The notes beneath the pieces were generated by a model, which worked only from the letters and a program-made list of their open reading frames with translations, was not told where the DNA came from and ran no database searches. DNA of 64,000 nucleotides from Halococcoides cellulosivorans (lineage in GTDB: Archaea; Halobacteriota; Halobacteria; Halobacteriales; Haloarculaceae), in NCBI RefSeq assembly GCF_003058365.1, contig NZ_CP028858.1, positions 1,612,001 to 1,676,000 of the forward strand, given 5' to 3'. The position numbers and the translations under genes were made by a program. Shown piece after piece: positions 1-64,000 of this stretch (positions are counted from its first letter, which is position 1; the number at the start of each line of letters is the position of its first letter).

Positions 1-183
1 ACCGTCGACGTGGGCGAGCGCCGTCTCGATCTCGACGTGAGCGAGGCGGAACTGGAGCGTCGCCGCGAAGCCTTCGAACCGCCCGCCCAGCAGTACGAGG
101 GCGGCGTCCTCCGGAAGTACGGCGACCTGTTCGATTCGGCGGCCAACGGCGCGGTGACCAATCCCGGCGCGAAATCCGAATGA
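1..183 (+). CDS. ilvD: Dihydroxy-acid dehydratase, C-terminal end (partial)
   Basis: Sixty codons of an open frame enter from the left edge and end at TGA. The tail reads GGVLRKYGDLFDSAANGAVTNP, split here as GGVLRKYGDLFD then SAANGAVTNP, which matches the C-terminus of archaeal IlvD (2,3-dihydroxy-acid dehydratase, isoleucine/valine biosynthesis, cytosolic Fe-S enzyme). The cluster-binding cysteines and active site lie outside the window, so function rests on the tail alone. The last bases overlap a small open frame in an ATGA arrangement. Confidence 0.85.
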   Translation, partial: TVDVGERRLDLDVSEAELERRREAFEPPAQQYEGGVLRKYGDLFDSAANGAVTNPGAKSE

Positions 184-284
184 GTGGGACGTCGATCCCG
201 ATCGAGACCGGGGCGTGGAGTGACGAAGAGGCGGACCGCGCCAAAGACCGGGTTCGCGAATCACGTGCCCAGTGGCCCCGCTGA
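180..284 (+). CDS. Small 34-residue ORF overlapping the ilvD stop
   Basis: An ATG at 180 overlaps the ilvD TGA as ATGA, the usual sign of translational coupling. It opens a 34-residue acidic/basic frame beginning MSGTSIPIETGAWSDEEADR and ending AQWPR. Composition and overlap look like a real haloarchaeal gene, but I recognise no family and there is no cysteine motif or membrane segment. It may be a conserved mini-protein co-expressed with branched-chain amino-acid synthesis, or a chance frame. Confidence 0.4.
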   Translation: MSGTSIPIETGAWSDEEADRAKDRVRESRAQWPR

Positions 285-333
285 CCGGTTTGGACGGCAA
301 CGTTGAGGGGCGTGGCGGCCCGAGTGAGTGGCG

Positions 334-1095
334 ATGGAGGTCGCCATCCTCACCGTCGGCGAGGAACTGCTGGCCGGCGACACGACGAACACGAACGCCA
401 CCTGGCTCGCCGAGCAGGTGACCGATCGGGGCGTCGAGGTCCGTCGCATTCTGACGATCCCGGACGAGCGAGACCTGATCGCCGACAGCGTTCGGGCCTA
501 TCACGAGGCCTTCGACGCCGTGATCGTCACCGGCGGGATCGGCGGGACACCCGACGACGTGACGATGGCCGCGGTCGCCGACGCCTTCGACCGCGAGATG
601 GCCGTCAGCGAAGTTTCCCTGCGCGAGGTCGAAGATCGCCTCGCAGACATCGGTGATTCGGTCCCGGAACTCGACATCGACCCCGAGGCAGAGGCATCGA
701 TCCCGGCGGGTGCGACGCCACTCTCGAACCCCGCGGGGCTCGCCCCTGGCTGTCGGATCGAGTCGGTGTCCGTCCTGCCGGGGATTCCCGGCGAGATGCG
801 AGCGATGTTCGAGGAGATTGCCGACGACTTTTCGGGCGAGGTCGCCTCGCGACTCCTCTACACCGTCGAACCCGAGGCGAACGTGACCGACGCACTGGCC
901 GCGGCGCGCGATCGGTTCGACGTGCGGGTCGGCTGTTATCCCGACCGCGATCGGCGACACAACCGGATCAAACTCAGTGGGGTCGATGCGGACGCTCTCG
1001 ACGCGGCGAGCGAGTGGCTGCTCGATACCATCGACGCGAGCGAATCGCCCGTCGCCCGTGACTGGGACCCCGGGGACGACCCCGGCCGATCCTGA
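334..1095 (+). CDS. CinA/MoaB-like molybdopterin-binding domain protein
   Basis: The 253-residue product starts MEVAILTVGEELLAGDT and carries TGGIGGTPDD at residues 66-75. These are the two signatures of the MoCF-biosynthesis fold shared by MoaB/Mog and the CinA N-terminal domain. The C-terminal nicotinamide-nucleotide amidase domain of bacterial CinA is absent, as is usual in haloarchaea, so the role is probably nucleotide or pterin binding or hydrolysis rather than NMN deamidation. The ATG at 334 is preferred to an in-frame GTG at 328. The gene stands alone, convergent with the patatin gene. Confidence 0.8.
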   Translation: MEVAILTVGEELLAGDTTNTNATWLAEQVTDRGVEVRRILTIPDERDLIADSVRAYHEAFDAVIVTGGIGGTPDDVTMAAVADAFDREMAVSEVSLREVEDRLADIGDSVPELDIDPEAEASIPAGATPLSNPAGLAPGCRIESVSVLPGIPGEMRAMFEEIADDFSGEVASRLLYTVEPEANVTDALAAARDRFDVRVGCYPDRDRRHNRIKLSGVDADALDAASEWLLDTIDASESPVARDWDPGDDPGRS

Positions 1096-1107
1096 GCGAT
1101 CGAGCGG

Positions 1108-2073
1108 TCACCGCCCGTCGAGGAACTCGCCACACCGCTCGCGCCCGAGTGCCTGCAACTCGTCGAGAAAGTCGGGATCGCGATCGATCTTCGACGACGC
1201 ACCGAACCGTTTCCCCATCGCGATACGGTGGATTGCCGTCTTCGAGAACTCCTCGGGCGGCAATCGGCCATCCTCGATCCACTCGTTGACCTGCTCGACG
1301 AAGCGGAGTTCCTGGTTCATCGAGATGTTGCCCGACAGTTCGTTGCGCCGGTCGGCGATTTCCTCGACAGTTTTCGGTTCGCCCTCGAAGGTCTGGGGGT
1401 TGACCTGAACGATCCAGAGTTCCTCGGGCTTGCGTGCCGGTGGCTGGCCCATCAGGTCGTCGATCGGCGGGTTCTGGCTGAAGAGGGCGTCCCAGTGATA
1501 GTGGCCGTGGATCTCGACGGCCTGGAACGCGTTCGGGACCGCGGCGGAGGCGAGCACCGCCTCGACGGTCACCGCCTCGTCGACGAACGTCTCGAAGACG
1601 CCCGCGTTGACGTCGACCGTGCCGACGACGAGTTCGGGAGCCTCGCGCGTGCAGAACGCCTCGATCTCGTCGAAGTCGACGTGGGTCTCCAGGACCTCAC
1701 GGATGCGGGTCTTGCCGATCTCCTCGCCTGGGACATCGTAGGGGCTCACCTCCGGGAGCGGCACCCCGGCGGCATGGAGCGCGTTGAGCTGTTTGAGCCA
1801 GCCGTTCAGCAGGCGATCGCCGAACTCCGTCGCGGCGAGATCGTTCCAGATCGCATCGACCAGTTCGGCGGCCCGATCGGGCCCCTCGCTGACGAACCCG
1901 TACCACGCCGCGAGCGCGTTGAACGCGCCGCCCGACGCGCCGCTGATGCCGACGAGTTCGAACTCGTCGTCCCAGTCGCACTCTCTGAACAGTTCTTCGA
2001 GCACGCCCGCGGTGTAGGCCGTGTGGCTCCCGCCGCCCTGGCAGGCGATCGCCACGCGTGTCGGATCACTCAT
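1108..2073 (-). CDS. Patatin-like phospholipase, candidate PHA depolymerase (PhaZh1 type)
   Basis: The 321-residue protein has the patatin fold signatures: glycine-rich oxyanion loop CQGGGSHTAYTAGVL (residues 11-25), nucleophile motif GASGG with Ser47, and the Asp195-Ala196 second half of the Ser-Asp dyad. No signal peptide is visible, so it is cytoplasmic. It lies 30 bases downstream of a 3-hydroxybutyrate-dehydrogenase-like gene on the same strand. In Haloferax mediterranei a patatin-type depolymerase of PHA granules is encoded beside bdhA. That context makes PHA mobilisation more likely than lipid hydrolysis, but substrate is inferred. Confidence 0.75.
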   Translation of the reverse strand: MSDPTRVAIACQGGGSHTAYTAGVLEELFRECDWDDEFELVGISGASGGAFNALAAWYGFVSEGPDRAAELVDAIWNDLAATEFGDRLLNGWLKQLNALHAAGVPLPEVSPYDVPGEEIGKTRIREVLETHVDFDEIEAFCTREAPELVVGTVDVNAGVFETFVDEAVTVEAVLASAAVPNAFQAVEIHGHYHWDALFSQNPPIDDLMGQPPARKPEELWIVQVNPQTFEGEPKTVEEIADRRNELSGNISMNQELRFVEQVNEWIEDGRLPPEEFSKTAIHRIAMGKRFGASSKIDRDPDFLDELQALGRERCGEFLDGR

Positions 2074-2103
2074 CGATGCCTCACCGCGAGTCCGTCGGTG
2101 CGC

Positions 2104-2964
2104 TCACGCATAGGTGTGGGTGTACCCACCGTCGAACAGGAGGTCCGCGCCGTTGAGGTGGCCGGCGTGCGAGGAGAAGCCGAACACGAACAGGTTCGCG
2201 ACTTCGGCGGGCGTCATCATCGCTTTCGTGCGGGCCTGGCCGAGCATCACGTCCTCGACAACCGCCTGCTCGCTAATCCCGCGTTCGGCGGCAGTATCCT
2301 GAATCTGATCGACCATCAGCGGCGTCAGGACGTAGCCCACCGACACCGAAAAGCCACGCAGGGTGCCCTCGCCCTCGGCGGCGATCGCCCGCGTCAGCCC
2401 GGTGATCCCGTGTTTCGCAGTGATGTAAGCTGGCTTCGCTTGCGTCGCGTACTGGCCGTGAATCGAGGACATGTTCGCGATCGCACCGACGCCGTCCGCG
2501 GTCGCCTGGATGTGTGGGATCGCCTTCTTCGCGGTATAGAAGGGCGCACGAAGCATGATGTCGGTCAACAGGTCGTATTTGTCCATCGGGAATGCCGCGA
2601 TGGGCGCGATGTGTTGCATCCCCGCGATGTTCGCGACGTAGCGCAGATCGCCCTCGTCGGCGGCGGCCGCGACGACCGCGTCCACGTCGCTGTCGTCGGT
2701 CAGATCCGTCTCGACCGGGTGATACGGGCCGGGCAGGTCGAAATCGTCGATCGTCGCGGCAGTATCCGCGAGGCCGTCGCCGTCGATGTCGGCCCCGACG
2801 ACGGTGAGTCCGTTCGCGGCGAGCGCGACGGCGGTCGCCTGGCCGATCCCCGACGCGGCGCCCGTGACGAGCGCGACGCTGTCTGCGTCGAAGTGGAGGT
2901 CGTCGAGGACGAGGAGGTCCTCTGGAGTCAGTTCCGGAGCGGTCAGATCGAAGTCGTCACTCAT
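2104..2964 (-). CDS. bdhA: SDR oxidoreductase, probable 3-hydroxybutyrate dehydrogenase
   Basis: The 286-residue classical short-chain dehydrogenase has the Rossmann motif TGAASGIG at 34-41, NIAG at 112-115, catalytic Ser at about 165-166 and Tyr180-x3-Lys184. It should oxidise a hydroxyacyl or sugar alcohol with NAD(H). The Q-K/H-rich active-site region and the downstream patatin gene on the same strand favour 3-hydroxybutyrate to acetoacetate. ATG at 2964 is chosen; a GTG two codons upstream is possible. About 25 acidic residues precede the Rossmann fold. Confidence 0.7.
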   Translation of the reverse strand: MSDDFDLTAPELTPEDLLVLDDLHFDADSVALVTGAASGIGQATAVALAANGLTVVGADIDGDGLADTAATIDDFDLPGPYHPVETDLTDDSDVDAVVAAAADEGDLRYVANIAGMQHIAPIAAFPMDKYDLLTDIMLRAPFYTAKKAIPHIQATADGVGAIANMSSIHGQYATQAKPAYITAKHGITGLTRAIAAEGEGTLRGFSVSVGYVLTPLMVDQIQDTAAERGISEQAVVEDVMLGQARTKAMMTPAEVANLFVFGFSSHAGHLNGADLLFDGGYTHTYA

Positions 2965-3075
2965 ACACACCGACCTGCGGCCGCTCCACGGAAAACGCTA
3001 GGTCACCTCAGAGTTACCGGGGCGTCAGTTCGAACTGGTCGAGAGCCGTCCATCTATCAGCGGTTCGACCAGCGT

Positions 3076-3399
3076 TCAATCGTCGTCATCCTGGTCGTCG
3101 GGAATGCGACGGATCGATTTCCTCCAGTTGTGTTTGGCCATGGATCCAGGAGAGGCGAACCGATCGTCCACGATACCGTCACCGGTTCCGAGACGGTCGT
3201 GGTCCCACCAGATGGGGTTGCGCCAGAGACCGACGAGGATCACGAGCAGTATCGATCCGAACAAAATGACGACGAGCAGGTCGGAGATCGAGTGTATTCG
3301 ATCGAGTTCGAAAACGAACTGCGGGATCACGGCCAGAAACGGCAAAATGGTGACGAGGTATAGCAATATTCGAGCGGCACCTTTCGGACATCGAACCAT
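3076..3399 (-). CDS. Small membrane protein, unknown function
   Basis: The 107-residue product has two hydrophobic segments (around residues 10-28 and 39-59) followed by a soluble tail ending in a run of aspartates (DDQDDDD). It starts MVRCPKGAARILLYL. I recognise no family. It stands alone between bdhA and the TauE gene with no overlap to either. The acidic tail suggests the C-terminus faces the high-salt cytoplasm. Confidence 0.55.
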   Translation of the reverse strand: MVRCPKGAARILLYLVTILPFLAVIPQFVFELDRIHSISDLLVVILFGSILLVILVGLWRNPIWWDHDRLGTGDGIVDDRFASPGSMAKHNWRKSIRRIPDDQDDDD

Positions 3400-3536
3400 G
3401 CTAACTCAGTTTTTGCGTGGACCGCAGAAAAGATATCGGACGAGAGCGACGGAGAGTCACCACCCATCGCCAGGCGACCGCAGGGCGAGTGACCATTCGA
3501 GCGCAGCGGTCCATTCACACCGACCGGACGTCCGAC

Positions 3537-4505
3537 TCAGGCGAGCAGTTCGACCCCGAGCACGAGCGCACCGACCAGGCCGAAGACGACGCCCAGCCCG
3601 ATCTCCATCAGATCGCTCGGGACGTACTTCCCGACGCGCGTGCCGATCGTGCCACCGACGATGACGCCCGGGATCGACCACGCGACGACGTACCACACCG
3701 GTGTCGCCGACAGCGCGTGGACGAGCGCGCCCGCGCCGGCGGCGATCCCCAGCGTGAACACGCTGGTCGCGACGGCGACCCGCGGCGGGAGGCGACACCG
3801 GACGATCAACTGGGTCGTGACGATCTCGGGCAGGCCCGCGCTGATCAGGCCGGTGATGAACCCGCCGATCGTCGCTAAGGAGAGCCCCGGCGGGCGCCAG
3901 CAGGTGTCGTAGGTGAACGTCTCGCCGTCGGCGGCCTGGATCGTGGTCGTGCCCCGACCCGAATTTTTCGCCTCCAGGAACGGGCCCTCACACTCGCCCT
4001 GTTCGCAGTCCTCCGGCGGGTCGTAGTAGACGAGAAACGCCCCGAGCAGTACGAGTCCCGCCCCGAAGAGGAGTTTGAGCAGGGTCGGGTCGACCGCGTG
4101 GGCGAGCAGGGCCCCGACGACCGTCGCGGGCACCGCCCCGACGAGCAGCCACGTCGCGGTGTCGTAATCGACGACGCCCTGTTTGACGTACGAGCGAAGC
4201 CCGTTGCCCATACCGAAGACTTCGGTCAGCAGGCCCGCCCCGATCGCCTGCGCGGGCGAGAGGCCGACCGCGAGCATGAAAAACGGGCTGAAAAAGAGCG
4301 CCCCCGAGACGCCCGCCGCGAGCGCGATCGTCGAGAACACGGTCGCGGCGGGGAACACCCACCAGTGCGCGAGAAACTGGGCGGTCGGAAACGCCGCGAG
4401 CGCGTCCGCGCCGAGCGACGGCGTCGCTCCCGAGACCGCGACCATGCCCGCCGACGCGGTGATCGCGCCGGCGAGGAAGACGCGCGGGCGAACGGGGACG
4501 TCCAT
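3537..4505 (-). CDS. TauE/SafE family anion exporter/permease
   Basis: The 322-residue polytopic protein contains the paired TSUP repeats: GVSGALFFSPFFMLAVGLSP in the first half and GGFITGLISAGLPEIVTTQL in the second, separated by a soluble loop of about 45 residues containing three cysteines (CEQGEC and TCW). TSUP proteins move sulfite, sulfonate or other organic anions. The start ATG at 4505 shares its A with the TGA of the upstream CMD gene (TGATG), so the two are cotranscribed. The frame stays open further upstream, but only in antisense to nothing useful. Confidence 0.85.
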   Translation of the reverse strand: MDVPVRPRVFLAGAITASAGMVAVSGATPSLGADALAAFPTAQFLAHWWVFPAATVFSTIALAAGVSGALFFSPFFMLAVGLSPAQAIGAGLLTEVFGMGNGLRSYVKQGVVDYDTATWLLVGAVPATVVGALLAHAVDPTLLKLLFGAGLVLLGAFLVYYDPPEDCEQGECEGPFLEAKNSGRGTTTIQAADGETFTYDTCWRPPGLSLATIGGFITGLISAGLPEIVTTQLIVRCRLPPRVAVATSVFTLGIAAGAGALVHALSATPVWYVVAWSIPGVIVGGTIGTRVGKYVPSDLMEIGLGVVFGLVGALVLGVELLA

Positions 4506-5065
4506 CACTCTCCGAAGAACTCGTCGATGCGTTCGTCCGAGGGCGTCCAGCCGACGAAGTCGCCGCCCTCGAAGGGCAGATCGACCGACGCGACGTAGTG
4601 ACACAGGCCGACGTAGAAATCGACGAGCAGGCCGATCGCGACGATATCGCCGGGATCGTACACCGCCGCGAGCGCGTCGTGAATCTGATCGGTGACCGAT
4701 CCCTCGGCAACCGCGCGGGCGTACTGGAGCAGGACGTACTCTGCGTCGGGAAACACCGAGAGGTCGTCGCCGCCGATCGCACGCATGTCGACGGTGTCGA
4801 CGCCCTTCGGACGCGCGATGTCGACGTGTTGGTGCCACTCGTATTCGGCCCGATGTGTGCGGGCGACGGTGAGGATGACGAGTTCTTTCGTGCGGGGCGT
4901 CAGTTGGTCGTAGAGGGTATTCAAATACTCCAGCGTGGCTTCGAGGATCTCGGGGTTGTGCGCCCACACGCGGAAGATATGGCGATCACCGAGGTAGTCG
5001 TCGGTGAACAGATAGTGATACGTGTCAGGGATCTCGTCGATGTCGAGCAGGTCGAGTCGAGTCAC
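4505..5065 (-). CDS. Carboxymuconolactone decarboxylase/AhpD-like protein
   Basis: The 186-residue all-helical protein resembles CMD/AhpD-fold proteins, with LTPRTKELVILTVARTHRAEYEWHQHV at about residues 55-80, the conserved helix pair with E, H and W residues. The redox CxxC of true AhpD is absent, so peroxidase activity is doubtful. GTG start at 5065 has an AATAAAA TATA-like box 23-29 bases upstream, fitting a leaderless transcript. It is the first gene of a two-gene unit with a TauE permease. Confidence 0.75.
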   Translation of the reverse strand: MTRLDLLDIDEIPDTYHYLFTDDYLGDRHIFRVWAHNPEILEATLEYLNTLYDQLTPRTKELVILTVARTHRAEYEWHQHVDIARPKGVDTVDMRAIGGDDLSVFPDAEYVLLQYARAVAEGSVTDQIHDALAAVYDPGDIVAIGLLVDFYVGLCHYVASVDLPFEGGDFVGWTPSDERIDEFFGE

Positions 5066-5087
5066 GCTCGATCAGTCGGCTGGACAG

Positions 5088-5094
5088 AATAAAA
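5088..5094 (-). promoter_or_regulatory. TATA-like box for the CMD-TauE unit
   Basis: On the minus strand the bases read TTTTATT, 23-29 bases before the GTG at 5065, in an otherwise GC-rich spacer. The spacing fits a leaderless haloarchaeal promoter. Confidence 0.5.
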
Positions 5095-5241
5095 CTGCAC
5101 CTGAGGAGCGGGTAACCGGGGGGAGGGCAGGGCCGATCAGACTGCCGTGGCGGCTCCAGTCGACGGATTCTCAGCAGCAGTGACCCAGCATCAAGATGGC
5201 GTCGCGGGGTGGCCGGCCCGACAGCTGCTGACGGTCTCGGA

Positions 5242-5898
5242 TTAGCCTCGAATCTCGATCGGTGAGCCCTCGTCGGCGACGTCGATCGCCACCTCGTTCC
5301 GCCGCATGAACGGTGGGGTCCACGGATCGTTGTACCGGAGGAGCGAATAGTCACTGCGAGCATCGATCCCCTCGCGATCGAGCGTCGCGCGAAGCTTTCG
5401 AGCGTGCCGCCGGACCCGCCAGTCCGGGGCGTACCAGGAAAACTGGTCCACGGCGACCGTCTTCGGTGGTTCGACCACGAGTCGTACGTTCGAATCGGTC
5501 GGTACCGGGGCCGTGTCGGGGCCGTACTCCGGCGGAAGGTAAAACGCCATCCGAACGCCATCGCCAGACTCGTCGGCCGACGCCGACCGAACGGGAGCGG
5601 TCATCGAAATCGAGGTGCCACCCTCCGTTTCGACCGGTGCCGTCATCGATATCGACTCGTCGCCCTGATTCGCGCCAGAAATGTAGTCGAACAGGCGGCG
5701 AAATGCGGCTCGCTGATTCGGAGCCGTCGTTTCGACGAGGACCGTCTCTGGGTACTCCCGCAGTTCGACGCCGTCGATCGTCTCACGGTGCTCGTAGGGG
5801 ATCGATTCCGCCGTTCTCGATGAGTAGAGTCCCCAACCGATCCAGCCTGCCAACGCCACTGTACCACCGACAACCAATGCCTTGATAGCAACCCTCAT
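5242..5898 (-). CDS. SOUL family heme-binding protein, membrane anchored
   Basis: The 218-residue product begins MRVAIKALVVGGTVALAGWI, one N-terminal hydrophobic anchor, then a SOUL/HEBP domain: IDGVELREYPE early, the repeated MTAPV boxes (ISMTAPVETEGG and ISMTAPVRS) and the C-terminal WTPPFMRRNEVAI. SOUL proteins bind heme or porphyrins; the anchor suggests an extracytoplasmic domain. The ATG at 5898 is chosen because the domain and anchor start there; longer in-frame starts add unrelated basic sequence. Monocistronic. Confidence 0.85.
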   Translation of the reverse strand: MRVAIKALVVGGTVALAGWIGWGLYSSRTAESIPYEHRETIDGVELREYPETVLVETTAPNQRAAFRRLFDYISGANQGDESISMTAPVETEGGTSISMTAPVRSASADESGDGVRMAFYLPPEYGPDTAPVPTDSNVRLVVEPPKTVAVDQFSWYAPDWRVRRHARKLRATLDREGIDARSDYSLLRYNDPWTPPFMRRNEVAIDVADEGSPIEIRG

Positions 5899-6056
5899 AC
5901 GGAACCTTCGTCTCCCAGAAAAATGAATGGACTGGCCCCCAAGAACGCCGTCCAGCCACGTCGTTCGATCGCATCGGTCGCCCGTCGTCGGGGGGTCGGC
6001 GGCAGTCGAGGGGTGTGGACTCAACGTTTTTCGTGCGCGGGACCGTCATCTCGGCT

Positions 6057-6248
6057 ATGCTCCGATCGGTGCTCTCGCGACTCCCGTTCGTGCAGGGGGC
6101 GGATCAGGAGGCCAGCGACGACGATTCGGCGGGGTATCTGCCCTCGCAGCTCGACGCGTCAGTCCTGTTCGCCCACGGCCTCGGCACCGAGGAGGTCGAA
6201 GCGGCCGAGTCCAGGGCCGAAGAACTCGAAGCCGTCCACGATCGATGA
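6057..6248 (+). CDS. Small acidic protein, unknown function
   Basis: The 63-residue product starts MLRSVLSRLPFVQG, a short amphipathic N-terminus, followed by an acidic helix-rich tail (GTEEVEAAESRAEELEA). An in-frame GTG at 6015 would add 14 residues. No family is recognised. It is divergent from the SOUL gene across a short spacer. Composition is typical of haloarchaeal mini-proteins. Confidence 0.5.
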   Translation: MLRSVLSRLPFVQGADQEASDDDSAGYLPSQLDASVLFAHGLGTEEVEAAESRAEELEAVHDR

Positions 6249-6425
6249 GGGGGTGCCGATCGCGACCGTCCGGCCGGGTTTCGCTGAGGTAATTCCGTTT
6301 CACCCACCTCAACAGCGCATTAATCGGTGGAACCACTTGGTAGGTGTACGCGACTCGGGCGACCGAGTGTGATCCCAATGGTCGAGATACCGATCCTCGG
6401 CGGACGACTCTGATCGCCCACTCCA

Positions 6426-6692
6426 ATGGACGACCCCAACTGCCCGGTCCTGGCCGCCGCCGTCGCTCGCTACGATCGTACGGACCGACCGGTCTCGGTG
6501 GCAGCCATCGGGACAATCCTGGATCGGGATCCAGAGGAGATCGCCGGCCGCATCGATCGACTCCGTGCGTGTGAACTGCTCGCCCGTGAGGGCGACGGGG
6601 ACCGCTATCGACCGACAGTGACCGGGCGAGAGTTTCTGGCGCTCGACGTGGAGTGTGGCCCGATCGTCGTCGACCCCGACGACTGCCGATAG
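6426..6692 (+). CDS. Small winged-helix regulator-like protein
   Basis: The 88-residue protein reads as one helix-turn-helix unit: a helix near VLAAAVARYD, then VSVAAIGTILDRDPEEIAGRIDRL as the HTH, and a wing LLAREGDGDRYRPTVTGREF. This pattern is common among stand-alone haloarchaeal winged-helix proteins. It ends 38 bases before another DNA-binding protein on the same strand, so the two may be expressed together. Target unknown. Confidence 0.6.
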   Translation: MDDPNCPVLAAAVARYDRTDRPVSVAAIGTILDRDPEEIAGRIDRLRACELLAREGDGDRYRPTVTGREFLALDVECGPIVVDPDDCR

Positions 6693-6730
6693 CGAGAACG
6701 CCTATACTGTCGGCCCACGAGGATCGAGGC

Positions 6731-7336
6731 ATGCCCGACGAATCTCGTGATGCCCTCCAGTCGTCACCGACCGCCGGCGACGACCTCTCCGACCGCCCGT
6801 ACGCGATCTACCGGTGTCAGGACTGTGCGAACGTCGTCCTCTCGATGCAGGACTGCGAGGGCGGGATGACCTGTCACGACGAGCCGATGGAACGGGTCCG
6901 GGAGCCGTCGATGGAGATCCAGCCGCCCGATCTCCGGGAGGTGCTGCTCGACGCGTTCGGCCTGCCGCGGGCGGGTTTGGACATCTGTCTGTGTGTCGTC
7001 GGGGAGGGTCCGCTCTCGCCGGCGGAGGTCGCCGCCGAACTCGACTACGACGAGAGCACGATCCGGAGCTATCTGAACGAACTCGTGGATCTGGGCCTGC
7101 TCCAGAAATCCCAACTCAACCGCGAATCGGGTGGGTTCGTCAACGTCTATCACTCGGTCGATCTCGACGCGATGCGCGAGGACACCCTGATCGGCTTTTA
7201 CGTCTGGGCGGGCGAGGCCGCCGCGCTCATCGAGGAGGCGAATTTGACGAAAGCCGATTATCTCGACGCCGACCACGAGGCGGGCCTCGAAACCGTGTTC
7301 TGGGAGGAGTTCGCGGGCGATCGCGAAGAGTCCTGA
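6731..7336 (+). CDS. HTH regulator with N-terminal metal-ribbon-like segment
   Basis: The 201-residue protein begins with IYRCQDCANVVLSMQDCEGG, then TCHDEPMERV, a Cys-rich ribbon-like segment around residues 25-55. A winged helix follows (LSPAEVAAELDYDESTIRSYLNELVDLGLLQKS, about 95-130) and then a C-terminal acidic domain. This looks like a redox- or metal-responsive transcription factor. The ATG at 6731 is chosen because the frame upstream overlaps the previous gene. Family-level function is not established by sequence. Confidence 0.65.
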   Translation: MPDESRDALQSSPTAGDDLSDRPYAIYRCQDCANVVLSMQDCEGGMTCHDEPMERVREPSMEIQPPDLREVLLDAFGLPRAGLDICLCVVGEGPLSPAEVAAELDYDESTIRSYLNELVDLGLLQKSQLNRESGGFVNVYHSVDLDAMREDTLIGFYVWAGEAAALIEEANLTKADYLDADHEAGLETVFWEEFAGDREES

Positions 7337-7459
7337 CGGCGTCGTCGACGGCCCCGCTCACTCGATACAGCAACTCATCGTCGAGATGTCCCGATCGAAG
7401 GCCTGACAGGCGCGCTCGAATGACTCGGAGATGTGGCGTGAGTGATCTGCCCTGGACGC

Positions 7460-9118
7460 TCAGACGTCGACGTCGTCGAGGTCGTCGAGATCGGCCGACT
7501 CGTCGCTGTCGACTTTGAACAACGCCACCCGGTCGTGAAGTCGGTCGCTCATCACCGCGAGTTCCTGAGCGTTGGCCGCGACCTCCTCCATCGCGGTCGC
7601 CTGCTCGTCGACCCCGCCAGAGATCTGCTGGATCGACGCCGTGATCTCCTCGCTCATCCCCGCGGTGTCTTCGATGGCCGCGTTGACCACTTCGGTGTTT
7701 TCGGCTTGAGATTCGACGGCGTCGGAGATCTCGCCGACGCCCTGACTGGTCTCCCCGATTCGCTCGTCGATCGTCTCCAGTCGGTCGGCCAGGTCATCGA
7801 CCTCGTCGGCCCCCTGTTCGACTTCGTCGTTGGCGTCCTCGATGCTCTCGACGAGATCACTGGTCTGGTGCTGGACGCTCTCGATGATCGTGACGATCTC
7901 GTCGGCCGAGTCCTGGGACTGCTCGGCCAGCGATTTGACCTCCTCTGCCACGACAGCGAACCCATCGCCGGCGTCGCCCGCGCGGGCGGCCTCGATGTTC
8001 GCGTTGAGCGCGAGGATGTTCGTCTGATCTGCGATATCCGCGATGATGTCGATGATGTCTCCGACCTCTGCCATCGAGTCCTCCAGCGAGTCGATACGCT
8101 CAGCGACCGTCGAGGTCGCAGTCGTCGCGTCCCGGATCTGTTCGACCGTGACGCTCGCGTCGTCGACGCTCGTCTCCGCGATGTCGGCCACCGACTCGGA
8201 CTGGGCGTCGATCTCCTGGAGCGTCGCGGTGATCTCCTCGATCGACGCCGAGAGGTCGTCGACGGTCTCGCTAGCCCGCTGGGACTGGTCGGCCAGATCG
8301 TCCGCCCCACTGGCCAGTTCGGTCGACCCCGCGTCGATCTGCTGGATCGACGCCGTCACCTCCTCGCTGTTCGCGCTGAGCGACTCGCTCGTCGAACTCA
8401 GGTCGTCGGCACTCTCGATCGACGCCCCCACGACCGACCGGATGTTGTCGGTCGCTCGACCGATGTGATCGTTGAACGTGAGGAACTCCTCGTAGACGGC
8501 CTGGGCCTCCGCGTAGTCCTCGGCGGGTTCTGGCACCGTCGGGTCGATCGTCAGATCGCCCGCCGCGAGACGCTCGAACGTGCCCTGGAGATCGTCCAGA
8601 ACGTCACGCTGGTACGTTTCCAGGAACTGCGTTTTCTCGCGCTGGCGGCGGTGTTCGGTCACCTCTGCGTCGACGAGCATCGCGCCCGTCACCGTGCCCG
8701 TCTCGTCGGAGAGTTGCGTCACCGTCCGTTCGAGGGGCGTCTCGGTGTCGCCCACGAGCACCGTCTCTGCGCGCTGCTGGATGTCCTCGCCGCGCGCGAG
8801 CGCCTCGGAGACGATGTCGCTCGCCTCGCTGCCCTCGGCTTGCAGGTCGTGGGGAGCGTCACCGACGGCCTCCGCCTCGGTGGTGTCGTACAGTTCGAGT
8901 GCCCGATCGTTGACATGAGTGATCCGACCGTCCTCGTCGACCACCAGCGTCGGTTCCTGGAGGCCGTCCAGAATGCTCCGGACGAGGGCCTGGGCGGGAT
9001 CCCCCCGCTCGTCGCCCGGATCCGAGTCGACGGACTGTGTCGGGTCTCGGTCCTCCGAGACGTCATTCCACGCGACCGACTCCCGACTCTGCTCGGCAGG
9101 CGAGTCGTGCTGTGCCAT
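7460..9118 (-). CDS. Soluble methyl-accepting taxis transducer with PAS domain
   Basis: The 552-residue transducer has no membrane segment. A disordered N-terminus (1-45) is followed by a PAS domain (about 45-160, [20 protein letters not shown]), a linker, and a long coiled-coil signalling domain (about 210-530). The conserved hairpin tip around [20 protein letters not shown] binds CheA/CheW. It should sense a cytoplasmic cue such as redox or a metabolite and drive the archaellum switch. The archaellar adaptor proteins CheF lie 44 kb away in the window. An AT-rich spacer upstream contains TATA-like sequence. Confidence 0.92.
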
Positions 9119-9287
9119 AGCAGCACTACAGCAGAATAAATCATAATTATGTTGTTCATATTATCAATACAAAGTTCCGACGAGCGACGTGACTGCTTCA
9201 ACGGTGGGATTCACTCAGACCCATCACATCGGAGCGATCCATTCGGGGTGAGGCGACCCGTTTCGAACCGGCCGGGACGAGAACAGA

Positions 9288-10040
9288 TTACGGCCGGGAA
9301 CGAGACTGGCGTTCGGGATCGAAACTGTAGGCGGTTTCGAGTCGATCGAGGATGCGATCCACGATCACACCGTCGTAGGTCCACACCCCGTAGAACTGCC
9401 CCGGTCGGCGTTCTTCAGCGAGGAGTGCGGACTTCTGGGTCGGATTGCCGCCGCCGTCGAACACCACGAACCATGTTTGGGCGATCTCGTCGGCTTCGGT
9501 CGTGTGCACGGTGCCGGCCCCCAGTTCCGGCACCACTCCATCGGGGACGCCGTAGGTGTGCACGGTCAGACCACGCTCGGAGAGATCGCGGTAGATCGAC
9601 GCCTGCCGGGCCATCAGTGAGGTTCGCTGGAAGCCAGCGTGAATGGTCCCACGACCGACCCGACGAGCGCGATCCTCGATCTCCCGGGACGTGGCGAGCA
9701 TCTGAGTGCGATCGTAGGCCGTGAACGTCGTCTCCTTGAGCGGTTCGAGAATCGGTTCGAACGCGGCGTCGGCGGCCCCGAGGCCACCGCCAGACGGCCC
9801 CTCCTCGACGAGGTCCCGGAGCCGATCGACGGTGACGATCGCGCGCACCCCATCACGATCACTGAGGACGGCGACGTTGGCGGGCCGACCCGACGCCGTC
9901 CGCGCCGTCCGAACCCTGACGTTCTGGGTCTCGAAAAAGTCCTCCAGTCGCTCGTCGATCCGACTCGCATCCGGGAGGTTGAACAACACCAGTTGTTTTT
10001 CCATCGATTCGACGTAGTCGACGATCTCCCGGAGTCGCAT
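9288..10040 (-). CDS. DICT sensory domain protein
   Basis: The 250-residue product starts MRLREIVDYVESMEKQLVLF. It matches the pattern of haloarchaeal DICT-domain proteins, including AVLSDRDGVRAIVTVDRLRD near residue 55 and FTAYDRTQMLATSREIEDRA mid-protein. DICT domains occur with cyclases and two-component systems and are thought to sense light or other signals. No DNA-binding or output domain is visible here. The ATG at 10040 is preferred over longer starts that run into the spacer. Confidence 0.7.
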   Translation of the reverse strand: MRLREIVDYVESMEKQLVLFNLPDASRIDERLEDFFETQNVRVRTARTASGRPANVAVLSDRDGVRAIVTVDRLRDLVEEGPSGGGLGAADAAFEPILEPLKETTFTAYDRTQMLATSREIEDRARRVGRGTIHAGFQRTSLMARQASIYRDLSERGLTVHTYGVPDGVVPELGAGTVHTTEADEIAQTWFVVFDGGGNPTQKSALLAEERRPGQFYGVWTYDGVIVDRILDRLETAYSFDPERQSRSRP

Positions 10041-10125
10041 CCACGACCCTACGGGACGGATCGGGTTAACGACTGTCCCGGGATCGGGAGTCAAGACTCT
10101 TCTGTGGGCTCCCCGTCGTCCGTGC

Positions 10126-10854
10126 ATGCGCGTGACACTGCTCGGCACGGGCGCGGCGTTGCCCGCGGGCGACCGGTATCAGGCGAGCGTCCTCGTCGAG
10201 GGCGAGGATCGGGAGCCACTGCTCGTCGACTGTGGCGCGGGCACGCTCCATCGCCTGGTCCAGGCCGGCTGTGCGGTGAGCGACGTCGAGACGATCCTCC
10301 TGACTCATCACCACCTCGATCACGTCGCAGACCTGCCCTCCCTGTTGAAGGCACGCTGGCTCGACGGGTCGCCCACCGCCCGAATCGTCGGGCCACCGGG
10401 GACGAAGGCGTACCTCACGGAGTTTCTCGCGATCGACGAGATTCCCGAGCGCGTCGATCTGAGGATCGACGAGCGCGAGGGCACCACGTTCGACCTCGCG
10501 GGCTATTCGATCCAGACTGCGCAGACGACCCACTCTCAGGCAGGCTTCGCCTATCGGATCGACGACGCACTGACGATCAGCGGCGACACCGAGGCCACCG
10601 ACGCCATCGCCGCGCTTGCCGAGGGATCCAGCGTCCTCGTTCAGGACTGTGCGTTTCACGACGACCGCGAGAGCCACGGGACGCCCGTCGGGATCGCTCG
10701 CGCGTACGCCGACCTCGACGTCGATCGCATCTATCTGACCCACCTCTACCCCGAGACGGCCGCTCGCGCGGCGTCGATCCGATCGGAGATCGATGGGGCC
10801 GTCGACGCGACGGTCCACGTCGGCAGCGACCTGGAGACGGTTACGATCGGGTAA
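10126..10854 (+). CDS. Metallo-beta-lactamase fold hydrolase (RNase Z-like)
   Basis: The 242-residue protein carries the HxHxDH metal site as H61-H-H63-L-D65-H66, a later Asp in SGDTEATD and His in THLYPE, with GTGAALPAGDRYQ at the N-terminus. This is the RNase Z/ElaC branch of the MBL fold. The exosite arm typical of tRNase Z is not evident, so it may be a small-molecule or nucleic-acid phosphodiesterase. Monocistronic, divergent from the DICT gene. Confidence 0.85.
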   Translation: MRVTLLGTGAALPAGDRYQASVLVEGEDREPLLVDCGAGTLHRLVQAGCAVSDVETILLTHHHLDHVADLPSLLKARWLDGSPTARIVGPPGTKAYLTEFLAIDEIPERVDLRIDEREGTTFDLAGYSIQTAQTTHSQAGFAYRIDDALTISGDTEATDAIAALAEGSSVLVQDCAFHDDRESHGTPVGIARAYADLDVDRIYLTHLYPETAARAASIRSEIDGAVDATVHVGSDLETVTIG

Positions 10855-10896
10855 GCTGTCGGGGAGAGCTTTCCGTGGGGCGTTCGATGAGCCGGT

Positions 10897-11337
10897 ATGG
10901 TCTCGAACACACGACTGTACGGTGCGGCGATCGCCTTTGCTTCGGGTGGGTACTCGCTGTGGAGTGCGAGCACGGCGGCGTCGATGAGCGCGAGTGCGTG
11001 GATCATGGTCGTCCTCGGCACGATCGTTCTCGTTCACGGCGCCGTCTTGCTCACGCCCGCCTCGACCCGACTCGGCCGGGCGAGCGGCCCGCTCATGATC
11101 GGGTATGCGGCGATCATGCTGTTCAATCAGGCGCTGCTCGGCACGGGTATGATGGGTGGCAGCGACGACATGACCGACGGGATGGGGATGAACGGCGGCA
11201 TGGGCGACACCGCGGCGTCGACGATGGGCTGGGACCCTGGCATGGTCGCACTCGCGGCGTTGATGCTCGCGAGCGGGCTGATCATGACGCGCGATGTCGT
11301 CGACAGCGGAATGGGCGAGTCCGACGGCGGGATGTAG
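10897..11337 (+). CDS. Methionine/glycine-rich membrane protein
   Basis: The 146-residue protein has about four hydrophobic segments. The loop between the third and fourth (about residues 83-110) and the C-terminus are unusually rich in Met and Gly (GTGMMGG, MTDGMGMNGGMG, GMGESDGGM). No family function is known to me. Met-rich loops can bind Cu(I), but no copper genes are adjacent. It lies 42 bases after the MBL gene on the same strand. Confidence 0.6.
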   Translation: MVSNTRLYGAAIAFASGGYSLWSASTAASMSASAWIMVVLGTIVLVHGAVLLTPASTRLGRASGPLMIGYAAIMLFNQALLGTGMMGGSDDMTDGMGMNGGMGDTAASTMGWDPGMVALAALMLASGLIMTRDVVDSGMGESDGGM

Positions 11338-11411
11338 GTCGGCTTTCCCGAGTGTGACGACGTTACCCGACCGTGCGGGAACGATTTTGGGCGCCCCGGC
11401 GTCGCCCCGGT

Positions 11412-11768
11412 ATGGCACGCGCAGCGATCGTCGTCCTCGCCGGCACCGACACGCACGCCGACACGGGTCGGCTGGTGAACGCCCTCGAAACCGCTCGTGA
11501 GTTCGCTGAGACCGACGGCGACGAGGGCCTCCTGATCTTCGACGGGGCCGGCACGCAGTGGATCGCGGAACTGACCGACCCCGACAACGAGTATCACGAC
11601 CTGTATCGGAGCGTCCGCGACGAGGCCGCCGTGTGTGAGTACTGTGCGGGCGCGTTCGGCGTCACCGAATCGGTCGCGGACGCCGGTCTCGACACGCTCG
11701 ACGACCACGACGGCCATCCCAGCATTCGGTCGCTCGTCGAGGAGGGCTACGAAGTCATCACGTTCTGA
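11412..11768 (+). CDS. DsrE family protein
   Basis: The 118-residue protein has a DsrE/TusD-like fold pattern: AIVVLAGTDTHADTGRLVNA at the N-terminus, LLIFDGAGTQWI mid-protein, VCEYCAGAFGV at about 75-85, and GHPSIRSLVEEGYEVITF at the C-terminus. Cys residues in CEYC could carry sulfur as in sulfur-relay relatives. The ATG at 11412 fits the domain start. Its stop codon lies inside a 22-bp tandem repeat. Confidence 0.75.
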   Translation: MARAAIVVLAGTDTHADTGRLVNALETAREFAETDGDEGLLIFDGAGTQWIAELTDPDNEYHDLYRSVRDEAAVCEYCAGAFGVTESVADAGLDTLDDHDGHPSIRSLVEEGYEVITF

Positions 11769-11815
11769 GGACGCAGTCATCACGTTCTGAGGACGCAGTC
11801 ATCACGTTCTGAGGA
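11753..11815 (+). repeat. 22-bp tandem repeat spanning the DsrE stop codon
   Basis: Two perfect 22-bp units (11753-11774 and 11775-11796) and a third of 19 bases (11797-11815) follow one another. The first unit encodes the last residues VITF and the stop, so the stop context is present three times. This looks like a recent slippage or recombination duplication and could alter the 3' end of the transcript. Confidence 0.9.
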
Positions 11816-11870
11816 GATCGCACGATCGGTCCCGAGCGGTGCCGTCCCCGCGCTGGATCGACAACCCCAT

Positions 11871-11880
11871 ATTTAAATTT
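11871..11880 (+). promoter_or_regulatory. AT-rich TATA-like box before the HxlR-reductase unit
   Basis: ATTTAAATTT stands out in GC-rich sequence about 70 bases before the HxlR start, so the transcript may have a short leader, unlike the leaderless pattern elsewhere in this window. Confidence 0.45.
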
Positions 11881-11947
11881 TCGGTGATCCGGGGACCGAC
11901 CGGCCGGCAGAGCTACACTAAGTGGCCGAGACGACCTGGGCAAGAGT

Positions 11948-12322
11948 ATGCGTTCGAACCTCCAGCGACCGGCGGTCGAGACCGACCGGCGGTCCCAGCC
12001 ACGGTTCGTCGATCCGAGCGCGGCGTTCGAGACGATCCAGACGATCACCGGCCGGAAGTGGCACCTCCGGATCGTCTATCACCTCCTCGACGAGCCGAAA
12101 GGCTTCAGCGACCTGAAGAGCGCTCTCGACGGCGTCTCCGGAAAGATGCTCTCCGAGAGCCTCTCGACACTCGATCGGGAGGGCCTGGTGAATCGGACCG
12201 TCGTCAGCGACCAGCCAGTGCGTGTCGAGTACGCCCTCACCGAGCGCGGAGCGGCGCTCGAACCAGCGTTGGACGACCTGATCGACTGGACGGAGACGTA
12301 CGGGCCACGGGAGGACGCCTGA
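11948..12322 (+). CDS. HxlR family winged-helix regulator
   Basis: The 124-residue protein shows the HxlR core: ITGRKWHLRIVYHLLDEPKGF (about 36-56), FSDLKSALDGVSGKMLSESL as the recognition HTH, LTERGAALEPAL at the wing end. HxlR regulators often respond to thiol or quinone stress through Cys, but this one has no cysteine, so sensing must differ. Its TGA overlaps the ATG of a disulfide-reductase-like flavoprotein (TGATG), suggesting autoregulation of that enzyme. Confidence 0.85.
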   Translation: MRSNLQRPAVETDRRSQPRFVDPSAAFETIQTITGRKWHLRIVYHLLDEPKGFSDLKSALDGVSGKMLSESLSTLDREGLVNRTVVSDQPVRVEYALTERGAALEPALDDLIDWTETYGPREDA

Positions 12323-13683
12323 TGTACGACGTGCTCGTGATCGGCGGCGGGACCGGGAACACCGTCGCCGCGGCGGCCGCCGACGCGGGCCTCGACACGG
12401 CGTTGATCGAGAAGGGCCCGCTCGGCGGGACCTGTCTCAACCGCGGCTGTAACCCCTCGAAGATGTTCATCCAGGCCGCGGTAGCCGCCGAGCAGGTCCG
12501 CGAGGCCGATCGCTTCTACCACGACGCCACGCTCGACGAGACGGACTTCGAGGCGATCGTTACAAATATCGACGACACGCTGTCGGGCATCGCCGAGGGC
12601 ATGGAATCGGACTATCGCGAGAAAGCGACTCTCACGATGTACCGCGAAGAGGCGACGTTCGTCGAGGAGCGCACGGTCGCCGTCGGGGACGATCGGGTCA
12701 GCGCCGACCGGGTCGTCGTCGCGGCAGGGAGTCGACCGGTCGTCCCGCCGATCGACGGCATCGAGACGGTCGACGCCCTCACGAGTCGCGAGGCCCTGTC
12801 TCTCGACGCCCAACCCGAGAGCCTGGTGATCGTCGGCGGCGGGTACATCGCCGTCGAGTTGGGCTATGCGTTCGAGACCCTCGGGACCGACGTCTCGATC
12901 GTCGAAAGCGGCGAGACCCTGCTGGGACGGGAAGACCCCGAGGTCAGCGAGGCATTCACCGCGATCGCTCGCGACCGCCACGACATCCACACCGGCTATC
13001 GCGCGACGCGGGTCGAACCGGACGGCGAGGGGGTTCGCGTCCACGCGGAATCGACCGACGGCGATCGCGTCTCGATCGAGGGCGAGGAGGTCCTGATCGC
13101 CGCCGGGCGACGGCCGAACACCGACACGCTCGATGTGGCCGCCGCGGGGATCGCGACCACGGATCGGGGCTTCGTCGAGACCGACGATCAGTTGCGCGCG
13201 AGTGCCGACGGCGTCTGGGCGCAAGGCGACATCGCGGGCAACGCGATGTTCAAACACTCGGGCGATTACGAGACCCAGATCACGATCGACAACGTCGTCC
13301 ACGACGCCGGCCGCTCGATCGACCTCTCGGCGCTGCCCCACGCTCTCTTCACTGAGCCACAGATCGCGGGTGTCGGCGCGACCGAGGCGGAGTTACGGCA
13401 GGCCGACCGGGCGTACCGCGTCGGCCGGCAGTCGCTGCCGGCGACGCCGATGGGCCGGGCGAAAAAGCTGGAGTACGGGTTCGTGAAGGTGCTCGCCGCT
13501 CCGGACGGCACGATTCTGGGCTGTCACATGCTCGGCAGAGAGGTCTCGACGATGATCCACGAGGTGCTCGTCGCGATGCGATCGGGGTCGGGCACCGTCG
13601 CGGACGTGACGAACACGATCCACGCCCACCCGACGCTGAACAAGGCCGTCCAGTACGCCTTCGAAGACGTCGACACGCGCTGA
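12322..13683 (+). CDS. FAD-dependent pyridine nucleotide-disulfide oxidoreductase
   Basis: The 453-residue flavoprotein has an N-terminal FAD motif GGGTGN, the redox disulfide C38-LNRG-C43, an NAD(P) motif GGGYIAVELG near residue 170, and the dimerisation domain ending HAHPTLNKA. In glutathione reductase and lipoamide dehydrogenase the catalytic His of HPT is paired with Glu five residues on. Here His436 is present but that position is Lys441. It may be a mycothione-, lipoamide- or other disulfide reductase with altered chemistry. The start overlaps the HxlR stop. Confidence 0.85.
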   Translation: MYDVLVIGGGTGNTVAAAAADAGLDTALIEKGPLGGTCLNRGCNPSKMFIQAAVAAEQVREADRFYHDATLDETDFEAIVTNIDDTLSGIAEGMESDYREKATLTMYREEATFVEERTVAVGDDRVSADRVVVAAGSRPVVPPIDGIETVDALTSREALSLDAQPESLVIVGGGYIAVELGYAFETLGTDVSIVESGETLLGREDPEVSEAFTAIARDRHDIHTGYRATRVEPDGEGVRVHAESTDGDRVSIEGEEVLIAAGRRPNTDTLDVAAAGIATTDRGFVETDDQLRASADGVWAQGDIAGNAMFKHSGDYETQITIDNVVHDAGRSIDLSALPHALFTEPQIAGVGATEAELRQADRAYRVGRQSLPATPMGRAKKLEYGFVKVLAAPDGTILGCHMLGREVSTMIHEVLVAMRSGSGTVADVTNTIHAHPTLNKAVQYAFEDVDTR

Positions 13684-13689
13684 ACGCTA

Positions 13690-14112
13690 CTATAGCGATT
13701 TCTCGACGACGTACCCCCACCGCTCGAAGTCGAGGTGGTCGTAGAAAGCCTGACTGTCGGTCGCGTCCAGCGGTGAGGCCAGACCCAATCGCTCGAATCC
13801 CCGCTCGTCCGCCCAGGATTCGACGTACGCGACGAGTGCCGACCCGTGGCCCTCGCCGCGCCGGTCGGGATCGACGACGAGGCTGTACAGCCAGGCCATG
13901 CGTTCGTGGTGGAGTTCGGTCATCACCGTCACGCCCGCGACGCCGACGAGGTCAGCGTCGACGAACCGCCCGAACAGGCGATACGAATCGACGCTCGTCC
14001 AGGATCGGATCTCACGTGGCTCGGCGTCGGTCCAGAGCTCACCGAGCAGGTCGATCGCCGCCTCGCGCTCATCGTCTCGAATCCGCCTGATCGACGCGTG
14101 ATCGTCGTCCAT
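13690..14112 (-). CDS. GNAT family N-acetyltransferase
   Basis: The 140-residue protein follows the GNAT pattern, with acetyl-CoA motif A LYSLVVDPDRRGEGHGSALV (Q/RxxGxG/A) at about residues 73-92 and ATDSQAFYDHLDFERWG at the C-terminus. The substrate is unknown. ATG at 14112 is preferred to a GTG two codons upstream. It is the last gene after trkA-trkH on the same strand and convergent with the flavoprotein. Confidence 0.85.
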   Translation of the reverse strand: MDDDHASIRRIRDDEREAAIDLLGELWTDAEPREIRSWTSVDSYRLFGRFVDADLVGVAGVTVMTELHHERMAWLYSLVVDPDRRGEGHGSALVAYVESWADERGFERLGLASPLDATDSQAFYDHLDFERWGYVVEKSL

Positions 14113-14155
14113 GGCCACGATCGGGCGTCGGCCGCGAGGCCCGTCAGGCTATCGC

Positions 14156-15727
14156 TCAGGGCGATCGGTCGAGCCCGCCGATAAACAGCGCGAGCACGGG
14201 CACGATCTCCAGGCGACCGAGCCACATGAACAGGATCATCACGAGTTTGGAGGTCTCCGGGAGGAATAGATAGCTGCCGAACGGCCCGATCCGCCCGAAC
14301 CCCGGCCCGATGTTGCCCAGCGTCGCGAGCGCACCACTCGTGGCTTCGAGGATCGTCAAATCGATGCCGACCCGGGCGGCGTCGAGGGCGAAAAACACCG
14401 ATCCGAGCCCGAACAGCACGAAATACAGCACCGTGAAGGTGAGAATCGCCCGGACGGTCCGCTCTTCGACGACCGACCCCGCGAGTCGAACCGGGACGAC
14501 CGCTCGGGGGTGCGCGGCCGTGAACAGTTCTCGCCGGATGGCCTTGCCGACGACGAGCCAGCGGACGACCTTGATCCCCCCGCCGGTCGATCCGGCCGAC
14601 CCGCCGACGAACATCGCAAAGAGGAGGACGATCCTGACGTGGGCGTCCCACTGCGCGAAGTTCGATGTGGCGAAGCCCGTCGAGTTGAGGAGTGAGGCGA
14701 TCTGGAAGGCGGCCTGCCGGAGGGCGTTGCCCGGGCGGCCGGCAGTCGCGCCACCGATTTCGAGGGCGGGCGCGCCACCACCGAGGAGGAGGCCGAAGAC
14801 GACGGCGACGAACACGGCGATCGCGCCGGTATAGACCTTGAACTCGGTGTTGTCGAGCAACACCTGGAACTCACCACGGACGGCGTGCCAGAACAGCGCG
14901 AAGTTGACCCCCGCGACGACCATGAAGGGGATGACGACCCATTGAACGACCGCCGCGAACGCCCCGATGCTGTCGGCTTTCGGTGAGAACCCGCCGGTCG
15001 GGAGCGTCGAGAAGCCGTGCGCGAGCGCCTGATAGAGCGTCATCTCCGGGGCGAGACCGGTGACGCCGATCCCCCAGAGGATCGCCACGAGAAGGAGGGT
15101 AAAGCCCGCATACAGGAGCCAGAGGACCCTGGCCGTCTGGGCGATCTTCGGGGTGAGCTTCTGGAGTTCCGGGCCGGGCGCTTCCGATTCCATCAGTTCC
15201 GCACCGTTGACCGCGAGTTCGGGCAAGATGGCGATCATGAGGACGATGATCCCCATGCCGCCGAGCCACTGGAGTTGCTGTCGCCAGATGAGGAGTGCGT
15301 GGGAGTGCTGTTCGAACCCAATCGTGCCCAGGACGGTCGCGCCGGTCGTCGTCACGCCACTCATCGACTCGAACAGCGCGTTCACGATCGACTCGATCGC
15401 TGCGCCCGGTGAGGCCAGGGAGAGTCCGACCGTCGATTCGGTGCCGATCCCGGCGATGAGAAACGGGATCGCCCCACAGATCGCGGCGGCGAGCCAGACC
15501 GTCGCGACGAGGACGAGCGCCTCGCGCGGGCCGATGTCGGGGTCGGGATCGATCCGTTCGAGCGCGACCCCGATCACCGCGGTCGCCGCCATCGCGAGGA
15601 CGAACGTCGCGATGTCCGCACGGTAGACGATGGCGACGGCGAGCGGGACGACCATCGTGGCCGAGAGGTACTTCACGACCGTCCCGACCAGGCCGACGCT
15701 CGCCCGCCAGTCGACGTGCCAGGTCAC
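14156..15727 (-). CDS. trkH: TrkH family potassium uptake channel subunit
   Basis: The 523-residue membrane protein has the four pore-loop motifs of TrkH/KtrB: GVTTTGATVLGTIG, LPTGGFSPKADS, NSTGFATSNF and GSAGSTGGGIKVVR, each with the filter glycine. It forms the K+-translocating subunit, gated by TrkA. trkA lies 73 bases upstream on the same strand. Haloarchaea accumulate molar K+, so this is a core osmoadaptation system. Confidence 0.93.
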   Translation of the reverse strand: MTWHVDWRASVGLVGTVVKYLSATMVVPLAVAIVYRADIATFVLAMAATAVIGVALERIDPDPDIGPREALVLVATVWLAAAICGAIPFLIAGIGTESTVGLSLASPGAAIESIVNALFESMSGVTTTGATVLGTIGFEQHSHALLIWRQQLQWLGGMGIIVLMIAILPELAVNGAELMESEAPGPELQKLTPKIAQTARVLWLLYAGFTLLLVAILWGIGVTGLAPEMTLYQALAHGFSTLPTGGFSPKADSIGAFAAVVQWVVIPFMVVAGVNFALFWHAVRGEFQVLLDNTEFKVYTGAIAVFVAVVFGLLLGGGAPALEIGGATAGRPGNALRQAAFQIASLLNSTGFATSNFAQWDAHVRIVLLFAMFVGGSAGSTGGGIKVVRWLVVGKAIRRELFTAAHPRAVVPVRLAGSVVEERTVRAILTFTVLYFVLFGLGSVFFALDAARVGIDLTILEATSGALATLGNIGPGFGRIGPFGSYLFLPETSKLVMILFMWLGRLEIVPVLALFIGGLDRSP

Positions 15728-15800
15728 GAGGGGGACACTCCCTGCTGCATATGCTGGCCGAACGCCGCGACGGCCTTGAACCCCCCGTCAGCGACCCGGC

Positions 15801-17135
15801 TCAGATGCGGTCAGCGATCGCGTCTACAGCGTCGGTGGCGACGAAGAAGACGACGTGATCGCCAGCGCGAAACACCGTCTCGCCGCGGGGGGTGACGAGC
15901 TCACCCGCTCGTGCGATCGCCCCGATGACGACGGCCTCGGGGAACCCATCGACCGCCGCCTGGACAGTCTCACCGACGAGTGGACTGTCCGCCTGGAGAG
16001 TCCGTTCGAGGACTTCGCCGCGGTCGTTTTCGATCATCGCGACGTTGTCCGGACGGCCCTCACGGGTGAACCGAACGATCTCCTCGGCCGCCTCCTCGCG
16101 TGGGTCGATCGCCACGTCGACGCCGACCGTCTCGAACAGATCGGCGTACGCGGGCGTCTCGACGATCGCGACCGTCCGCTCGACGCCGACGGTCTCAGCG
16201 AGCAAGGAGACGAGCAGGTTCTTCTCGTCGCTCCCCAGACAGGTTACGACGAGATCGGCGTCCCCGACGTGTTCGTTGTCGAGGAAGGTCCGGTCGGTCC
16301 CGTCGCCCTCGACGACGACGGTCTTCGAGAGCGCTTCGGCCAGTTCGCGCGCCCGGCCCGGATCGCTCTCGACGAGGCGCGGACGGTAGCCTTCCTGTTC
16401 GATGAGGCGGGCGGTCTGGACGCCGACGCTGCTACCGCCGAGGATCACGATGTCGGTCGCCGGTTCGTCGCCCCCGGTCGTCACGTCCGCGGCGAACGCC
16501 CGAATCGAGTCCGGACTGCCGATGACGACGACGCGATCGTCAGCCTGGAACCGGTCGGTCCCCGTCACGATGACGAAATCGTCGCCACGGAAGATCGCCC
16601 CGACGGTCATCGAGTCGTACTGGTCGGCCTCCTCGACGCTACAGCCGACGAGTGGGCTGTCGGCAGGAATCTCGAACTCCGCCATGCGGATGAGTCCACT
16701 CGCGAACGTGTCGACGTCCACCGCGCCCGGAAGTCCGGAGATCCGGAAGATGGCCTCGGCGGTGAGCAGGTCGGTACTAACCATGAAATCGACGCCGTAG
16801 GCGGCCTCGGACTCCTGCCAGGTATAGAGGAGCGACGGGCGTTTCACCCGGGCGACGGTGAACGCGTCGGTGGCCGTCCGGGCCGTCCCGCAGACGACGA
16901 TGTTGACCTCGTCGGCGTCCGTCGCGGCGATGACGAGATCCGCGTCGTCGATGCCGGCTTCCCGAAGCGTGGCGATGTCGGTCCCGTCGCCCTGGATCGC
17001 GAGGACGTCCAGCGAGTAGGTCAGATCGTCCACGCGGTCTGGGTCCTGTTCGACGATCACGACGTGGTGGTCGGGGGCGAGGTTTTCGGCGACGGCGGTC
17101 CCGACCTCGCCGGCCCCGACGATCACGACGCGCAC
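15801..17135 (-). CDS. trkA: TrkA, NAD-binding potassium uptake regulator
   Basis: The 444-residue protein has two tandem RCK units. The first Rossmann motif GAGEVG is at residues 7-12, the second (ILGGSSVGVQTARL) starts near 228, and each is followed by an RCK_C domain (around 145-215 and 365-440). It binds NAD(H) or nucleotides and gates TrkH, encoded just downstream. Full length for the two-RCK form. Confidence 0.93.
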   Translation of the reverse strand: MRVVIVGAGEVGTAVAENLAPDHHVVIVEQDPDRVDDLTYSLDVLAIQGDGTDIATLREAGIDDADLVIAATDADEVNIVVCGTARTATDAFTVARVKRPSLLYTWQESEAAYGVDFMVSTDLLTAEAIFRISGLPGAVDVDTFASGLIRMAEFEIPADSPLVGCSVEEADQYDSMTVGAIFRGDDFVIVTGTDRFQADDRVVVIGSPDSIRAFAADVTTGGDEPATDIVILGGSSVGVQTARLIEQEGYRPRLVESDPGRARELAEALSKTVVVEGDGTDRTFLDNEHVGDADLVVTCLGSDEKNLLVSLLAETVGVERTVAIVETPAYADLFETVGVDVAIDPREEAAEEIVRFTREGRPDNVAMIENDRGEVLERTLQADSPLVGETVQAAVDGFPEAVVIGAIARAGELVTPRGETVFRAGDHVVFFVATDAVDAIADRI

Positions 17136-17248
17136 GAATCGGCCCCCCGAGCGTTCGATCGAGTCACACCGGGAGGTGGCCGAACGGACCCTTGAGTGTT
17201 TCCCAGTCGGAGTGTCTCAAATGTGCTCGGATCGACCAGCCCGTCCGA

Positions 17249-18520
17249 TCAGGAGTGGTCGTCGACCGTCCGCTCGGCGGCGACCTGTGGGGCCCCGTCG
17301 GACCGACGCTCCGCGAGCCAGGCTTTGACGAACGCGCCTTCCTCCCGAAGCGTCCACGCGCCAGTGTTCTCGCCCGTTTCCGCCGTCTCACCGGCCTCGT
17401 CGGTCGCGTCGGCCTCACCCACGAGATCTGGGACGGGCCCGTCGTAGGGCTCGCCGATCGAGTCCGCCGCCTCCGCGTCGACGAACGCGCGGTCGAACAG
17501 CGCCGGGCGCCAGACGGGGTCCGCACACCACGCCATCCAGTGGATCGCATCGTTCGCGTCGGCCCACTCGCGGAACGGTGCAGCGAACTCGGCGGTCGAG
17601 GCGCGGAACAGATCCAGATCGTCCTCGACCTGCCAGCCGAACTCGGTGACGAACAGTGGCACCTCGCTCGCGACGCCCGCCGTGCCCTGGGCGTCGGGGC
17701 CGACCCCCGCCCAGTCGGCCTCGCGGCTGACCTCGTGGCCCGCGTAGATGTGGTACGTGTAGGCCAGATTCTCGCCGTCGAAGCGCTCGACGTAGACCCC
17801 CTCGGGGCTCTGGGACCACGTCGGCGACCCGATCAGGGTGGGGGTCTCGGGGGCGTGCTCGCGGATGGTATCCACCCACGGCTGGGCGACGGCTTTCCAG
17901 TTCCACCAGAGTTCGGCGGCCGCACCCTCCTCGCGGGGATCGGCGCGCATCCCCGGCTCGGTCGGTTCGTTGTACACCTCGTAGAACACGTGGGTCCGGT
18001 CGGCGTACCGCGGCGCGACGGTCTCCCAGAACAGCGTGACCTCCTCCGCGAGCGCGGGGTCGTCCCAGCGCTGCGTGCGATCCTCGGTGTGCCAGTGGCG
18101 ATGGAAATCCACGATGCAGTAGACGCCGTTTTCCTCGCAGCGATCGACGACGGGGTCGAGATGCTCTGCGAGATACTCCTCGAGTTGCTCGCGGGTGAAC
18201 GCGGGGGGTTCGGGCGGGCCAGCCTTCCAGCCCGGCGGGTGTTCACCGACGTCGACCGGTTGGACGGGCACGCGGATCACACGTGGGTGCCAGCCGTGCG
18301 CGCCGCCGGTGAGATACTCGACGGTCTCGATGGCGTCCTTGCCGCGAGCGGCGGCCGTCCGGTTCAGCCGCTTCGGGTCGGCGACGTTCAGCCCGCGCAG
18401 CGTCACCTGGGAGCCCGACGGGTCGACGAGGCGATTGCCCTCGACGTGGAGTCTCGGGGTCGGGATGCCGGGCGAGTGCGAGCGGGTGGGGCGGTCGTCA
18501 GGGTGATTGGAGGGCGTCAC
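17249..18520 (-). CDS. Glycoside hydrolase family 5 cellulase-like protein
   Basis: The 423-residue protein has the GH5 fold markers: RVPV early, DFHRHWHTED at about 138-147, acid/base in VYNEP (Glu185) and nucleophile in VTEFGW (Glu293). Likely substrates are beta-1,4 glucans or mannans. No Sec or Tat signal precedes the domain at the chosen GTG (18520), so it may act inside the cell or be exported by an unseen route. Frames upstream of the GTG add a low-complexity basic sequence. Two ACGATATCGT palindromes lie just upstream. Confidence 0.8.
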   Translation of the reverse strand: MTPSNHPDDRPTRSHSPGIPTPRLHVEGNRLVDPSGSQVTLRGLNVADPKRLNRTAAARGKDAIETVEYLTGGAHGWHPRVIRVPVQPVDVGEHPPGWKAGPPEPPAFTREQLEEYLAEHLDPVVDRCEENGVYCIVDFHRHWHTEDRTQRWDDPALAEEVTLFWETVAPRYADRTHVFYEVYNEPTEPGMRADPREEGAAAELWWNWKAVAQPWVDTIREHAPETPTLIGSPTWSQSPEGVYVERFDGENLAYTYHIYAGHEVSREADWAGVGPDAQGTAGVASEVPLFVTEFGWQVEDDLDLFRASTAEFAAPFREWADANDAIHWMAWCADPVWRPALFDRAFVDAEAADSIGEPYDGPVPDLVGEADATDEAGETAETGENTGAWTLREEGAFVKAWLAERRSDGAPQVAAERTVDDHS

Positions 18521-18535
18521 GCGCTCGTTTTGTCG

Positions 18536-18643
18536 ACGATATCGTGTAAGGCGCTCGCCGAGGGAACAAGATTTGAGATTCGGGGGTGGAGCGGGGGTAA
18601 TATTATGCCTGCGACGATGGTCGTTGCTGGTGAACGATATCGT
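18536..18643. promoter_or_regulatory. Paired ACGATATCGT palindromes upstream of GH5
   Basis: The perfect 10-bp palindrome ACGATATCGT occurs at 18536-18545 and 18634-18643, 16 and 114 bases before the GH5 start. I saw no other exact copy in the window. Two identical dyads before one gene suggest a regulator operator. Confidence 0.4.
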
Positions 18644-18858
18644 GGTTCCTGAAATTGGCGAGTAGATGATCACTCATGCTCGGAATAGGGAGCATCGTCT
18701 CGGTCAGGCCGGTTTCGTCACGCTGATCTGGAGCGACGCGTTCGTGCGCACGGAGTGGGGCAACAGAATCTACAACGGTATATCGACGCGAGCCACCAAT
18801 CGTAGCCAGGCAGCCACTATAAATACCATATTAAATGCACATCATATAACCACTAGAA

Positions 18859-18864
18859 TTTAAG
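18859..18864 (+). promoter_or_regulatory. TATA-like box for the island genes
   Basis: TTTAAG lies 24-29 bases before the ATG at 18888, the spacing of a leaderless haloarchaeal promoter, and supports transcription of the short ORF and the gene after it. Confidence 0.35.
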
Positions 18865-18887
18865 CCACATAGAGAGACACAATACCC

Positions 18888-18965
18888 ATGGGAGATAAAT
18901 ATACAAGCAAGGCAAAAATGAAGATAGGGAAAATAATAGCAGCAAACACCATTCGAAGCGATTAA
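18888..18965 (+). CDS. Short lysine-rich ORF (25 residues) in the AT-rich island
   Basis: ATG to TAA encodes MGDKYTSKAKMKIGKIIAAN and then TIRSD, a basic peptide rich in Lys and Ile, unlike the acidic proteins of this genome. It ends 15 bases before the next gene on the strand and has a TATA-like box at leaderless spacing. It may be a leader peptide, a small membrane-active peptide or a chance frame. Confidence 0.3.
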   Translation: MGDKYTSKAKMKIGKIIAANTIRSD

Positions 18966-18980
18966 AAGTGGATAAATTTA

Positions 18981-19424
18981 ATGCAGTATTTATATGAGAA
19001 TAATAGAAAAATAATTTTCGATTATGAGGACGGGAGACCAGTGTGGCCAAAAGATGAAGAGATTAATTGGGACTTGGAAATTACTGATGAAGAGATTAAA
19101 CAAGAATTCGTATCATTACAACAATCAAACCTAATAGACCGAAAATACCCCGACAATAATGGCGAATACAAAGACGAGAGACCAAATAATAGTCCAGGAA
19201 CCGTAAAGTTTGAGCTTACTCAAAAAGGTATAGAAATAGCGCACCAGCATAACCAATCAGAATTGAATGTGTTTAGCGATATGACAATATTGCTTCTGAC
19301 GGTCGGATTATTAACCACAAATATTGCAAGTATCGTGACTACCGAATGGGTCGAAGCGACAATAATTATTGTAACCTTATTGGGCGTACTAATCGGACTT
19401 GTTATAATAACTTCTATAACATAG
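18981..19424 (+). CDS. AT-rich gene: winged-helix-like domain plus two membrane segments
   Basis: The 147-residue product has an N-terminal soluble region (1-95) with wing-like VKFELTQKGIEIAHQHN, then two hydrophobic segments (about 103-118 and 122-145). Codon use is AT-rich and Lys/Asn/Ile-rich, clearly unlike neighbours, so it was probably acquired by transfer. The N-terminal half resembles winged-helix proteins where LTQKGxxIA closes the fold. No family function is recognised. Possibly a membrane-tethered sensor or defence component. Confidence 0.6.
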   Translation: MQYLYENNRKIIFDYEDGRPVWPKDEEINWDLEITDEEIKQEFVSLQQSNLIDRKYPDNNGEYKDERPNNSPGTVKFELTQKGIEIAHQHNQSELNVFSDMTILLLTVGLLTTNIASIVTTEWVEATIIIVTLLGVLIGLVIITSIT

Positions 19425-19457
19425 AATCCTACATCCTCTCGTTATATGTGGATATAG

Positions 19458-19721
19458 ACTTCATCCAACAACGGCCCGATTACCACCCTGCACAGTCAAT
19501 TTGCAGCTGTCGTTGTTCCCCACCGGCGCATCAATCCCCAGTACAACTCGCTCGATGAATCGCTGCCTGACCCAGTGGAAAGCGTGATCGTCTCGCCCGC
19601 TGGGGCGCTCCCCGGCGACACGGTGTCGGTGTTCCTGTTTCGCAAAGGCCCACCTCTGTGGGTTGCATTCACGCCCAGTCGTGATTCTCCCACCCCTCGT
19701 AGTGCTTTAGCCGGCTCCTGA
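19458..19721 (+). pseudogene. 5'-truncated protein fragment
   Basis: An open frame follows a TAG at 19455 and encodes a protein-like run including FAAVVVPHRRINPQYNSLDE and VSVFLFRKGPPLWVAF, but no start codon precedes it. Hydrophobic and charged residues are ordered as in a real domain. I do not recognise the family. It overlaps the tail of the convergent 105-residue gene, so it looks like a remnant left by a rearrangement at this island. Confidence 0.3.
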
Positions 19722-19986
19722 TCTGAAACGGTTCCAACCCACAGTCGTGATAGAGCACTTCGGCCAACCGGCCAAACGCACTGTTGTTGAGTTCGATCCC
19801 GCGATTCCCCCGGTCGGTAATGTACCCTGCCGATCGGAGCATTTCGTAGGCATCGCGTGCGTCGGGATATTCGTGATCCCTGATCGCTGCGATTGAGAGC
19901 AGGGCCTCCTGATTAATCGGTGATCCCCACCCGTGTCTCGAAACCATCGCGGCCAGGAGAGCACATTTCACCGACGGCTTTCGCAT
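19669..19986 (-). CDS. Small conserved-looking protein, probable DNA-binding
   Basis: The 105-residue product starts MRKPSVKCALLAAMVSRHGW and contains DARDAYEMLRSAGYITDRGN then RGIELNNSAFGRLAEVLYHD, which reads as a winged-helix or similar small fold. It is divergent from another small HTH gene across a 93-base spacer that contains TATA-like sequence for both. Such pairs occur in haloarchaeal accessory regions. Molecular role unknown. Confidence 0.55.
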   Translation of the reverse strand: MRKPSVKCALLAAMVSRHGWGSPINQEALLSIAAIRDHEYPDARDAYEMLRSAGYITDRGNRGIELNNSAFGRLAEVLYHDCGLEPFQIRSRLKHYEGWENHDWA

Positions 19987-20050
19987 ACTCCGCTCTATTA
20001 TCGCCCACTACATAAGCCCCGTCAATCAGCGTTAACACGAATGGAAGTGA

Positions 20051-20056
20051 TTATAC
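20051..20056 (+). promoter_or_regulatory. TATA-like box for the 20080 HTH gene
   Basis: TTATAC lies 24-29 bases before the ATG at 20080, matching leaderless promoter spacing. Confidence 0.45.
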
Positions 20057-20079
20057 ACACCGGTCACCTCTATTCGAGC

Positions 20080-20424
20080 ATGAGCGAATCCACACCCAGA
20101 GACAGCGCGTCCGACCAGGACGTAAAACAGGCGCGTCTCGACCACCCGAGCGGCCTGCTTCACCTCACCCAGCACGAGAGCGTCCCGATCCTCCTCGACG
20201 CGATTCTCGACCTGCCGCCCGGCCGGGAGTTCAACAAGAGCGAGTTCGCGGACCACGCGGGCGTCACCCGCCAGACGGTCGGCACGTACATCGACCTCCT
20301 GCTCGACGTCGACATCGTCGAGGAGGTCCCGCAGACGACGCCCCAGCGGTATCGAGTGACCGAGAGCGATGTCGTCGAAGCGCTGTACGAGTTGAACAGT
20401 GCGATCAACGCGGCTGGCGAGTGA
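20080..20424 (+). CDS. Small helix-turn-helix protein
   Basis: The 114-residue protein has a central HTH (REFNKSEFADHAGVTRQTVGT, about 48-68) followed by a wing-like YIDLLLDVDIVEEVPQ and YRVTESDVVEALYELN. Start ATG at 20080 has a TATA-like box at leaderless spacing; the frame upstream runs through the promoter region and is rejected. It is divergent from the 105-residue gene and is probably its regulator. Confidence 0.7.
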   Translation: MSESTPRDSASDQDVKQARLDHPSGLLHLTQHESVPILLDAILDLPPGREFNKSEFADHAGVTRQTVGTYIDLLLDVDIVEEVPQTTPQRYRVTESDVVEALYELNSAINAAGE

Positions 20425-20472
20425 GATCGTCACGTACTCCGACGAGACGCGGGATCTAACAGGTCCATCCTG

Positions 20473-20592
20473 CATACGGCGAGCGGAGCGAGCCGTTTCA
20501 CTGAGCGCGAACGCAGTGAGCGCTCAGGTGTTTTTGGTCCAGATTTTTGCGAGGAGGGTTCGCGAAGCGAACCCTCCGACGTAAAAAGGTGG
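20473..20592 (-). repeat. Structured tRNA-flanking element, copy 1
   Basis: In the sense of the tRNA it begins about 5 bases after tRNA-Gln with CCACC and a T5 run (20583-20587). It contains a perfect 11-bp hairpin with triloop (20553-20563/20567-20577), the conserved stretch around TCTGGACCAAAAA, and an 8-bp hairpin CTGAGCGC/GCGCTCAG with loop GAACGCAGTGA (read on plus, 20501-20527). A GGC...GCC segment closes the far end. A second copy at 48546-48664 shares the backbone but has different stem sequences. Confidence 0.85.
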
Positions 20593-20597
20593 TCTAG

Positions 20598-20670
20598 TAG
20601 TCCCGGGAGGATTCGAACCTCCGTCGTTGCCCCCAGAAGGCAACAGGATTGGCCACTACCCCACGGGACT
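20598..20670 (-). tRNA. tRNA-Gln (CUG)
   Basis: A 73-base minus-strand cloverleaf: acceptor AGTCCCG/CGGGACT, T arm GGAGGTTCGAATCCTCC, anticodon stem TTGCC/GGCAA with loop TTCTGGG, anticodon CTG. CCA is not encoded and there is no intron. A TTTTGTAAC box lies about 20-30 bases upstream. A T5 run 10 bases downstream is a likely terminator. Confidence 0.93.
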
Positions 20671-20762
20671 GCATTCGACAGTCGGACATCGGGTTACAAA
20701 ACGGTGTCGCTTCGGGCGCTCGAATCCCAACGAGTATCGCCGTCGATCGCCCACCGGCGGGC

Positions 20763-21275
20763 ATGCTGGAGTCCGCGATCGACATCGTGTTCGGGACCAG
20801 TCTGACCCACCGGGTCGTGGTGCTCACGGCGATCGCCGTCTACGCCGTGTGGTTCGTCCGCGACGCCCCGACGGCGTGGGCGAACCTGCGTGACGGCGCC
20901 TGGACCTTCGGCCGACTGTTCACGCTGATCGTCGCGGCAATGGCACTCGCGAGTGCGATCGGCGCGCTCGTCCCGGTTGCGGCCGTCGAGCGCACGCTCG
21001 GCGCGACCGCCGGGCCGTCGGGTGGCGTCCTCGCGGGCGTCCTCGGCGGCCTCCTGCCGGGCGGGCCGTACGCGGTCTATCCCGTGATCGACAGCGTGGG
21101 GGCCGCCGGTGGCGGCGTCGCGGCCGTGCTGGCGCTGGCGGTCGGCTACGGTGCGATCGGGGTCGGACGCATTCCCTACGGCCTGGTCTTTTTCGAGTCG
21201 CGGATCGTCGCGGCGCGCGTGCTCGCGGGCCTGGCGATCGCGATCACCGCCGGCGCGGGGGTGTATCTGCTGTGA
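20763..21275 (+). CDS. Half-size permease, first of a tandem pair
   Basis: The 170-residue membrane protein has about four to five hydrophobic segments and the central motif GGLLPGGPYAVYPVIDSVGA, typical of the putative permease (DUF318/ArsP-like) superfamily, which normally has two such halves in one protein. Later GYGAIGVGRIPYGLVFFESR is also conserved in its neighbour. The TGA overlaps the GTG of the next gene (GTGA), so the two subunits are probably made together and form a heterodimer. Substrate unknown. Confidence 0.75.
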   Translation: MLESAIDIVFGTSLTHRVVVLTAIAVYAVWFVRDAPTAWANLRDGAWTFGRLFTLIVAAMALASAIGALVPVAAVERTLGATAGPSGGVLAGVLGGLLPGGPYAVYPVIDSVGAAGGGVAAVLALAVGYGAIGVGRIPYGLVFFESRIVAARVLAGLAIAITAGAGVYLL

Positions 21276-21799
21276 GTCGGTGGCGTCAGGTTGGCCGACT
21301 CCTCGTCGGGGCGTCGTGGGGCCAGCGCGTGGTCGTGATCGGCGCAGTCGTCGTCTACGCGACGCTAGCAGTCGTCGACCCCGCGACGGCGAGATCGAGT
21401 GCGGCCGGCGGGATCGCGCTGTTCGGGCGGATGGCCTCGCTCGTGGTCGCATCACTGTTGCTCGCGAACGCGCTCGGGCACGCGTTGCCCGAAGACCGCG
21501 TCGCGGCGACGCTCGGTGCGGCGGCGGGCACGCGTGGGGTCGTACTCGCTGGCCTGCTGGGTGGGCTGCTCCCGGGTGGCCCGTATGCCGTCTACCCGAT
21601 CGTCGAACGGGTCGGCGATCGCGGCGCGAGCGCACCAGCGGTGGTTGCGCTGCTCGTGGGGTACAGCGCGATCGGCGTGGGACGGGTCCCGTTCGGCCTC
21701 GGCGTGTTCGGACCGCGGATCGTCCTCGCGCGACTGGCGATCGGCGTCGTTGGCACCGTCGGCGTCGCGGTCGTCCTCGCGGCGGTCTGGCCCGACTAG
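21272..21799 (+). CDS. Half-size permease, second of a tandem pair
   Basis: The 175-residue protein is a paralogue of the upstream gene: GGLLPGGPYAVYPIVERVGD and GYSAIGVGRVPFGLGVFGPR align with it at the same relative positions. GTG start overlaps the previous stop. It likely supplies the other half of a two-subunit permease. Its TAG shares the CTAG palindrome with the stop of the convergent downstream gene. Confidence 0.75.
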   Translation: MSRWRQVGRLLVGASWGQRVVVIGAVVVYATLAVVDPATARSSAAGGIALFGRMASLVVASLLLANALGHALPEDRVAATLGAAAGTRGVVLAGLLGGLLPGGPYAVYPIVERVGDRGASAPAVVALLVGYSAIGVGRVPFGLGVFGPRIVLARLAIGVVGTVGVAVVLAAVWPD

Positions 21800-22269
21800 C
21801 CGTCACCGAATTCGGTGGGCGTCACGCGAACCACGAGCGTCTCCGCAACGTCGCGCAGGTCGTAGCTCGGCACCGACCCGTCGGTCCGGGTGACGTACAT
21901 CGGCTCGACCAGTCGGCCCGCGGCGTCGGGACTGGGCCGTTCGACGCCGTAGATTCGGAGATACTGCCCGGTCGCCCTAGGCTCGACAGTCTCGTCGCGA
22001 ATCTCGCGGGCGAGATCGGCCGAGAGCCACTCCGAGTCGCTGACGCTGGGCTCCCGGACCATCGCGGCCTCGACGTACCGGACGAGATACCAGGAGAGAT
22101 CGTTGAGCAACGCGACCGCCGCGCCGATGCTGACCGTCTCGACGGCGACCGAATTGACAAAGGGTGAGCGCACGTCGTAGGTCGCGAGCGCCTCGCGAGC
22201 GGTCTCGTGCGAGCGGAGAACCTGCCGGAGCGGGTCGTCGGTCGCGCCGAGCAGACAGACCTCGGTCAC
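21796..22269 (-). CDS. Conserved haloarchaeal protein, unknown function
   Basis: The 157-residue soluble protein starts (GTG) MTEVCLLGATDDPLRQVLRS and includes AALVALLNDLSWYL-like helical sequence (AAVALLNDLSWYLVRYVEAA) and LRIYGVERPSPDAAGRLVEP. It resembles a haloarchaeal DUF5804-type protein. It lies downstream of thiI on the same strand (82 bases). No catalytic motif is evident. Confidence 0.6.
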   Translation of the reverse strand: MTEVCLLGATDDPLRQVLRSHETAREALATYDVRSPFVNSVAVETVSIGAAVALLNDLSWYLVRYVEAAMVREPSVSDSEWLSADLAREIRDETVEPRATGQYLRIYGVERPSPDAAGRLVEPMYVTRTDGSVPSYDLRDVAETLVVRVTPTEFGDG

Positions 22270-22351
22270 AGGCGGAGCCTGGCGGGCAACCCGGAAAGCG
22301 ATTTCGTCGTTCGGGTGGCGGGCGCGGACGACCGCCCGCGGCCGACGACCG

Positions 22352-23542
22352 TCAGTCGTGACGTGGCTCGATCGGAATCGACTCGACGCGATCGGCGATG
22401 TCGGCGGCCATGCGGCTGGCGTCGGCGGGTTCGACGGCGTCGACGCCCGCCGGCGTCGCGCCGGTCTCGGGATACGAGGGTGCGACGCGGTTACAACCCG
22501 CGTCGATGGTGGCGTCGTTGTAGGTCCCGATCTCGCGAGCGCGAGCGATGACCCGATCTTTGTCCCAGGTCGCGAGCGGGCGGATCACGGGCGCGCCGAT
22601 CGCGCGCTGGACGGCCGCGAGGTTCGCGGTCGTCTGGGAGGACTTCTGGCCGATCGACTCGCCGGTGACGACGCCGACCGCCGACTCGGAGGCCTGCGCG
22701 GCGATCCGGAGCATGAGTCGCCGGAGCACGAGCATGCGGTGGTCGTGGGTCGTCTCGGCGATGCGCTCGACGGCATCGCCCGCGGGCGCGATCGACAGTT
22801 CGTCCACCTGGTCGGGCGCGTACGCCGCCAGGCGTTCGGCCGTCGCGACCGCGCGAGCGCGGTGGTCGGCGCCGCCGTAGTCGCCGAGATCGACGTAGAT
22901 CGGCTGGACCCTGGCCCCGCGTTTCATCGCCAGCCAGGCCGCGACCGGCGAGTCGATCCCACCCGAGAGGAGGGCGACCAGCGGGGCCTGCGAGCCCAGC
23001 GGAAGCCCACCGGGCCCCGACCGCGTTTCACAGAACACGAACGCCCGGTCGGGCCGGCACTCGACGGAGAGTGTGAGGTCGGGATCGTCCAGATCGACGC
23101 TCGGATCGAACCCCGCCGCGTCGAGGGCCTCGCCGACGGCCCTACCACCGACCTCACCGATGTCCCGACTCGAAAACGGGTGCGCGTCTGTCTCGCCGGC
23201 GCGACGCGCGTCGATGCCGAAGGTGCCGCCCGCAAAGTGGGCCTCGGCCGTCGCGACGAGCGCGTCGCCGATCGCGTCGAGTGTGGGGTCGACGACGCGG
23301 GCCGGCGAGGCCGAGACGACGCCGAACCCGTCGGTGACGGCACTCGTCGCGGCCTCGACCGCGTCAGTGTGGACGTACAGTCGATTCCGCTCGACGTGGA
23401 CGTCGCCGGGGACGTCCCGATCCGCGAGGATCGCGGCGAGGTTCTCGCGCAGACGGCCCTCCATGCGCATCCGAACCTGATCGCTCTTGGTCCCGATCTC
23501 GCCGTGTCGGACCAGCACCGTCGAGGCGCCCGGCGGGTGCAT
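22352..23542 (-). CDS. thiI: ThiI, tRNA 4-thiouridine synthase
   Basis: The 396-residue protein starts near STVLVRHGEIGTKSDQVRMR, has a ferredoxin-like/THUMP region (about 60-165), and a PP-loop ATPase with SGGIDSPVAAWL near residue 190. GESIGQKSSQTTANL is the ThiI adenylation segment. It activates tRNA U8 for thiolation. The rhodanese extension of E. coli ThiI is absent, as in archaea; Cys in GCNRVAPSYPET is the only late cysteine. Confidence 0.92.
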   Translation of the reverse strand: MHPPGASTVLVRHGEIGTKSDQVRMRMEGRLRENLAAILADRDVPGDVHVERNRLYVHTDAVEAATSAVTDGFGVVSASPARVVDPTLDAIGDALVATAEAHFAGGTFGIDARRAGETDAHPFSSRDIGEVGGRAVGEALDAAGFDPSVDLDDPDLTLSVECRPDRAFVFCETRSGPGGLPLGSQAPLVALLSGGIDSPVAAWLAMKRGARVQPIYVDLGDYGGADHRARAVATAERLAAYAPDQVDELSIAPAGDAVERIAETTHDHRMLVLRRLMLRIAAQASESAVGVVTGESIGQKSSQTTANLAAVQRAIGAPVIRPLATWDKDRVIARAREIGTYNDATIDAGCNRVAPSYPETGATPAGVDAVEPADASRMAADIADRVESIPIEPRHD

Positions 23543-23613
23543 ATCGTGGCTTGATCGCCGACGATCAAACGGGTGTCGATGGGGCGGCCGACCGCCGATC
23601 GAGCGTGACCGTC

Positions 23614-24816
23614 TCAGAACGTGGTCTGCTCGCCCTCGATGACCGATCGGGTGAGATCGGTGATCCCGTCGAGTTCGTCGTCGATCACCGCACTCACGTC
23701 GTCCTCGACCGCGCTGACGGGCGTGCCCGCCTCGGTGACGACGTGGGCATCCGCGAGGTGTGGCTGGTCGATCGGCTGGCCGATCTGGCTGAGCAGGCGG
23801 ATCTGGATCTGCCGGACGGCATCGACGCGCTCGTAGACCGCCCGCGCGATCTCGGTCGAGAGCAGGTTGTAGATCTTCCCGATGTGGTTGACGGGATTCT
23901 TCCCGCTCGTGGCTTCGAGACTCATCGGGCGATTGGGCGTGATCAGCCCGTTCGCGCGATTGCCACGCCCGACCGACCCGTCGTCGCCCTGTTCGGCGCT
24001 CGTCCCGGTCGTCGTCAGGTAGATCGCCCCGGAATCGAGGTCGTCGGCGGTGTTGACGTGGACCTCGACCGAGCGGTCGGTGATCTCGCGGGCGAGCTCA
24101 AGCACCTCCTCGCGGACCGACTCGACCATCGCCTCGTAGGCCTCGATGTCGGGAACGTGGGCGTCGACAGCGGCGACGGCGACCGTGACGGCGATCTGGT
24201 CGTCCTCGCGTTTGGCCATGACCTTCACGTCCTGGCCGATCGCGGGGTTCTCCGCGCCGAAATCGCCGTTGAGTTGGCGCTCGGTCTCCAGGACGATGCG
24301 TTCGGTCTCCGAGAGCGGGGCGTAGCCCACGCCGTAGCTGGTGTCGTTGGCCATCGGGACCGTGCCGTCCTCGCCGAAGACCTGCTGGAGGTCGCCGCTG
24401 CCCTCGCCCAGGTCGACGTCGACGATGACGTCCGTTCCCACGTCGAGGTCGGGGAACGTCTCGTCGAGGTAGTCCCGGGCGGCCTCGACGGCGACCGACT
24501 CGGCGGGGATGTTCGTGCCCTCGTAGGACTTGGTCGCGCGCCCGACGATCAGCAGATAGATGGGTTCGAGCACTTCACCGCCGCCGAACGCGGGCGCGGC
24601 ACTGCCGGCGACGAGTTGGGTCTCGTCGGTATTGAAATGCAGCACGCGACCGACGCGATCGAGATAGACGCGCGCGAGCGCTTGCGAGACGGCCTCGGCG
24701 ACGCCGTCACAGACCGAGTCGGGGTGGCCGATCCCCTTGCGTTCGACGATTTCGAGTGTCTGTTCCTCGACGGCCGGGCCCGGGGCGGGTTCGACCTGGA
24801 CGTTCCGGTCAGTCAT
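23614..24816 (-). CDS. mat: Archaeal S-adenosylmethionine synthetase
   Basis: The 400-residue protein has the archaeal MAT signatures [20 protein letters not shown] at about 25-44, [14 protein letters not shown], and [15 protein letters not shown] near the C-terminus. It makes SAM from methionine and ATP. Length fits the archaeal class, which differs from the bacterial MetK. It is monocistronic and 71 bases upstream of thiI. Confidence 0.95.
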
Positions 24817-24866
24817 CGGCCGCGGATTCCCGCGCAGTCGCGGTATACCTTTCGAAAGCGCCAGCG

Positions 24867-25457
24867 TCAGTCGAGAAGCAAGCCGAGATAGGACCGTCGG
24901 ATCTGATCGTCGGGATTCAACCCGAGGTCGGCGAGCGTGCCTTCGAGCGCGTCACGGGCCGAGTCGATTTCCGCCTCGCCGTCGACGTCGCGTTCGAGTT
25001 CGAGGTAGGTGCCCAGTCCCGCCACGTCGTCGACGGTCGCCGTCGTCCCACCGATCTGGAATCGGTGGCGATTTTTCTCGACGGTCGCCGCGCGCTCGAA
25101 GCCCAGTCCTTCGAGCAACGCTCGCGCCGTCTCGGCGTCGTCGACGGCGATCTCGGCTTCCGTCCGGGTCTTCGATCGGGCGTCGATCTTCGGCCCTTTG
25201 TAGGTCATCCGCACGCGGGCGTCCGTCTCGTCAATTCTCGCCTCGTCGCCGGATGCAGAGGCGGACCCATCGACTGCTCGCGATTCGACCCGTTCCCGTC
25301 GAATCCGCAGCGCTTCGTCGGTCTCAGCGAACGCGCGGTGTGGCGCGTCGAAATAGGCGTCGGTCTGGTGGACGCGTTCGACGGGTTCGGCCCCGATAGC
25401 CGCGAGACGGTCGCGAATCCCCGTCTCGACGGGAACCTTGATCTCGACTTCGTACAT
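24867..25457 (-). CDS. CYTH domain protein (class IV adenylate cyclase/thiamine triphosphatase-like)
   Basis: The 196-residue protein begins MYEVEIKVPV with the ExExK signature and continues with charged strands typical of a CYTH tunnel: ALRIRRERV, RMTYKGPKI, FRFQIGG-like RHRFQIGGTTATVDDVAGLG and TYLELERDV. Members bind triphosphate compounds and may cyclise ATP or hydrolyse inorganic triphosphate. An acidic loop at about 60-80 is a halophilic insertion. Divergent from the FKBP gene. Confidence 0.85.
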   Translation of the reverse strand: MYEVEIKVPVETGIRDRLAAIGAEPVERVHQTDAYFDAPHRAFAETDEALRIRRERVESRAVDGSASASGDEARIDETDARVRMTYKGPKIDARSKTRTEAEIAVDDAETARALLEGLGFERAATVEKNRHRFQIGGTTATVDDVAGLGTYLELERDVDGEAEIDSARDALEGTLADLGLNPDDQIRRSYLGLLLD

Positions 25458-25546
25458 GGTCGACTCGGGCAGGCGAACGAAGAAAAGCCCCCCGACCGGG
25501 ACCGTGAAACGGTGTCCTTAAGGATGGACCGACGGACAAACGGTGT

Positions 25547-26527
25547 ATGACGGACGAAAACGTGGCCGAAGCGGACGATTCCGAGCCGGCCGAGGACGTC
25601 GCATCGGACGCCGAAAGTGAGGACACTGCGGGACTCGGGGACGGCGACTTCGTCGAAATCGAGTACACCGCTCGCACCGTCGAGGACGACGCGCTCGTCG
25701 ACACGACGAGTCGCGAGGTCGCCGAAGAGGAAGGTGTGGCTGAGGACGATCACGACTACGGCCCACAGATGATCGTCATCGGCCAGGGCCACATCTTCCC
25801 CTCGATCGAGGAGGCCCTCCGCGGGAGCGAGGTCGGTGACGAAGGCACCGCCGTCGCGCCCGCCGAAGAGGCCTTCGGTGAGTACGACGACGAGCAGGTC
25901 CGCACCGTCAGCGCCGAGAAGATCCCCGAAGACGACCGCTACCCCGGGGCCGAGGTCTCCATCGACGGCGACCAGGGCTACCTGGAGACGATCGTCGGCG
26001 GCCGCGCCCGCGTCGACTTCAATCACCCGCTCGCCGGCGCGGACATCGAGTACGACTACGAAATCAGCGACGTCGTCGACGACCGCGAAGAGCGCGCCGA
26101 GCGGTTCATCGAGACCGCCGTCGGCATGCCGCTGGACGTGGAGTTCGAGACCGCGACCGTCGAAGAGGAGCGGCCCGTCGACGACCCCGAAGAGCACGTC
26201 GACGACGCCGACGAGATCGGTGACGAACCGGTCACCGAGACCGTCGAAACCGAACAGGAGACGCTATTCATCGAGGCGACGCCCCAGCTGGCGATGAACC
26301 AGCAGTGGATGTTCCAGAAACAGCAGATCGGCCAGCAACTCGAAGACCTCATCGGCGTCGACCGCGTCGTGCTCCGCGAGGAACTCGGCGGCGGGCCCGG
26401 CCCGATGGGTGGCATGATGGGTGGCATGGGCGGCGGCGCTGGCGGCCCCCAGGTCGAGGTCGGTGACGACGGCGAAGCCGAACTCGAAATCGACGCCGAC
26501 GATCTCGCCGAAGAACTCGAAGAGTAG
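25547..26527 (+). CDS. FKBP-type peptidyl-prolyl isomerase, SlyD-like, with Gly/Met tail
   Basis: The 326-residue protein has an acidic N-terminus, an FKBP domain (from GDFVEIEYTARTV near residue 31, with the insert-in-flap region and SIEEALRGSEVGDEG), and a C-terminal domain. Near residues 282-303 is a Gly/Met-rich segment (GGGPGPMGGMMGGMGGGAGG) before an acidic end. It should assist folding of nascent proteins. The GGM-type tail resembles chaperonin C-termini and is unusual for an FKBP. Confidence 0.88.
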   Translation: MTDENVAEADDSEPAEDVASDAESEDTAGLGDGDFVEIEYTARTVEDDALVDTTSREVAEEEGVAEDDHDYGPQMIVIGQGHIFPSIEEALRGSEVGDEGTAVAPAEEAFGEYDDEQVRTVSAEKIPEDDRYPGAEVSIDGDQGYLETIVGGRARVDFNHPLAGADIEYDYEISDVVDDREERAERFIETAVGMPLDVEFETATVEEERPVDDPEEHVDDADEIGDEPVTETVETEQETLFIEATPQLAMNQQWMFQKQQIGQQLEDLIGVDRVVLREELGGGPGPMGGMMGGMGGGAGGPQVEVGDDGEAELEIDADDLAEELEE

Positions 26528-26613
26528 CGCCGATCCGATCGGCGATCCCAGCGACCGACTCCGATTTTCGGTCCATCACAACGCTTAGTTGGCGGCGTCC
26601 CGTCTCGGCGTCC

Positions 26614-27150
26614 ATGCGCCCGTTCCGACCGGGAGAGGTCGTGGCGATCGCCGAGTCCGCCCTGGAGTTCGCCATGGAGGCGTCTCGCGACAGCCACCCC
26701 GACGAGTACATGGGCCTGCTGCGTGGCGACGACGCCCGCCAGGTCGGCCTCGATCGAGACGGAACGGTGCTGACGGACGTCCTCGTCATTCCGGGGACCG
26801 AGACGAACTCCGTGAGCGCGACCGTCAAGACCTCGATGGTGCCCAACGACACCCGCGCGGCGGGGTCGATCCACTCTCACCCGAACGGCGTCCTCCGGCC
26901 GAGTGCGGCCGACCGCGCGGCGTTCGGTCGCGGACGGGTTCACATCATCATGGGTGCGCCCTACGAGCGCGGGGACTGGCAGGCGTTCGACCGTGAAGGC
27001 GACCCGATCGAGTTGCCCGTCGTCGAGGTCGACGCGCCCGAAGAGCAGTTTTTCGACTTCGACCAGCACGACATCGACGAAGAGTTGCGCGAGGAGGGGC
27101 GGCTCTCGGAGACGACCGACGACGCCGAGGACAGCGGGTGGTTGTGGTGA
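26614..27150 (+). CDS. JAMM/MPN+ metalloprotease, candidate desampylase
   Basis: The 178-residue protein has a JAMM site: Glu in [11 protein letters not shown] (about residue 31), [18 protein letters not shown] with the two His and the S-x2-D zinc ligands (about 89-106). Haloarchaeal JAMM enzymes such as HvJAMM1 remove ubiquitin-like SAMP proteins. A C-terminal acidic tail of about 40 residues is present. TGA overlaps the GTG of ribL, so the two are coupled. Confidence 0.82.
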
Positions 27151-27590
27151 GCACGGTCATCGCCCAGGGGACGTTCGACCTGCTCCACCCGGGGCATTTG
27201 CACTACCTCCGTGAGGCCGCCACGATGGGTGACTCGCTGGTCGTCATCGTCGCGCGCCGATCGAACGTCACCCACAAACCCGATCCCGTCGTCCCGGACG
27301 CCCAGCGCCGCGAGATGGTCGCCGCACTCGATCCGGTCGACGACGCCATTCTCGGCCACGAGACCGACATCTTCGTGCCGATCGAGCGGATCGAACCGAG
27401 TGTGATCGTCCTGGGGTACGACCAGCACCACGACGAAGCAGACCTGGAAGCGGCCCTGGTCGAGCGCGGGATCGACTGTCGAGTCGAACGCGCGAGTCCG
27501 CGTGAGCACCACGACGACGAGTTGCTCTCGACCGGCGACATCGTCGATCGGATTCTCGACCGTCGAAAATCCACGGCCGAGTCAGAGTGA
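27147..27590 (+). CDS. ribL: FAD synthetase, RibL-type cytidylyltransferase family
   Basis: The 147-residue nucleotidyltransferase has [17 protein letters not shown] (HxGH) at the N-terminus and a later [18 protein letters not shown]. The archaeal RibL family adenylylates FMN to FAD. GTG at 27147 overlaps the JAMM stop (GTGA); a GTG 9 bases upstream is less likely. ribH lies about 1.3 kb downstream on the other strand. C-terminal His/Asp-rich [16 protein letters not shown] fits the family. Confidence 0.85.
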
Positions 27591-27591
27591 T

Positions 27592-28797
27592 CTAGATCAG
27601 GTCGGCCTCGGCCAGACGGTCGACACCCTCCTGCAGTCGGTCTCTACTCGCGGCATACGAGAGTCGGACGTAGCCTGGCGTCCCGAACGCGCTCCCGGGG
27701 ACCGTCGCGACGGCGGCGTCCTCGACCGCGCGCTCGGCCCACGCCTGGTCGTCCTCGGCAACGGGCAACATGAGATAAAAGGCTCCCTGCGGGACCGGCG
27801 GGTCGACGCCGTACTCGCGGAACGCCTCGACGAGCATGTCGCGCCGATCCTCGAACGCCGCGCGCATCTCTTCGACGGCGTCGTCGGTGTTTGCGAGGGC
27901 CTCGACGCCGGCGTGCTGGACGAAGTTCACCGCACACGTCACCGAGTGGCTGTGCAGTTTCCCGGCCTGCTCGACGATCGACTCGGGCGCGGCGAAATAG
28001 CCCAGTCGCCAGCCCGTCATCGCGTACGCCTTCGAGAAGCCGTTGAGCGTGATCGTCCGGTCGCGCATGCCGTCGAGCGCCCCGAGACTCGTCGGTTCGC
28101 GACCGTCGTAGACGATCGACTTGTAGATCTCGTCGGAGATGACCGTGATATCGTACTCGACGGCGATATCGCGGACGCCTTCGAGCGCCGCGTCGGTGTA
28201 GACCTGGCCGTGGGGATTGCCAGGCGAGTTGACGACGAGGAGTTCGGTGTCCGCGCTGACTGCCGCCCGGAGATCGTCGAGGGCGGGTTCGAGCGCGAAG
28301 TCGTGGGCCTCGGTGTCGACCCGGACGAGTGAGCCACCCGCGAGTTTCGCCATCGCCTCGTAGGACACCCACGCGGGATCGAGGAGGGCGACTTCGTCGC
28401 CAGAGCGGGACGACGTCCCGCTGGCAGACGGGCCCTGCCCGTCATTGCCGTCGATCAGCGTCTGGAAGACCTCGTAGAGGGCCTGTTTCCCCCCGGGCGT
28501 GACGATGAGGTTCTCGGTGCCGTACTGATCGAGGCCGTCGCCGTGGAGTTTCTCGACGATCGCCTCTTTGAGCGCGGGGATCCCGTTCGAGGAGGTGTAC
28601 CCCGTGTGGCCCTCGTCGAGAGCGGTCTTGGCCGCGCGCTTGATGTTTGCAGGCGTCTCGAAGTCGGGCGCGCCGACGCTCAGATCGACGACGTCGACGC
28701 CATCGGCCTCCAGTTCGGCGGCGAGGTTACTGATCGCGATGGTAGCACTCGGCTCGACCCGGCCGACCCGGTCAGCGAACTCGAAAGGTGCGGACAT
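27592..28797 (-). CDS. Class I/II aminotransferase, aspartate aminotransferase-like
   Basis: The 401-residue PLP enzyme has VNSPGNPHGQVY, the Lys site NGFSKAYAMTGWRLGY, and a C-terminal GTPGYVRLSYA that places the substrate Arg. Substrates are probably aspartate or branched/aromatic amino acids. ATG at 28797 is chosen. A Gly/Ser-rich loop (about residues 119-139) is encoded by two adjacent perfect hairpins and looks like an insertion into the family core. Convergent with ribL across one base. Confidence 0.88.
   Translation of the reverse strand: MSAPFEFADRVGRVEPSATIAISNLAAELEADGVDVVDLSVGAPDFETPANIKRAAKTALDEGHTGYTSSNGIPALKEAIVEKLHGDGLDQYGTENLIVTPGGKQALYEVFQTLIDGNDGQGPSASGTSSRSGDEVALLDPAWVSYEAMAKLAGGSLVRVDTEAHDFALEPALDDLRAAVSADTELLVVNSPGNPHGQVYTDAALEGVRDIAVEYDITVISDEIYKSIVYDGREPTSLGALDGMRDRTITLNGFSKAYAMTGWRLGYFAAPESIVEQAGKLHSHSVTCAVNFVQHAGVEALANTDDAVEEMRAAFEDRRDMLVEAFREYGVDPPVPQGAFYLMLPVAEDDQAWAERAVEDAAVATVPGSAFGTPGYVRLSYAASRDRLQEGVDRLAEADLI
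28405..28443. repeat. Two adjacent palindromes inside the aminotransferase gene
   Basis: Two perfect 7-bp stems with 3-base loops lie back to back: 28405-28421 and 28427-28443. They encode the Gly/Ser-rich loop of the aminotransferase and keep the frame. Single hairpins of this size are expected by chance at this GC, but two in 39 bases are not. Confidence 0.55.
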
Positions 28798-28840
28798 ACC
28801 CGTAGGAGCGCACCGGGCCACCGTGAATGCTGTGCTTGAG

Positions 28841-29254
28841 TTACGTGGGCAGGGATTCGACGAGGTCGATCGCGCTCTCGACGGCAGTCGCGCCTTTCTC
28901 GACGCGCGCGGCGGCCTCGTCGTGGCTCATCCCCGGGCCGGTGATCCCGAGCGTGACGGGCGTGTCCCGGTCGAGGCTGACCCGATCGAGCCCCTGGGCC
29001 GCGGCGGTCCCGATCACCTGATCGTGATCGGTGTCGCCCGAGACGATCGCACCGAGCACGGCGACGGCGTCGATGTCCTCTCGGCGGGCAAGGCGATCCG
29101 CCGCCAGCGGGGTGTCGTATGCGCCGGGGACGGTGAGTTCGGTGACGATCTCGGCGTCGCGATCGGCGGCCGCAGCACGGGCGTGCTCGGCCATCTCGTC
29201 GATGAGGGCAGCGGACTTCTCGAAGCGCGCGACGACGAGGCCCAGTCTGATCAT
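28841..29254 (-). CDS. ribH: 6,7-dimethyl-8-ribityllumazine synthase
   Basis: The 137-residue protein starts MIRLGLVVARFEKSAALIDE and has VPGAYDTPLAADRLARRED and AVLGAIVSGDTDHDQVIG, the lumazine synthase active-site strands. It makes the riboflavin precursor. Length is typical of the short archaeal form. With ribL, two flavin-pathway enzymes lie within 2.2 kb. Confidence 0.92.
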   Translation of the reverse strand: MIRLGLVVARFEKSAALIDEMAEHARAAAADRDAEIVTELTVPGAYDTPLAADRLARREDIDAVAVLGAIVSGDTDHDQVIGTAAAQGLDRVSLDRDTPVTLGITGPGMSHDEAAARVEKGATAVESAIDLVESLPT

Positions 29255-29340
29255 ACCTCCGGGTGGGACCGATCGAAGGAAGTGCGTTCCGGTCGCCCGA
29301 TCGCAACCACTTTTGACCCCCGGGGCCCGACCCCCGATGG

Positions 29341-29423
29341 GCGAGGGTAGCCAAGCGGCCAACGGCGGCGGGCTTAAGACCCGCTCCTGTAGAGGTCCCT
29401 GGGTTCAAATCCCAGCCCTCGCA
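29341..29423 (+). tRNA. tRNA-Leu (UAA)
   Basis: An 83-base cloverleaf with acceptor GCGAGGG/CCCTCGC, T arm CTGGGTTCAAATCCCAG, long variable arm, and anticodon stem GCGGG/CCCGC around loop CTTAAGA, anticodon TAA. The long variable arm is diagnostic for Leu. No intron or encoded CCA. CACTTTTGA about 30 bases upstream is TATA-like. Confidence 0.93.
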
Positions 29424-29843
29424 TAGCGAGGTCCGAACGGTGCGAGACGCGAACGGAGTGAGCGTCTCGATGTGAACGGGGAGTGAAGCGACCCGTGAAC
29501 GAAGTGAGGACCTCGACAAGACGAACGGCGAGCGACGCGAGACGCGAACGTAGTGAGCGTCTCGAAATGCGAGCGGCGGTAGCCGCGAGCGACGCGAGCC
29601 GTGAGTCTCGCACTGAGTGAAAGCCGGTGAGCAAGGCGAGATCGAGATGCGATCTCGGAATGCGAACGGCGGAGCCGTGAGCAGCGCGAACCGGCTGGAA
29701 CGAACTGAGCGTCTCGAAAACGACGAACAGTGCGAGATCACCGCCCAGTCCGCCGACGCGTTGGACGACGCCACGACGGTCCAGCGGGTCGCATCGTCGA
29801 TCCGTTGAGAAGACAGTCGACGCGCCAGACCTGGCCTGAAGAG
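29424..29843. repeat. Nested hairpin array downstream of tRNA-Leu
   Basis: These 420 bases hold no gene but many dyads. An outer stem CGAGGTCC/GGACCTCG (29427-29434/29508-29515) encloses an inner stem CGAGACGC/GCGTCTCG (29443-29450/29462-29469) with loop GAACGGAGTGA and a third ACGGG/CCCGT. The inner hairpin recurs at 29538-29564 with loop GAACGTAGTGA. Further dyads include GAGATCG/CGATCTC. Loops share GAACGNAGTGA. The section after 29760 shows nothing clear. Confidence 0.85.
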
Positions 29844-30911
29844 CTACGACTGATGGGGCTCGACGGTCGCGTGGTGGAGTGGCTGTTCGGCGATCGTCGA
29901 GCGCAGTTCGTCGAGCACGTCGCGATCGGTCGCGCCCTCCAGCGCCGCGACGACCGCGAACACCTCCTCGCGGTCGACCTTGACGCCCGTCTCGGTGAGT
30001 GCGTCCGCCGGTCGCTCGCGGAGTTCGCGGAGCGTGCCGACACCGAGCAGGTAGGGCACGCCCCAGGCGGCGAGCGTGTTGCCTTCGACTAGCGGCATCG
30101 CTTCGAGGTAGGTCTGGGCGTCGTCGAGATAGCCCGCGGCGTGGTCGGCCGTGCGGCGGACGACCCGGGCAGCCCCCTCGCGATTCGCGGGGTCGAGGAC
30201 CTCCTCGGGGTCGACCCCCTCTTCGGTAAGCCACTCCGTCGGGAGATAGACGTTGTTCTCCTCGCGGAAGTCGTCGTGAACGTCTTTGGCGACGTTGATG
30301 AGTTGCAAGAGGAGACCGAACTCCTCGCTCGTGGCGGCCATCCGGTCGGCGTCGTCGTGGTCGACCTCGCCACGCGTGAGCAGGCGGGTCACGAGCGTCC
30401 CGACGGTCCCGGCGGCGTAGTGGCAGTACTCTTCGAGTTCCTCACGATTGGCGATCCGAAGCCCGCCCGAATCGGCGTGGCGATCGATGAACTCGGCCAT
30501 GCCCGCAACCATCTCCCGGACCGAGGGGCGGATCGCGGCGCGAACCGATTCGGGTTGCTGCTGGAAGGTCGCCCAGATCGTCGAGGCCTTCGCGAGCACG
30601 CGCCAGTCGTCGTTCCGGTCGTCCGCGGGCGGGAGATGCTCGTCGACGGCGTCGCGGAACGCAGGCATCGTCGTCGCGTCATCGGGATCGATCGCCGCCT
30701 CGTAGGATGCGAGCAGGCGGCGCTGCTCGTCGGGCGGGATGTGCCCGGCGTCTTCGATGGTGTCGGCCACCCGACAGAGGAGGTATCCGACGCAGATGCG
30801 CGTCGCCATCGGCTCGTCGAGCACTTCGACGGTCAGCGCGAACGTCCGGGAGACGTCCTGAACCGCCTCGTGGCACCACTCGCGATCGGCGTCGGGGAGA
30901 TCTGAATGCAT
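29844..30911 (-). CDS. Squalene/phytoene synthase family protein
   Basis: The 355-residue prenyltransferase has the two Asp motifs VADTIEDAG (about 48-56) and VAKDVHDDFREEN (about 208-220), and EYCHYAAGTVGTLVTRLL in between, the signature of trans-isoprenyl head-to-head enzymes. It condenses two FPP (squalene, for squalene and menaquinone-like lipids) or two GGPP (phytoene, for bacterioruberin). I cannot tell which from motifs alone. Start ATG at 30911. Monocistronic. Confidence 0.88.
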   Translation of the reverse strand: MHSDLPDADREWCHEAVQDVSRTFALTVEVLDEPMATRICVGYLLCRVADTIEDAGHIPPDEQRRLLASYEAAIDPDDATTMPAFRDAVDEHLPPADDRNDDWRVLAKASTIWATFQQQPESVRAAIRPSVREMVAGMAEFIDRHADSGGLRIANREELEEYCHYAAGTVGTLVTRLLTRGEVDHDDADRMAATSEEFGLLLQLINVAKDVHDDFREENNVYLPTEWLTEEGVDPEEVLDPANREGAARVVRRTADHAAGYLDDAQTYLEAMPLVEGNTLAAWGVPYLLGVGTLRELRERPADALTETGVKVDREEVFAVVAALEGATDRDVLDELRSTIAEQPLHHATVEPHQS

Positions 30912-31092
30912 CGTCTGAGAGGGGGATGGATGTGGGGGTGGCGAACGACGGAGTCGCTGCAGTACTCCGTTGCTCGCCGGTCATCGTGATCTGTCCGTCG
31001 ATCGACTCTGTATTACTGTGGGAGTAGCGCCACCCATTAAAGCTTTGACCGTCGGTCGTCAGATCTGGGTCCGCCGATCGTCGCGCACTGGC

Positions 31093-32331
31093 CTAGGCGA
31101 AGATCTCACGGGCGGCGTCGAGGGCCTCGATCAGGGCGTCGACCTCCTCACGGCGATTGTAGACGTAAAACGAGGCGCGCGCGGTCGCGGCGATCCCCAG
31201 CGTGTCGTGCAGCGGTTGGGTACAGTGATCGCCCGCACGGATCGCGACGCCGTGATCGTTGACGATCGAGGCGATGTCGTGAGCGTGGACTGTGTCCAGC
31301 GAAAAGGCGACGAGACCGCCGCGCTCCGCTCCGGCGGGCGGACCGTAGACGGTCACGCCCTCCATGGCGTGTAACTGCTCGATGGCGTACTGGGCGATCG
31401 AATTCTCGTGGGCCGCGATGCGGTCCATCCCGATCGATTCGAGGTACTCGATCGCGCGGTCGAGCGCGACGGCCTGGGCGATCGGCGGCGTGCCCGCCTC
31501 GAACTTCCAGGGCAGTTCGTTCCAGCGGGAGTCCTCGTAGGTGACTTTCTCGATCATCTCGCCGCCGTAGAGGAACGGCTCCATCGATTCGAGCAGGCGT
31601 TCTTTGCCGTACAGCACGCCGATCCCGGTCGGGCCGGCCATCTTGTGCCCCGAAAACGCGTAGAAATCGGCGTCGATCGCCGCGACGTCGACCGGCCGGT
31701 TCGGCACGGCCTGTGCGCCGTCGACGAAGATCAACCCGTCCTGTTCGTGGACCATGTCAGCGAGTTCGGCGACGGGGTTGATCGTCCCGAGAACGTTCGA
31801 GACGTGGACGATCGACGCCATCGCGGTGTCGGGCCCGACGATTTCGCGGGCGTGATCCATGTCGAGACGGCCCGCGTCGTCGACGCGAATGTACCGGACG
31901 GTCGCGCCCGTGCGCTCGGCGATCTGTTGCCAGGTGACCAGCGACGCGTGGTGTTCCATCTGCGTGAGGACGACCTCGTCGCCCGGCTCAAGGTTGTTCA
32001 GCCCCCACGCGTACGCGACGAGGTTCTCGGCCATCGTCGTGTTCGCGGTGAAGACGACCTCCTCACGTCCGTCGGCCCCGATAAACTCCGCGACGGTGTC
32101 GTGGGCCTCTTCGTAGGCGATCGAGGCCTCCTGGCTCAGTTGGTGGAGGCCGCGATGGACGTTCGCGTTGTACTCCCGGTAGTACTCCGTGATCGCGTCG
32201 ATCACGGGCTCTGGGGTCTGGGTCGTCGCGGCGTTGTCGAGATAGACGAGATCGCTATCCCCGACACGGCGATCCAGGACGGGAAAGTCCGCCCGGATCG
32301 CCTCCACGTCGAGTTCCTCGGCTGTGGGCAT
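31093..32331 (-). CDS. sufS: SufS-type cysteine desulfurase
   Basis: The 412-residue PLP enzyme has LDNAATTQTPEPVIDA at the N-terminus, the Lys site FSGHKMAGPTGIGVLYGK, and the class II catalytic Cys in IRAGDHCTQPLHD. It supplies sulfur for Fe-S cluster assembly. The start ATG at 32331 fits the family; the open frame upstream is unrelated. No other suf genes adjoin it. Confidence 0.92.
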   Translation of the reverse strand: MPTAEELDVEAIRADFPVLDRRVGDSDLVYLDNAATTQTPEPVIDAITEYYREYNANVHRGLHQLSQEASIAYEEAHDTVAEFIGADGREEVVFTANTTMAENLVAYAWGLNNLEPGDEVVLTQMEHHASLVTWQQIAERTGATVRYIRVDDAGRLDMDHAREIVGPDTAMASIVHVSNVLGTINPVAELADMVHEQDGLIFVDGAQAVPNRPVDVAAIDADFYAFSGHKMAGPTGIGVLYGKERLLESMEPFLYGGEMIEKVTYEDSRWNELPWKFEAGTPPIAQAVALDRAIEYLESIGMDRIAAHENSIAQYAIEQLHAMEGVTVYGPPAGAERGGLVAFSLDTVHAHDIASIVNDHGVAIRAGDHCTQPLHDTLGIAATARASFYVYNRREEVDALIEALDAAREIFA

Positions 32332-32404
32332 GGCGGATCTCGGGTACCCACGGGCAATTGCATTTCGGTCGCCCGAAAAATCCCGGCGGCCGGGAGGCCG
32401 TGGC

Positions 32405-33067
32405 TTACCCGCCAGGCGCGGCGTCCGTGCGGGCGAGGCCACGACCCCAGCAGCCGACGGTGACGACCGTCGCGTAGCCCGCGACGAAGAAGCCGACGAC
32501 GAACACCGAAAGCGCGTCACCGATCGCGAGGCCACCGATCAGGACCGTCCAGCCCGTGACCGTCCAGACGAAATAGGCTGGCGCGCGCGTGATCGGGCCG
32601 AGGCGGCCGAGCGCGAGCGCATCGCGGAGGCGGCCCGAGTGGGCGTACAGGCCCCACGCCGCGGGCAGGGCGTACGCGATCGCCATCGCGAGAAACAGGC
32701 TCGCCGTCGACCCGAGCGTGATCGCCAGCCCCGTGATCGTGCCCTGGGCGGCGTCACCCGGGAGTCCAGACGCGCCATAGAGCGTCATCGCCAGAATCAC
32801 CGCCGGAACGCCACCGTAGAGCGCCGAGATCACCGTTCCACCGACGGTCAGGCGGGCCAGGCGACCGACGTTCTCGAAGACGCCCGGATGGTCGTCGCCG
32901 CGCGCGACCGCATCGAGCACCTCCACGAGATAGCCGACGCCAGCGACGAGTGGCACGACCGGGACGGTCACCGCCGTGAGCACGTAGAGCCCTCCGAGTG
33001 CGGCGACGCCGTCGAGCCCGCGCACCGACCGCAGCGGGTCCAGCGCCGGATCGAACGGATCGCTCAC
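32405..33067 (-). CDS. DUF4013-type membrane protein
   Basis: The 220-residue polytopic protein has several hydrophobic segments and GGTVISALYGGVPAVILAM-like sequence, matching the DUF4013 pattern common in haloarchaea. Its GTG (33067) lies one base after the stop of the ABC ATPase, so it is the last gene of that operon. A role as an accessory to sugar uptake is only suggested by position. Confidence 0.7.
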   Translation of the reverse strand: MSDPFDPALDPLRSVRGLDGVAALGGLYVLTAVTVPVVPLVAGVGYLVEVLDAVARGDDHPGVFENVGRLARLTVGGTVISALYGGVPAVILAMTLYGASGLPGDAAQGTITGLAITLGSTASLFLAMAIAYALPAAWGLYAHSGRLRDALALGRLGPITRAPAYFVWTVTGWTVLIGGLAIGDALSVFVVGFFVAGYATVVTVGCWGRGLARTDAAPGG

Positions 33068-33068
33068 G

Positions 33069-34238
33069 TCACTCCACCGGTGAGACGTCGACGTTGTCGA
33101 GGCTGCGGTTGTGGATCGCCTCGCCCGTGGTGGCGTCGAACAGGTGGATGGCCGTCGGCGGAATGGTCGCGACGATCGACTCGCCCGCCTCGACGGATTC
33201 CATCCCGCTGATGGTCGCGACGAACGCGTCCGGCGACCGTTCCTCGCTGACGTGGGCACCGTACTCGTCGTCGGCGTCCGCGAGTCGCAGGTGGACGATG
33301 TTCTCGTCGCCTTTCGGTTCGACGACGTCGACGTCCATCTCGAAGGCGTGCTCGCCCGCGGCCCCGCCGAACCTGATGTCCTCCGGGCGGATGCCGAACG
33401 TGACCGCGTCTCGACCCTCGACCGCCGCGCCGAGTGCGTCGGTCAACGGATACTCGAAGCGTTCACCGACGAGGCGATCGCCCTCGACGTCCATCGCGAA
33501 GAAGTTCATCGCGGGTTCACCGATGAAGCCCGCGACGAACTGGTTTGCTGGCTGGTGGTAACAGGTCAGCGGATCCCCGATCTGCTGGAGCCGACCGTCG
33601 TTCAGGATGGCGATCCGGTCACCCATCGTCATCGCTTCGGTCTGGTCGTGAGTGACGTAGATCGTCGTCACACCCAGGTCCTCCTGGAGGCGCTGGAGCT
33701 CCGTGCGCATCTGTGCGCGGAGTTTCGCGTCCAGGTTCGCCAGCGGCTCGTCCATGAGGAACACCTCGGGATCGCGCACGATCGCGCGCCCGAGTGCGAC
33801 ACGCTGTTGTTGCCCGCCCGAGAGTTCGCTCGGCTTGCGGTCGAGCAGGTCTGCGATCTCCATCATCTCGGCGCTCTCGGTGACCTGTTGGTCGATCTCG
33901 TCGTCCGAGAGGGCGGTCGATTCTTCCAGCCCGAACGCCATGTTCCCCCGGACCGACATGTGGGGGTAGAGTGCGTACGACTGGAAGACCATCGCGACGT
34001 CCAGGTACTGTGGTTTGACGTCGTTGATGATCTCGTCACCGAGCGATATCGTGCCGGACGTGACGGTCTCCAGCCCGGCGATCATGCGCAACAGCGTCGA
34101 TTTCCCACAGCCCGACGGGCCGACGAGGACCAGAAACTCCTCGTCGGCCACGTCGATCGATACGTCGTCGATGGCGACGATTTCGCCGTCGTCGTCCTCG
34201 AAGATCTTGGTAACGTTGTCGATTGTGAGTCCAGCCAT
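33069..34238 (-). CDS. Sugar ABC transporter ATP-binding protein (MalK/UgpC type)
   Basis: The 389-residue ATPase has Walker A GPSGCGKST, signature LSGGQQQR, Walker B VFLMDEP and H-loop THDQ, followed by a C-terminal TOBE/regulatory domain (about 240-389). This is the CUT1 carbohydrate family. ATG at 34238 is one base from the upstream permease stop region. It energises the two permeases and the Tat lipoprotein encoded upstream. Confidence 0.92.
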   Translation of the reverse strand: MAGLTIDNVTKIFEDDDGEIVAIDDVSIDVADEEFLVLVGPSGCGKSTLLRMIAGLETVTSGTISLGDEIINDVKPQYLDVAMVFQSYALYPHMSVRGNMAFGLEESTALSDDEIDQQVTESAEMMEIADLLDRKPSELSGGQQQRVALGRAIVRDPEVFLMDEPLANLDAKLRAQMRTELQRLQEDLGVTTIYVTHDQTEAMTMGDRIAILNDGRLQQIGDPLTCYHQPANQFVAGFIGEPAMNFFAMDVEGDRLVGERFEYPLTDALGAAVEGRDAVTFGIRPEDIRFGGAAGEHAFEMDVDVVEPKGDENIVHLRLADADDEYGAHVSEERSPDAFVATISGMESVEAGESIVATIPPTAIHLFDATTGEAIHNRSLDNVDVSPVE

Positions 34239-34239
34239 G

Positions 34240-35115
34240 TCAAGCACCTCCGCCGGAGACGCCCTCTGCGAACTGTTTTCCGAACAGGACGTACACCGCG
34301 ATCGTCGGGAGTGCGGTGATGAACGCCCCGGCCATCAGCAAGTTGTACTGCCCGACCATCGACCCCGTAAAGGACTGCAGGGCCATGGTGACGACCTCGT
34401 ACTCGCCACGCACGAGCACGAGCGCGAAGAGGAGATCGTTCCAGATATTCGTGAACTGGTAGATCAGCGTGACCGCGAACATCGGGATCGCCAGCGGGAA
34501 CGCGATCCGCCGGTAGATCGTCCGGATCGTCGCACCGTCCAGACGGGCGGCCTCGAACATCGACTGATCGAGGCCCTTGAAGTGCCCGCGAAAGAGGAGC
34601 GTACAGATCGGGATCCCGTACGCGATGTGCGTGATCGTCAGCGCGACCAGACTGCCCTCCGGGCCGAGCAGGCCACGGATGTCGACGATACCCGTCCAGA
34701 ACCGCGTGAGCGGAACGAGCACGGCCTGGTACGGGATAAAAATCCCCGCGACGAAGATCAGCATGACCACGATCTGGCCACGCCACTTCGTAATCGTCAG
34801 CCCGTAGGCCGCCAGCGACCCGAACAGCGCCGAAAACGCCGTCGCCGGGACGACGAAGGCGACGCTGTATCCCAGCGCGGGCCAGAGCCGATCTAACGCT
34901 TGCCCCCACGGACCAATCGTGAACTGATTGCCGATCGGCGGGAGCACTGGGATCGTGGTCTGGAACGCGCTCTGGGTCTTGAACGCCGTAAAGAGCCCTG
35001 TCTCCAGAGGCAACAGGTACAGGACCACCATCGCCAGGAGGACGGCGTACAGGCCGATGCGCTTTCGCGGGACGGTCGTCGCTCGCTCGACGATAGTTCG
35101 GTCCGACGTGCTCAT
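34240..35115 (-). CDS. Sugar ABC transporter permease (MalG type)
   Basis: The 291-residue permease has six hydrophobic segments and the EAA loop EAARLDGATIRTIYRRIAFP near residue 190, which docks the ATPase. It is the second integral subunit of a CUT1 importer. Its ATG overlaps the stop of the upstream permease (ATGA). C-terminal FGKQFAEGVSGGGA is typical of MalG-like subunits. Confidence 0.92.
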   Translation of the reverse strand: MSTSDRTIVERATTVPRKRIGLYAVLLAMVVLYLLPLETGLFTAFKTQSAFQTTIPVLPPIGNQFTIGPWGQALDRLWPALGYSVAFVVPATAFSALFGSLAAYGLTITKWRGQIVVMLIFVAGIFIPYQAVLVPLTRFWTGIVDIRGLLGPEGSLVALTITHIAYGIPICTLLFRGHFKGLDQSMFEAARLDGATIRTIYRRIAFPLAIPMFAVTLIYQFTNIWNDLLFALVLVRGEYEVVTMALQSFTGSMVGQYNLLMAGAFITALPTIAVYVLFGKQFAEGVSGGGA

Positions 35116-36179
35116 AGGTCACCTCGCTGGTACTGGATGTACAGGTACGGCATGATGACGCCCAGCGCCAGGACGAACAGGATCGTCGCGATCGCTGCGC
35201 CGTAGGCGAACTGGGACGTGTCGAACGCCGTCCGGTACATCATCACCGAGAGGATGTCCGCACCGGGCCCGGGCCGACTCCCGAAGATCACGTAGAGGAA
35301 GTCGAACGCCTTCAGCGCGAACACCATCAACACGACCGCTGCACTCAGCGTCGCTGCGCGCAACTGTGGGATGATCACGCGCAAGTACATCTTGATCGTG
35401 CCGGCACCGTCGACCCGGGCGGCCTCGAACTGATCGTTCGGGATCGCTCGGAGGCCGGCCAGATAGACGACCATGCCGTAGCCGCTGAACTGCCAGGTCA
35501 ACGCGATGATCACCGCCAGCAACTTGAACTGCGCGGCCCCGATCCAGTCGACCGCGAAGAAATCCAGGCCGACGGTCTCCAGCGCGGAGTTGATGATCCC
35601 GTACCGGGGATTGTACATCCACTGCCAGAACACCGCCGTCACGACGAAAGAGAGACTCATCGGCAAGAGGTAGATCGTCCGGAACGTGTTCTCGAAGCGG
35701 ATCTGCTGATCGATGAGGATCGCGAGCAACAGGCCCACGATCAGAGTGAGGACGGTGAAGACGATCAACAGGACGATCGTGTTCCGGAACGACCAGTACT
35801 CGATCGGTCCAGTCAGCAGGCGACCGAACAGATCCGCGAGTGGGGCGGGGAGCCACGAGAGGGCGTGATCGCCACTCTGGGCGAACACTCGCTCGAAAAA
35901 CCGCGTGTACATCCCGAAATCGAGCGGCCAGTAGCTCGCCTGCAACCCCGACCAGTCGGTCAGCGAGACGAGGAAGTTCCAGCCGATCGCGCCGTAGACG
36001 AACAGCGCGACGAGCAGGCCCGCCGGCAGCCAGAAGGGTAGCGCCTGGACGAATTCGGGGCCAAGATCCAGGCCGCCAGTTCGGTGGCCACCGTCGGTCG
36101 CGAGCGGCGCGTCGCTCGTGGACTCCTCGTCGGACCGGTACCTCCGGACGCGGTCGACGATGCGATCGATGGCGGACAT
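35112..36179 (-). CDS. Sugar ABC transporter permease (MalF type)
   Basis: The 355-residue permease has six or more hydrophobic segments, a large extracytoplasmic loop and EAARVDGAGTIKMYLRVIIP as the EAA motif. It pairs with the MalG-type subunit. It lies six bases after the substrate-binding gene in the same operon. The N-terminal 45 residues are cytoplasmic and polar. Confidence 0.92.
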   Translation of the reverse strand: MSAIDRIVDRVRRYRSDEESTSDAPLATDGGHRTGGLDLGPEFVQALPFWLPAGLLVALFVYGAIGWNFLVSLTDWSGLQASYWPLDFGMYTRFFERVFAQSGDHALSWLPAPLADLFGRLLTGPIEYWSFRNTIVLLIVFTVLTLIVGLLLAILIDQQIRFENTFRTIYLLPMSLSFVVTAVFWQWMYNPRYGIINSALETVGLDFFAVDWIGAAQFKLLAVIIALTWQFSGYGMVVYLAGLRAIPNDQFEAARVDGAGTIKMYLRVIIPQLRAATLSAAVVLMVFALKAFDFLYVIFGSRPGPGADILSVMMYRTAFDTSQFAYGAAIATILFVLALGVIMPYLYIQYQRGDL

Positions 36180-36185
36180 GCGCGG

Positions 36186-37451
36186 TCAGTTGAAGGCGCT
36201 CTCGATGCCAGAGTAGGTGTCGTCGACGTTCCAGTTCGCGATGAAGTCTGCGAAGGCGTCTTCGACGTTGCCCTTGACCGTGGGCGTCACGCCGGTCCCG
36301 TGGGCGATCGTCGGTGGTTGGGCCGTCGACGCCCCGAAGTCCTCGGACTGGGACGTGAGGAAGGGTCCGAACTCGTCCATCGAGACGTCCGTTCGCGGCG
36401 GGATCGACCCCTTGTTGGTGTTGAACGCGATCTGGCCGTCGACCGAGCCAGCGTACGACAGCCACGCCTCGGTCGCGTCCGGCGAGGGGTTGGGCTGGGG
36501 CATCACGAACGCGTCACTCACGACGTGGTAGACGTCGCCGGTCCCGGGGAAGGGGACGTAGTCCCAGTCGGTGCCGTACTCGAAGTCCTCGGCGGACTTG
36601 TACTGGCCGGCGGCCCAGTCGCCCTGGTGGAGGAACGCGGCCTCGTCCTGGATGACGCTCTGGTTGCCGGTGTCCCAGGAGACCGACCCAGCGTCCTCGA
36701 TGAAGTACTCGCGGTAGTCGGCGGTCAACTGGAGGGCGTCTTTGACGGCCTGCTCGTTGGCGGCGACGTTGCCGTCGAGGACGTCGAGATAGGTGTCGAC
36801 GCCCGCTTGTCCGACGAGGATGTCTTCCCAGAGCTGAACGGTCGACCACTGGGCACTCGTCTGGTGGGCCATCCCGGCGGCGTCGGTCTCTGCTTCGACG
36901 GTCTCCATCGCCGTGAGAACGTCGCCGGGCGTTTCGAGACTCGCGGGATCGACACCCGCGTCTTCGACGACCGAGACGTTGTAAAACAGGTTGTTCAGCC
37001 GGTGGATGTTGACCGGGACGGCGACGAACGTGCCGTCGTCGGTCTGGGCGAGTTCCATTACGCCGTCCTGGTAAGCCGACTGCATCTCGTCGGTCCAGAC
37101 CGACCCGATGTCCGCGAGCACGTCCGAGTCGAGGTAGGTGTTCATCGCCTTGCCCGGCCAGATCTGGAACGTGCCGGGCGGGTTCTCGTTGAGCACGCGG
37201 TTCTGAATGACGGTGTCGAGTGCACTGCCCGCGCCACCGGGCGCGGGGTTGTTGTTGACGGTGTAGTCGTATTCTTCCTCGTACCCGTCGATGAGGGCCT
37301 GGATCGCGTCTTCCTCACCACCGGCGGTCCACCAGTGGACGAGTTCGAGTTCGTTCGATCCGCCGTCGCCGTCACACCCCGCGAGCATGGCGGCACTGGC
37401 TGTTCCTGCGACACTGACGAACTGGCGTCGGGAGAGTGGGTTGTCGGGCAT
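36186..37451 (-). CDS. Tat-exported substrate-binding lipoprotein of the sugar ABC importer
   Basis: The 421-residue protein starts MPDNPLSRRQFVSVAGTASA with the twin-arginine motif and a lipobox LAGC, so it is folded in the cytoplasm, exported by Tat and lipid-anchored at Cys. The mature part has the family-1 binding-protein fold (LELVHWWTAGGEEDA). A DNA sequence similar to TTTTAT lies about 45-52 bases upstream. It heads the ABC operon. Confidence 0.92.
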   Translation of the reverse strand: MPDNPLSRRQFVSVAGTASAAMLAGCDGDGGSNELELVHWWTAGGEEDAIQALIDGYEEEYDYTVNNNPAPGGAGSALDTVIQNRVLNENPPGTFQIWPGKAMNTYLDSDVLADIGSVWTDEMQSAYQDGVMELAQTDDGTFVAVPVNIHRLNNLFYNVSVVEDAGVDPASLETPGDVLTAMETVEAETDAAGMAHQTSAQWSTVQLWEDILVGQAGVDTYLDVLDGNVAANEQAVKDALQLTADYREYFIEDAGSVSWDTGNQSVIQDEAAFLHQGDWAAGQYKSAEDFEYGTDWDYVPFPGTGDVYHVVSDAFVMPQPNPSPDATEAWLSYAGSVDGQIAFNTNKGSIPPRTDVSMDEFGPFLTSQSEDFGASTAQPPTIAHGTGVTPTVKGNVEDAFADFIANWNVDDTYSGIESAFN

Positions 37452-37611
37452 GAGAGTCACCTTCGACGGTCACGATGTGCTTCGGAGACGCACCTCATAA
37501 AAGATTGGGACAGTTTCACAACCGAATGGGTGACAAGAAGTCGCCGGCGCCGGTTCCGACGACGGCGGCGACAGTCACACGAACCGATCGTCCGACCGGC
37601 CAGGGCCAGGG

Positions 37612-38340
37612 TCAATCGGTCGATTCGTCCATCTGTTCGCGCTCGACCACCAGCACCGGCCCGAGGAACCGTTCAGCGACCTGTTCTGCGGAGTGGCCGA
37701 ACACGAACGTCGCGAGTGAGGGGTCGGACTCGCCCATCACGACGACATCGTACTCGGCCGCGAGATCGGCAATCGCGTCGGCCGGTTTGACGCCACGCTC
37801 GGTGCGAGTCCCGATCCGAGCGGGATCGATAGCCCCGTCTTCGAACCGATCGACGAGACCGTCGAGCATCAAATCGACGTCGGCGTCCGACTCGTCCTCG
37901 TCGGTAACGTGAAACAGCGTGATCGTCACGTCCGTTTCCGCGAACAGGCCAGTGACGACCTGGGCCAGTCGATCGATCCCGACCGTTCCCCGGACCGCGA
38001 CGAGCACGTCCTCCAGTTCGGTGACCGTCCGCGGGACGAGTGTCGCCAGACAGTCGTGTTCTTTGCTCTGGCGATCGATCGTCTGCTGGCCGTCGTGAGT
38101 GAAGACCAGTCGCGTCTCGACGGTCGCGCCGCCCTCCTCCAGGACCGTCCGGTACTCCGTGAGGCGATCCTGGGCGCGCTCTTCGAACTGCATCCGCGCC
38201 TGTCCGGGCGCGGTCTGATCGGGGATGACGTGATAGCCCAGCAAGATCACGTGCGCCTCGGCCAGCAGTTCGGGCGTTCCTTCGGGGAGCGATTCGCCTT
38301 CGAGTACCTCGATCGGGACGAGGACGGTTGGTCTGGTCAT
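37612..38340 (-). CDS. Two-domain universal stress protein (UspA)
   Basis: The 242-residue protein reads as two Usp-like halves. The first starts TRPTVLVPIEVLEG. The second starts near TVGIDRLAQVVTGLF and has VVMGESDPSLATFVFGHSAEQV, the ATP-binding GxxG(x9)GS-like region. It lies one base after the APC permease stop and probably regulates that transporter or responds to stress with it. Confidence 0.82.
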   Translation of the reverse strand: MTRPTVLVPIEVLEGESLPEGTPELLAEAHVILLGYHVIPDQTAPGQARMQFEERAQDRLTEYRTVLEEGGATVETRLVFTHDGQQTIDRQSKEHDCLATLVPRTVTELEDVLVAVRGTVGIDRLAQVVTGLFAETDVTITLFHVTDEDESDADVDLMLDGLVDRFEDGAIDPARIGTRTERGVKPADAIADLAAEYDVVVMGESDPSLATFVFGHSAEQVAERFLGPVLVVEREQMDESTD

Positions 38341-38341
38341 C

Positions 38342-39778
38342 TCAGATGTCTCCTTTGAGGTCGACGGTGCCCGCATAGTAGCGCGTCCACGCCAGCGAGA
38401 GCACCATGATCACGGTCCCGATCACGATCGGGACGGGCCCCATGAAGGGGATGAGCGCGAGACTCGCGATCGCGCCGACGACCGGGAGAAGCGGTGATCC
38501 CGGCACGCGGAACTTCGGGTCGTACCAGTCGGGGCTCCGGCGGCGTACGGCGAGGAGGGCGACACAGATCAGCGCGTACATCACCAGATGGAGGTAGGAC
38601 GCGACCTTCGCGAGCAGTTCGACCTGGCCCGTCGCGACGAGCACGGCGATTGGCCCGCCCGCCATGCCGAGTGCGACGTGGGGCGTCCCGTAGCGGAGAT
38701 TGATCCGACCCGCCGCCTCGGGCAACAGTGCATCACGGCTGAGCGCGTACACCGACCGGGAGGCGCTCAGAATCGAGGCGTTCGCACTCGAAAACGTCGC
38801 GAGGAGGCCCGCGACGAGGATCAGGACCGCGCCGGGCAGGCCGAGCAACTCGCGGGCGACCTCGACCATCGCAGTCTCACCGAACGTGCCCAACCGCTCG
38901 GCCCCGAACGAACTCGTCGCGACGAAGATCGTCACGGCATAGAAGATCGTCACGACCACGACCGACCCGACCATCGCCAGTGGGAGATTCCGCCCAGGCT
39001 TTTTGATCTCGCCGGCGACGGTCGCGACCTGTGCGAAGCCCAGATACGAGGTGAAAACGAGCGCCGCGGTCGTCGCCACCGGGAGATAGCCACGCGGGAA
39101 AAACGCCTCGGGGGCGGTGACACGGCCGAACACGCCGAACGCGTCGAGGCTCCCGTAGGTGAGAAAGCCCGTGAGGATCACGAGCAACACGATCACGATC
39201 GCGTTTTGCAGTTTCGCGGTGTTCTCGGTCCCACCGACGCTGAGTGCCGTCAGCGCGACGCCGACGACCAGGCCCAGAACGACCGCCGGTTGGACGGGCA
39301 GATCGAGCACGATGTCCATCTCGGCCAGCACGGCGACGACGTAGTGGCCGAGTCCGACCAGATAGAAGGCGGCGGCGAAGACGAGTCCGAGCCACAACCC
39401 GAGACCGACGATCGCACCGGCCGAGGTGCCCAGACACCGTGAGATGAAATAGTACCCACCGCCCGAGCGGGGCATCGCCGTCGCGAGTTCCGAGGCGGGG
39501 AGTGCGACGAGCAAGGCGACGATCCCACCGATGACAAAGGAGAGCGCCGCGGCGGGCCCGGCATGTTGGGCGGCGAGACCGGGGAAGACGAAGATGCCGG
39601 CGCCGATCATCGTCCCGATCCCGATCGCGAGGCCCCCGACGAGGCCGATCGTCCGTTCGAGTTCGACGCCCGATCCGTGAGCAGTCGTCTCGTCGGTGAC
39701 GGCCTCGGGTTCGTCGGCGGGGCGATCACCCTCGACGTTCTCGCCGCCGGTCGAGACGTCGACCGATCCATCGACCAT
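38342..39778 (-). CDS. APC family amino-acid permease
   Basis: The 478-residue protein has a 40-residue acidic N-terminus and about 12 hydrophobic segments. [20 protein letters not shown] is the conserved first APC helix, and [20 protein letters not shown] follows. Likely imports amino acids or cationic compounds. Upstream of and coupled to the UspA gene, an arrangement common in haloarchaea. Confidence 0.9.
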
Positions 39779-39882
39779 ATCCGGACTGCCGCGGGGAGGC
39801 CCATAGTTGTATCGCCCGCACTGGGTGACCGGTCCTGACGCTCACCCCCCAGGATTATCAGGAGTGGCTGCGACCCACCCGT

Positions 39883-40413
39883 ATGTCGACAGAGACCGAG
39901 GACGGCCTCGCCCGAACGAGCCCACTCGCTCGGACCCGACCGATCGCGACCCTGATCGCCGCGGTCCTCGCGGTCGAACTCGTCGGCGCGTCGGGTGCGG
40001 TGTTCACGACGGGTGGGCTCGACTGGTACGCGACGCTCCAGCGCCCGCCCATCGCACCGCCGAACTGGGTGTTCGGGCCGGTCTGGACGCTGCTGTTTGC
40101 AGGCATGGGGATCGCCGTCTGGCTCGTCTGGCGACAGCGACACGAGGCAAGTCCCGTCGGGGGCCTGGCCGACCGTGCGCTCGCCCTGTTCGCGATCCAC
40201 ATGGTCGTCAACGTCGCCTGGTCGGGCGCGTTTTTCGGCCTGCAATCCACGGCGATCGGACTCGCCGTCATCGTGGTGCTCTGGGCGCTGATCTTCGCGA
40301 CGATGGTCGCGTTCTACCGGATCGACTGGCGGGCCAGCGCGCTGCTCGGCCCGTATCTCGCGTGGGTGAGTTTCGCGAGCGTGCTCAACGCGTGGCTGTG
40401 GCTGTTGAACTGA
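39883..40413 (+). CDS. TspO/MBR family membrane protein
   Basis: The 176-residue five-helix protein has the TspO core RPPIAPPNWVFGPVWTLLFA and NVAWSGAFFGLQS. TspO binds porphyrins and sterol-like ligands and is often linked to oxidative or light responses. Two other heme-like handling proteins (SOUL) occur elsewhere in the window. Monocistronic. Confidence 0.92.
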   Translation: MSTETEDGLARTSPLARTRPIATLIAAVLAVELVGASGAVFTTGGLDWYATLQRPPIAPPNWVFGPVWTLLFAGMGIAVWLVWRQRHEASPVGGLADRALALFAIHMVVNVAWSGAFFGLQSTAIGLAVIVVLWALIFATMVAFYRIDWRASALLGPYLAWVSFASVLNAWLWLLN

Positions 40414-40428
40414 GTAGATGCGGGCGAT

Positions 40429-40917
40429 TCAGGGGTCGAGCGTCGCCGTCCCCGTCTCGATGGCCGTCCGGAAGTTCTCCAGGCCCTCGCGCTGGTGGGC
40501 CCGGAGCGCATCGATCGTGTCCGCGAACGCGATCCCGACGAGTCGATCGACGACGGCACTGACGAGGGGGACCGAGTACCCGAGTTCGAGCCGTTCGGTC
40601 AGGACGACCCCGTCGGCGGTCGGTTCGATCGAAAATTCGAGGCGACCCCCGAGCAGCGAGCGAGGACCGGTGACCGCGAAGACGTACCGGCGCTCGGGGT
40701 CGACGCTCTCGACCAGGTAGCGGCCGCCGACGATGCGCTCACGAAAGTATTCGAACTGACAGAACGTCGCCCCTTCGGTCGTGGGATCGCCCGTGAGCGA
40801 CGCGAAGTGGATGTGATCGTCGGATAGCAGCGTGTAGTTCGCGTCGAGGTTCGCGACGAACGCCGCGATGTCGGCGGGCGTCGCGTCGATGGCGATCGAA
40901 TCGTCGAGGACGATCAC
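40429..40917 (-). CDS. SRPBCC family protein
   Basis: The 162-residue protein starts MIVLDDSIAIDATPADIAAF and shows the START/polyketide-cyclase-like pattern of a helix-grip fold: ATFCQFEYFRERIVGGRYLV, VLTERLELGYSVPL. It probably binds a hydrophobic ligand. No catalytic residues are implied. Convergent with tspO. Confidence 0.72.
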   Translation of the reverse strand: MIVLDDSIAIDATPADIAAFVANLDANYTLLSDDHIHFASLTGDPTTEGATFCQFEYFRERIVGGRYLVESVDPERRYVFAVTGPRSLLGGRLEFSIEPTADGVVLTERLELGYSVPLVSAVVDRLVGIAFADTIDALRAHQREGLENFRTAIETGTATLDP

Positions 40918-41018
40918 GATCGGGTCCTCCAGGAGCGGTCTCGAATCGATGTGACGGACCGACGAGCCTCCCGTGATCGACCTTCCCAGCCGACCGACCG
41001 GTAAGCGGGCACTCCCAG

Positions 41019-41035
41019 CAGGGCTCGCAGCCCTG
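41019..41035. terminator. Hairpin in the 40918-41086 spacer
   Basis: A 7-bp stem CAGGGCT/AGCCCTG with loop CGC lies in a gene-free spacer between two genes transcribed leftward. It could be a processing site or part of a regulatory leader, but one hairpin of this size may arise by chance. Confidence 0.25.
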
Positions 41036-41086
41036 TATGCCGAGCGGCGTGTGTGTTGGTAGTCATATGTCGAGTCGCGCGCCCGA

Positions 41087-41707
41087 TCACAGCACGCCGA
41101 CTGCCATCGCGAGCAAGGCGTACAAAACGACTGCGTAGATGGCGTCGATCCAGAAGATGCGGAGGAGGCTCACGAGTTTCGAGAGCGCGACGAGCGGATA
41201 GCCGACGATCTGAAGCAGGGAATCGCTTCGTTTGGACTGTCGCCAGAGCGCCTGGATCGGATCGTCGTTCGGCAGCGCGTGCGCAGCGAGTGCAAATCCA
41301 GGATAGAATCCAGCCAGCCAGAGCCACGGTGACCCCTCGTTGGTCACGATACCGCCGAATTCGAGGCCCACGCTGATCCCGTACAGCGCGAGCGCGAGGA
41401 TCGTCGTCACGACCACGGGGCCCAACACGAGGCCGAACATCGCTCCGAACGAATCGAGCGCGTCGTAATCGACGACCCGTTCGACCCGCTCGTCGGCGCC
41501 TGCCTCCTCGGTCGCTCCCAGCGGTCGGGCGACATCGCCCAGCGCAGTCTTTCCCTCAAGATCGCTGACATCCACGCCCTCGGGAACGGCGAACTCGTGG
41601 ACAGGGACGCCGTAGTACTCCTCGAACACTCCCTGAACGACGCGGTTGGCGACGATGCCAGGGAACGTGGCGATGTTGAATACGATGCCCAGACCAGGGA
41701 TAAGCAT
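41087..41707 (-). CDS. Membrane protein, unknown function
   Basis: The 206-residue protein starts MLIPGLGIVFNIATFPGIVA, a first membrane helix, then a soluble acidic loop (FAVPEGVDVSDLEGKTALGD) and three or four more hydrophobic segments near the C-terminus. HALPNDDPIQALWRQSKRSD is a polar loop. No family is recognised. The ATG at 41707 is chosen because the frame upstream lacks membrane or domain features. Possibly a metalloprotease-like fold, but no HExxH is seen. Confidence 0.55.
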   Translation of the reverse strand: MLIPGLGIVFNIATFPGIVANRVVQGVFEEYYGVPVHEFAVPEGVDVSDLEGKTALGDVARPLGATEEAGADERVERVVDYDALDSFGAMFGLVLGPVVVTTILALALYGISVGLEFGGIVTNEGSPWLWLAGFYPGFALAAHALPNDDPIQALWRQSKRSDSLLQIVGYPLVALSKLVSLLRIFWIDAIYAVVLYALLAMAVGVL

Positions 41708-41829
41708 GCAAAATTGTCCGCTATCTCCCGTATCAAAGCTGTCGATTTCGATGGTCGTTTCTCGTCGTGTCGGTGGACGGTGTGAACCCAATTCGATCTC
41801 ACCCCACGCCAGGCGGACCGGGCGTCGGG

Positions 41830-42816
41830 TCAGTCCTCGGCCGTGACGAACTCGTAGAGCCCATCGCTGGTCACTTCGACACCCTGACTGGCGAAGAAGT
41901 TCGCGACGTTTGTACAGTCACGCCGGAGGAAATCCTCGGCGTTCGGCGAGTGGGTCGTGACGGCCTGGCCCAGATCGATCACGACGAGTTGGCCCTCGTG
42001 GAAGACGACGTTGTACTCCGAGAGGTCGCCGTGGACCAGACCCGCCCGGTGGAGGCGGCGCATGTACTCCCGGAGCACCTCGAAGGCCGTCTCGGGGTTC
42101 TCGATGTGGACCTCGTTCAGCCGTTTCGCACGGCCGGCCTCGGTGGCGATGTACTCCATGACGAGGACGTTCCGCTCGACGGCAATCGGCTCTGGAACTC
42201 GGACGCCCGCCTCGCGAGCGCGACGGAGGTTCGCGAACTCCTTGCGAACCCAGGCCGTGACGACCTTTTTCTTGTCAGAGCCGATCCCCTCGAAGCGCGG
42301 GTCGCCGTCGAGGTATCCGCGCATGTCCTTGAAATCCGAGGCGTTGATCCGATAGACCTTGACCGCGACCTCGCGCTCGGCGTCCGGGGTCGGTGGCTGG
42401 TCGTCGCTCGTGGATCGGTCTCGCTCGTCGCCCCCGGTGTCGTCGGACCCGGTATCGTCGCTGCCCTCATCGCCGTCTGTGTCGACCGTCAGGTCTGCTC
42501 CGCCCGCATCCGGGGATTCACTCCCCGCGAGAGCGGTGTAGACGTTGGCTTCCTTGCCCGTCGATATCGGTGCACCGAACGCGTCGATGTAGCCGTCCTG
42601 AACGAGTTTGTACAGTGCGGCGAAGGTCGCGTCGTCGAACACCGACGCCTCGACTTTGAACTGCTCGGTGTCCTTGATGCGCTTGCGAAATTCGCTGAAC
42701 TCGCGGTCGCGACGCCGGGCGATCCGGTCGGCTTCCGTGTCGGCCACGTCGATCGACTCGAACTCGTCGCCGGGCGTCTCGGCCTCGTCGAGATCCAGCA
42801 GCCCAAAGTCACTCAC
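41830..42816 (-). CDS. rio1: RIO1-type serine/threonine kinase
   Basis: The 328-residue kinase has the RIO P-loop STGKEANVYTAL near residue 85, the catalytic Lys in VAVKVYR near 152, YMRRLHRAGLVHGDLSEYNV with the catalytic Asp, and metal Asp in VVIDLGQAV. Between the P-loop and the catalytic Lys is a roughly 50-residue acidic, Asp/Ser-rich insert (GSDDTGSDDTGGDERDR). RIO1 acts in small-subunit ribosome maturation. It lies near eIF1A on the same strand. Confidence 0.93.
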   Translation of the reverse strand: MSDFGLLDLDEAETPGDEFESIDVADTEADRIARRRDREFSEFRKRIKDTEQFKVEASVFDDATFAALYKLVQDGYIDAFGAPISTGKEANVYTALAGSESPDAGGADLTVDTDGDEGSDDTGSDDTGGDERDRSTSDDQPPTPDAEREVAVKVYRINASDFKDMRGYLDGDPRFEGIGSDKKKVVTAWVRKEFANLRRAREAGVRVPEPIAVERNVLVMEYIATEAGRAKRLNEVHIENPETAFEVLREYMRRLHRAGLVHGDLSEYNVVFHEGQLVVIDLGQAVTTHSPNAEDFLRRDCTNVANFFASQGVEVTSDGLYEFVTAED

Positions 42817-42894
42817 GCTCGATCACCGGGAACACGACCAGCATAGTACGCCGACTGGCCAGGAAAACGGGGGCGACCCGTCATCGATGGGCGA

Positions 42895-43185
42895 TCACGG
42901 GTCCTGAATGTGGCCGTCCTCGCGCAACTGATCGGCTTCCTGTTTCTCGTAGCGCCAGGTGATGTCGGCTTTCTCGTCCTGCCAGTCCCAGGGGTCGACG
43001 AGGACGACGTCGTCCTCGCGAATCCAGATGCGCTTTTGCATCTTCCCGGGGATCCGCGCGGTCCGTTCGGTCCCGTCCATACAGCGGACAGCGACCCGAT
43101 TGGCACCGAGCATGTCGGTCACGACCGCGAAGAGTTCGTCTTCGTCGGGCATGCGGAGATCTGTACGTCCCTCGTTGTCGCTCAT
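42895..43185 (-). CDS. Translation initiation factor eIF1A
   Basis: The 96-residue OB-fold protein has [20 protein letters not shown], then [38 protein letters not shown], all classical aIF1A sequence. It stimulates ribosome subunit joining and start selection. Its start faces the primase gene across a divergent promoter; TTAA-type TATA sequence lies about 30 bases upstream. rio1 follows 78 bases downstream. Confidence 0.95.
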
Positions 43186-43249
43186 GCTCGCGGGTTCGGT
43201 ATCCGGCCGGTTAAGTGTTGCACTGCGGCGTGCTCGTCGGTGACCGCCG

Positions 43250-43257
43250 GCTTTATT
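43250..43257 (+). promoter_or_regulatory. TATA-like box for priL
   Basis: CTTTATTC lies 26-33 bases before the ATG at 43283 in a divergent spacer shared with eIF1A, the leaderless spacing seen elsewhere in the window. Confidence 0.5.
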
Positions 43258-43282
43258 CGCGGGCGCTCGCTATAGCGGGTCG

Positions 43283-44374
43283 ATGAAGCCGCTTCACGCC
43301 CGGTATCCGTTTCTCGCGGACGCTCGTGAAGCGGTCGAAGCCGCCGGGGTCGATCTCGCCGTGCTCGTCGAGGACGGCGACCCGGCGGTCGATCGCGCCG
43401 TCGATCGCGTCCGCTCGGCAGTCGTCGAGCGGTCGATCGGAGACCCCACCGACACCCGGACCGAGTTGCTATCGTACCCGATCGCCCGGGTGATCGTCTC
43501 GGTCGTCGATACGCGAATCTGTACGCAGCGATACGCCCAGGCCGAGGCGAGCGCCGCTCGCGAGCGATTCGAAGACGAACTCCAGCCCGGAGAGGGGTTG
43601 CGCTCGGGTGGCGAGCAGGTCGCGCTCCGTGACGTGCTCGCGGAGTTCGATCTCCACGGGCAGGTCCACGCTCGGGATGGCCCACTCGAAACCGCCCAGG
43701 CCTACGAGATCGACGTGCCGGCGTATCTGACCTACGCCGCCGACCGACGGGCCGACCGGTGGCGACTCACCCGGCGGCGCGTCGCTGACGGCCGAGTGCG
43801 AATCGATCGCGAGGACCTCTTCGGGTTGCTCGAAGCCGCCGTCGAGGATCGCGTCGCCAGTGGGTTACCGCTGGCCGTCCCCGACGTGCTGGAGGAGGCA
43901 CTCGACGAGGAGCGCGAGACGATCGAGGCCGCGCTCTCGGAACTCGATCTGACCCGCGAGATCGACACGGTGGTGCCGGATCTGTTCCCACCGTGTATGC
44001 AACACCTCCTCGATCGCGTCCAGTCGGGCGATCACCTCGCCCACCACTCCCGATTCGCTATCACCTCCTTTCTCGCGGGCATCGGCATGAGCACCGACGA
44101 GATCGTCGATCTCTACCAGGTGAATCCGGGGTTCGGTGAAGAGATGACGCGATACCAGACCGACCACATCCGCGGCGAGACCAGCCCCACGGAGTACTCC
44201 TCGCCGTCGTGTGCGACGATGCAGTCGTATGGCGACTGCGTCAACAAAGACGATCTCTGTGAGGAGATTCCCCACCCGATGGCCTACTACGAGCGACGGC
44301 TGGACGACGCCGACGATGACGACCTCGACGACTGGCGCGAGGCCGAGGCTGACGCCGAGGAGTCGTCGTCCTGA
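43283..44374 (+). CDS. priL: DNA primase large subunit
   Basis: The 363-residue protein starts MKPLHARYPFLADAREAVEA. The C-terminal [4Fe-4S] domain has four cysteines: PPCMQHL, SPSCATMQ, YGDCVNKDD and DLCEEIPHPM. It holds the cluster that supports primer initiation with PriS. An acidic tail follows. The small subunit gene is not in the window. Confidence 0.94.
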   Translation: MKPLHARYPFLADAREAVEAAGVDLAVLVEDGDPAVDRAVDRVRSAVVERSIGDPTDTRTELLSYPIARVIVSVVDTRICTQRYAQAEASAARERFEDELQPGEGLRSGGEQVALRDVLAEFDLHGQVHARDGPLETAQAYEIDVPAYLTYAADRRADRWRLTRRRVADGRVRIDREDLFGLLEAAVEDRVASGLPLAVPDVLEEALDEERETIEAALSELDLTREIDTVVPDLFPPCMQHLLDRVQSGDHLAHHSRFAITSFLAGIGMSTDEIVDLYQVNPGFGEEMTRYQTDHIRGETSPTEYSSPSCATMQSYGDCVNKDDLCEEIPHPMAYYERRLDDADDDDLDDWREAEADAEESSS

Positions 44375-44403
44375 GCGGACGGGCGAGACGAACGCCGAGA
44401 AGA

Positions 44404-44637
44404 TCAGTCGTCGCTCGACTCGCCGGGGTCGAACCGCGCGAGCGCCCACCCGCCGATGCCCGCGATGAAGATGAACAGCGCGATGCCGGCGATCGCGACG
44501 ATCGCACCGCCGTGGGTCAAGTCGTGGGGCCCACTCGCACCCGCCGAAAAGATCGTACTCCCGAGCATGAGCGTCGCGATGAGCACGACCACGGCGGCGA
44601 GAGCGCCGCCGATCTCGTAGTACAGCCGATCAACCAT
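44404..44637 (-). CDS. Small two-helix membrane protein
   Basis: The 77-residue protein starts MVDRLYYEIGGALAAVVVLI and has two hydrophobic segments with an acidic tail (PGESSDD). It resembles a conserved haloarchaeal family of unknown function. It lies 45 bases downstream of the Hjc gene on the same strand, so the two may be co-transcribed. Confidence 0.6.
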   Translation of the reverse strand: MVDRLYYEIGGALAAVVVLIATLMLGSTIFSAGASGPHDLTHGGAIVAIAGIALFIFIAGIGGWALARFDPGESSDD

Positions 44638-44682
44638 CGAGCGGTGGTTCGCGACTCCCCGCCTAAAGCCCGTCGAAGCCGT

Positions 44683-45201
44683 TCAGGCGAGCATCGACGC
44701 GGCCTCCTCGACGTCCAACTCGCCCGTCGCGACCGCCCGGAGCACGTCCTCGATGCGATCGCGAGGTGATCGATCACCGACCTCGTCGAGCGTGCGCTTC
44801 TCGGAGTGGCCCAGCAGTTCGGGCAGATCCACGCCCTCCGCGAGTGCGGTCTCGCGTTTCACCCGGTAGTTGCCCCCGTCGGTGGTATAACAGTCGGCAG
44901 GATGGAAGAAATACCACGACTCGCGGTCGAACCGGACACCGATCCGGGGTTTCGCACCGAAGTTCCGCGCGAAGTAGACCAGGCTCTCGACCTCGCTGCC
45001 CTGGAGATAGATCACGTCGTCCGCACTCGATTTGGCCTCGATCGCGTAGAACTGCTCGCCGTCGCCAGCGAGCACGTCCGGAAGGTCCCGAGCGGTCGCG
45101 CTGCCGCTCGCGGGCGCGCGCATGACCGCGAACCCGCCCGCGTCGAGTTCGTCGACGAGTTCCCGCTCCCGACGGTCGCCTTTCGCGTTGGAGTCGGGCA
45201 T
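44683..45201 (-). CDS. hjc: Holliday junction resolvase Hjc
   Basis: The 172-residue nuclease has [13 protein letters not shown] with catalytic Glu near the N-terminus, [17 protein letters not shown] with Asp, and AIEAKSS (ExK), the archaeal Hjc PD-(D/E)xK core. It resolves four-way junctions during recombination. A C-terminal helix region (about 130-172) extends the family core; similar tails occur in other haloarchaeal Hjc. Confidence 0.93.
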
Positions 45202-45326
45202 CGACTGCGATCCGGTCGCCGTCGGGGAAAACCTTGCTCTCGATGGACCGTCGTGGGCGGTCGATCGCTTTGCAGGCCCACGAATGGGAGAGACTATGCC
45301 GATCCCGCCCGCCAGTCATCCACCTA

Positions 45327-46154
45327 ATGAGCACGGCACTCGTGACCGGGGCCGCCTCGGGGATCGGGCGCGCGGTCACCGAGCAGTTCGACGCCGAGGG
45401 GTGGACCGTCTACGCGACCGACGTCGACACCGATGGTCTCGATCAGTTGGCCCGACGGGGCTGTGAGACCCACCGGCTGGACGTCACCGATGACAGCGAC
45501 ATCGCCGCGGTCGTCGAGACGATCACTGCGGCCGGTGGGATCGACTGCCTCGTCAACAACGCGGGCTACGGGCAGTTGGGGCCACTCGAAGACGTCCCGA
45601 TCGATCGGATGCAGGCCCAGTTCGACGTCAACTACTGGGGCATCGTCCGCTGTGTGAAGGCCGTCCTCCCGACGATGCGCGAGCAAGGCCACGGGACGAT
45701 CGTCACGATCGGCAGCGTCCAGGGCAGGGTCACGACCCCAGGGTGGGGGACCTACGCCGGATCCAAGCACGCACTGGAGGGAATGAACGATGCGCTCCGT
45801 ATCGAGGTGGCCGACCAGGGTATCGACGTCGTCCTCGTCGAACCCGCGTGGGTCGCGAGCGAGTGGGCGGACCGCGTCGTCGAGCGCCTCACCGGGTTCG
45901 ATCGGACGGAGTGCTATCGCGACCTCTACGAGTCGCTGGAGCACGGCGCACTCGTCGAGGGCGGTCGGTTCGCAGTCACGCCCGAGCGGGTCGCACGAAC
46001 GGTCGTCGCGGCGGCACAGGCCGACGCTCCCGACGCCCGGTACGCCGTGGGGCTGCCCGCCAGGCTGGTCTTGCTCACCCGGCTGGTGCCGGACTCGATC
46101 GCTGACCGCGTGCAACAGCACCTGGTCAGCCGATATTCGGGAGGGAAGCGATGA
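45327..46154 (+). CDS. SDR oxidoreductase
   Basis: The 275-residue classical SDR has VTGAASGIGRAV at the N-terminus, NNAG, Ser in IGSVQG, and YAGSKHA (Tyr-x3-Lys). NADP or NAD preference is not clear; the sequence DVDTDG after the second strand favours NAD. Its stop overlaps the next start (ATGA), so it is coupled to an acetoacetate-decarboxylase-like gene. The substrate may be a beta-keto acid or alcohol. Confidence 0.88.
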   Translation: MSTALVTGAASGIGRAVTEQFDAEGWTVYATDVDTDGLDQLARRGCETHRLDVTDDSDIAAVVETITAAGGIDCLVNNAGYGQLGPLEDVPIDRMQAQFDVNYWGIVRCVKAVLPTMREQGHGTIVTIGSVQGRVTTPGWGTYAGSKHALEGMNDALRIEVADQGIDVVLVEPAWVASEWADRVVERLTGFDRTECYRDLYESLEHGALVEGGRFAVTPERVARTVVAAAQADAPDARYAVGLPARLVLLTRLVPDSIADRVQQHLVSRYSGGKR

Positions 46155-46879
46155 CTGGCGCGGATCGCGAGCCCCATTCGCTCTCGACGGGCCACACCGT
46201 CGGAGTGCCACTCGACCTGGAGGCGACGATCACGGGCGCCGTCTTCGCTGCGCCGCTCGACGACCTTCGAGCAATGGTTCCCGACGGGCTCCGACCGGTC
46301 AGACTGACACCACGCCGTGGTGGAATCACGATCCTCTCGGTCGACTACCACCGGATCGGGGACGACGCGATGGCACCGTACAACGAGGTGAGCATCCAGA
46401 TTCCGGCCACTCGGGAGGGCTCGCGGACCGTGCCCGTCGTCTCCGGACTGCTCGGAGCCACCGGTGGGTACGTCTGGGCGATGCCGGTGACGACCGAGCC
46501 GGCGAAGGCACTCGGCCGAGAGGTCTGGGGGTATCCGAAGACGGTCGCGGACATCGCGATCGATCACGGCGAGCGGGCGACCCAGACGACCGTGTCCCTC
46601 GACGGTGATCGCGTGCTGACGATGGACGTCACTCGACCGCCGGCCGTCCCGCTCCGCGTGCGTGGTCACACCTATACCGAACTCGACGGCCGACTGGTCC
46701 GGGAGGACACGGCGATCCGTGGACGCGTCGGTGCGTGGCCGCTGAGCCAGGGCGCGACCGTCGAGGTCGGATCGCGTGGGTTCGCGAGGCAGGTGCCCGA
46801 GGAGTGGTTCGATGGGCGAGCACTGCTGCGACTTGCGGCCGACTGTCGGTTCCGGATCGAGGCTCCCCGGCCTGTGTGA
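46151..46879 (+). CDS. Acetoacetate decarboxylase family protein
   Basis: The 242-residue protein follows the ADC fold, with GREVWGYPKTVADI carrying the Schiff-base Lys, and an N-terminal AVFAAPLDDLRAMVPDG. ADC-like proteins may decarboxylate acetoacetate or handle other beta-keto acids; the second catalytic Lys-like residue pair of true ADC is not certain. Coupled to the SDR by ATGA overlap. Together with bdhA elsewhere this hints at ketone-body-type metabolism. Confidence 0.78.
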   Translation: MTGADREPHSLSTGHTVGVPLDLEATITGAVFAAPLDDLRAMVPDGLRPVRLTPRRGGITILSVDYHRIGDDAMAPYNEVSIQIPATREGSRTVPVVSGLLGATGGYVWAMPVTTEPAKALGREVWGYPKTVADIAIDHGERATQTTVSLDGDRVLTMDVTRPPAVPLRVRGHTYTELDGRLVREDTAIRGRVGAWPLSQGATVEVGSRGFARQVPEEWFDGRALLRLAADCRFRIEAPRPV

Positions 46880-47017
46880 CCTGGGGCCGACGACGCGGAT
46901 CTGGAGGCGGCGATCGACGACGCGAGCAGCGGAGATCCGAGCCCGCCCGACGACCGCGATCCACTGGCCCGCGATCACGTCGAGACGGTTCGACGCGGGG
47001 CCCGGGACGATGCCTGA
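46880..47017 (+). pseudogene. Remnant of an upstream partner of the PIN gene
   Basis: After the ADC stop, the same frame stays open for 45 codons with no start codon (acidic and Pro/Asp-rich: AAIDDASSGDPSPPDDRDPL, then RGARDDA) and ends overlapping the PIN start. The position and 8-base overlap are those of an antitoxin tail, but the N-terminal DNA-binding half is missing. It is probably a decayed antitoxin, fused in position to the ADC stop. Confidence 0.35.
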
Positions 47018-47471
47018 CGGACCGTATCTGTTCGACGTGGGCGTGACGACGCTGGCCCACGCCGGGACACCGGTCAGCGACGTGGCGCTCTCCTGGGTGC
47101 GTCGCGCGATCGAGGGCGAGATCGACGCCGTCGTCCCGACGGCCTCGCTCGTCGGCGCGCACCACGTCCTCACGTCGGTCAACGGGTTTACGAACGAGGA
47201 CGCGTCGACGCTGCTGAGCAGATTGCTCGACGCCCAGCGGATCCACTGGCACGAATCGACGAGTGTGAGCAGCGTCAGAGCGGGATTCGATCGTGCGAGT
47301 GCGGCGACCGTCGAGGGGTGGAACGCGTTGTACGCGCAGATCGCCGCCGAGGAGGGCGTCGAGACGGTGTTGACCCTCGACGACGACTTCGAGCGGTTCG
47401 AGGAGTTCGACGTGGAGGTCATCCTGTCGCGCGAGGAGTTCCGAACGGTGGAGGAGTATTTGGGGTACTGA
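47010..47471 (+). CDS. PIN domain protein (VapC-like), possibly degenerate
   Basis: The 153-residue protein has a PIN-like start YLFDVGVTTLAHAG with Asp9 and a C-terminal VLTLDDDFERFEEF with the late Asp cluster. The helix expected to hold the second acid reads AVVPTASLVGAHHVL without Glu, so nuclease activity is uncertain. It overlaps an antitoxin-like remnant upstream. It may be a toxin that lost its partner and part of its active site. Confidence 0.6.
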   Translation: MPDGPYLFDVGVTTLAHAGTPVSDVALSWVRRAIEGEIDAVVPTASLVGAHHVLTSVNGFTNEDASTLLSRLLDAQRIHWHESTSVSSVRAGFDRASAATVEGWNALYAQIAAEEGVETVLTLDDDFERFEEFDVEVILSREEFRTVEEYLGY

Positions 47472-47915
47472 TCGGGGTGGTTCCTTGTTTACCCGTTTAT
47501 CGACAATAACGAGCCCACGTATTCCGATCGGCGTCTGATTATTTATCAGATATTCTCGTTTACCCATTTTCAACCTTACACGTGCACTCGAAGCGCTGAC
47601 AGCGATCGTTAGCTTTCCTCCATGGGGTAGTGTTCTTGTAATGGATACAATTGGCTGTGTCTTCTTTGAAAGCCCTCGCCAGTTTCGGTCCCGCGACTCG
47701 CTGCGCGCTTCGGGCGCTACACGCCCTGCAGTGCTTACTTCGTCGGGGTTCCCGAAACTGGCTCGCCCTTTCGATCCGCCAGGATTTGGTTTGTTTTCAA
47801 CATGAAACAAGCCTTTGGACGGTAGTTATCTGAACATCGTCTTCAGAGAGTACCACGAGTGGATCTCATAGTCCAGGCTCTCCCTTTGCTACAATAAAAT
47901 GTGGTGAAGAATATG
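47472..47915. other. AT-rich gene-free spacer at island edge
   Basis: These 444 bases contain no convincing gene. They include GTTTACCC twice, an AT-rich dyad CTGAT/ATCAG, and an inverted repeat (47668-47772). Composition is clearly lower in GC than the flanks. Confidence 0.6.
47668..47772. repeat. 105-base element bounded by imperfect 21-bp inverted repeats
   Basis: The left arm 47668-47688 and right arm 47752-47772 are inverted and share GAAAG and GCCAGTTTCGG (16 of 21 positions). The interior contains GGGCG/CGCCC and CGCGACTCGCTGCGCG dyads. There is no room for a transposase. It resembles a small palindromic or miniature element. Confidence 0.6.
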
Positions 47916-48338
47916 TCAGACCCCGTTTTCGTGTTCTATCTCAAAAACCAAGACTCGACGGCCATCCTGTTGCTCGAACCGATAATCAATGACATCAACT
48001 AATCCTTGGTACTCCCACATTCCATCCCCAGATTCTTGATAGAAGAAATGGACTGGTACCGCTGACGAGATCGCATCAATTAATACGGAGTTCCCCGGCG
48101 AAGATTCACTCTGATCACCCGACAGACCTTCCCCAATATACTCGAATCTCCCTTCAGTCACAGAATCATTATACGGCCCGCTTTCGTTGGCGAAGAGTAG
48201 CACATAGCGTCTGTCATTGCTGTCACGTCGTGGGTTGATGCCGGAAATTTGGTAGCCAAAACCAGTGTCGAAAGCATCTTCGATGTCATCCTAGTTATAT
48301 TCATCTCCGATATGGATGCCCGAAGGAGGTGTGCGCAT
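47916..48338 (-). pseudogene. SRA-like domain protein interrupted by an amber codon
   Basis: Starting at ATG 48338 the frame reads MRTPPSGIHIGDEYN, TAG at 48293-48291, then DDIEDAFDTGFGYQISGINP and onward to VFEIEHENGV. Sequence on both sides of the TAG is continuous in sense. The run RYVLLFANESGPYND, FEYIGEGLSGDQ and WEYQGLVDVIDYRF resembles SRA-like modified-DNA-binding domains of McrA-type HNH endonucleases. No HNH follows. TATAAA lies 25-30 bases upstream. A downstream ATG in-frame start would give only 95 residues. Confidence 0.55.
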
Positions 48339-48362
48339 ACCGTCGGTAGTATGGCCAAATTG

Positions 48363-48368
48363 TATAAA
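48363..48368 (-). promoter_or_regulatory. TATA-like box for the SRA-like gene
   Basis: TTTATA on the minus strand is 25-30 bases before the ATG at 48338, the leaderless spacing, and supports that ATG as the original start. Confidence 0.45.
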
Positions 48369-48545
48369 CTTGTGGAATAATAAAATTTGATTTAATTTAG
48401 ATGACGAGACGGTACTGACAGCCCCACAACAACACATATCATCAACTGACCATCCAATAGTTGCTCGATTTTGGACTGGTGGAACTTGCTTTTGTATCTC
48501 TTTAAATCCGGCTGGTCGAATCAATTTCGACGGTGCTCTTGTGCG

Positions 48546-48664
48546 CATACGGCGGCCTTCGGCCGCCGTTTCACTGAGCGCGAACGCAGTGAGCGCTCAG
48601 GTCTTTTTGGTCCAGATTTTTCGAGGAGCGGTCGCCGAAGGCGACCCGACGACGAAAAAGGTGG
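48546..48664 (-). repeat. Structured tRNA-flanking element, copy 2
   Basis: It matches copy 1 in order: CCACC with T5, a triloop hairpin (48630-48636/48640-48646, GGTCGCC/GGCGACC), the TCTGGACCAAAAA stretch, CTGAGCGC/GCGCTCAG with loop GAACGCAGTGA (48574-48600), and a terminal dyad GGCGGCC/GGCCGCC (48551-48567). Stem sequences in the first and last hairpins differ from copy 1 yet stay complementary. Confidence 0.85.
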
Positions 48665-48668
48665 TTGA

Positions 48669-48728
48669 GCGGATTCGAACCGCGGTCACTCCGCGCTGAC
48701 GCGCTCCGTTCCCTGGTATCGAATCCGC
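48669..48728. repeat. tRNA T-arm-like sequence and its inverted copy
   Basis: GCGGATTCGAACCGC (48669-48683) repeats 15 bases of the tRNA-Val T arm (minus-strand sense) about 102 bases away. Its first 10 bases also recur inverted at 48719-48728 (TCGAATCCGC). This is a tRNA 3' fragment directly before the structured element, as expected for an attachment-site remnant. Confidence 0.5.
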
Positions 48729-48761
48729 CGGGCTTCCAGTTCGCTCCCTGCGGTCGCTCGA

Positions 48762-48834
48762 TGGGTCCGGGCGGATTCGAACCGCCGACCCCTTCCTTGT
48801 AAGGGAAGTGTCATAACCACTAGACCACGGACCC
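48762..48834 (-). tRNA. tRNA-Val (UAC)
   Basis: A 73-base minus-strand cloverleaf: acceptor GGGTCCG/CGGACCC, T arm GGCGGTTCGAATCCGCC, anticodon stem CTTCC/GGAAG with loop CTTACAA, anticodon TAC. No CCA or intron. The DUF192 gene starts 61 bases beyond its 5' end on the other strand. Confidence 0.93.
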
Positions 48835-48895
48835 TGATCGGCGATAGACGGGGCGACGGCATAACGGTTTTCGATTCGGGGCCCACACGTCCGGT

Positions 48896-49384
48896 ATGGA
48901 TCGACGCCGGGCAGGCCAGGGGCTGGTGATCGTCGGCGCACTCGCGGTCGCGACACTCCTCCTCGTCGGAAGCCTCACGGGCGCGTTCAGCGGTCGGGAC
49001 GCCGACTGGGAGACGGTCACGATCGAATCGGACGGTGAGCGACTCGCGACGGTCGACGTACGCGTTGCCGACGACCACCAGTCCCGGTATATCGGTCTAA
49101 GCGAGACCGACCACCTCGGTCCGCGCGAGGGCATGCTGTTCGTCCATTCCGACAGTGGGCCCCACGAGTACGTCATGCGCGACATGGCGTTTCCGCTCGA
49201 CATCGTCTTCGTCGACGCGAACGGCACGATCACCGCGGTCCACGAGGCCCCGGTCCCCGAGGGCAGTTACGATCGGACCTACGAGGGGCGCGGGCGATAC
49301 GTCCTCGAACTGAATCGCGGGACGATGGCCGAGGTCGGCGCGGGCGTCGGTGATCGCGTCGTGATTCCGAACGGGACGGCCTGA
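48896..49384 (+). CDS. DUF192 family membrane-anchored protein
   Basis: The 162-residue protein starts MDRRRAGQGLVIVGALAVAT, one N-terminal hydrophobic anchor, then a DUF192 domain: SRYIGLSETDHLGPREGMLF, MRDMAFPLDIVFVDANGTIT and RGRYVLELNRGTMAEVGAGV. Its function is unknown but the domain is extracytoplasmic here. Monocistronic, next to tRNA-Val. Confidence 0.9.
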   Translation: MDRRRAGQGLVIVGALAVATLLLVGSLTGAFSGRDADWETVTIESDGERLATVDVRVADDHQSRYIGLSETDHLGPREGMLFVHSDSGPHEYVMRDMAFPLDIVFVDANGTITAVHEAPVPEGSYDRTYEGRGRYVLELNRGTMAEVGAGVGDRVVIPNGTA

Positions 49385-49459
49385 TCGGTCACACCGCTCG
49401 ACCGGTTCGGCCCGCCGAGGACACCCTTTATCCGACCGCTGGCCGTGGACCGACCCAGT

Positions 49460-50434
49460 ATGGAGTACACCACCCTCGGCTCGACCGGGATGGAAGTCAG
49501 CCAACTCTGTCTGGGCTGTATGAGCTTCGGCAGCGAGGAGCCCTGGATGCTCGACGAGGCGGAGTCTCGCGAGATCATCGAGCGAGCGATCGAACTCGGC
49601 GTGAACTTCTTCGACACCGCCAATGCGTACTCCGACGGCGAGAGCGAGGCGATCCTGGGCGACGTCCTCGCGGAGTACGACCGCGACGAGCAGGTCGTCG
49701 CGACGAAAGTCCGCTTTCCCGTCGGCGAGGAGGGCCCGAACGCCGCCGGCCTCTCCCGGAAGACGATCCAGCAGTCACTCGCGGGGAGTCTCGACCGACT
49801 GGGCATGGACACGATCGACCTCTATCAGACCCACCGCGTCGATCCGTCGACACCGCCGGAGACGACGCTGCGCGCGCTCGACGACGCGGTTCGGGAAGGG
49901 AAAGTCCGCCACGTCGGGACCTCCTCGATGTGGGCGCACCAACTCGCCGAGCGCCTGCGGGTCAGCGAGCGCGAGGACCTCGTCACCTTCGAGACGATGC
50001 AGAACCACTACCACCTGGCCTATCGCGAGGAGGAACGCGAGATGCTGCCGCTCTGTGCGACCGAGGAGATGGGCGTCATTCCGTGGGGCCCACTCGGACA
50101 GGGCTTTCTGACCCGGCCCGTCGAGGACCTCGAAACCACCGCCCGGGGCGACCCCGAGAACTTCCACAATCCGACCGACGAGTACGAACGCGGCGGCGGC
50201 CGTGAGATCAACGCCCGGGTCGAGGAACTGGCCGACGACTACGGCGTGACGATGGCCCAGATCGCTCTCGCCTGGCAGTACCACAACGAGAGGGTGACGG
50301 CACCGATCGTCGGGACGACGAGCGTCGAACACCTCGAAGACGCGGTCGAGGCCCTGGAGATCGATCTCTCCGACTCCGATATCGAGTACCTCGAAGCGCC
50401 CTACGAACCACAGCCGATCGTCGGTCACGAGTGA
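49460..50434 (+). CDS. Aldo/keto reductase
   Basis: The 324-residue protein starts MEYTTLGSTGMEVSQLCLGC. It has the AKR catalytic residues: Asp/Tyr in FFDTANAYSDGESE, Lys in ATKVRF, His in YQTHRVD, and IVGTTSVEHLEDAVEALEID near the C-terminus for NADPH. It reduces aldehydes or ketones; substrate unknown. The N-terminal start at 49460 is clear; a longer frame is promoter DNA. Confidence 0.92.
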   Translation: MEYTTLGSTGMEVSQLCLGCMSFGSEEPWMLDEAESREIIERAIELGVNFFDTANAYSDGESEAILGDVLAEYDRDEQVVATKVRFPVGEEGPNAAGLSRKTIQQSLAGSLDRLGMDTIDLYQTHRVDPSTPPETTLRALDDAVREGKVRHVGTSSMWAHQLAERLRVSEREDLVTFETMQNHYHLAYREEEREMLPLCATEEMGVIPWGPLGQGFLTRPVEDLETTARGDPENFHNPTDEYERGGGREINARVEELADDYGVTMAQIALAWQYHNERVTAPIVGTTSVEHLEDAVEALEIDLSDSDIEYLEAPYEPQPIVGHE

Positions 50435-50519
50435 CGGCATAGGTCCGATCGCGTGGCATCCTCCCCGCTCTGAACGGGACACACGACAGATTGAACGGAT
50501 CGGCCACCGAGACGCGACT

Positions 50520-51476
50520 ATGCGCGCCTGTCGATTTCACGAGTACGGCGGTCCAGAGGTACTCAGTGTCGAGTCGGTCGATCGGCCCGATCCCGGGCCC
50601 GACGAACTCCTCGTCAGCGTCGGGGCGACGAGCGTCAACCCCGTCGACACCTACATTCGCGAGGGAGCGTACGAACCCGCGAGCCTGCCCTGGATTCCGG
50701 GGTCGGACCTCGCCGGGACGGTCGCGGCGGTCGGAGCGGACGTCTCAGCGTTCCAGCCCGGCGATCGCGTGTTCGGGACGGGGATCGGCCTCGACCGACC
50801 GGGCGGGGCCGCGGAGTACGCTCTCGTCCCGACCGATCGCGTCGCACGACTGCCCGAGACGCTGTCGCTCGCGGAGGGCGCGGCGCTCGCGCTCGTCGGC
50901 GCGACGGCCTGGCGGGCACTGATCGGCGTCTGTAAGCTCGAACCCGCCGAGCGCGTGCTGATCCACGGCGGGTCGGGCGGGGTCGGCCACCTCGCCGTCC
51001 AGATCGCCGCGGCGGCGGGCGCGCGTGTCACCGCGACCGCCGCGCCAGCGTATCACGACGCAGTCCGGGAGTTCGGGGCCGACACCGTCCTGGACTACGA
51101 GCGGAGGGACCTCGCGGACGCGGTCGTCGCGGCGGGCCGGCCCGACGTCGTGCTCGATCACCGCGCCGACGAGTATCTCGACTGTGACGCGAGGGTCGCG
51201 GCCCAGGGCGCACGCATCGGCGTCATCGGCAACGAAACGAGCGACGCGCAGTTTGTGGACGTCCCGCGCTGGCGGGCGAAAGGGCTCGCCGTCCACCACG
51301 TCAGTCTCTACAACGAACCCGCGATCGATGCGGTACTCGACCGACTGGCCCGTCTGGCCGCCGACGGAGAACTCCGCCCGCGCGTGGCCCGGCGGTACGC
51401 CCTCGACGAGGTGCCCGACGCCCATCGCGACGTCCTCGCGGACAGCGTCTGTGGGAAACTCGTCGTCGAGGTGTAG
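50520..51476 (+). CDS. Zinc-independent quinone oxidoreductase (MDR family)
   Basis: The 318-residue MDR protein starts MRACRFHEYGGPEVLSVESV, has the cofactor motif GGSGGVGHLAVQIA, and lacks the zinc-ligating cysteines of alcohol dehydrogenases. The N-terminal GroES-like half is intact. It probably reduces quinones or enones with NADPH. Next to the AKR gene with 85 bases between. Confidence 0.9.
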   Translation: MRACRFHEYGGPEVLSVESVDRPDPGPDELLVSVGATSVNPVDTYIREGAYEPASLPWIPGSDLAGTVAAVGADVSAFQPGDRVFGTGIGLDRPGGAAEYALVPTDRVARLPETLSLAEGAALALVGATAWRALIGVCKLEPAERVLIHGGSGGVGHLAVQIAAAAGARVTATAAPAYHDAVREFGADTVLDYERRDLADAVVAAGRPDVVLDHRADEYLDCDARVAAQGARIGVIGNETSDAQFVDVPRWRAKGLAVHHVSLYNEPAIDAVLDRLARLAADGELRPRVARRYALDEVPDAHRDVLADSVCGKLVVEV

Positions 51477-51529
51477 GCCCACACAGCAAAGAGGGGGCCC
51501 TACGTAGGCAGACACGACTGCGGGGATCG

Positions 51530-52768
51530 ATGTCACTCTACGAACTCCAGCGCGACGGCGACGTGCAGGGCCTGATCGAGACGCTTCGAGACAGCACGAA
51601 CGACGAGGTGCGCCGTCGCGCGGCGGCATATCTGGGCGAGTTTCCGAACCACCAGGACCGCGACGACGCGATCAGCGCGCTGGTTCGGGTGGCCCAGGAG
51701 GGCGACACCGACGCCGTCGTCGCGGCGGCCATCGACGCGCTCGACCAACTGGGCGAGGACGCCGTCCAGCAGTTGATCGGGGAGATGACGGGGATGGACC
51801 TGGAAGCGGGCGCAGACTGGAAGCGTGCGAAGGCGTTCGCACGAGCGCTCGACGCCGACATCCCGGAGATTCGAATGGCGGCGGCCAACGCCCTGGGCAG
51901 CCTCGGCGAGGCCGACGCCGTCGGCCCGCTGACCGATCGACTCGACGACCCCGACCCGCGCGTCCGGGCACGCGTCGCCAGAGCCTGCGGCCAGATCGGA
52001 GATCCACGCGCCGTCGCGGGGCTGACAGAGCACCTCCAGGGCGAACCCGCGGGCGTCCGGGCCGCCGCGGCGGGCGCACTCGGTGAGATCGGTAATCGCG
52101 AGGCGCTCCAGGCGTTACTCGCGATGTACGACGACGAGAACGACCGCGTCCGCCGGATCGCCGTCGACGCCTACGGCAACTTCCGCAACGACCGGCCCGT
52201 CGACGCGCTGATCGAAGCGCTCGACGACCCGTCCGCGACGGTCCGCCGGACGGCCGTCTATTCGCTCATCGAGGTGCTCGCGAACGTCCCGACCGATCGC
52301 TCTCACGAAATCCGCGAGACCGTCGTCGAGACGCTCAAAGAGGCCGACGAGGAGAGCGTCGTCGAACCGCTGACCGAGATTCTGGCGGAGACGACCCAGG
52401 ACCCCCAGCGCCGCAACAGCGCGTGGCTGCTCGGGCGAGTCGCGACCGGCGACCGGGGCCGTGTCGTCGACACACTCGTGACAGCGATGGACGACGACGA
52501 TCAGATGGCCGCGCAGTTCGCCGCGACCAGTCTCGCAGAGATCGGTGGGACGACCGTCGAGGGCCGCCTGATCGACGTCCTCGAAGACACGGATCGCGCG
52601 AGCGAGGTGCGCGCCCAGGCCGCGTTCGTCCTCGGCAAGGTCGGTGACGACCGCGCCCGTCGCAGCCTCGAATCGGTGCTCGAAGAGTCCGACGACGAAG
52701 CGGTCCGCGAGCGGGCCTTCTCGGCACTCTCGAAACTCGGTGGCCACGGCGGCCGCCCGTCCGATTAA
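51530..52768 (+). CDS. HEAT-repeat protein of the archaeal taxis-archaellum link
   Basis: The 412-residue protein is built of HEAT-like helical pairs with regular ADAVGPLTDRLDDPDPRVRA, DPRAVAGLTEHLQGEPAGVR and NREALQALLAMYDDENDRVR units every 30-35 residues. Order and strand (HEAT +, CheF +, CheF -) match the Halobacterium salinarum cluster OE2401F/OE2402F/OE2404R, where the HEAT protein contacts CheF and the switch. It likely scaffolds signalling to archaellum motors. Confidence 0.85.
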   Translation: MSLYELQRDGDVQGLIETLRDSTNDEVRRRAAAYLGEFPNHQDRDDAISALVRVAQEGDTDAVVAAAIDALDQLGEDAVQQLIGEMTGMDLEAGADWKRAKAFARALDADIPEIRMAAANALGSLGEADAVGPLTDRLDDPDPRVRARVARACGQIGDPRAVAGLTEHLQGEPAGVRAAAAGALGEIGNREALQALLAMYDDENDRVRRIAVDAYGNFRNDRPVDALIEALDDPSATVRRTAVYSLIEVLANVPTDRSHEIRETVVETLKEADEESVVEPLTEILAETTQDPQRRNSAWLLGRVATGDRGRVVDTLVTAMDDDDQMAAQFAATSLAEIGGTTVEGRLIDVLEDTDRASEVRAQAAFVLGKVGDDRARRSLESVLEESDDEAVRERAFSALSKLGGHGGRPSD

Positions 52769-52809
52769 GAGGACTCGTCCCGTAGGTCGACGTGGAGTCA
52801 GCCGGCACG

Positions 52810-53655
52810 ATGGGCGAGAAATCCACACTGGCCGATACGACGGGGCGGATCGCCCGCATCGTCGAAGACGGCCACAAGCGCAACGATCTGGAGTGGGAGA
52901 AGTGCCGGCTGGTACTGTCGAGCGATCGCCTCGTCGTCGTCACCAACGACGATCAACGCCACATCGAGGTCGATTCGATCACGGCCGTCAAGTCTCGATC
53001 GGGGCTGGGCGGCGACGGCGAGGGCTACCTCTCGGTGCAGGTCGGCTCCGACGTCGACATCCTCGCGCCAACCGTCGAAGGGTTCGGTGATTCGCTCTAT
53101 AGCGCCGTCCTCGACCAGCGGACGGTGTTGATCAAACACCCGGCGCTGAAAGGCGGCGTCGTCCAGGATACGGGCTGGGACAGAGGACGCATCAAGATTG
53201 GCGACGGGACCGTCGACCTCGCGGTCTCGACCGGGAGTTTCGTCGAGGTGGAGGTGAGCGACGTCGGCACCGTCGAGCGAGCCGAGAAGAGCGTCGGCGG
53301 CGAGACCCGTGACGTGGTCGAGATCGAACACACCGTCGACGGCACGAGCGTCGAGACACACGTCTCGGGGGCGCGTCGCGACGCGAACGTCCTGTTCGAG
53401 TTTCTCCGGCGGGAGACCGCCACCGAGACGGACGTCGATCTGGACGACGACGAGCGAGCGGTGCTGATGGCGCTGTACAGTGGCGTCTCGCCGTTCGAAA
53501 TTCCGGACTTCGTGGATCTGGAGATCGATCGCGTCGAGCAGATCTACGACGGGTTGCTGGAGAGCGGACTGCTCCGTGAAGTTCGGACGCGCCGGTCGGT
53601 GTCGTTGCTCCCCCGGGGTCGGAACATCGCCACCGAAGAGATGGCCGAACAGTAG
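52810..53655 (+). CDS. cheF: CheF family archaellar taxis adaptor (first)
   Basis: The 281-residue DUF439-type protein starts MGEKSTLADTTGRIARIVED and has an N-terminal beta-rich domain, VDSITAVKSRSGLGGDGEGY, and a C-terminal helical winged-like part GVSPFEIPDFVDLEIDRVEQ. CheF couples CheY-P to the archaellum motor complex. ATG at 52810 is chosen over a GTG at 52792. A paralogue is convergent just downstream. Confidence 0.86.
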   Translation: MGEKSTLADTTGRIARIVEDGHKRNDLEWEKCRLVLSSDRLVVVTNDDQRHIEVDSITAVKSRSGLGGDGEGYLSVQVGSDVDILAPTVEGFGDSLYSAVLDQRTVLIKHPALKGGVVQDTGWDRGRIKIGDGTVDLAVSTGSFVEVEVSDVGTVERAEKSVGGETRDVVEIEHTVDGTSVETHVSGARRDANVLFEFLRRETATETDVDLDDDERAVLMALYSGVSPFEIPDFVDLEIDRVEQIYDGLLESGLLREVRTRRSVSLLPRGRNIATEEMAEQ

Positions 53656-53670
53656 TCGCCGGCGGTCTCC

Positions 53671-54549
53671 TCACTCGTTGACGCGCTCGATGTGGCGGCT
53701 GACGATCACCCGGCCGACCGGCGTCATCTCCGGCCCACCGTCCGTGTCGGTGACGACACCCTGGTCTTCGAGGTCCTCCAACACCATCGTGGCCTTCGTG
53801 GCCTCGACGCCGAGCGTGCGGGCGAGTGCGGCCGGATCCTCGATCCCACCGGCGTAGATCGTCACGAGCAACTGGATCTCTTCCTCGGTGAGGTCGATAT
53901 CGGACGCCTCTGCGACCAGATCGCTGTATTCGAGCCGAATGTACCGCCCGAGAACGTTCGAGAGCCGACCCGACGGAAGCGCGACGAGCGTCGTCACGGC
54001 CCGGCCCCTGCTCATGTGCCGGACGGCGATGACCGGCCGGGACTGACCGTCGATCTCACGGCTCAACCGGTCGAAATTCGAGACCGTTCCGAGGCGGACG
54101 ACGACGGTGTCGCCCTCGCGCGTGAGTTCGAGGCGGTGGGGTTCGATCGCGATCGTCGCCGGTTCGAACTCCTCGCCAGTGACGCGCCCCCCGATACGGG
54201 CGGGGTGTTGAACGGTGACGCGGGTCCCGTTCAGCAAGGCCTTGAACAGCACGGTCGAGAACTTCTGGATCGTGTCGTCGTCGGCCTCGACCACCGCCGT
54301 CGCGCGGCGATCGTCGGTCTCGAAGGCGACCGTCACCGTCGAGTCGAAGAAGTTACCCAGGTCTGGCGGGACGTGCCCGACCGCGACGTCGAAGACGTCG
54401 GCCAGCGGGATCGTGACCGTTCGGTCGGCGTCGGCGGCGAGCACGAGGCGTTTCTCGGAGAGCAGGACGCGACCACGGATCGGTTCGGCGTCGCCCGACA
54501 TTTCTGTGTTGAAGGTGGCGACGAAGTCCGCGATCACTGATTCCGACAT
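53671..54549 (-). CDS. CheF family archaellar taxis adaptor (second)
   Basis: The 292-residue protein is a diverged paralogue of CheF: RGRVLLSEKRLVLAADADRT aligns with the N-terminal domain and DPAALARTLGVEATKATMVL with the C-terminal domain of the first. It is convergent with the first copy across 15 bases, the arrangement known from H. salinarum. It may modulate switching or replace CheF under some conditions. Confidence 0.82.
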   Translation of the reverse strand: MSESVIADFVATFNTEMSGDAEPIRGRVLLSEKRLVLAADADRTVTIPLADVFDVAVGHVPPDLGNFFDSTVTVAFETDDRRATAVVEADDDTIQKFSTVLFKALLNGTRVTVQHPARIGGRVTGEEFEPATIAIEPHRLELTREGDTVVVRLGTVSNFDRLSREIDGQSRPVIAVRHMSRGRAVTTLVALPSGRLSNVLGRYIRLEYSDLVAEASDIDLTEEEIQLLVTIYAGGIEDPAALARTLGVEATKATMVLEDLEDQGVVTDTDGGPEMTPVGRVIVSRHIERVNE

Positions 54550-54606
54550 CGGGCGAGTCCTCTAGTGGTGGTACGGCGGAGGGGTACAAGAAAGCTGTTC
54601 CCCCGA

Positions 54607-55029
54607 TCACTCCGAGAGGTCACGAGCGATCGAATCGAGTGATCGGTCGGGCGGGTCCCGCGTCTGATAGGTGACGCTCTCACCGGGCGGACGGAGTCCG
54701 ATCTTGTAGCCCGGCGTGACGACGTCCATCGTGACCGATCGGCCGATCTGCACGTCGACGCTGTCGAGCCAGTCGGCCAGGCGTCCCGAGGGACCCTCCC
54801 CGGCGTCGGCCCGTGTCTCCCCGACGGCGGTGATCCGCGGGGCGTCCTCGACGTCGCTCTCGACGACGGCGTGGGTCTCGGTCCCCCCGAGCGAGACGAC
54901 ACACCGGTCGCCAACCGCGAGGTCGACCGCGTCGGGGATCGGGATCGCCGGGCGGCGACGGCCGACGCGCTCGACGGTGACGCGATGGCTCTCGATGGAC
55001 GCGTGATCGCAGGGGATCCGCTCTGACAT
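54607..55029 (-). CDS. Conserved haloarchaeal protein, unknown function
   Basis: The 140-residue protein starts MSERIPCDHASIESHRVTVE, with beta-rich segments such as VVSLGGTETHAVVESDVEDA and TMDVVTPGYKIGLRPPGESV. It lies eight bases downstream of the S6e gene on the same strand. Family and role are unknown; association with S6e may point to ribosome-linked function, by context only. Confidence 0.6.
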   Translation of the reverse strand: MSERIPCDHASIESHRVTVERVGRRRPAIPIPDAVDLAVGDRCVVSLGGTETHAVVESDVEDAPRITAVGETRADAGEGPSGRLADWLDSVDVQIGRSVTMDVVTPGYKIGLRPPGESVTYQTRDPPDRSLDSIARDLSE

Positions 55030-55036
55030 CGAGTCG

Positions 55037-55423
55037 TTACTCCTCGTCGTCGAAGAGGTCCTCGGGGTCCTCGTCGCCGCGCTCGGCGATGCGCGCGTTG
55101 ATCTGGTGGACCTCGTCGCTGATCTCGTTGCCCCGGACGGTCACACGGCGGCGCACGCCGTCACGCTCGGGGTTGAACCCCGTGCCGCCGTCCGAGAGGA
55201 TCTCTTTGACGCCAGGCCCGGAGACGTCTTCGTGCATCGGTCGGCCGGAGGTGTCCGAGCCACCGGTGATCGTGAGTCGATAGCCGTCGAGGCCGACGGC
55301 CGCGCCGTCGACGTCGTCACCGACGGTGAGGCCGGCGAAGCGGTTGGCGTCCTGTCCGTCGACGTCGCGCTGGTAGGTGCGGCCCGATTCGGGGTCCGCG
55401 ACCGTGACCGTGAAATCTGCCAT
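55037..55423 (-). CDS. rps6e: Ribosomal protein S6e
   Basis: The 128-residue protein has DGYRLTITGGSDTSGRPMHE, then VRRRVTVRGNEISDEVHQIN, diagnostic for archaeal/eukaryotic S6e. It is a 30S subunit protein. Start ATG at 55423 fits the family N-terminus MADFTVTVADPESGRTYQRD. First gene of a two-gene unit with the DUF downstream. Confidence 0.95.
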   Translation of the reverse strand: MADFTVTVADPESGRTYQRDVDGQDANRFAGLTVGDDVDGAAVGLDGYRLTITGGSDTSGRPMHEDVSGPGVKEILSDGGTGFNPERDGVRRRVTVRGNEISDEVHQINARIAERGDEDPEDLFDDEE

Positions 55424-55572
55424 GTCGTGGCGATACCGGGCGGCGGCCATAAGCCCGTCGAACAGTCACTCTCCACAGGCGCGAGTCAATCGTCGCCCCC
55501 GACATCGGGGGGCTTCTCAAGGCCCGAGAACTCCGACCGACGTTTAGAGGGTGGCGGTCGTAGGTGCCGACA

Positions 55573-56211
55573 ATGCCGGGGATGCGTGCCGAACTCGAAG
55601 TTTCGACGCCGGGTGACTGCCCGGTCGCCAAACTCTCGCGATCCGTCGAGGGATCGATCTCGTCGATTTCGCGGGCTGGCGACACGAGCGACGGTGTCGT
55701 CGAGCAGTTCACGGCCCCGAACGAGTTGGCAGCCTCGGGCGAGGACTGCTCGCAGCTGTTCGAGTACCGCTCGGCCAGCGTCTATCAGGTCGAACACGAC
55801 GTGCGCGACTGTCTGTGCTCGGCGGTCGAGCGAGCGGGCCACCCGATCGCGAACGTCCGCGCCGAAGACGGGTCGCTCGCGATCGCACTCCACCTGACCG
55901 AGATCGAGGCGCTCCGCGATCTGGTCGCGGACCTCCGCGAGGAGTTCGGTGACGTGAAGATTCGGTATCTCCTCCAGGTCGACAGCGACGAAGAGGGCGC
56001 CGACGACGTCGTCCCGATCGATCGGAATCGGTTGACCGACCGCCAGCAAGAAGTCCTGGAGACGGCCTACCAGATGGGGTATTTCGCCTATCCGCGCGAG
56101 GCCAACGCGACCGAGGTCGCCGCCGCGCTCGACATCGATTCCTCGACGTTCACCGAACATCTCGCGGCCGCCCAGTCGAAGCTCATGGACGAACTCCTCA
56201 CCGCGCCCTGA
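55573..56211 (+). CDS. HTH-10 (Bat-like) transcriptional regulator
   Basis: The 212-residue protein has a C-terminal HTH-10 domain (LTDRQQEVLETAYQMGYFAY, then ATEVAAALDIDSSTFTEHLA, about 150-205), as in bacterio-opsin activator proteins. The N-terminal part is a beta-rich sensor-like region with several Cys. ATG at 55573 is chosen; a Met at 55582 is also possible. Target genes are unknown. Confidence 0.85.
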   Translation: MPGMRAELEVSTPGDCPVAKLSRSVEGSISSISRAGDTSDGVVEQFTAPNELAASGEDCSQLFEYRSASVYQVEHDVRDCLCSAVERAGHPIANVRAEDGSLAIALHLTEIEALRDLVADLREEFGDVKIRYLLQVDSDEEGADDVVPIDRNRLTDRQQEVLETAYQMGYFAYPREANATEVAAALDIDSSTFTEHLAAAQSKLMDELLTAP

Positions 56212-56247
56212 CCGGGCGCTCGGCCCGTCGTCCGTTCGTCGACACGC

Positions 56248-57786
56248 TCACTCGACCGACCACTCCGCGACCGGCCGGCCGGAGCGGGCGCGCTGTCGGT
56301 AGGCCGCCTGGGCCGTCCGGATCGCCTCGGGGAAGGATCGACCGCCGTCGAGGGCCGCCTCGCAGCGATCGAGCAGCCACTGACTCGGGACGACGCCGGT
56401 CTCGGCGCGGCGTTCGATCGGCGCGAGCAGGTCGTCGGCGTCACTCGAATCCACGTCCGCATCGGCAAGCCCCGCCCGCGCCGTCCGGAAGAGGTCTGCC
56501 CAGACGCGGTCGCGGTCGGTGAGGGGTTCGCCATCGCGGTCGATCCACGCGAGATCGGCGGTCGGCCCGTTCTCGACGACGTCGTAGAAACAGCTCTCGG
56601 CCGCCGCGCGCTCAAGGTCCAGGACGGGGTGGTCCGTGACGACGATGCCGTGGATCACTCCGGCGACGAGCGCGGTCAGTCCCACGGTCTCAGAGACCGT
56701 CGGCTGGGTCGGGAGCGGCCGATACTCGATCCGGATCGACTGCTGATCGCAGATGCCCGCGACGGGATCGCCACCGAACACCGGGCGAACCCACCGCCAG
56801 AACAACCCGCGTTTGTGCCGCAACTCCCAGTAGACGTCGAGTCCGGAGCGATCCTCGCTGGCCTCGCGCAGCCACTCGAAGAGGACCGGCGCGAGCGTGT
56901 CGTCGCCGGCGATGGCGTCGACGGCGTCGCCCGGCGCGGTGACGTCCGCCGGAACGGCGACCTTCGGCCGGTCGGTGTGGTTGACCGACTGCTCGAAGGC
57001 CGCGATCCGGAGTTCGTGATGGGTGTCCGCCAGCACTGCCTCGGGGTCGGCCCCCGTATAACAGTCCGCCGGCAACAGCGGCGAATTCGTCGATAGGGAA
57101 AGCACCGGTCCGAGCGTTCGGATCGCCGCGGCGAGCGCACGCGGCAACGCCTCGGCCTCGGGGACGAGCACGTGCGGTTGGATCGATGTCGCGAGTGACT
57201 CGAATAAGATCGTCGGGAACGCGTGCTCGAATCCGGGCACGGAAAACGGAATCGAGCCGCCGGCGCGTCGGAGCGAATCGTTGTCGATCGCGATATAGCG
57301 CGGGTCGGCGTGCATGTTTCGGGCGACGGTGACGCCGTCACGATCCTCGACGGCCGAGAGGTACGCCACGGTGCCGTCGGCCGCGGGCGCGGGGGCCATC
57401 CCCGAGAGCGCGAGATCGCGCGTCGGTCCGACCGCTCGACGGGCCGCGTCGATCGCATCGGCAATCTGAGATCGCTGGCGGCGCAGGCCCGACGTCGAGA
57501 GCGGGGCGGGCGCGGCGTTGACCTCCAGGTTGTGGACGCCGAGTTCGGGCGCGACGCCCGCCGTCGAAAAGGCTGCGTCGGGGACGCGCCCGAGCGTGAC
57601 CGGGGCGTCGCCCGATTGATCGAGCACCGTCGCTTCGAGTTCGAGACCCACAGAGAGGCCGTCACTGTCGAACGCGCCGTCGGCAATCGCCCGTTTCAGG
57701 CGGTCGGCCTGCCGGTCGACCCGCTCGGAAAACGTCTGTTCGGCGTCGGTCGACAGCGACCGCCGCACGAACGCGACCGTATCCAT
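56248..57786 (-). CDS. Glutamate-cysteine ligase-like (GCS2) protein
   Basis: The 512-residue protein contains DGLSVGLELEATVLDQSGDA near residue 42 and YWELRHKRGLFWRWVRPVFG mid-protein, which resemble GCS2/YbdK ligases. Haloarchaea make gamma-glutamylcysteine with GshA, so this could be a paralogue acting on another amino acid. The C-terminal 60 residues are a helical extension. Start ATG at 57786; divergent from nothing, 99 bases from purB on the same strand. Confidence 0.6.
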   Translation of the reverse strand: MDTVAFVRRSLSTDAEQTFSERVDRQADRLKRAIADGAFDSDGLSVGLELEATVLDQSGDAPVTLGRVPDAAFSTAGVAPELGVHNLEVNAAPAPLSTSGLRRQRSQIADAIDAARRAVGPTRDLALSGMAPAPAADGTVAYLSAVEDRDGVTVARNMHADPRYIAIDNDSLRRAGGSIPFSVPGFEHAFPTILFESLATSIQPHVLVPEAEALPRALAAAIRTLGPVLSLSTNSPLLPADCYTGADPEAVLADTHHELRIAAFEQSVNHTDRPKVAVPADVTAPGDAVDAIAGDDTLAPVLFEWLREASEDRSGLDVYWELRHKRGLFWRWVRPVFGGDPVAGICDQQSIRIEYRPLPTQPTVSETVGLTALVAGVIHGIVVTDHPVLDLERAAAESCFYDVVENGPTADLAWIDRDGEPLTDRDRVWADLFRTARAGLADADVDSSDADDLLAPIERRAETGVVPSQWLLDRCEAALDGGRSFPEAIRTAQAAYRQRARSGRPVAEWSVE

Positions 57787-57885
57787 GGACCGCTTACGGA
57801 CAGCCCCCTCTTGAGTGGCCGGGCTCCGAGGCGGGATCGCGACCCGTGACTCACTCCAGCTCCGCCGATCACTCCGGCGCGTCGA

Positions 57886-59268
57886 TCACTCGATCTCGTC
57901 GACGAGTGTGTCCCCGACGCCGGTGTACGTCGCGGGTGTCAGGTCCATCAGTTCGGCCCGCACGTCCTCGTCGACGTCGAGGTCGTCGAACAGCGCACGG
58001 AAGTCGTCGAGCGTGACGCGCTCGCCCCGGGTCAGCTCCTTGATGCGCTCGTAGGCATCCGTGTCGCCCTCACGGCGGAGGATCGTCTGGACGGCCTCAC
58101 CGATCACTTCCGGCGTGCCCTCCAGATCGTCGGCCATCACCGCTGCGTTCGGGACGACTCCCTCCAGGCCGGCGAGCGCCTTGACGTAGCCGATCCGGCA
58201 ATGGGCCAACGTGCCCCCGATCTGGCGTTTGACCGTCGAGTCCGAGAGGTCCCGCTGGAGCCGAGAGTTCGTCAGGTACTCCGCGAGGAAGGCCAGATCG
58301 CTCGTGGCTTTCGAGAGGTTGCCCTCGCTGTTCTCGAAGTCGATCGGGTTGACCTTGTGGGGCATCGTCGAGGAGCCGGTCTCGCCGTCGCCGGCCTCCT
58401 GGCCGAGATAGCCCTGAGAGACGTAGAGCCAGGCGTCCCGGTCGAGGTCGATCAATATGCCGTTGACCCCGCGGAGCGCGTCGAAGAGGGTGGCGAGGTC
58501 GTCCGAGGGGTTGACCTGCGTGGTCAGCGGTTCGTGATCGAGGCCGAGCGATCCGACGAAGTCGGCCGCGAACGCGGGCCAGCCGACGTCGGGATAGGCG
58601 ACGTGGTGGGCGGCGTAGGTGCCCGAGGCCCCGGCGAGTTTGCCGCTGAGGCCGTCGACAGCGCGCTCGACGCGTGCGATCGCGCGCCCGAGACGGCTGG
58701 CGTACACCGCCATCTCCTTGCCGAAGGTCGTCGGTGTCGCTGGCTGTCCGTGCGTGCGCGCGAGCATCGGCAGGTCGCGGTGAGTCTGGGCCAACTCGAC
58801 CAGGCGATCACGGATCGCGCGTAGATCCTCGAGCAAGACCTCCCGGACGGCCGGCCCGATCAGGAGTCGGTAGGCGAGGTTGTTCACGTCCTCGCTGGTC
58901 AGCCCGAAGTGGAGCCACTCCGATCCGACGCCGGCGGGCAGGCGCTCGCGGAGGAAGTACTCGACGGCCTTGACGTCGTGATTCGTCGCGGCGAACGCGT
59001 CGGTGCCCTCGGTCTCGATCTGTTTGACGCGGGCGGCGTCGTCGTCGGTGAATTCCTCGTAGATCGCGCGGAGGGCGGCGCGCTGGTCGGTATCGATCGC
59101 CAGCGGTGTCGCGTCGAGATCCGCCAGCGCGAGGAGGTACTCGACTTCGACGCGGACGCGCGCACGGATCAGTGCGGATTCGCTGGCGTACTCGACGAGT
59201 GGCTCGGTGTAGCGGGCGTAGCGGCCGTCGAGCGGCGAGACGGCCCCGAGGGGGTCGCGATCGGTCAT
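57886..59268 (-). CDS. purB: Adenylosuccinate lyase
   Basis: The 460-residue fumarase-superfamily protein has GSSTMPHKVNPIDFENSEGN, the lyase signature, and LARTHGQPATPTTFGKEMAV. It makes AMP from adenylosuccinate and AICAR from SAICAR. Length fits the family. The start ATG at 59268 faces a divergent methyltransferase-like gene. Confidence 0.95.
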   Translation of the reverse strand: MTDRDPLGAVSPLDGRYARYTEPLVEYASESALIRARVRVEVEYLLALADLDATPLAIDTDQRAALRAIYEEFTDDDAARVKQIETEGTDAFAATNHDVKAVEYFLRERLPAGVGSEWLHFGLTSEDVNNLAYRLLIGPAVREVLLEDLRAIRDRLVELAQTHRDLPMLARTHGQPATPTTFGKEMAVYASRLGRAIARVERAVDGLSGKLAGASGTYAAHHVAYPDVGWPAFAADFVGSLGLDHEPLTTQVNPSDDLATLFDALRGVNGILIDLDRDAWLYVSQGYLGQEAGDGETGSSTMPHKVNPIDFENSEGNLSKATSDLAFLAEYLTNSRLQRDLSDSTVKRQIGGTLAHCRIGYVKALAGLEGVVPNAAVMADDLEGTPEVIGEAVQTILRREGDTDAYERIKELTRGERVTLDDFRALFDDLDVDEDVRAELMDLTPATYTGVGDTLVDEIE

Positions 59269-59372
59269 ACAGGGCCTCCGGTGAGCGCGCGAAAAAGGAC
59301 AGCGATGGCAGTCGGTGACGCAACGAACATCTTCGCCCCAACGCCCGTCCGCGTGGGGCGTCGACGCACTGT

Positions 59373-60140
59373 ATGTCCGAGACTGCCGACCGACCGGCCC
59401 ACCAGGTGTTCGCCGCGTCCGGCAAGCGCGTCCTCCGTCCGGGTGGAACCGCGTTGACCGAGCGTCTGCTCGATCAGATCGCCCTCCAGGCCGGCGCGGA
59501 CGTCGTCGAGTTCGCGCCGGGGACGGGCGCGACCGCCGAGCGCCTCCTCGATCGCGACCCGGCGACCTATCGGGGGATCGATCTCGACGCCGACACCGTC
59601 GCCCGATTGCGCGAGCGATTGGGCGGCCCGAATCGAGAATTTCTGACGGGCCACGCCGCCGAGACCGGCCTGGAACGATCGAGTGCAGACGTCTGTGTCG
59701 GAGAGGCCATGCTGACGATGCAGGCCGACGACGGCGCGCGAGCGATCGTCGACGAGGCCGCCCGCCTCCTGCGGGCGACGGGTCGGTACGGCATCCACGA
59801 ACTCGCGGTCCACGACGACGTGCCCGCCGACCGTCAGGACCAGATCGCCCTGGATCTGGAGAGCGTCCTCGGCGTGCCCGCCCGACCGCGGACCGAATCG
59901 ACGTGGGTCGACATCCTCGATCAGGAGGGATTCACCGTCGAGTGGACCGATCGGGCCCCGATGGCACTGCTCGACCCGCGTCGACTCGTGGCCGACGAGG
60001 GCGTCCTCGGCGCGATCCGGTTCGGCGCGCGCGTGCTTCGTGATCGTGACGCCCGCCAGCGCGTCCGTTCGATCCGGACGACCTTCCGCGAGCACGCCGA
60101 CGCGCTGACGGCCCTCGCCGTGGTCGCCCGACGGGACTGA
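59373..60140 (+). CDS. SAM-dependent methyltransferase
   Basis: The 255-residue class I methyltransferase has VVEFAPGTGATAERLLDRDP as the SAM motif I near residue 43 and a long C-terminal helical cap. DICVG-like SADVCVGEAMLTMQADD is motif IV. Substrate is unknown; small molecules or lipids are usual for this size. It starts near purB on the opposite strand. Confidence 0.85.
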   Translation: MSETADRPAHQVFAASGKRVLRPGGTALTERLLDQIALQAGADVVEFAPGTGATAERLLDRDPATYRGIDLDADTVARLRERLGGPNREFLTGHAAETGLERSSADVCVGEAMLTMQADDGARAIVDEAARLLRATGRYGIHELAVHDDVPADRQDQIALDLESVLGVPARPRTESTWVDILDQEGFTVEWTDRAPMALLDPRRLVADEGVLGAIRFGARVLRDRDARQRVRSIRTTFREHADALTALAVVARRD

Positions 60141-60177
60141 GCGGAACCGCTTTCAGAGCGGGCCGAGTCGCCCCAGT

Positions 60178-60495
60178 ATGGGACTCTCGAAGCGCCGCTG
60201 GATCCTCGGACCGGCGCTCGTCCTGGTGGGACTGTGGCTGTTGGCCAGCGCCCGCGGGATCGTCGACGTCTCCGTGCTCGCCGTCGTACCGCCAGCGCTC
60301 GTCATCCTCTACGGCCTCGTCAAACTGATCGCGGGGCGCGGCCGGCGGATCTTCTGGCCCGGTTTGATCGTCCTGATCGGGGTCACCTGGCTGGCGGCCG
60401 GGCTCGGATTCGGTAGCGTCGGCGAGTTGATCGGTACGTACTGGCCGGTCGTGATCGTCCTCGCGGGCCTCTCGATCGTCGCCAGACGGCGCTAG
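60178..60495 (+). CDS. Small membrane protein (LiaF-transmembrane-like)
   Basis: The 105-residue product has three or four hydrophobic segments (LGPALVLVGLWLLASARGIV-like start) with basic loops. It resembles DUF5668/LiaF-TM proteins. It follows the methyltransferase gene by 37 bases. A GGGCGGC/GCCGCCC dyad follows the stop and may end transcription. Confidence 0.55.
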   Translation: MGLSKRRWILGPALVLVGLWLLASARGIVDVSVLAVVPPALVILYGLVKLIAGRGRRIFWPGLIVLIGVTWLAAGLGFGSVGELIGTYWPVVIVLAGLSIVARRR

Positions 60496-60568
60496 GCCGC
60501 CGGGCGGCCGCCGAGGGCCGCCCCTCGAATCCGCAAGGACTTTTCGCAGTCGCCGCGGTGAGACGCAC

Positions 60569-62146
60569 ATGAAGATCGCCGGCATGGCCTCGAACCGGGG
60601 CCGCAACCTGATGAATATCGCCGACCGCGCGCCGGGCGGGGCCGAGTTCGCCGTCGTCCTCACGAACGATAGCGACGCGCCCGTCCTGGAGAAGGCGCGC
60701 GAGCGCTCGATCCCGACCGAAGTGGTCGAACGCGAGGGGCAATCGCGCGCGGACCACGAGGCCCGCGTCGTCGACGCGCTCGCCGCGTACGACGTCGATC
60801 TCGTCTGTCTGGACGGCTATATGCGGGTCCTCGAAAACACCTACCTGGAGGGCGCGCCGACGACGATCAACGTCCATCCCTCGCTGTTGCCCGCGTTCCC
60901 CGGGATGGACGCCCACGAGCAGGTCCTCGATGCGGGCGTGAAGACCACCGGCTGTACGGTCCACGTCGTCGACGAGACCGTCGACGATGGCCCGATCGTC
61001 ACCCAGGAACCCGTGCCCGTCCGTGACGACGACACCGTCTCGGACCTCAAAGACCGCGTGCTCTACGAGGCGGAGTTCCGGGCGTACCCCCGGGCGATCC
61101 GCTGGTTCGCCGATGACCGCGTGACGGTCGACCGGGAGGCCGGCACCGTCTCTGTCGCAGGCGACGAGGACCGGGCGTTCCCCGAGCGCCGACTCACGAG
61201 TGCAGACCTGGCCGACGAGTTGCGCTACGGCGAGAACCCCCACCAGGACGCAGCAGTCTACGCCGATCCGACCGTCGCAGAGGCCAGCGTCGTCGGCGCG
61301 CCCCAGTTGAACGAGGGCGCGAAGGGAATGGGGTACAACAACTACAACGACGCCGACGCAGCCCTCGACATCGTCAAGGAGTTCGACGACCCCGCGTGCG
61401 CGGTCATCAAACACAAAAACCCCGCGGGCTGTGCGGTCGCCGACACGATCAGCGTAGCGTACGCGGACGCACTCTCGACGGACGCCAAGAGCGCGTTCGG
61501 CGGCATCGTCGCGCTCAATCGGCCGTGTGACGAGGCGACCGCCGAACAGATCGTCGAGTCGTTCAAGGAGGTCCTGATCGCACCCTCGTACACCGACGCT
61601 GCGCTCGAAACGCTCACCGAGAAAGACAACCTCCGCGTGCTCGCGGTCGGCGACGCGATCGAGCAGCGTGAGCCACGCGTCGAACAGCCGATCGTCGGCG
61701 GGCGACTCGTCCAGGATCGGGACCGCCAGTCGATCGACCGCGATGATCTGGAGGTCGTCACCGAGCGCGAACCGACCGACGACGAGATCGAATCGCTACT
61801 CTTCGCGTGGCAGACGATCAAACACGTCACCTCGAACGCGATCGTGTTCGCGACCGGCACCGAGACCGTCGGCGTCGGCGCGGGCCAGGTCTCCCGGGTC
61901 GACGCCGTCGAGATCGCCGAGAAGAAAGCCACGAACGACGCCGAGGGCAAGTCCGCCGACGGGGCGGTCATGGCCTCGGATGCGTTCTTCCCGTTCCCCG
62001 ACGGGATCGAGGCCGCCGCCGACGCCGGCATCGAGGCCGTGATTCAGCCGGGTGGGAGCGTCAACGACGACGACGTGATCGCCGCGGCCGACGCCCACGA
62101 CATGGCGATGGTGTTCACCGGGACGCGGGCGTTCCGGCACGACTAG
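60569..62146 (+). CDS. purNH: Fused PurN-PurH (GAR transformylase / AICAR transformylase)
   Basis: The 525-residue protein has an N-terminal PurN domain (about 1-200) with NVHPSLLPAFPGMDAHEQVL and TVHVVDETVDDGPI, joined to an AICAR formyltransferase domain (about 205-525) with RYGENPHQDAAVY, HKNPAGCAVADTISVAYADA and ASDAFFPFPDGIEAAADAGI. The IMP cyclohydrolase part of bacterial PurH is absent; archaea use PurO. Fusion of two formyl-transfer steps is known in haloarchaea. purB lies 1.3 kb away. Confidence 0.92.
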   Translation: MKIAGMASNRGRNLMNIADRAPGGAEFAVVLTNDSDAPVLEKARERSIPTEVVEREGQSRADHEARVVDALAAYDVDLVCLDGYMRVLENTYLEGAPTTINVHPSLLPAFPGMDAHEQVLDAGVKTTGCTVHVVDETVDDGPIVTQEPVPVRDDDTVSDLKDRVLYEAEFRAYPRAIRWFADDRVTVDREAGTVSVAGDEDRAFPERRLTSADLADELRYGENPHQDAAVYADPTVAEASVVGAPQLNEGAKGMGYNNYNDADAALDIVKEFDDPACAVIKHKNPAGCAVADTISVAYADALSTDAKSAFGGIVALNRPCDEATAEQIVESFKEVLIAPSYTDAALETLTEKDNLRVLAVGDAIEQREPRVEQPIVGGRLVQDRDRQSIDRDDLEVVTEREPTDDEIESLLFAWQTIKHVTSNAIVFATGTETVGVGAGQVSRVDAVEIAEKKATNDAEGKSADGAVMASDAFFPFPDGIEAAADAGIEAVIQPGGSVNDDDVIAAADAHDMAMVFTGTRAFRHD

Positions 62147-62750
62147 CGCGCCGGAGGTCGGGGTCGAGGTCGTCACCGCGGGTCATCCTGGGAACGAGGC
62201 GATCGACGTGCGTGATCTCCTCGTCCCACCAGCGCACGGAGAGACATTCCTCACAGGGGCCTCGCCGCACGGCGAGATAGGTGTCCTCGGTGCCAAACTG
62301 GTCGTCGACGCCGCGCACGAGTCCCGCCTCCAGCACCCGCGGATACGGCGTCTTGAACGTGATCTTGCCCGTGCCCTGTTGGTCGCTCTCCAGTGTGATC
62401 GCCCACGATTCGGTCCCGCGGTGATACCGGTCGTACTGGTCGGCCAGCAGTGGGAGTGCGTCGTCGATCGTCGCTATCTCGGGCGGCCAGTCCATCGAGC
62501 GAGCGAGGCCACGTCCGATCCGAAACAGCGTGTACCGACCCACGTCTGCCTCGATACGGTCGTACACCGCGAGTCCGTCCGCCAGTGGGTACCAGTCCGT
62601 CGATACGGGATCGGCGACCGCCTCGGCGGCGAGAATCGACGAGACGACGGTATGACAGGACCCACAGGCCCGGTCGAGCGTCGTCGGGATCGCATCCAGA
62701 AACACGCCCGACACTTCGGCGGTCCGTGTGCTATCGTGACCCGAGGGCAT
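62115..62750 (-). CDS. Cys-rich conserved haloarchaeal protein (CxxCH)
   Basis: The 211-residue protein has CGSCHTV (C29, C32, H33) near the N-terminus and CEECLSVRWWDE near residue 170. GKITFKTPYPRVLEAGLVRG and TEDTYLAVRRG are beta-like. CxxCH is the heme c motif, but no export signal is present, so a zinc site or V4R/HNOB-like ligand domain is more likely. Its 3' end overlaps purNH by 32 bases, tail to tail. ATAAATAATAAA upstream is TATA-like. Confidence 0.6.
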   Translation of the reverse strand: MPSGHDSTRTAEVSGVFLDAIPTTLDRACGSCHTVVSSILAAEAVADPVSTDWYPLADGLAVYDRIEADVGRYTLFRIGRGLARSMDWPPEIATIDDALPLLADQYDRYHRGTESWAITLESDQQGTGKITFKTPYPRVLEAGLVRGVDDQFGTEDTYLAVRRGPCEECLSVRWWDEEITHVDRLVPRMTRGDDLDPDLRRASRAGTPASR

Positions 62751-62771
62751 GGTGACCCAACAGTTATTGCC

Positions 62772-62783
62772 GATAAATAATAA
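62772..62783 (-). promoter_or_regulatory. TATA-like box for the CxxCH gene
   Basis: AT-rich GATAAATAATAA (plus strand) lies 22-33 bases before the ATG at 62750 in a 73-base gap after elp3, the leaderless spacing. Confidence 0.5.
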
Positions 62784-62823
62784 ACAACTACGGCCAGTAT
62801 TCGCGAGCGATATTCGGGACGAA

Positions 62824-64000
62824 CTACGTATCGATAACACAATACGGGCCGTCCTGGCGGTAGCCCCGGTCGCGGTAGTACTCGCGAGCACCGATGCCCG
62901 CGAGGACCGCGAGGCGGTCGTAGCCGACCTCGCCAGCGATGCGTTCGGCCCGGTCGAGCAGGCGCCCGCCCCAGCCCCGGTGTTGCCAGCCCGAGCTTTC
63001 GGTCTCGATGCCGACCTGTGAGCCGTAGACGTGGAGTTCGCGCAGGACCGCGGCGTCGTCGAGTTCGGGGCGGGCGACGGTGCCGGGTTCGCGCAGGCGG
63101 GCGAAGCCGATCAACGCGTCGCGATCCACGCCCGCGGCCTGGAGGAAGTGTTCGGTCCCGCCCGCCACGTCGTAGGTCGTCGTTCGAAGTTCGACGGCGT
63201 CTGGCTCCTCGTCGGCCATGCCGACCTCGCGACACCGGATGCAGTCACACGAGCGCCCGCTGGCGTCCAGACGCTGGCGGGCCAGTTGTCGCAGATTCGA
63301 CTTCTGGACGCCCGCGTCGATCAGGCCCGCGGGAATGTCGCGTTGCACCCGCGAGAGGCGGGTGTATTCGGGAATCCGGGCTTTCGCGTCCGCGACCAAC
63401 TCGGCCGCGCGCTCGCTGGTCAACGGATCGAACTCGTCGCGTTGCCACTGATCGTACAGCACCGTGCCCTCGACGACGAGCGTCGGATAGATCTTCAGGT
63501 AATCGGGCCGCCACCGCTCCGATTCGAAGATCCGTCGGAAGTCCGTCGCGATCGCCCTCTCGTCGTGGCCAGGGAGGCCGGGCATCATGTGGAATCCGAC
63601 CTTGAACCCGGCGTCGCGCAGGCGTCGGTTCGCGGCGATCGAATCGTCGAGGTCGTGGCCGCGCCCGACCCGGTCGAGCACCTCGGGATGGGTCGTCTGG
63701 ACCCCGACCTCGACTTTCGTGACGCCGAGTTCGAGCATCCGATCGATCTGAGTGGGGCCACACCAGTCGGGTTTGGTCTCGAAGGTCGTCGTCACGTTCC
63801 GGACGCGCCCGGTCTCGTTTTTCGCGATCGTCGCCTCGATCGGTTCGAAGTCGTACTCGTCGAACGACTGGGCGAACGATCGATCCTCGGCGGGTCGGGG
63901 ATCGGCGTCGGGGTCGAACTCGTTCATCGCCTGGAGCGCGCGCTTGACGAACCAGGACTGGTAGTCGTGGCTCCGCGCGGTCATCGTCCCGCCCATGACG
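62824..64000 (-). CDS. elp3: Elp3-like tRNA uridine modification enzyme (partial)
   Basis: The frame runs to the right window edge, so the N-terminus and the radical-SAM CxxxCxxC are outside. What remains has HDYQSWFVKRALQAMNEFDP, LELGVTKVEVGVQTTHPEVL, VGFHMMPGLPGHDE, CDCIRCREVG, and a C-terminal acetyltransferase half (GWGGRLLDRAERIAGEVGYD). It is archaeal Elp3, which modifies U34 of tRNA. ATG codons at the left of this part are internal, not starts. Confidence 0.9.
   Translation of the reverse strand, partial: VMGGTMTARSHDYQSWFVKRALQAMNEFDPDADPRPAEDRSFAQSFDEYDFEPIEATIAKNETGRVRNVTTTFETKPDWCGPTQIDRMLELGVTKVEVGVQTTHPEVLDRVGRGHDLDDSIAANRRLRDAGFKVGFHMMPGLPGHDERAIATDFRRIFESERWRPDYLKIYPTLVVEGTVLYDQWQRDEFDPLTSERAAELVADAKARIPEYTRLSRVQRDIPAGLIDAGVQKSNLRQLARQRLDASGRSCDCIRCREVGMADEEPDAVELRTTTYDVAGGTEHFLQAAGVDRDALIGFARLREPGTVARPELDDAAVLRELHVYGSQVGIETESSGWQHRGWGGRLLDRAERIAGEVGYDRLAVLAGIGAREYYRDRGYRQDGPYCVIDT

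Follow-up and report, generated by a model that had tools for sequence, protein, structure and literature searches.

One reading frame, not two genes: a probably damaged member of a haloarchaeal membrane winged-helix family in an AT-rich island of Halococcoides cellulosivorans

Introduction

Does a short AT-rich island in a GC-rich archaeal chromosome hold two foreign genes, or one gene that has been interrupted? This question is raised by a locus of Halococcoides cellulosivorans, which lies in a stretch of 64 kb that was analysed as a whole (hereafter the window). An initial annotation described the island as a foreign bicistron, in which a basic 25-residue ORF with its own TATA box is followed by a gene for a 147-residue, membrane-tethered winged-helix protein and then by a truncated gene, and it proposed possible immunity, toxin or signalling roles. 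Among the checks it named for this reading, the neighbourhoods of homologues should be compared, and absence of the small ORF from relatives that keep the larger gene would speak against it. The apparent bicistron proves to be a single frame that a stop codon interrupts, and the larger gene leads to a scattered haloarchaeal family of membrane winged-helix proteins, which have no Pfam or NCBIfam model above cutoff and whose genes tend to be AT-rich and often lie near recombinases.

Results

The two open frames of the island share one reading frame

The genome is a single contig of 2.72 Mb with a completeness of 99.97%. The sharp compositional shift first noticed at this locus is borne out (Table 1), and the lowest-GC 600-base segment of the window begins at 18851, at a GC of 0.355 (mean 0.661, SD 0.046). 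The 147-residue ORF has exactly the boundaries originally given and is longer than chance would provide (when the island was dinucleotide-shuffled 500 times, 147 codons were reached once); the basic 25-residue ORF (the mini-ORF) exists as well. Both open frames, like the island that holds them, are real, yet they are no bicistron. Both ORFs lie in one frame, which the initial annotation missed when it took them as separate cistrons. From 18870 to 19427 this frame reads as a stop, RDTIP, MGDKYTSKAKMKIGKIIAANTIRSD, a second stop, KWINL and then MQYLYENN..., so that a single TAA and five codons split the mini-ORF (ATG 18888) from the larger ORF (ATG 18981).

Table 1. Features in and around the AT-rich island (window coordinates).
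Feature	Position	Strand	Remarks
GH5 glycoside hydrolase	17249-18673	-	Pfam Cellulase, E 1e-29
AT-rich island	18816-19430		GC 0.346; surrounding region about 0.66-0.68
TATA-like string TTTAAG, candidate promoter	18859-18864	+	centre ~26 nt 5' of ATG 18888; read from the sequence
Mini-ORF, 25 codons, TAA stop included in coordinates	18888-18965	+	same frame as the 147-aa ORF
In-frame TAA	18963-18965	+	aligns with a conserved Pro column of family N-termini
Five codons, K W I N L	18966-18980	+	align with the family N-terminus; outside the called ORF
147-aa ORF	18981-19424	+	predicted winged helix, first half of helix 1 missing; C-terminal two-helix membrane hairpin
74-codon open frame between island and next gene	19497-19718	+	weak matches, best non-self E 0.004
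Conserved 105-aa gene, intact	19669-19986	-	kept in relatives
HTH regulator	20083-20424	+	conserved divergent neighbour of the 105-aa gene

An inverted pair of 19 nt (18818-18836 and 18976-18994; 16 of 19 positions matching, a number reached in one of 200 shuffles) surrounds the mini-ORF. As an insertion signature it was rejected: the match does not extend beyond 19 nt, and with gaps allowed it scores 29, less than any of the ten top scores shown from 300 shuffles. Because its second arm falls within conserved codons, the pair is probably due to chance. For structured RNA, the sole Rfam match over 17000-21000 is a tRNA at 20598-20670.

The larger ORF belongs to a scattered haloarchaeal family

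Searches with the 147-residue protein alone returned only the protein itself among 58 near relatives (1/58), and the 152-codon frame that starts behind the TAA found no match in genome contigs; Halococcoides is the sole member of its genus among the genomes compared. Queried with the read-through frame, 27 of 391 genomes of the class matched at E<=0.1, and several of these matches start at residues 21-27, across the stop. A ten-row profile extended this to 65 of the 391 genomes at E<=1e-3 and gave, at E below 1e-9, 31 matches in 30 genomes, ten of them the profile's own rows, Halococcoides included. At the level of the phylum, matches at E<=1e-6 came from 12 of 392 genomes; eight of these lie outside the order of Halococcoides, with matches that cover part of the profile only. 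The family is thus patchily distributed among haloarchaeal genomes; it occurs, for example, in Haloarcula japonica, Halolamina pelagica, Halolamina salifodinae and strain HArc-gm2. Its members, as trimmed by script, have 108-221 residues, start with M-x-x-P-D-W-A-x-x-L-x-x-L-Y and end with two hydrophobic segments. No model of Pfam or NCBIfam scored above cutoff for the family (single members gave scattered matches, the best in NCBIfam at E 5.3e-4), PHROGs gave no convincing model (scattered single-member matches, best E 2.1e-5), and literature searches turned up no paper recognisable as dealing with the family among those listed. As a side observation, genomes from another family of the same phylum (L113-L116) match the profile partially, roughly at positions 30-143, some of them with several copies per genome; judging from these matches, the same architecture possibly occurs outside haloarchaea.

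Homology of the Halococcoides gene continues upstream to the TAA

To score the gene, a profile of 21 members was built from 29 loci without the Halococcoides sequence; L035, L049, L050, L051, L053, L056, L058 and L059 were left out. Against it, the Halococcoides protein reaches 60.5 bits from ATG 18981, 66.4 bits from 18966 and 67.1 bits as the whole read-through, a significant similarity along the domain that makes it a member of the family. The five codons contribute 5.9 bits; among 3000 random five-codon prefixes free of stops, 8 reached the same 66.4 bits. Given this gain, the bases between TAA and ATG once belonged to the coding sequence. The mini-ORF part adds almost nothing to the score (66.4 to 67.1 bits).

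In the alignment, the start Met of the family coincides with codon 23 of the read-through frame, its Pro coincides with the TAA, and the Halococcoides copy has no ATG, GTG or TTG at that start position. A near-invariant Trp of the family corresponds to codon 18969-18971, upstream of the called start. Whereas the other members begin with M-x-x-P-D-W, and 27 of the 29 family loci keep the Trp inside the ORF, no such N-terminus lies within the open frame here: the Trp is present, but a TAA precedes it and the called ORF excludes it, for which reason the gene is classed as a damaged member. In length, domain order and most conserved columns it resembles its relatives. Four of 14 conserved columns are altered, compared with none to two in 23 of 26 other members and five in the remaining three (L051, L058 and L059 were left out of this count). 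On balance, the island is probably one gene and not two, namely a horizontally acquired family member with a damaged 5' end.

Two relatives also look damaged: the first 40 codons of L035 include no ATG, GTG, TTG or CTG, and L051 has an internal TAA. At ~1280-1480 of L035, the 5' end of this gene without a start codon adjoins an inverted GAAGCGGGAGA/TCTCCCGCTTC pair that resembles the end of an insertion element.

A predicted winged helix is followed by a membrane hairpin

The 152-codon frame was modelled from a 23-row alignment (mean pLDDT 85.3, pTM 0.64). In the model, helix 1 spans residues 2-11 of the frame from 18966 and is followed by a winged-helix core and two long helices (86-123 and 128-151); ATG 18981 corresponds to residue 6, halfway along the first helix. 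Hydropathy finds two hydrophobic C-terminal segments in the 147-residue protein, in accordance with the modelled two-helix membrane hairpin. A profile search matched MarR-family ZitR chains at E 3.6e-4. Foldseek gave no PDB match at E<=0.001 (best 4.4e-3, NadR) and assigned a probability of 1.00 to several MarR, PadR or HxlR-like structures, and the best match in BFVD is an uncharacterised archaeal-virus protein (E 4e-4 over 87 residues). Profile and model together point to a MarR-like winged helix at the level of the fold only. The membrane-tethered winged-helix protein first proposed here is thereby supported, through the MarR-family match, the predicted fold and hydropathy.

The winged-helix domain is what the protein has in common with MarR-family regulators (ZitR, NadR, QsrR and others) in profile and Foldseek comparisons. 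The matched PDB chains are regulators of ~140-170 residues, whereas the C-terminal part of the Halococcoides protein is a membrane hairpin instead. Furthermore, acidic residues outnumber basic ones at the equivalent of the recognition helix in 20 of 23 family rows, although halophilic acidity alone may explain this. As proof against DNA binding the acidity was rejected, since by eye the same part of the neighbouring HTH gene looks acidic as well and the feature does not discriminate.

Family genes tend to be AT-rich and often lie near recombinases

In 28 of 29 loci the family gene is richer in AT than its flanks. Of 20 family loci of 7-13.5 kb, 7 contain tyrosine-recombinase clusters (L084, L088, L090, L091, L094, L096 and L099), as against none of ten loci around an unrelated gene, the 105-aa gene, that served for comparison; neighbouring genes were called with a home-made scoring script, and the integrase clusters were confirmed by Pfam with one member each. 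Other neighbours encode Replic_Relax, Cdc6-lid ATPase and D12 methyltransferase proteins as well as ordinary metabolic functions. The comparison of homologue neighbourhoods thus produced recombinases and no conserved partner, as no partner gene is common to more than five of the 20 loci. Around the Halococcoides copy, the cluster comparison found none of these recombinases between 12001 and 27000. AT bias and the vicinity of recombinases fit cargo of mobile elements, which is no proof for the Halococcoides copy itself. Its AT-richness and the patchy distribution of the family suggest that the gene was acquired horizontally, so that of the foreign bicistron an AT-rich, probably foreign gene is retained and the second cistron is not.

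Carriage by known replicons was considered and rejected: the 147-residue protein had no match in viral contigs, one relative had none in phages, and neither the read-through frame of the window nor one relative had any in plasmids. A clean empty site was rejected as well. One genome (G001, locus L080) has a GH5 homologue at a distance of ~60 bases from the 105-aa gene; it has the opposite orientation, however, and the locus is no simple empty site.

The gene behind the island is intact. Contrary to the initial annotation, which called it truncated, most relatives of the 105-aa gene align over all or nearly all 105 residues at 45-71% identity, and 10 of 10 relative loci have the same HTH gene next to it; in one relative (G018) it is split over two frames. 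The divergent pair (19669-20424), together in all ten of these loci yet patchy (12 of 58 genomes), is perhaps a regulatory or mobile pair, and the 105-aa protein has a weak Cdc6-lid match (E 0.005). Judged by its weak matches, the 74-codon frame between the island and this pair might be a gene remnant.

The mini-ORF and alternative readings of the stop codon

When the 165 bases 5' of the larger ORF were shuffled 2000 times, 12.1% of the shuffles contained an ATG-started ORF of at least 25 codons, and the mini-ORF is within chance expectation, not clearly longer. Of 382 genomes, its own is the sole one with a match to its peptide at E<=0.1 (the remaining 381 have none), and 112 loci gave no convincing match (best E 0.63); a query of 25 residues is a weak probe, which renders this absence supportive without being proof. 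The mini-ORF is most likely a chance frame in AT-rich DNA or a leftover N-terminal end or extension of the larger gene.

The strongest competitor of a damaged 5' end, which we regard as unlikely while still giving it some weight, is that the short protein from ATG 18981 is functional. A leaderless mini-ORF would be translated and terminated at the TAA, and reinitiation 15 nt downstream would make the mini-ORF a leader that sets the level of the protein. The TATA-like string ~26 nt before ATG 18888 suits this scheme, and the frame 3' of the TAA is open with its hydropathy retained. As for the promoter that the initial annotation assigned to the mini-ORF, the string and its spacing stand, but a strict TTWAWA scan of 18790-18985 picks only TTAAAA at 18962 and misses it, and such strings are expected anyway in a stretch of 32% GC. 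According to the relevant passages of PMC4983044, leaderless mRNAs make up 72% of the protein-coding transcripts of Haloferax volcanii, and for this species the passages of PMC10666635 on reinitiation give 40-60% of native efficiency across a gap of 13-14 nt and nearly zero at 22-23 nt. The 15 nt found here can be set beside the 13-14 nt tolerated in that species; they are marginal because of the fall to near zero at 22-23 nt in those passages. Relatives, however, have no counterpart of the mini-ORF, and a start at 18981 would lose half of helix 1 together with the near-invariant Trp.

Somewhat less probable again is a gene that is intact in the living strain, with the TAA as a sequencing or assembly error or a very recent mutation of the clone, and with a true start at 18888 that would add an N-terminal extension of ~27 residues. 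The shared frame has no other stop, and the spacing of the TATA-like string is appropriate for this start too. A few relatives (L045, L047, L050 and L051) are indeed extended at the N-terminus, which places the Trp at residues 12-22 and not 6-9, in a set whose start codons were placed by script at the nearest upstream ATG, which favours short N-termini. Yet the mini-ORF part is similar to no relative, the assembly is of one contig and almost complete, and a shared frame has a prior chance of one in three.

A true bicistron, in which the basic peptide would be an independent small protein that serves the membrane winged-helix protein, e.g. as its antitoxin or as a modulator, is very improbable. 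The mini-ORF has an ATG, basic charge and the TATA-like string at leaderless spacing; against these stand the frequency of comparable ORFs in shuffles, the homology of the larger ORF, which reaches the TAA and turns the gap into former coding sequence, and the lack of a conserved partner around the 20 family loci. The mini-ORF is absent from the 29 family loci examined, and by the very comparison that the initial annotation had named, this speaks against the bicistron. An independent small-peptide gene was rejected on chance frequency and on absence in genomes and loci, and neither the family loci nor the 382 genomes revealed a conserved small partner of toxin-antitoxin or immunity type.

We would give equally little credence to a TAA kept on purpose, where readthrough or termination-reinitiation would yield a long (~178-residue) and a short (147-residue) form of the regulator, with helix 1 complete in the long form only. 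To our knowledge, a translational switch of this kind has not been described for haloarchaea.

Least credible of all is a SLATT-type defence effector with the hairpin as a pore-forming effector gated by the winged helix. SLATT domains likewise have two membrane helices near the C-terminus, and some relatives match weakly (PADLOC RTasSLATT in 4 of 10 family rows, best E 3.6e-4; 2 of 10 rows match NCBIfam SLATT_5, best E 0.009), but the Halococcoides protein matches no family at E<=0.05 in PADLOC or E<=0.1 in NCBIfam, the matches begin just before the hairpin and cover it with the adjoining helices, where hydrophobicity alone could explain them, and none of 20 neighbour proteins scanned is a nucleotide-sensing or defence partner. 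A role in immunity or signalling, or as a toxin, accordingly received no positive support.

Discussion

The damaged 5' end, which we favour, implies the following history. The Halococcoides lineage would have acquired the family gene horizontally, and its 5' end would then have been damaged in such a way that the helix 1 codons and the Trp persist directly behind a TAA, with no start codon at the family position. The ORF from ATG 18981 would be what stays open downstream, and the mini-ORF either a chance frame or what is left of an N-terminal extension of this gene. The copy is probably decaying and would have lost its function. Several observations speak against this: a Met is present at 18981, a single defect is visible, and the frame stays open for 152 codons behind the TAA, which would be unlikely in a gene long dead at 35% GC. 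Neither 58 near relatives nor genome contigs provided a close relative that would date the TAA as new or old.

Intact relatives probably act as membrane-anchored regulators, with the N-terminal winged helix presumably in the cytosol, and may regulate the mobile elements with which they travel. Archaeal 'dark matter islands', as characterised in passages of PMC4158269, combine narrowly spread, fast-evolving genes with integrases and virus-associated wHTH regulators. The Halococcoides island differs from them in holding a single gene, with no integrase between 12001 and 27000 by cluster comparison, and those passages do not name the family. More than the damaged Halococcoides copy, it is this family that is the object of interest and merits a model and a functional test.

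Elsewhere in the window, a second AT-rich patch (47400-48600; GC about 0.45-0.51) with few long ORFs adjoins a tRNA-Val (48762-48834) and is a possible integration remnant. The 231-aa ORF beside it (46776-47471) looks PIN-domain-like by eye.

What the first reader, a model, noticed from the sequence alone, without database searches (positions are those of the whole stretch)
20473..20592. Structured tRNA-flanking element with co-varying stems (two copies)
Seen: copies at 20473-20592 and 48546-48664 share T5, a TCTGGACCAAAAA segment, and a CTGAGCGC/GCGCTCAG hairpin with GAACGCAGTGA loop, yet the flanking hairpins change on both arms together (GGTTCGC/GCGAACC in copy 1, GGTCGCC/GGCGACC in copy 2). 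Inference: structure, not primary sequence, is kept. Both copies follow tRNA 3' sequence and border AT-rich foreign genes. This could be an RNA processing module, a recombination target or a small mobile element.
Basis: partly seen in the sequence, partly recalled or inferred. Interest (0 to 1): 0.8.

Follow-up and report, generated by a model that had tools for sequence, protein, structure and literature searches.

The report
Haloarchaeal gene-end terminator repeat family
The two hairpin elements behind tRNA genes belong to an apparently undescribed family of structured repeats, of about 120 bases, found in nearly all salt-loving archaea; they sit at the ends of genes, look like two-way transcription stop signals, and often come with a duplicated piece of the neighbouring gene's end.

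Summary
Both copies fold far better than shuffled sequence (z about -6). They belong to a repeat family, here called E, with about 16 copies in this genome and hits in 107 of 116 Halobacteriales genomes. An unrestricted scan of 84,980 species listed it only in Halobacteria. Covariation is strong: 98.5% of cells paired, 12 of 16 pairs with two-sided changes, 0 of 500 shuffles as good. E is not in Rfam.

tRNA linkage is real but mostly local. The general rule is gene 3' ends: E starts 0-4 nt after a stop codon or tRNA, and/or its other side sits on the stop codon of an opposite-strand gene; some copies abut a promoter. Divergent spacers are avoided. Both strands carry TTTTTC, the haloarchaeal termination signal.

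An unexpected rule: when the hp2/hp3 side sits on a stop codon, the far side carries a direct copy of that gene's last 34-155 nt (47/51; replicated 21/29). Copies behind a sense gene have none (0/22; 0/42). Of 560 genes without E, 3 had such a copy, and all 3 held a variant E.

Best reading: a portable bidirectional terminator that spreads as a recombination-prone repeat. Termination and the duplication mechanism are inferred, not shown.

The parts
20473..20592 (-). Copy 1 of element E (type with ACGTCGG..TCGC inner arms), right behind tRNA-Gln
   Evidence: 92% identical over 107 nt to the copy behind tRNA-Pro at G000:812657
20583..20587 (-). T5 tract, tRNA-strand terminator; pairs with A5 at 20544-20548
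20553..20577 (-). hp1 hairpin GGAGGGTTCGC-TTC-GCGAACCCTCC inside H1 (outer pairs CCA 20590-20592 / TGG 20539-20541)
20531..20548 (-). AAAAA-TCTGGACC-AAAAA; read on the + strand it is TTTTT-GGTCCAGA-TTTTT, the opposite-strand oligo-T tracts
20501..20527 (-). hp2 hairpin CTGAGCGC..GCGCTCAG; precedes the oligo-T on the + strand
20476..20496 (-). hp3 hairpin ACGGC..GCCGT
20597..20670 (-). tRNA-Gln(CTG), intact, no duplicated 3' end; E behind this tRNA was seen only in this genome among 23 compared
48546..48664 (-). Copy 2 of element E (commonest inner-arm type)
48655..48659 (-). T5C terminator tract on the tRNA strand; pairs with A5 at 48617-48621
48630..48646 (-). hp1 hairpin GGTCGCC-TTC-GGCGACC
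48604..48621 (-). AAAAA-TCTGGACC-AAAAA (opposite-strand oligo-T tracts)
48574..48600 (-). hp2 hairpin, identical to that of copy 1
48549..48569 (-). hp3 hairpin
48666..48761 (-). Spacer between tRNA-Val and copy 2: an inverted and a direct partial copy of the tRNA-Val T arm and 3' end (a different palindromic element)
48762..48834 (-). tRNA-Val(TAC)

Best explanation
E is a Halobacteria-specific, portable, bidirectional transcription terminator (boundary element) that propagates as a recombination-prone dispersed repeat. On one strand the transcript of the sense gene or tRNA meets CCACC-TTTTTC a few nt after its 3' end and stops. On the other strand the convergent transcript passes the hp3 and hp2 hairpins and stops at TTTTT-N8-TTTTTC. 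The palindromic core H1 (CCA..TTTTTC [hp1] GAAAAA..TGG) is kept by compensatory change; its function could be at the level of read-through RNA or of DNA. Copies appear at new gene ends and replace the native spacer up to the stop codon or promoter. On the hp2/hp3 side, E is associated with tandem duplication of the neighbouring gene's last 34-155 nt. Shown by sequence: family, structure, covariation, position at transcription-unit ends, oligo-T on both strands, linkage to duplication, presence/absence polymorphism. Inferred: that it terminates transcription, that it is mobile, and how the duplication arises.
For: Family and range. Covariation: 98.5% of cells paired against 83.6% shuffled, 214 two-sided cells against 68, 0/500; independently, 42 of 55 non-CCA left arms are fully complementary to their right arm against a permutation mean of 14.6. 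Position: among pattern copies with both neighbours typed, 41 are convergent, 55 tandem and 4 divergent, against 79, 161 and 121 of 361 background spacers; 26 copies start within 4 nt of a stop codon or tRNA end, and convergent stop codons peak 17-60 nt past the core, the length of hp2 or hp2+hp3. A third set abuts promoters 39-46 nt before a start codon. H. volcanii intergenic 3' ends follow a T stretch then TC, and termination was confirmed in vivo (PMC7237163). At one site 8 congeners lack E and two of these carry a native T-run (TTTTTTC or TTTTTCC) about 12 nt after the same stop codon. Duplication: 47/51 against 0/22, replicated 21/29 against 0/42, 0/11 and 0/4, null 3/544; 3/560 genes without E, and all 3 have a variant E.
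Against: No RNA 3'-end data could be tested here. If both strands stop at their T tracts, H1 would rarely be transcribed, so termination alone does not explain why hp1 and the CCA/TGG helix covary. The generic terminator scan did not call copy 2, because the hairpin-to-T spacing is 3-4 nt. The duplication rule is not predicted by a terminator role.
Confidence: 0.58

Rival explanations
1. E is primarily a selfish, non-autonomous mobile element. It inserts at gene 3' ends and promoter edges and makes a long, variable target duplication; its oligo-T tracts only make such insertions tolerable.
For: Near-identical copies at unrelated loci in one genome. E behind tRNA-Gln only in this genome of 23. 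Direct repeats of 34-155 nt at 92% of hp2-side stop-codon copies. Presence/absence polymorphism between congeners. Non-templated-looking 1-2 nt at the junction.
Against: No transposase or terminal motif linked to it was found. It was absent from IMG/VR (the 4 pattern matches do not look like E) and gave no match in plasmids. 0/22 and 0/42 of sense-gene copies have any repeat, so one insertion mechanism with target duplication does not fit all copies. The closest empty site (G001) is better explained as loss by recombination between the repeats, because two other congeners share the same junction.
Confidence: 0.28
2. E is a functional RNA: a 3' UTR or processing module made by read-through from the tRNA or gene upstream, with H1 as the conserved fold.
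For: Covariation of H1 including the outer CCA/TGG helix, and folding z-scores near -6.
Against: The T5C tract precedes the fold by construction, and 0-4 nt between stop codon and E leave no room for a promoter. The palindrome is as stable on the other strand. No Rfam match.
Confidence: 0.1
3. E is an attachment or recombination target used by integrating elements at tRNA genes (island edge).
For: tRNA association in this genome, and AT-rich neighbours of the two window copies.
Against: Most copies elsewhere sit between core genes, for example ileS, argF, spt5 and etfA. tRNA-Gln next to copy 1 is intact with no duplicated 3' end. No integrase or island was seen next to the copies examined, although this was not searched systematically.
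Confidence: 0.04

Closest known systems
Small mobile repeats (SMR-A, SMR-B) of Haloquadratum walsbyi (PMC3119063)
   Same: About 110 bp, non-coding, inverted-repeat ends, tens of copies per genome, unknown mobilisation, haloarchaeal.
   Different: SMRs cause no target duplication and insert into PATEs or IS605 elements (SMR-A) or other mobile elements. E lies at gene 3' ends and comes with 34-155 nt duplications on one side, and is spread over nearly all Halobacteriales.
Haloarchaeal oligo-T terminators mapped in Haloferax volcanii (PMC7237163)
   Same: T stretch followed by C right behind genes; hairpins upstream of some sites.
   Different: Those are short independent signals. E is a roughly 120-nt composite on both strands with conserved sequence blocks and covarying helices, recognisable across genera.
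Bidirectional terminators made of dispersed repeats in bacteria (DNA uptake sequence pairs; terminator survey PMC1852404, listed; details from general knowledge)
   Same: A dispersed repeat that doubles as a two-way terminator between convergent genes.
   Different: Uptake sequences are short fixed words. E keeps structure rather than one word, and is linked to gene-end duplication.
PATEs and IS605-type elements (PMC3119063)
   Same: Near-terminal palindromes, heterogeneous copies.
   Different: No target duplication is expected in PATEs. No IS605 transposase link to E was found (not searched directly).

Membership tests
Bidirectional intrinsic (oligo-U) terminator | T-run ending in C just behind the gene on the sense strand | tested here: met
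   T5 near invariant, followed by C in 100 of 110 cells; 26 copies begin within 4 nt of a stop codon or tRNA end
Bidirectional intrinsic (oligo-U) terminator | Hairpin followed by a T-run on the opposite strand | tested here: met
   hp2 then CTTTTT-N8-TTTTTC read from the opposite strand
Bidirectional intrinsic (oligo-U) terminator | Position between ends of transcription units | tested here: met
   4 of about 100 divergent against 121 of 361 background; replicated, 8 of 103
Bidirectional intrinsic (oligo-U) terminator | RNA 3' ends at the T-runs / termination in a reporter | not testable with these tools
   no transcriptome data held
Small mobile repeat (SMR) | Short non-coding repeat with terminal inverted repeats | tested here: inconclusive
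   H1 is palindromic with its outer end at CCA, but hp2/hp3 lie outside it, so the element as a whole has no clear terminal inverted repeats
Small mobile repeat (SMR) | No target duplication | tested here: not met
   47/51 and 21/29 hp2-side copies carry a direct repeat
Small mobile repeat (SMR) | Targets PATEs, IS605-type or other mobile elements | tested here: not met
   targets are ends of core genes and tRNAs
MITE | Terminal repeats shared with a transposon; short fixed target duplication | tested here: not met
   duplications vary from 34 to 155 nt; transposon ends not searched
tRNA-integrating element / att site | Identity segment duplicating the tRNA 3' end around an integrase-bearing element | tested here: not met
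   copy 1 follows an intact tRNA without a duplicated 3' end; elsewhere the copies follow protein genes
Any Rfam 15 family | Score above gathering threshold | tested here: not met

The most novel reading that the evidence does not exclude
E marks a previously unknown DNA- or RNA-templated process in haloarchaea that copies the last 34-155 nt of a gene to the far side of a palindromic element, keeping the gene intact and leaving a spare 3' end. The regular junction (GGTGG, then the three gene nucleotides before the copied stretch, then 1-2 extra nt) and the strict strand asymmetry would reflect a dedicated mechanism, not ordinary transposition or slippage.
Probability: 0.3. Interest if true: 0.88.

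Novelty: new variant of a known kind. Interest (0 to 1): 0.74.

Why it matters
How archaea end transcription is poorly understood, and composite terminators with conserved structure are not part of the current picture. A family present in nearly all haloarchaea, readable with one covariance model, gives a ready set of predicted transcription-unit ends that can be tested directly against 3'-end sequencing. The one-sided link to gene-end duplications is a sharp, falsifiable regularity that no process I know of explains, and it bears on how gene C-termini and spacers are remodelled.

Tried and rejected
A loose pattern search of the own genome gave too many chance hits and was not used. Alignments A3 and A4 were discarded: A3 was misaligned at the T-run, and both held some hand-trimmed sequences (A4 also a few altered ones); model R1 was built only from unaltered copies (A6). 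A viral-contig scan with a loosened pattern gave 4 matches that do not look like E. A plasmid search with a consensus found nothing, but short variable elements are hard for blastn in 7 Gb, so this is weak evidence of absence. Rejected: E as a tRNA processing module (most copies follow protein genes), E as an island att site, E as an independent small RNA gene (no room for a promoter). Literature searches found no description, but the library misses most subscription papers. Searches were input errors.

Full report
CHECK OF THE OBSERVATION. Both elements are present as described. The natural reading direction is the minus strand, the strand of the two tRNAs: tRNA, then CCACC, TTTTT, hairpin hp1, AAAAA, TCTGGACC, AAAAA, hairpin hp2, GTGAAACGGC, hairpin hp3, GCCGTATG. 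tRNA-Gln(CTG) and tRNA-Val(TAC) lie just upstream. The folds are far more stable than shuffles on both strands (z -6.2, -6.0, -5.9, -4.6).

A FAMILY. Within this 2.72-Mb genome about 16 recognisable copies exist. Eleven lie behind tRNA genes and one behind a pseudo-tRNA-Leu; the others lie behind phoU-like, ileS, argF and one further gene (gene names by eye where not). A covariance model of 66 positions, built from ten unaltered copies of several genera, hits 107 of 116 Halobacteriales genomes, with 1 to 39 copies each; these are lower bounds because only 45 candidates per genome were scored. An exact-pattern scan of 84,980 bacterial and archaeal species returned 104 stretches, and the 80 whose record titles were listed are all Halobacteria. 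Nothing in Rfam matches.

COVARIATION. On 112 distinct copies, 98.5% of cells form standard pairs (shuffled 83.6%), 12 of 16 pairs show changes on both sides, and no shuffle of 500 reaches any of the five measures; sliding the partners destroys the signal. That alignment was fitted to the model, so I repeated the test for the outer helix on copies extracted by regular expression: among 55 copies whose left arm is not CCA, 42 right arms are fully complementary, against a permutation mean of 14.6 and maximum of 24. CCA/TGG becomes CGA/TCG, GCA/TGC, GGA/TCC, GAA/TTC and CAA/TTG. At one orthologous site the whole of hp1 is replaced while the T and A tracts stay (L365 and L366).

POSITION. I called genes in the 104 named loci with a simple codon-usage scorer of my own. 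Among the copies whose neighbours could be typed, 41 are in convergent, 55 in tandem and 4 in divergent spacers; a few more lie inside a called gene or at a locus edge. Background spacers of 100 bp or more were 79, 161 and 121. Three classes appear. A: CCACC begins 0-4 nt behind a stop codon or tRNA. B: the hp2/hp3 side sits on the stop codon of an opposite-strand gene. C: CCACC lies 39-46 nt before a start codon, with a TATA-like tract in between. An independent sample of copies found by the covariance model gives the same classes. tRNAs are the upstream neighbour in 12 of 103 of that sample. So tRNA preference is real, and extreme in this genome, but E is a gene-end element. E behind tRNA-Gln is seen only in this genome among 23 compared.

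GENE-END DUPLICATION. In class B the sequence on the far side of E is a direct copy of the last 34-155 nt of the gene, including the stop codon: 47 of 51 class B copies, 0 of 22 class-A-only copies. In the second sample the figures are 21 of 29 for B, 0 of 42 for A, 0 of 11 for C and 0 of 4 for A+B, with 3 of 544 for mismatched flanks; 11 of 23 copies that fit no class also had one. Among 560 genes without E downstream, 3 had such a copy, and each of those three turned out to be followed by a variant of E. Full tandem units (gene end + E) also occur (L111, L170, L196, L239, L252). The genes include ileS, argF, spt5, etfA and an iron-sulfur protein. In gene direction the junction reads AAAAAGGTGG, then the three gene nucleotides that precede the copied stretch, then one (20 cases) or two (6 cases) extra nucleotides, then the copy. 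This detail was clear only in the sample with CCACC ends and was weak in the second sample. Different species share the same junction and extra base, yet each copy resembles its own gene more than the copies of other species, which means concerted evolution or repeated renewal.

CONGENERS. In one genus, G143, G020 and G152 carry E with the same junction, while G001, with flanks up to 96% identical to G143, has one copy of the 49-nt repeat and no E. The simplest reading is loss of E in G001 by recombination between the repeats, which leaves the gene intact. In another genus, E abuts the same stop codon in two of ten species; two E-less congeners have a native T-run about 12 nt behind that stop codon. 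A class C copy abuts a conserved promoter in four of ten species, with partial copies in others.

INTERPRETATION. Haloferax volcanii intergenic RNA 3' ends follow a T stretch with TC, confirmed by reporter tests (PMC7237163). E offers TTTTTC on both strands, behind a gene on one side and behind a hairpin on the other, exactly at transcription-unit ends. A bidirectional terminator is therefore the best-supported role. It does not explain everything: H1 lies beyond both stop points, so its covariation asks for a role in read-through RNA or in DNA, such as foldback, copying or recombination. The duplications point to the second. The steps from E to duplication are unknown.

LIMITS. Gene calls are approximate. 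Samples contain related species and are not independent. The pattern sample fixes CCACC and TGG by design. No RNA data could be used. Absence from plasmids and viruses is weakly tested. Literature coverage is partial.

Noticed in passing
window 48666-48761 and G000:3917, 675453, 1263796, 1870232, 2032564: 20 of 55 tRNA genes of this genome carry a second copy of their 3' terminal 22 nt downstream, often preceded by an inverted copy of the T arm, with recurring apex motifs CAGGGAACG..GAGTGACCG or CCTGGAAGTCG..CGTCTTCC and arrays of 2-3 units. This looks like a second palindromic element family at tRNA ends.
   Followed up: partly
G000:1684388 (L065) and G000:1679454: A pseudo-tRNA-Leu fragment followed by E, apparently a partial duplicate of the tRNA-Leu(GAG)+E locus about 5 kb away.
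   Followed up: no
L286 downstream part (query 429-540) across genus g26: Other short hairpin repeats (around GCTCACTCCGTTCGC and GAGCGAAGCGAGC) are very abundant in these genomes and fill the hp2/hp3 slots of E; they look like a shared pool of exchangeable hairpins.
   Followed up: no
L206:5833-5990 (gene direction): An E-like element with CTAAATTTTGCG..CGTAAAATTTAG in place of the T5/A5 stem, still followed by a gene-end copy: a possible structural variant of E.
   Followed up: no
L206, L204, L191, L227, L230 (class C copies): E ends within about 10 nt of a TATA-like box, 39-46 nt before the start codon, a very narrow spacing.
   Followed up: partly

What the first reader, a model, noticed from the sequence alone, without database searches (positions are those of the whole stretch)
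29427..29564. Hairpin family with constant GAACGNAGTGA loop, nested one inside another
Seen: loops GAACGGAGTGA (29451-29461), GAACGTAGTGA (29546-29556) and GAACGCAGTGA (20509-20519, 48582-48592) each sit between perfect 8-bp stems of differing sequence. After tRNA-Leu, outer stem CGAGGTCC/GGACCTCG encloses GAACGG...AAGTGA with a full hairpin inside. Inference: elements may insert into each other's loops. A constant loop with a free stem suggests a protein or RNA recognition motif.
Basis: partly seen in the sequence, partly recalled or inferred. Interest (0 to 1): 0.75.

Follow-up and report, generated by a model that had tools for sequence, protein, structure and literature searches.

The report
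Nested hairpin modules at archaeal tRNAs
Salt-loving archaea carry a shared family of small hairpins with one fixed cap; next to tRNA genes they sit on short inserted modules that copy the end of the tRNA, which looks like an undescribed kind of small mobile or recombining DNA.

Summary
The 11-base "loop" is a folded cap: tandem G.A/A.G mismatches, two base pairs (AC/GT or GC/GC) and a GNA triloop, on freely varying, covarying stems. GAACGNAGTGA occurs 44 times in this 2.72-Mb genome against 1 for the reversed control. It was found in 292 of 292 genomes of the class, usually far above control, and near control in 118 genomes of other classes of the phylum. It concentrates 3' of tRNA genes. There it often caps fold-back modules: an inverted T-arm, hairpins, then a direct copy of that tRNA's own last 20-33 bases. 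In this genome 20 of 43 tRNAs carry such a copy. The T-arm mirror occurs in 170 of 292 class genomes and 0 of 189 others. Modules form arrays and differ between sister species; one comparison shows a clean 102-base insertion with an empty site. The window's nested case has un-nested relatives at the same tRNA. Mechanism is inferred: a single-strand-DNA-foldable recombination site is most likely; an RNA role and passive repeats remain open.

The parts
29341..29423 (+). tRNA-Leu(TAA), the gene the hairpin cluster follows
   Evidence: ARAGORN, Rfam RF00005
29427..29515 (+). Nested element: outer stem CGAGGTCC/GGACCTCG, GAACG at 29435-29439, two inner hairpins, closing GAACGAAGTGA at 29497-29507
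   Evidence: Sequence, fold; un-nested relatives at the same tRNA in L290 and L291
29443..29469 (+). Inner hairpin 1: CGAGACGC - GA AC GGA GT GA - GCGTCTCG
29474..29498 (+). Inner hairpin 2: GA-ACGGG-GA-GT-GAA-GC-GA-CCCGT-GA
29538..29564 (+). Second free-standing hairpin CGAGACGC - GAACGTAGTGA - GCGTCTCG
20476..20496 (+). Covariant relative ACGGC - GA GC GGA GC GA - GCCGT, antisense on the 3' side of tRNA-Gln
20501..20527 (+). Hairpin CTGAGCGC - GAACGCAGTGA - GCGCTCAG, antisense on the 3' side of tRNA-Gln (20597-20670, -)
48574..48600 (+). Same hairpin as 20501-20527, on the 3' side of tRNA-Val (48762-48834, -)
48660..48761 (-). Fold-back module 3' of tRNA-Val(TAC): inverted T-arm, GA-rich apex, then a copy of the tRNA 3' end (18 of 24 bases) followed by TTTTT
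   Evidence: 14 of the copy's first 16 bases paired; shuffled mean 7.7

Best explanation
SHOWN: Halobacteria share a strand-specific hairpin family whose cap is GA / 2 bp / GNA / 2 bp / GA on covarying stems. It concentrates 3' of tRNA genes. There it caps short modules that end in a direct copy of the tRNA's T-loop-to-3'-end segment, often mirrored by an inverted T-arm. Modules occur singly or in tandem and differ between congeners, with a clean empty site in one comparison. INFERRED: the cap makes one DNA strand fold into a very stable hairpin when single-stranded (GNA-loop DNA minihairpins are known to be extraordinarily stable). The folded fold-back is then used as a recombination or insertion site by a tyrosine-recombinase-like or repair activity that recognises the tRNA 3' end. 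Modules thereby enter tRNA 3' ends while keeping the tRNA intact, build arrays, and nest in one another's loops.
For: Cap and covariation: 76 GA/GA hairpins against 9 for the next mismatch pair apart from the mirror-strand TC/TC, in 233 kb of the own genome (loci partly chosen by the motif, but 51 remain without GAACGNAGTGA). In 60 ribH loci not chosen for hairpins, 31 against 8; in 20 other loci, 0. Stems are perfect over 5 bp in 26% of 237 distinct pairs against 0.4% when permuted. DNA-type cap: GNA triloops dominate and tetraloops are rare; GNA-loop DNA minihairpins reach Tm 78 C (PMC4686876, passages). tRNA-end copies: 20 of 43 tRNAs have the own last 14 bases at 13 or more of 14, against 0 of 1720 cross pairs. 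The copy pairs with the spacer in 19 of 20, mean 12.6 of 16 bases against 7.6 shuffled. T-arm mirror in 170 of 292 class genomes and 0 of 189 others. Insertion: G001 against G006 at tRNA-Glu(CTC), 102 nt with a direct repeat of about 24 nt; G001 against G006 at tRNA-Leu(TAA); arrays of varying number.
Against: No recombinase was identified. Ten proteins beside motif clusters away from annotated tRNAs gave no integrase or transposase in Pfam. Sense orientation is favoured 3' of tRNAs in the own genome, 27 to 12, which transcription-level selection would also give. Tandem copy-number change needs only homologous recombination between repeats. None of the 10 IMG/VR hits to the T-arm mirror looked like a haloarchaeal module. 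The tRNA-Leu(TAG) trailer hairpin is conserved across families, which suggests a lasting function rather than free mobility. Shuffled spacers often reach similar maximum pairing.
Confidence: 0.4

Rival explanations
1. RNA-level element: the hairpins are transcribed in tRNA trailers and 3' untranslated regions and act in 3'-end formation, termination, processing or protection, possibly by binding a protein.
For: Upstream feature on the same strand for 39 hairpins against 18 opposite (5 undetermined, 6 coding); own tRNA 3' flanks 27 sense to 12 antisense. One hairpin starts 2 nt after the cpn60 gene. Haloferax has hairpins just upstream of 503 of its 1,543 termination sites (PMC7237163, passages). 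RNA folding predicts the cap on the GA strand.
Against: Caps are GNA triloops, hardly ever RNA-type GNRA tetraloops. The motif often lies after a T-tract that should already end the tRNA transcript (strings; T>=4 within 20 nt in 6 of 20 own tRNAs with a copy). Antisense copies are common: 130 of 292 genomes. No significant G.T over A.C excess in stems on the larger sample, 12 to 7, p 0.18 (the first smaller count was 9 to 2). Does not explain tRNA-end copies or the clean insertion.
Confidence: 0.3
2. Passive palindromic repeats: REP-like debris that grows by template switching and unequal recombination at GARCG and T-arm microhomologies, without a dedicated enzyme or function.
For: Near-identical tandem modules; composite repeats at other sites; nested copies bounded by GARCG repeats in some cases; very uneven copy number, 1 to 251 per genome.
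Against: Present in 292 of 292 class genomes with the same cap. Stems of many sequences keep exact complementarity. The tRNA-Leu(TAG) trailer is conserved across families.
Confidence: 0.25
3. Chance or low-complexity artefact of GA-rich, GC-rich sequence.
For: Allowing one mismatch, the window count is not unusual.
Against: 44 against 1 reversed control; no hairpin with a stem of 7 bp or more in 60 simulations; covariation; absent or near control in other classes.
Confidence: 0.01

Closest known systems
Integron attC cassette arrays
   Same: Strand-specific fold-back site with conserved end boxes and a variable apex; arrays of short units; insertion beside a non-palindromic target (attC features recalled, not from a call)
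   Different: Ends are the tRNA T-arm (GGATTYGAACC/GGTTCRAATCC), whose GTTC does not fit the attC box GTTRRRY; the modules seen are too short for ordinary genes; no integron integrase found
tRNA attachment sites of tyrosine integrases
   Same: Direct repeat runs from the T-loop to the tRNA 3' end and the tRNA stays intact; tRNA genes as integration sites are reviewed in PMC8371274 (passages)
   Different: First copies lie only 64-242 nt from the tRNA, with no room for an integrase; about half of the tRNAs outside one cluster carry one; an inverted T-arm copy is added
Bacterial REP/BIME palindromes
   Same: High-copy extragenic hairpins in clusters, often at gene 3' ends (REP features recalled)
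   Different: The constant part is the cap, not the stem; tied to tRNA genes; RAYT partner not tested
K-turn / K-loop
   Same: Tandem sheared G.A pairs (recalled)
   Different: No three-base bulge; both sides are continuous helix
GNA-loop DNA minihairpins, d(GCGAAGC)
   Same: Same cap: two base pairs closed by C-G with a GNA loop (PMC4686876, passages)
   Different: There used as designed fragments; here a class-wide genomic family with tandem GA added

Membership tests
Integron attC / cassette array | R' box GTTRRRY and R'' box RYYYAAC (recalled) | tested here: not met
   End boxes are GGTTCRAATCC and GGATTYGAACC; position 4 is C, not a purine
Integron attC / cassette array | IntI-type integrase next to the array | not tested
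   Only ten proteins beside motif clusters away from annotated tRNAs were scanned; none was an integrase
tRNA-integrated element with att repeats | Direct repeat of the tRNA 3' part at both ends | tested here: met
   20 of 43 tRNAs; empty-site comparison
tRNA-integrated element with att repeats | Element encodes an integrase | tested here: not met
   First copies begin 64-242 nt after the tRNA
REP/BIME | Many extragenic palindromes per genome | tested here: met
   62 of 68 hairpins outside predicted coding regions, by a simple codon-model gene caller
REP/BIME | RAYT (Y1) transposase partner | not tested
   No Y1 transposase search was made
K-turn | Three-base bulge next to tandem G.A | tested here: not met
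   Stems directly abut GA on both sides
Rfam families | Match at the gathering score | tested here: not met
   Only the three tRNAs matched in the window

The most novel reading that the evidence does not exclude
Halobacteria carry an integron-like system without genes: tiny modules with a fold-back site built from the tRNA T-arm and capped by an extraordinarily stable DNA minihairpin. Recombination at tRNA 3' ends inserts them as arrays, restores the tRNA each time, and moves modules between tRNA genes that share a 3' end.
Probability: 0.25. Interest if true: 0.92.

Novelty: new variant of a known kind. Interest (0 to 1): 0.77.

Why it matters
If right, about half of the tRNA genes in a haloarchaeon are targets of a very small, gene-free insertion system, seen only in Halobacteria among the genomes searched. 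That would be a new way for genomes to grow structured DNA beside essential genes. It would also give a natural role to the extraordinarily stable GNA DNA minihairpin, and a ready model for palindrome origin and nesting. Even if the role is in RNA, a class-wide tRNA-trailer hairpin family with so clear a structure gave no Rfam match in the window and was not described in the papers my searches reached.

Tried and rejected
Chance or low complexity: rejected. K-turn: no bulge. Rfam family: none. Virus-borne modules: the IMG/VR scan gave 10 contigs; five (L347-L350, L354) are T-arm palindromes on contigs without a called tRNA, which I take, from recall of bacterial prophage att sites, to be bacterial prophages, and five (L346, L351-L353, L355) overlap called tRNA genes (L355 is also a clean palindrome, so its tRNA call may be false); none looks like a haloarchaeal module. 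Integrase beside motif clusters away from annotated tRNAs: none in ten proteins. G.T against A.C asymmetry as a test for strand-specific folding: 9 to 2 in the first count, 12 to 7 (p 0.18) with more loci and different rules; treated as inconclusive. Energy models do not decide between DNA and RNA: the DNA parameters leave the cap open on both strands, the RNA parameters pair it on the GA strand. Same-genus comparison: the genus holds only this genome here. A strict test for an inverted T-arm (9 or more of 11) is met in only 8 of 20; by folding, 19 of 20 copies pair with their spacer. The 39 T-arm-mirror strings printed are those orientable by the GA strand, out of 102 distinct strings counted in both orientations; 24 were ambiguous. 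For one search I set aside 20 of the 80 loci as outgroup, including two Marine Group IV and one ALOHA Halobacteriales MAG; none of the 20 had a hairpin. In the count of 43 tRNAs a 15-tRNA cluster (L057) was left out; two of its tRNAs also had a 3'-end match, at least one of them a neighbouring tRNA. The hairpins were not compared between strains of one species. Literature: the searches (listings, plus passages of five papers) showed no description of the modules or the motif; subscription papers are mostly missing from that library.

Full report
What is there. The window lies in a complete 2.72-Mb contig; as named relatives found with its ribH protein are mostly haloarchaea, I take it to be a haloarchaeon. 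GAACGNAGTGA occurs 44 times in the genome and the reversed pattern once. Of the 44, 25 have perfect stems of 5 bp or more; 5 have no stem at all.

Structure. The 11 bases read GA-AC-GNA-GT-GA: two G.A mismatches, A-T and C-G pairs, a three-base GNA loop. GAGCGNAGCGA is the covariant form. In 233 kb of this genome, scanning all dinucleotide mismatch pairs, GA/GA gave 76 hairpins (its mirror TC/TC likewise on the other strand) and the next pair 9; inner pairs were AC/GT 28, GC/GC 27, CC/GG 4 and others. Those loci were partly chosen by the motif; without GAACGNAGTGA, 51 remain. In 60 named haloarchaeal ribH loci, not chosen for hairpins, GA/GA again led with 31 against 8, in 19 of 60 genomes; 20 other archaeal loci had none. 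Stems vary and covary: among 237 distinct 5-base stem pairs 26% are fully complementary, 0.4% when partners are permuted, with 61 different perfect stems.

Spread. 292 of 292 genomes of the class hold the motif. Counts run from 1 to 251; typical values are 10-60 against 0-6 for control, but a few genomes (such as G195, G128, G013, G053) are not clearly above control. In 118 genomes of other classes of the phylum counts are near control, with slight excess in some (for example G400, G347, G385, G353).

Place. 23 of 44 copies lie within 600 nt of a tRNA, a zone of 2.0% of the genome, touching 15 of 55 tRNAs (clustered copies are not independent, so its p value is too small). Twenty of 58 called tRNAs have a motif within 150 nt of their 3' end. 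Class-wide, a T-arm followed 12-42 nt later by the motif is found in 194 of 292 genomes in sense and 130 of 292 in antisense. Of 68 hairpins with stems of 5 bp or more, 39 follow a feature on their own strand, 18 one on the other, 5 have no called upstream feature, 6 lie in predicted coding sequence (a simple codon-model gene caller).

Modules. Reading trailers of tRNA-Leu genes from many families showed a second copy of the tRNA's 3' end roughly 60-230 nt downstream, preceded by an inverted T-arm (these loci were chosen by the motif). In this genome 20 of 43 tRNAs outside one 15-tRNA cluster have such a copy (18 or more of 24), 4 of them two or three. It is specific: 20 of 43 match their own last 14 bases at 13 or more, 0 of 1720 cross pairs do. 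The repeat block is mostly 20-33 nt, from about the T-loop to the discriminator base. The copy pairs with its spacer in 19 of 20, mean 12.6 of 16 bases against 7.6 for shuffled spacers, though single shuffles often reach similar values. The mirrored T-arm pattern occurs in 170 of 292 class genomes, never in its reversed control, and in 0 of 189 genomes of other classes. Interiors of the mirrors covary: 20 of 57 perfect over five bases, at most 8 in 300 permutations (orientation was chosen to favour pairing before both counts).

Turnover. Two congeners, G001 and G006, differ at tRNA-Glu(CTC) by a clean 102-nt insertion with a direct repeat of about 24 nt of the tRNA end; the flank beyond is nearly identical. 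At tRNA-Leu(TAA) G001 has a module where G006 has none. Arrays of two or three near-identical modules occur in G034, G137 and G281. Of two other pairs aligned, G034 against G093 shows an extra tandem unit, while G137 against G281 shows two extra units by eye but did not align cleanly beyond the first. The tRNA-Leu(TAG) trailer TGAGCGAACGNAGTGAGCGA is conserved over several families with N free, a sign of lasting constraint.

Nesting. In G001 and G006 the window's tRNA-Leu(TAA) is followed (in G001 after one module) by CGAGGTC-GAACGCAGTGA-GACCTCG, un-nested; in the window the same hairpin holds 62-63 extra bases in its loop, followed by a second GAACG. A scan for stems enclosing split caps found 15 candidates against 0-8 for altered arms; about seven share the same two-hairpin insert, so a fixed three-way junction is an alternative to repeated insertion.

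How it may work. GNA-loop DNA minihairpins with at least two G-C pairs are extraordinarily stable (GCGAAGC melts at 78 C) and resist nucleases (PMC4686876, passages read). The predominance of GNA over GNRA-type loops, common antisense copies, motifs behind T-tracts and the insertion evidence favour folding of single-stranded DNA and use as a recombination or insertion site. Sense bias (27 to 12 in own tRNA 3' flanks), a hairpin right after cpn60 and known hairpins near Haloferax termination sites (PMC7237163, passages) favour RNA. The stem mismatch test did not decide. No enzyme was found, and the mechanism stays an inference.

Known or new. Passages of PMC8371274 and PMC3119063 show tRNA genes as integration sites and partial tRNA duplications tied to prophages in a haloarchaeon; passages of PMC7230728 were not informative here. 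I saw no description of gene-free modules or of this cap.

Noticed in passing
L057 (G000:C1:2633660-2639226): A cluster of 13 tRNA genes by Rfam (15 by ARAGORN) in under 3 kb on one strand, unlike the scattered tRNAs elsewhere; may belong to a provirus or integrated element.
   Followed up: no
window 20501-20527, 48574-48600; L021 1493-1519: Three near-identical dispersed copies of one hairpin with flanks (CCGTTTCACTGAGCGC..GCGCTCAGGTNTTTTT), each followed by a T-run.
   Followed up: partly
L347, L348, L349, L350, L354, L355: IMG/VR contigs with long near-perfect T-arm palindromes next to a tRNA-Met-like 3' end; a possible parallel in bacterial prophages (host group and tRNA identity recalled, not tested).
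   Followed up: partly
L326, L327, L290, L291, L294: Several arrays end in a shared CCACTTTTTCC ... GGGGAAAAAG palindrome, perhaps a terminator.
   Followed up: no
G281: 251 copies of GAACGNAGTGA in one 4.3-Mb genome, against 44 here and 1 in G195; the cause of this spread is unknown.
   Followed up: no
L331-L333, L345: tRNA-Arg(CCT) trailers carry repeated units with the motif in antisense directly or soon after the tRNA end, and in sense further on.
   Followed up: no
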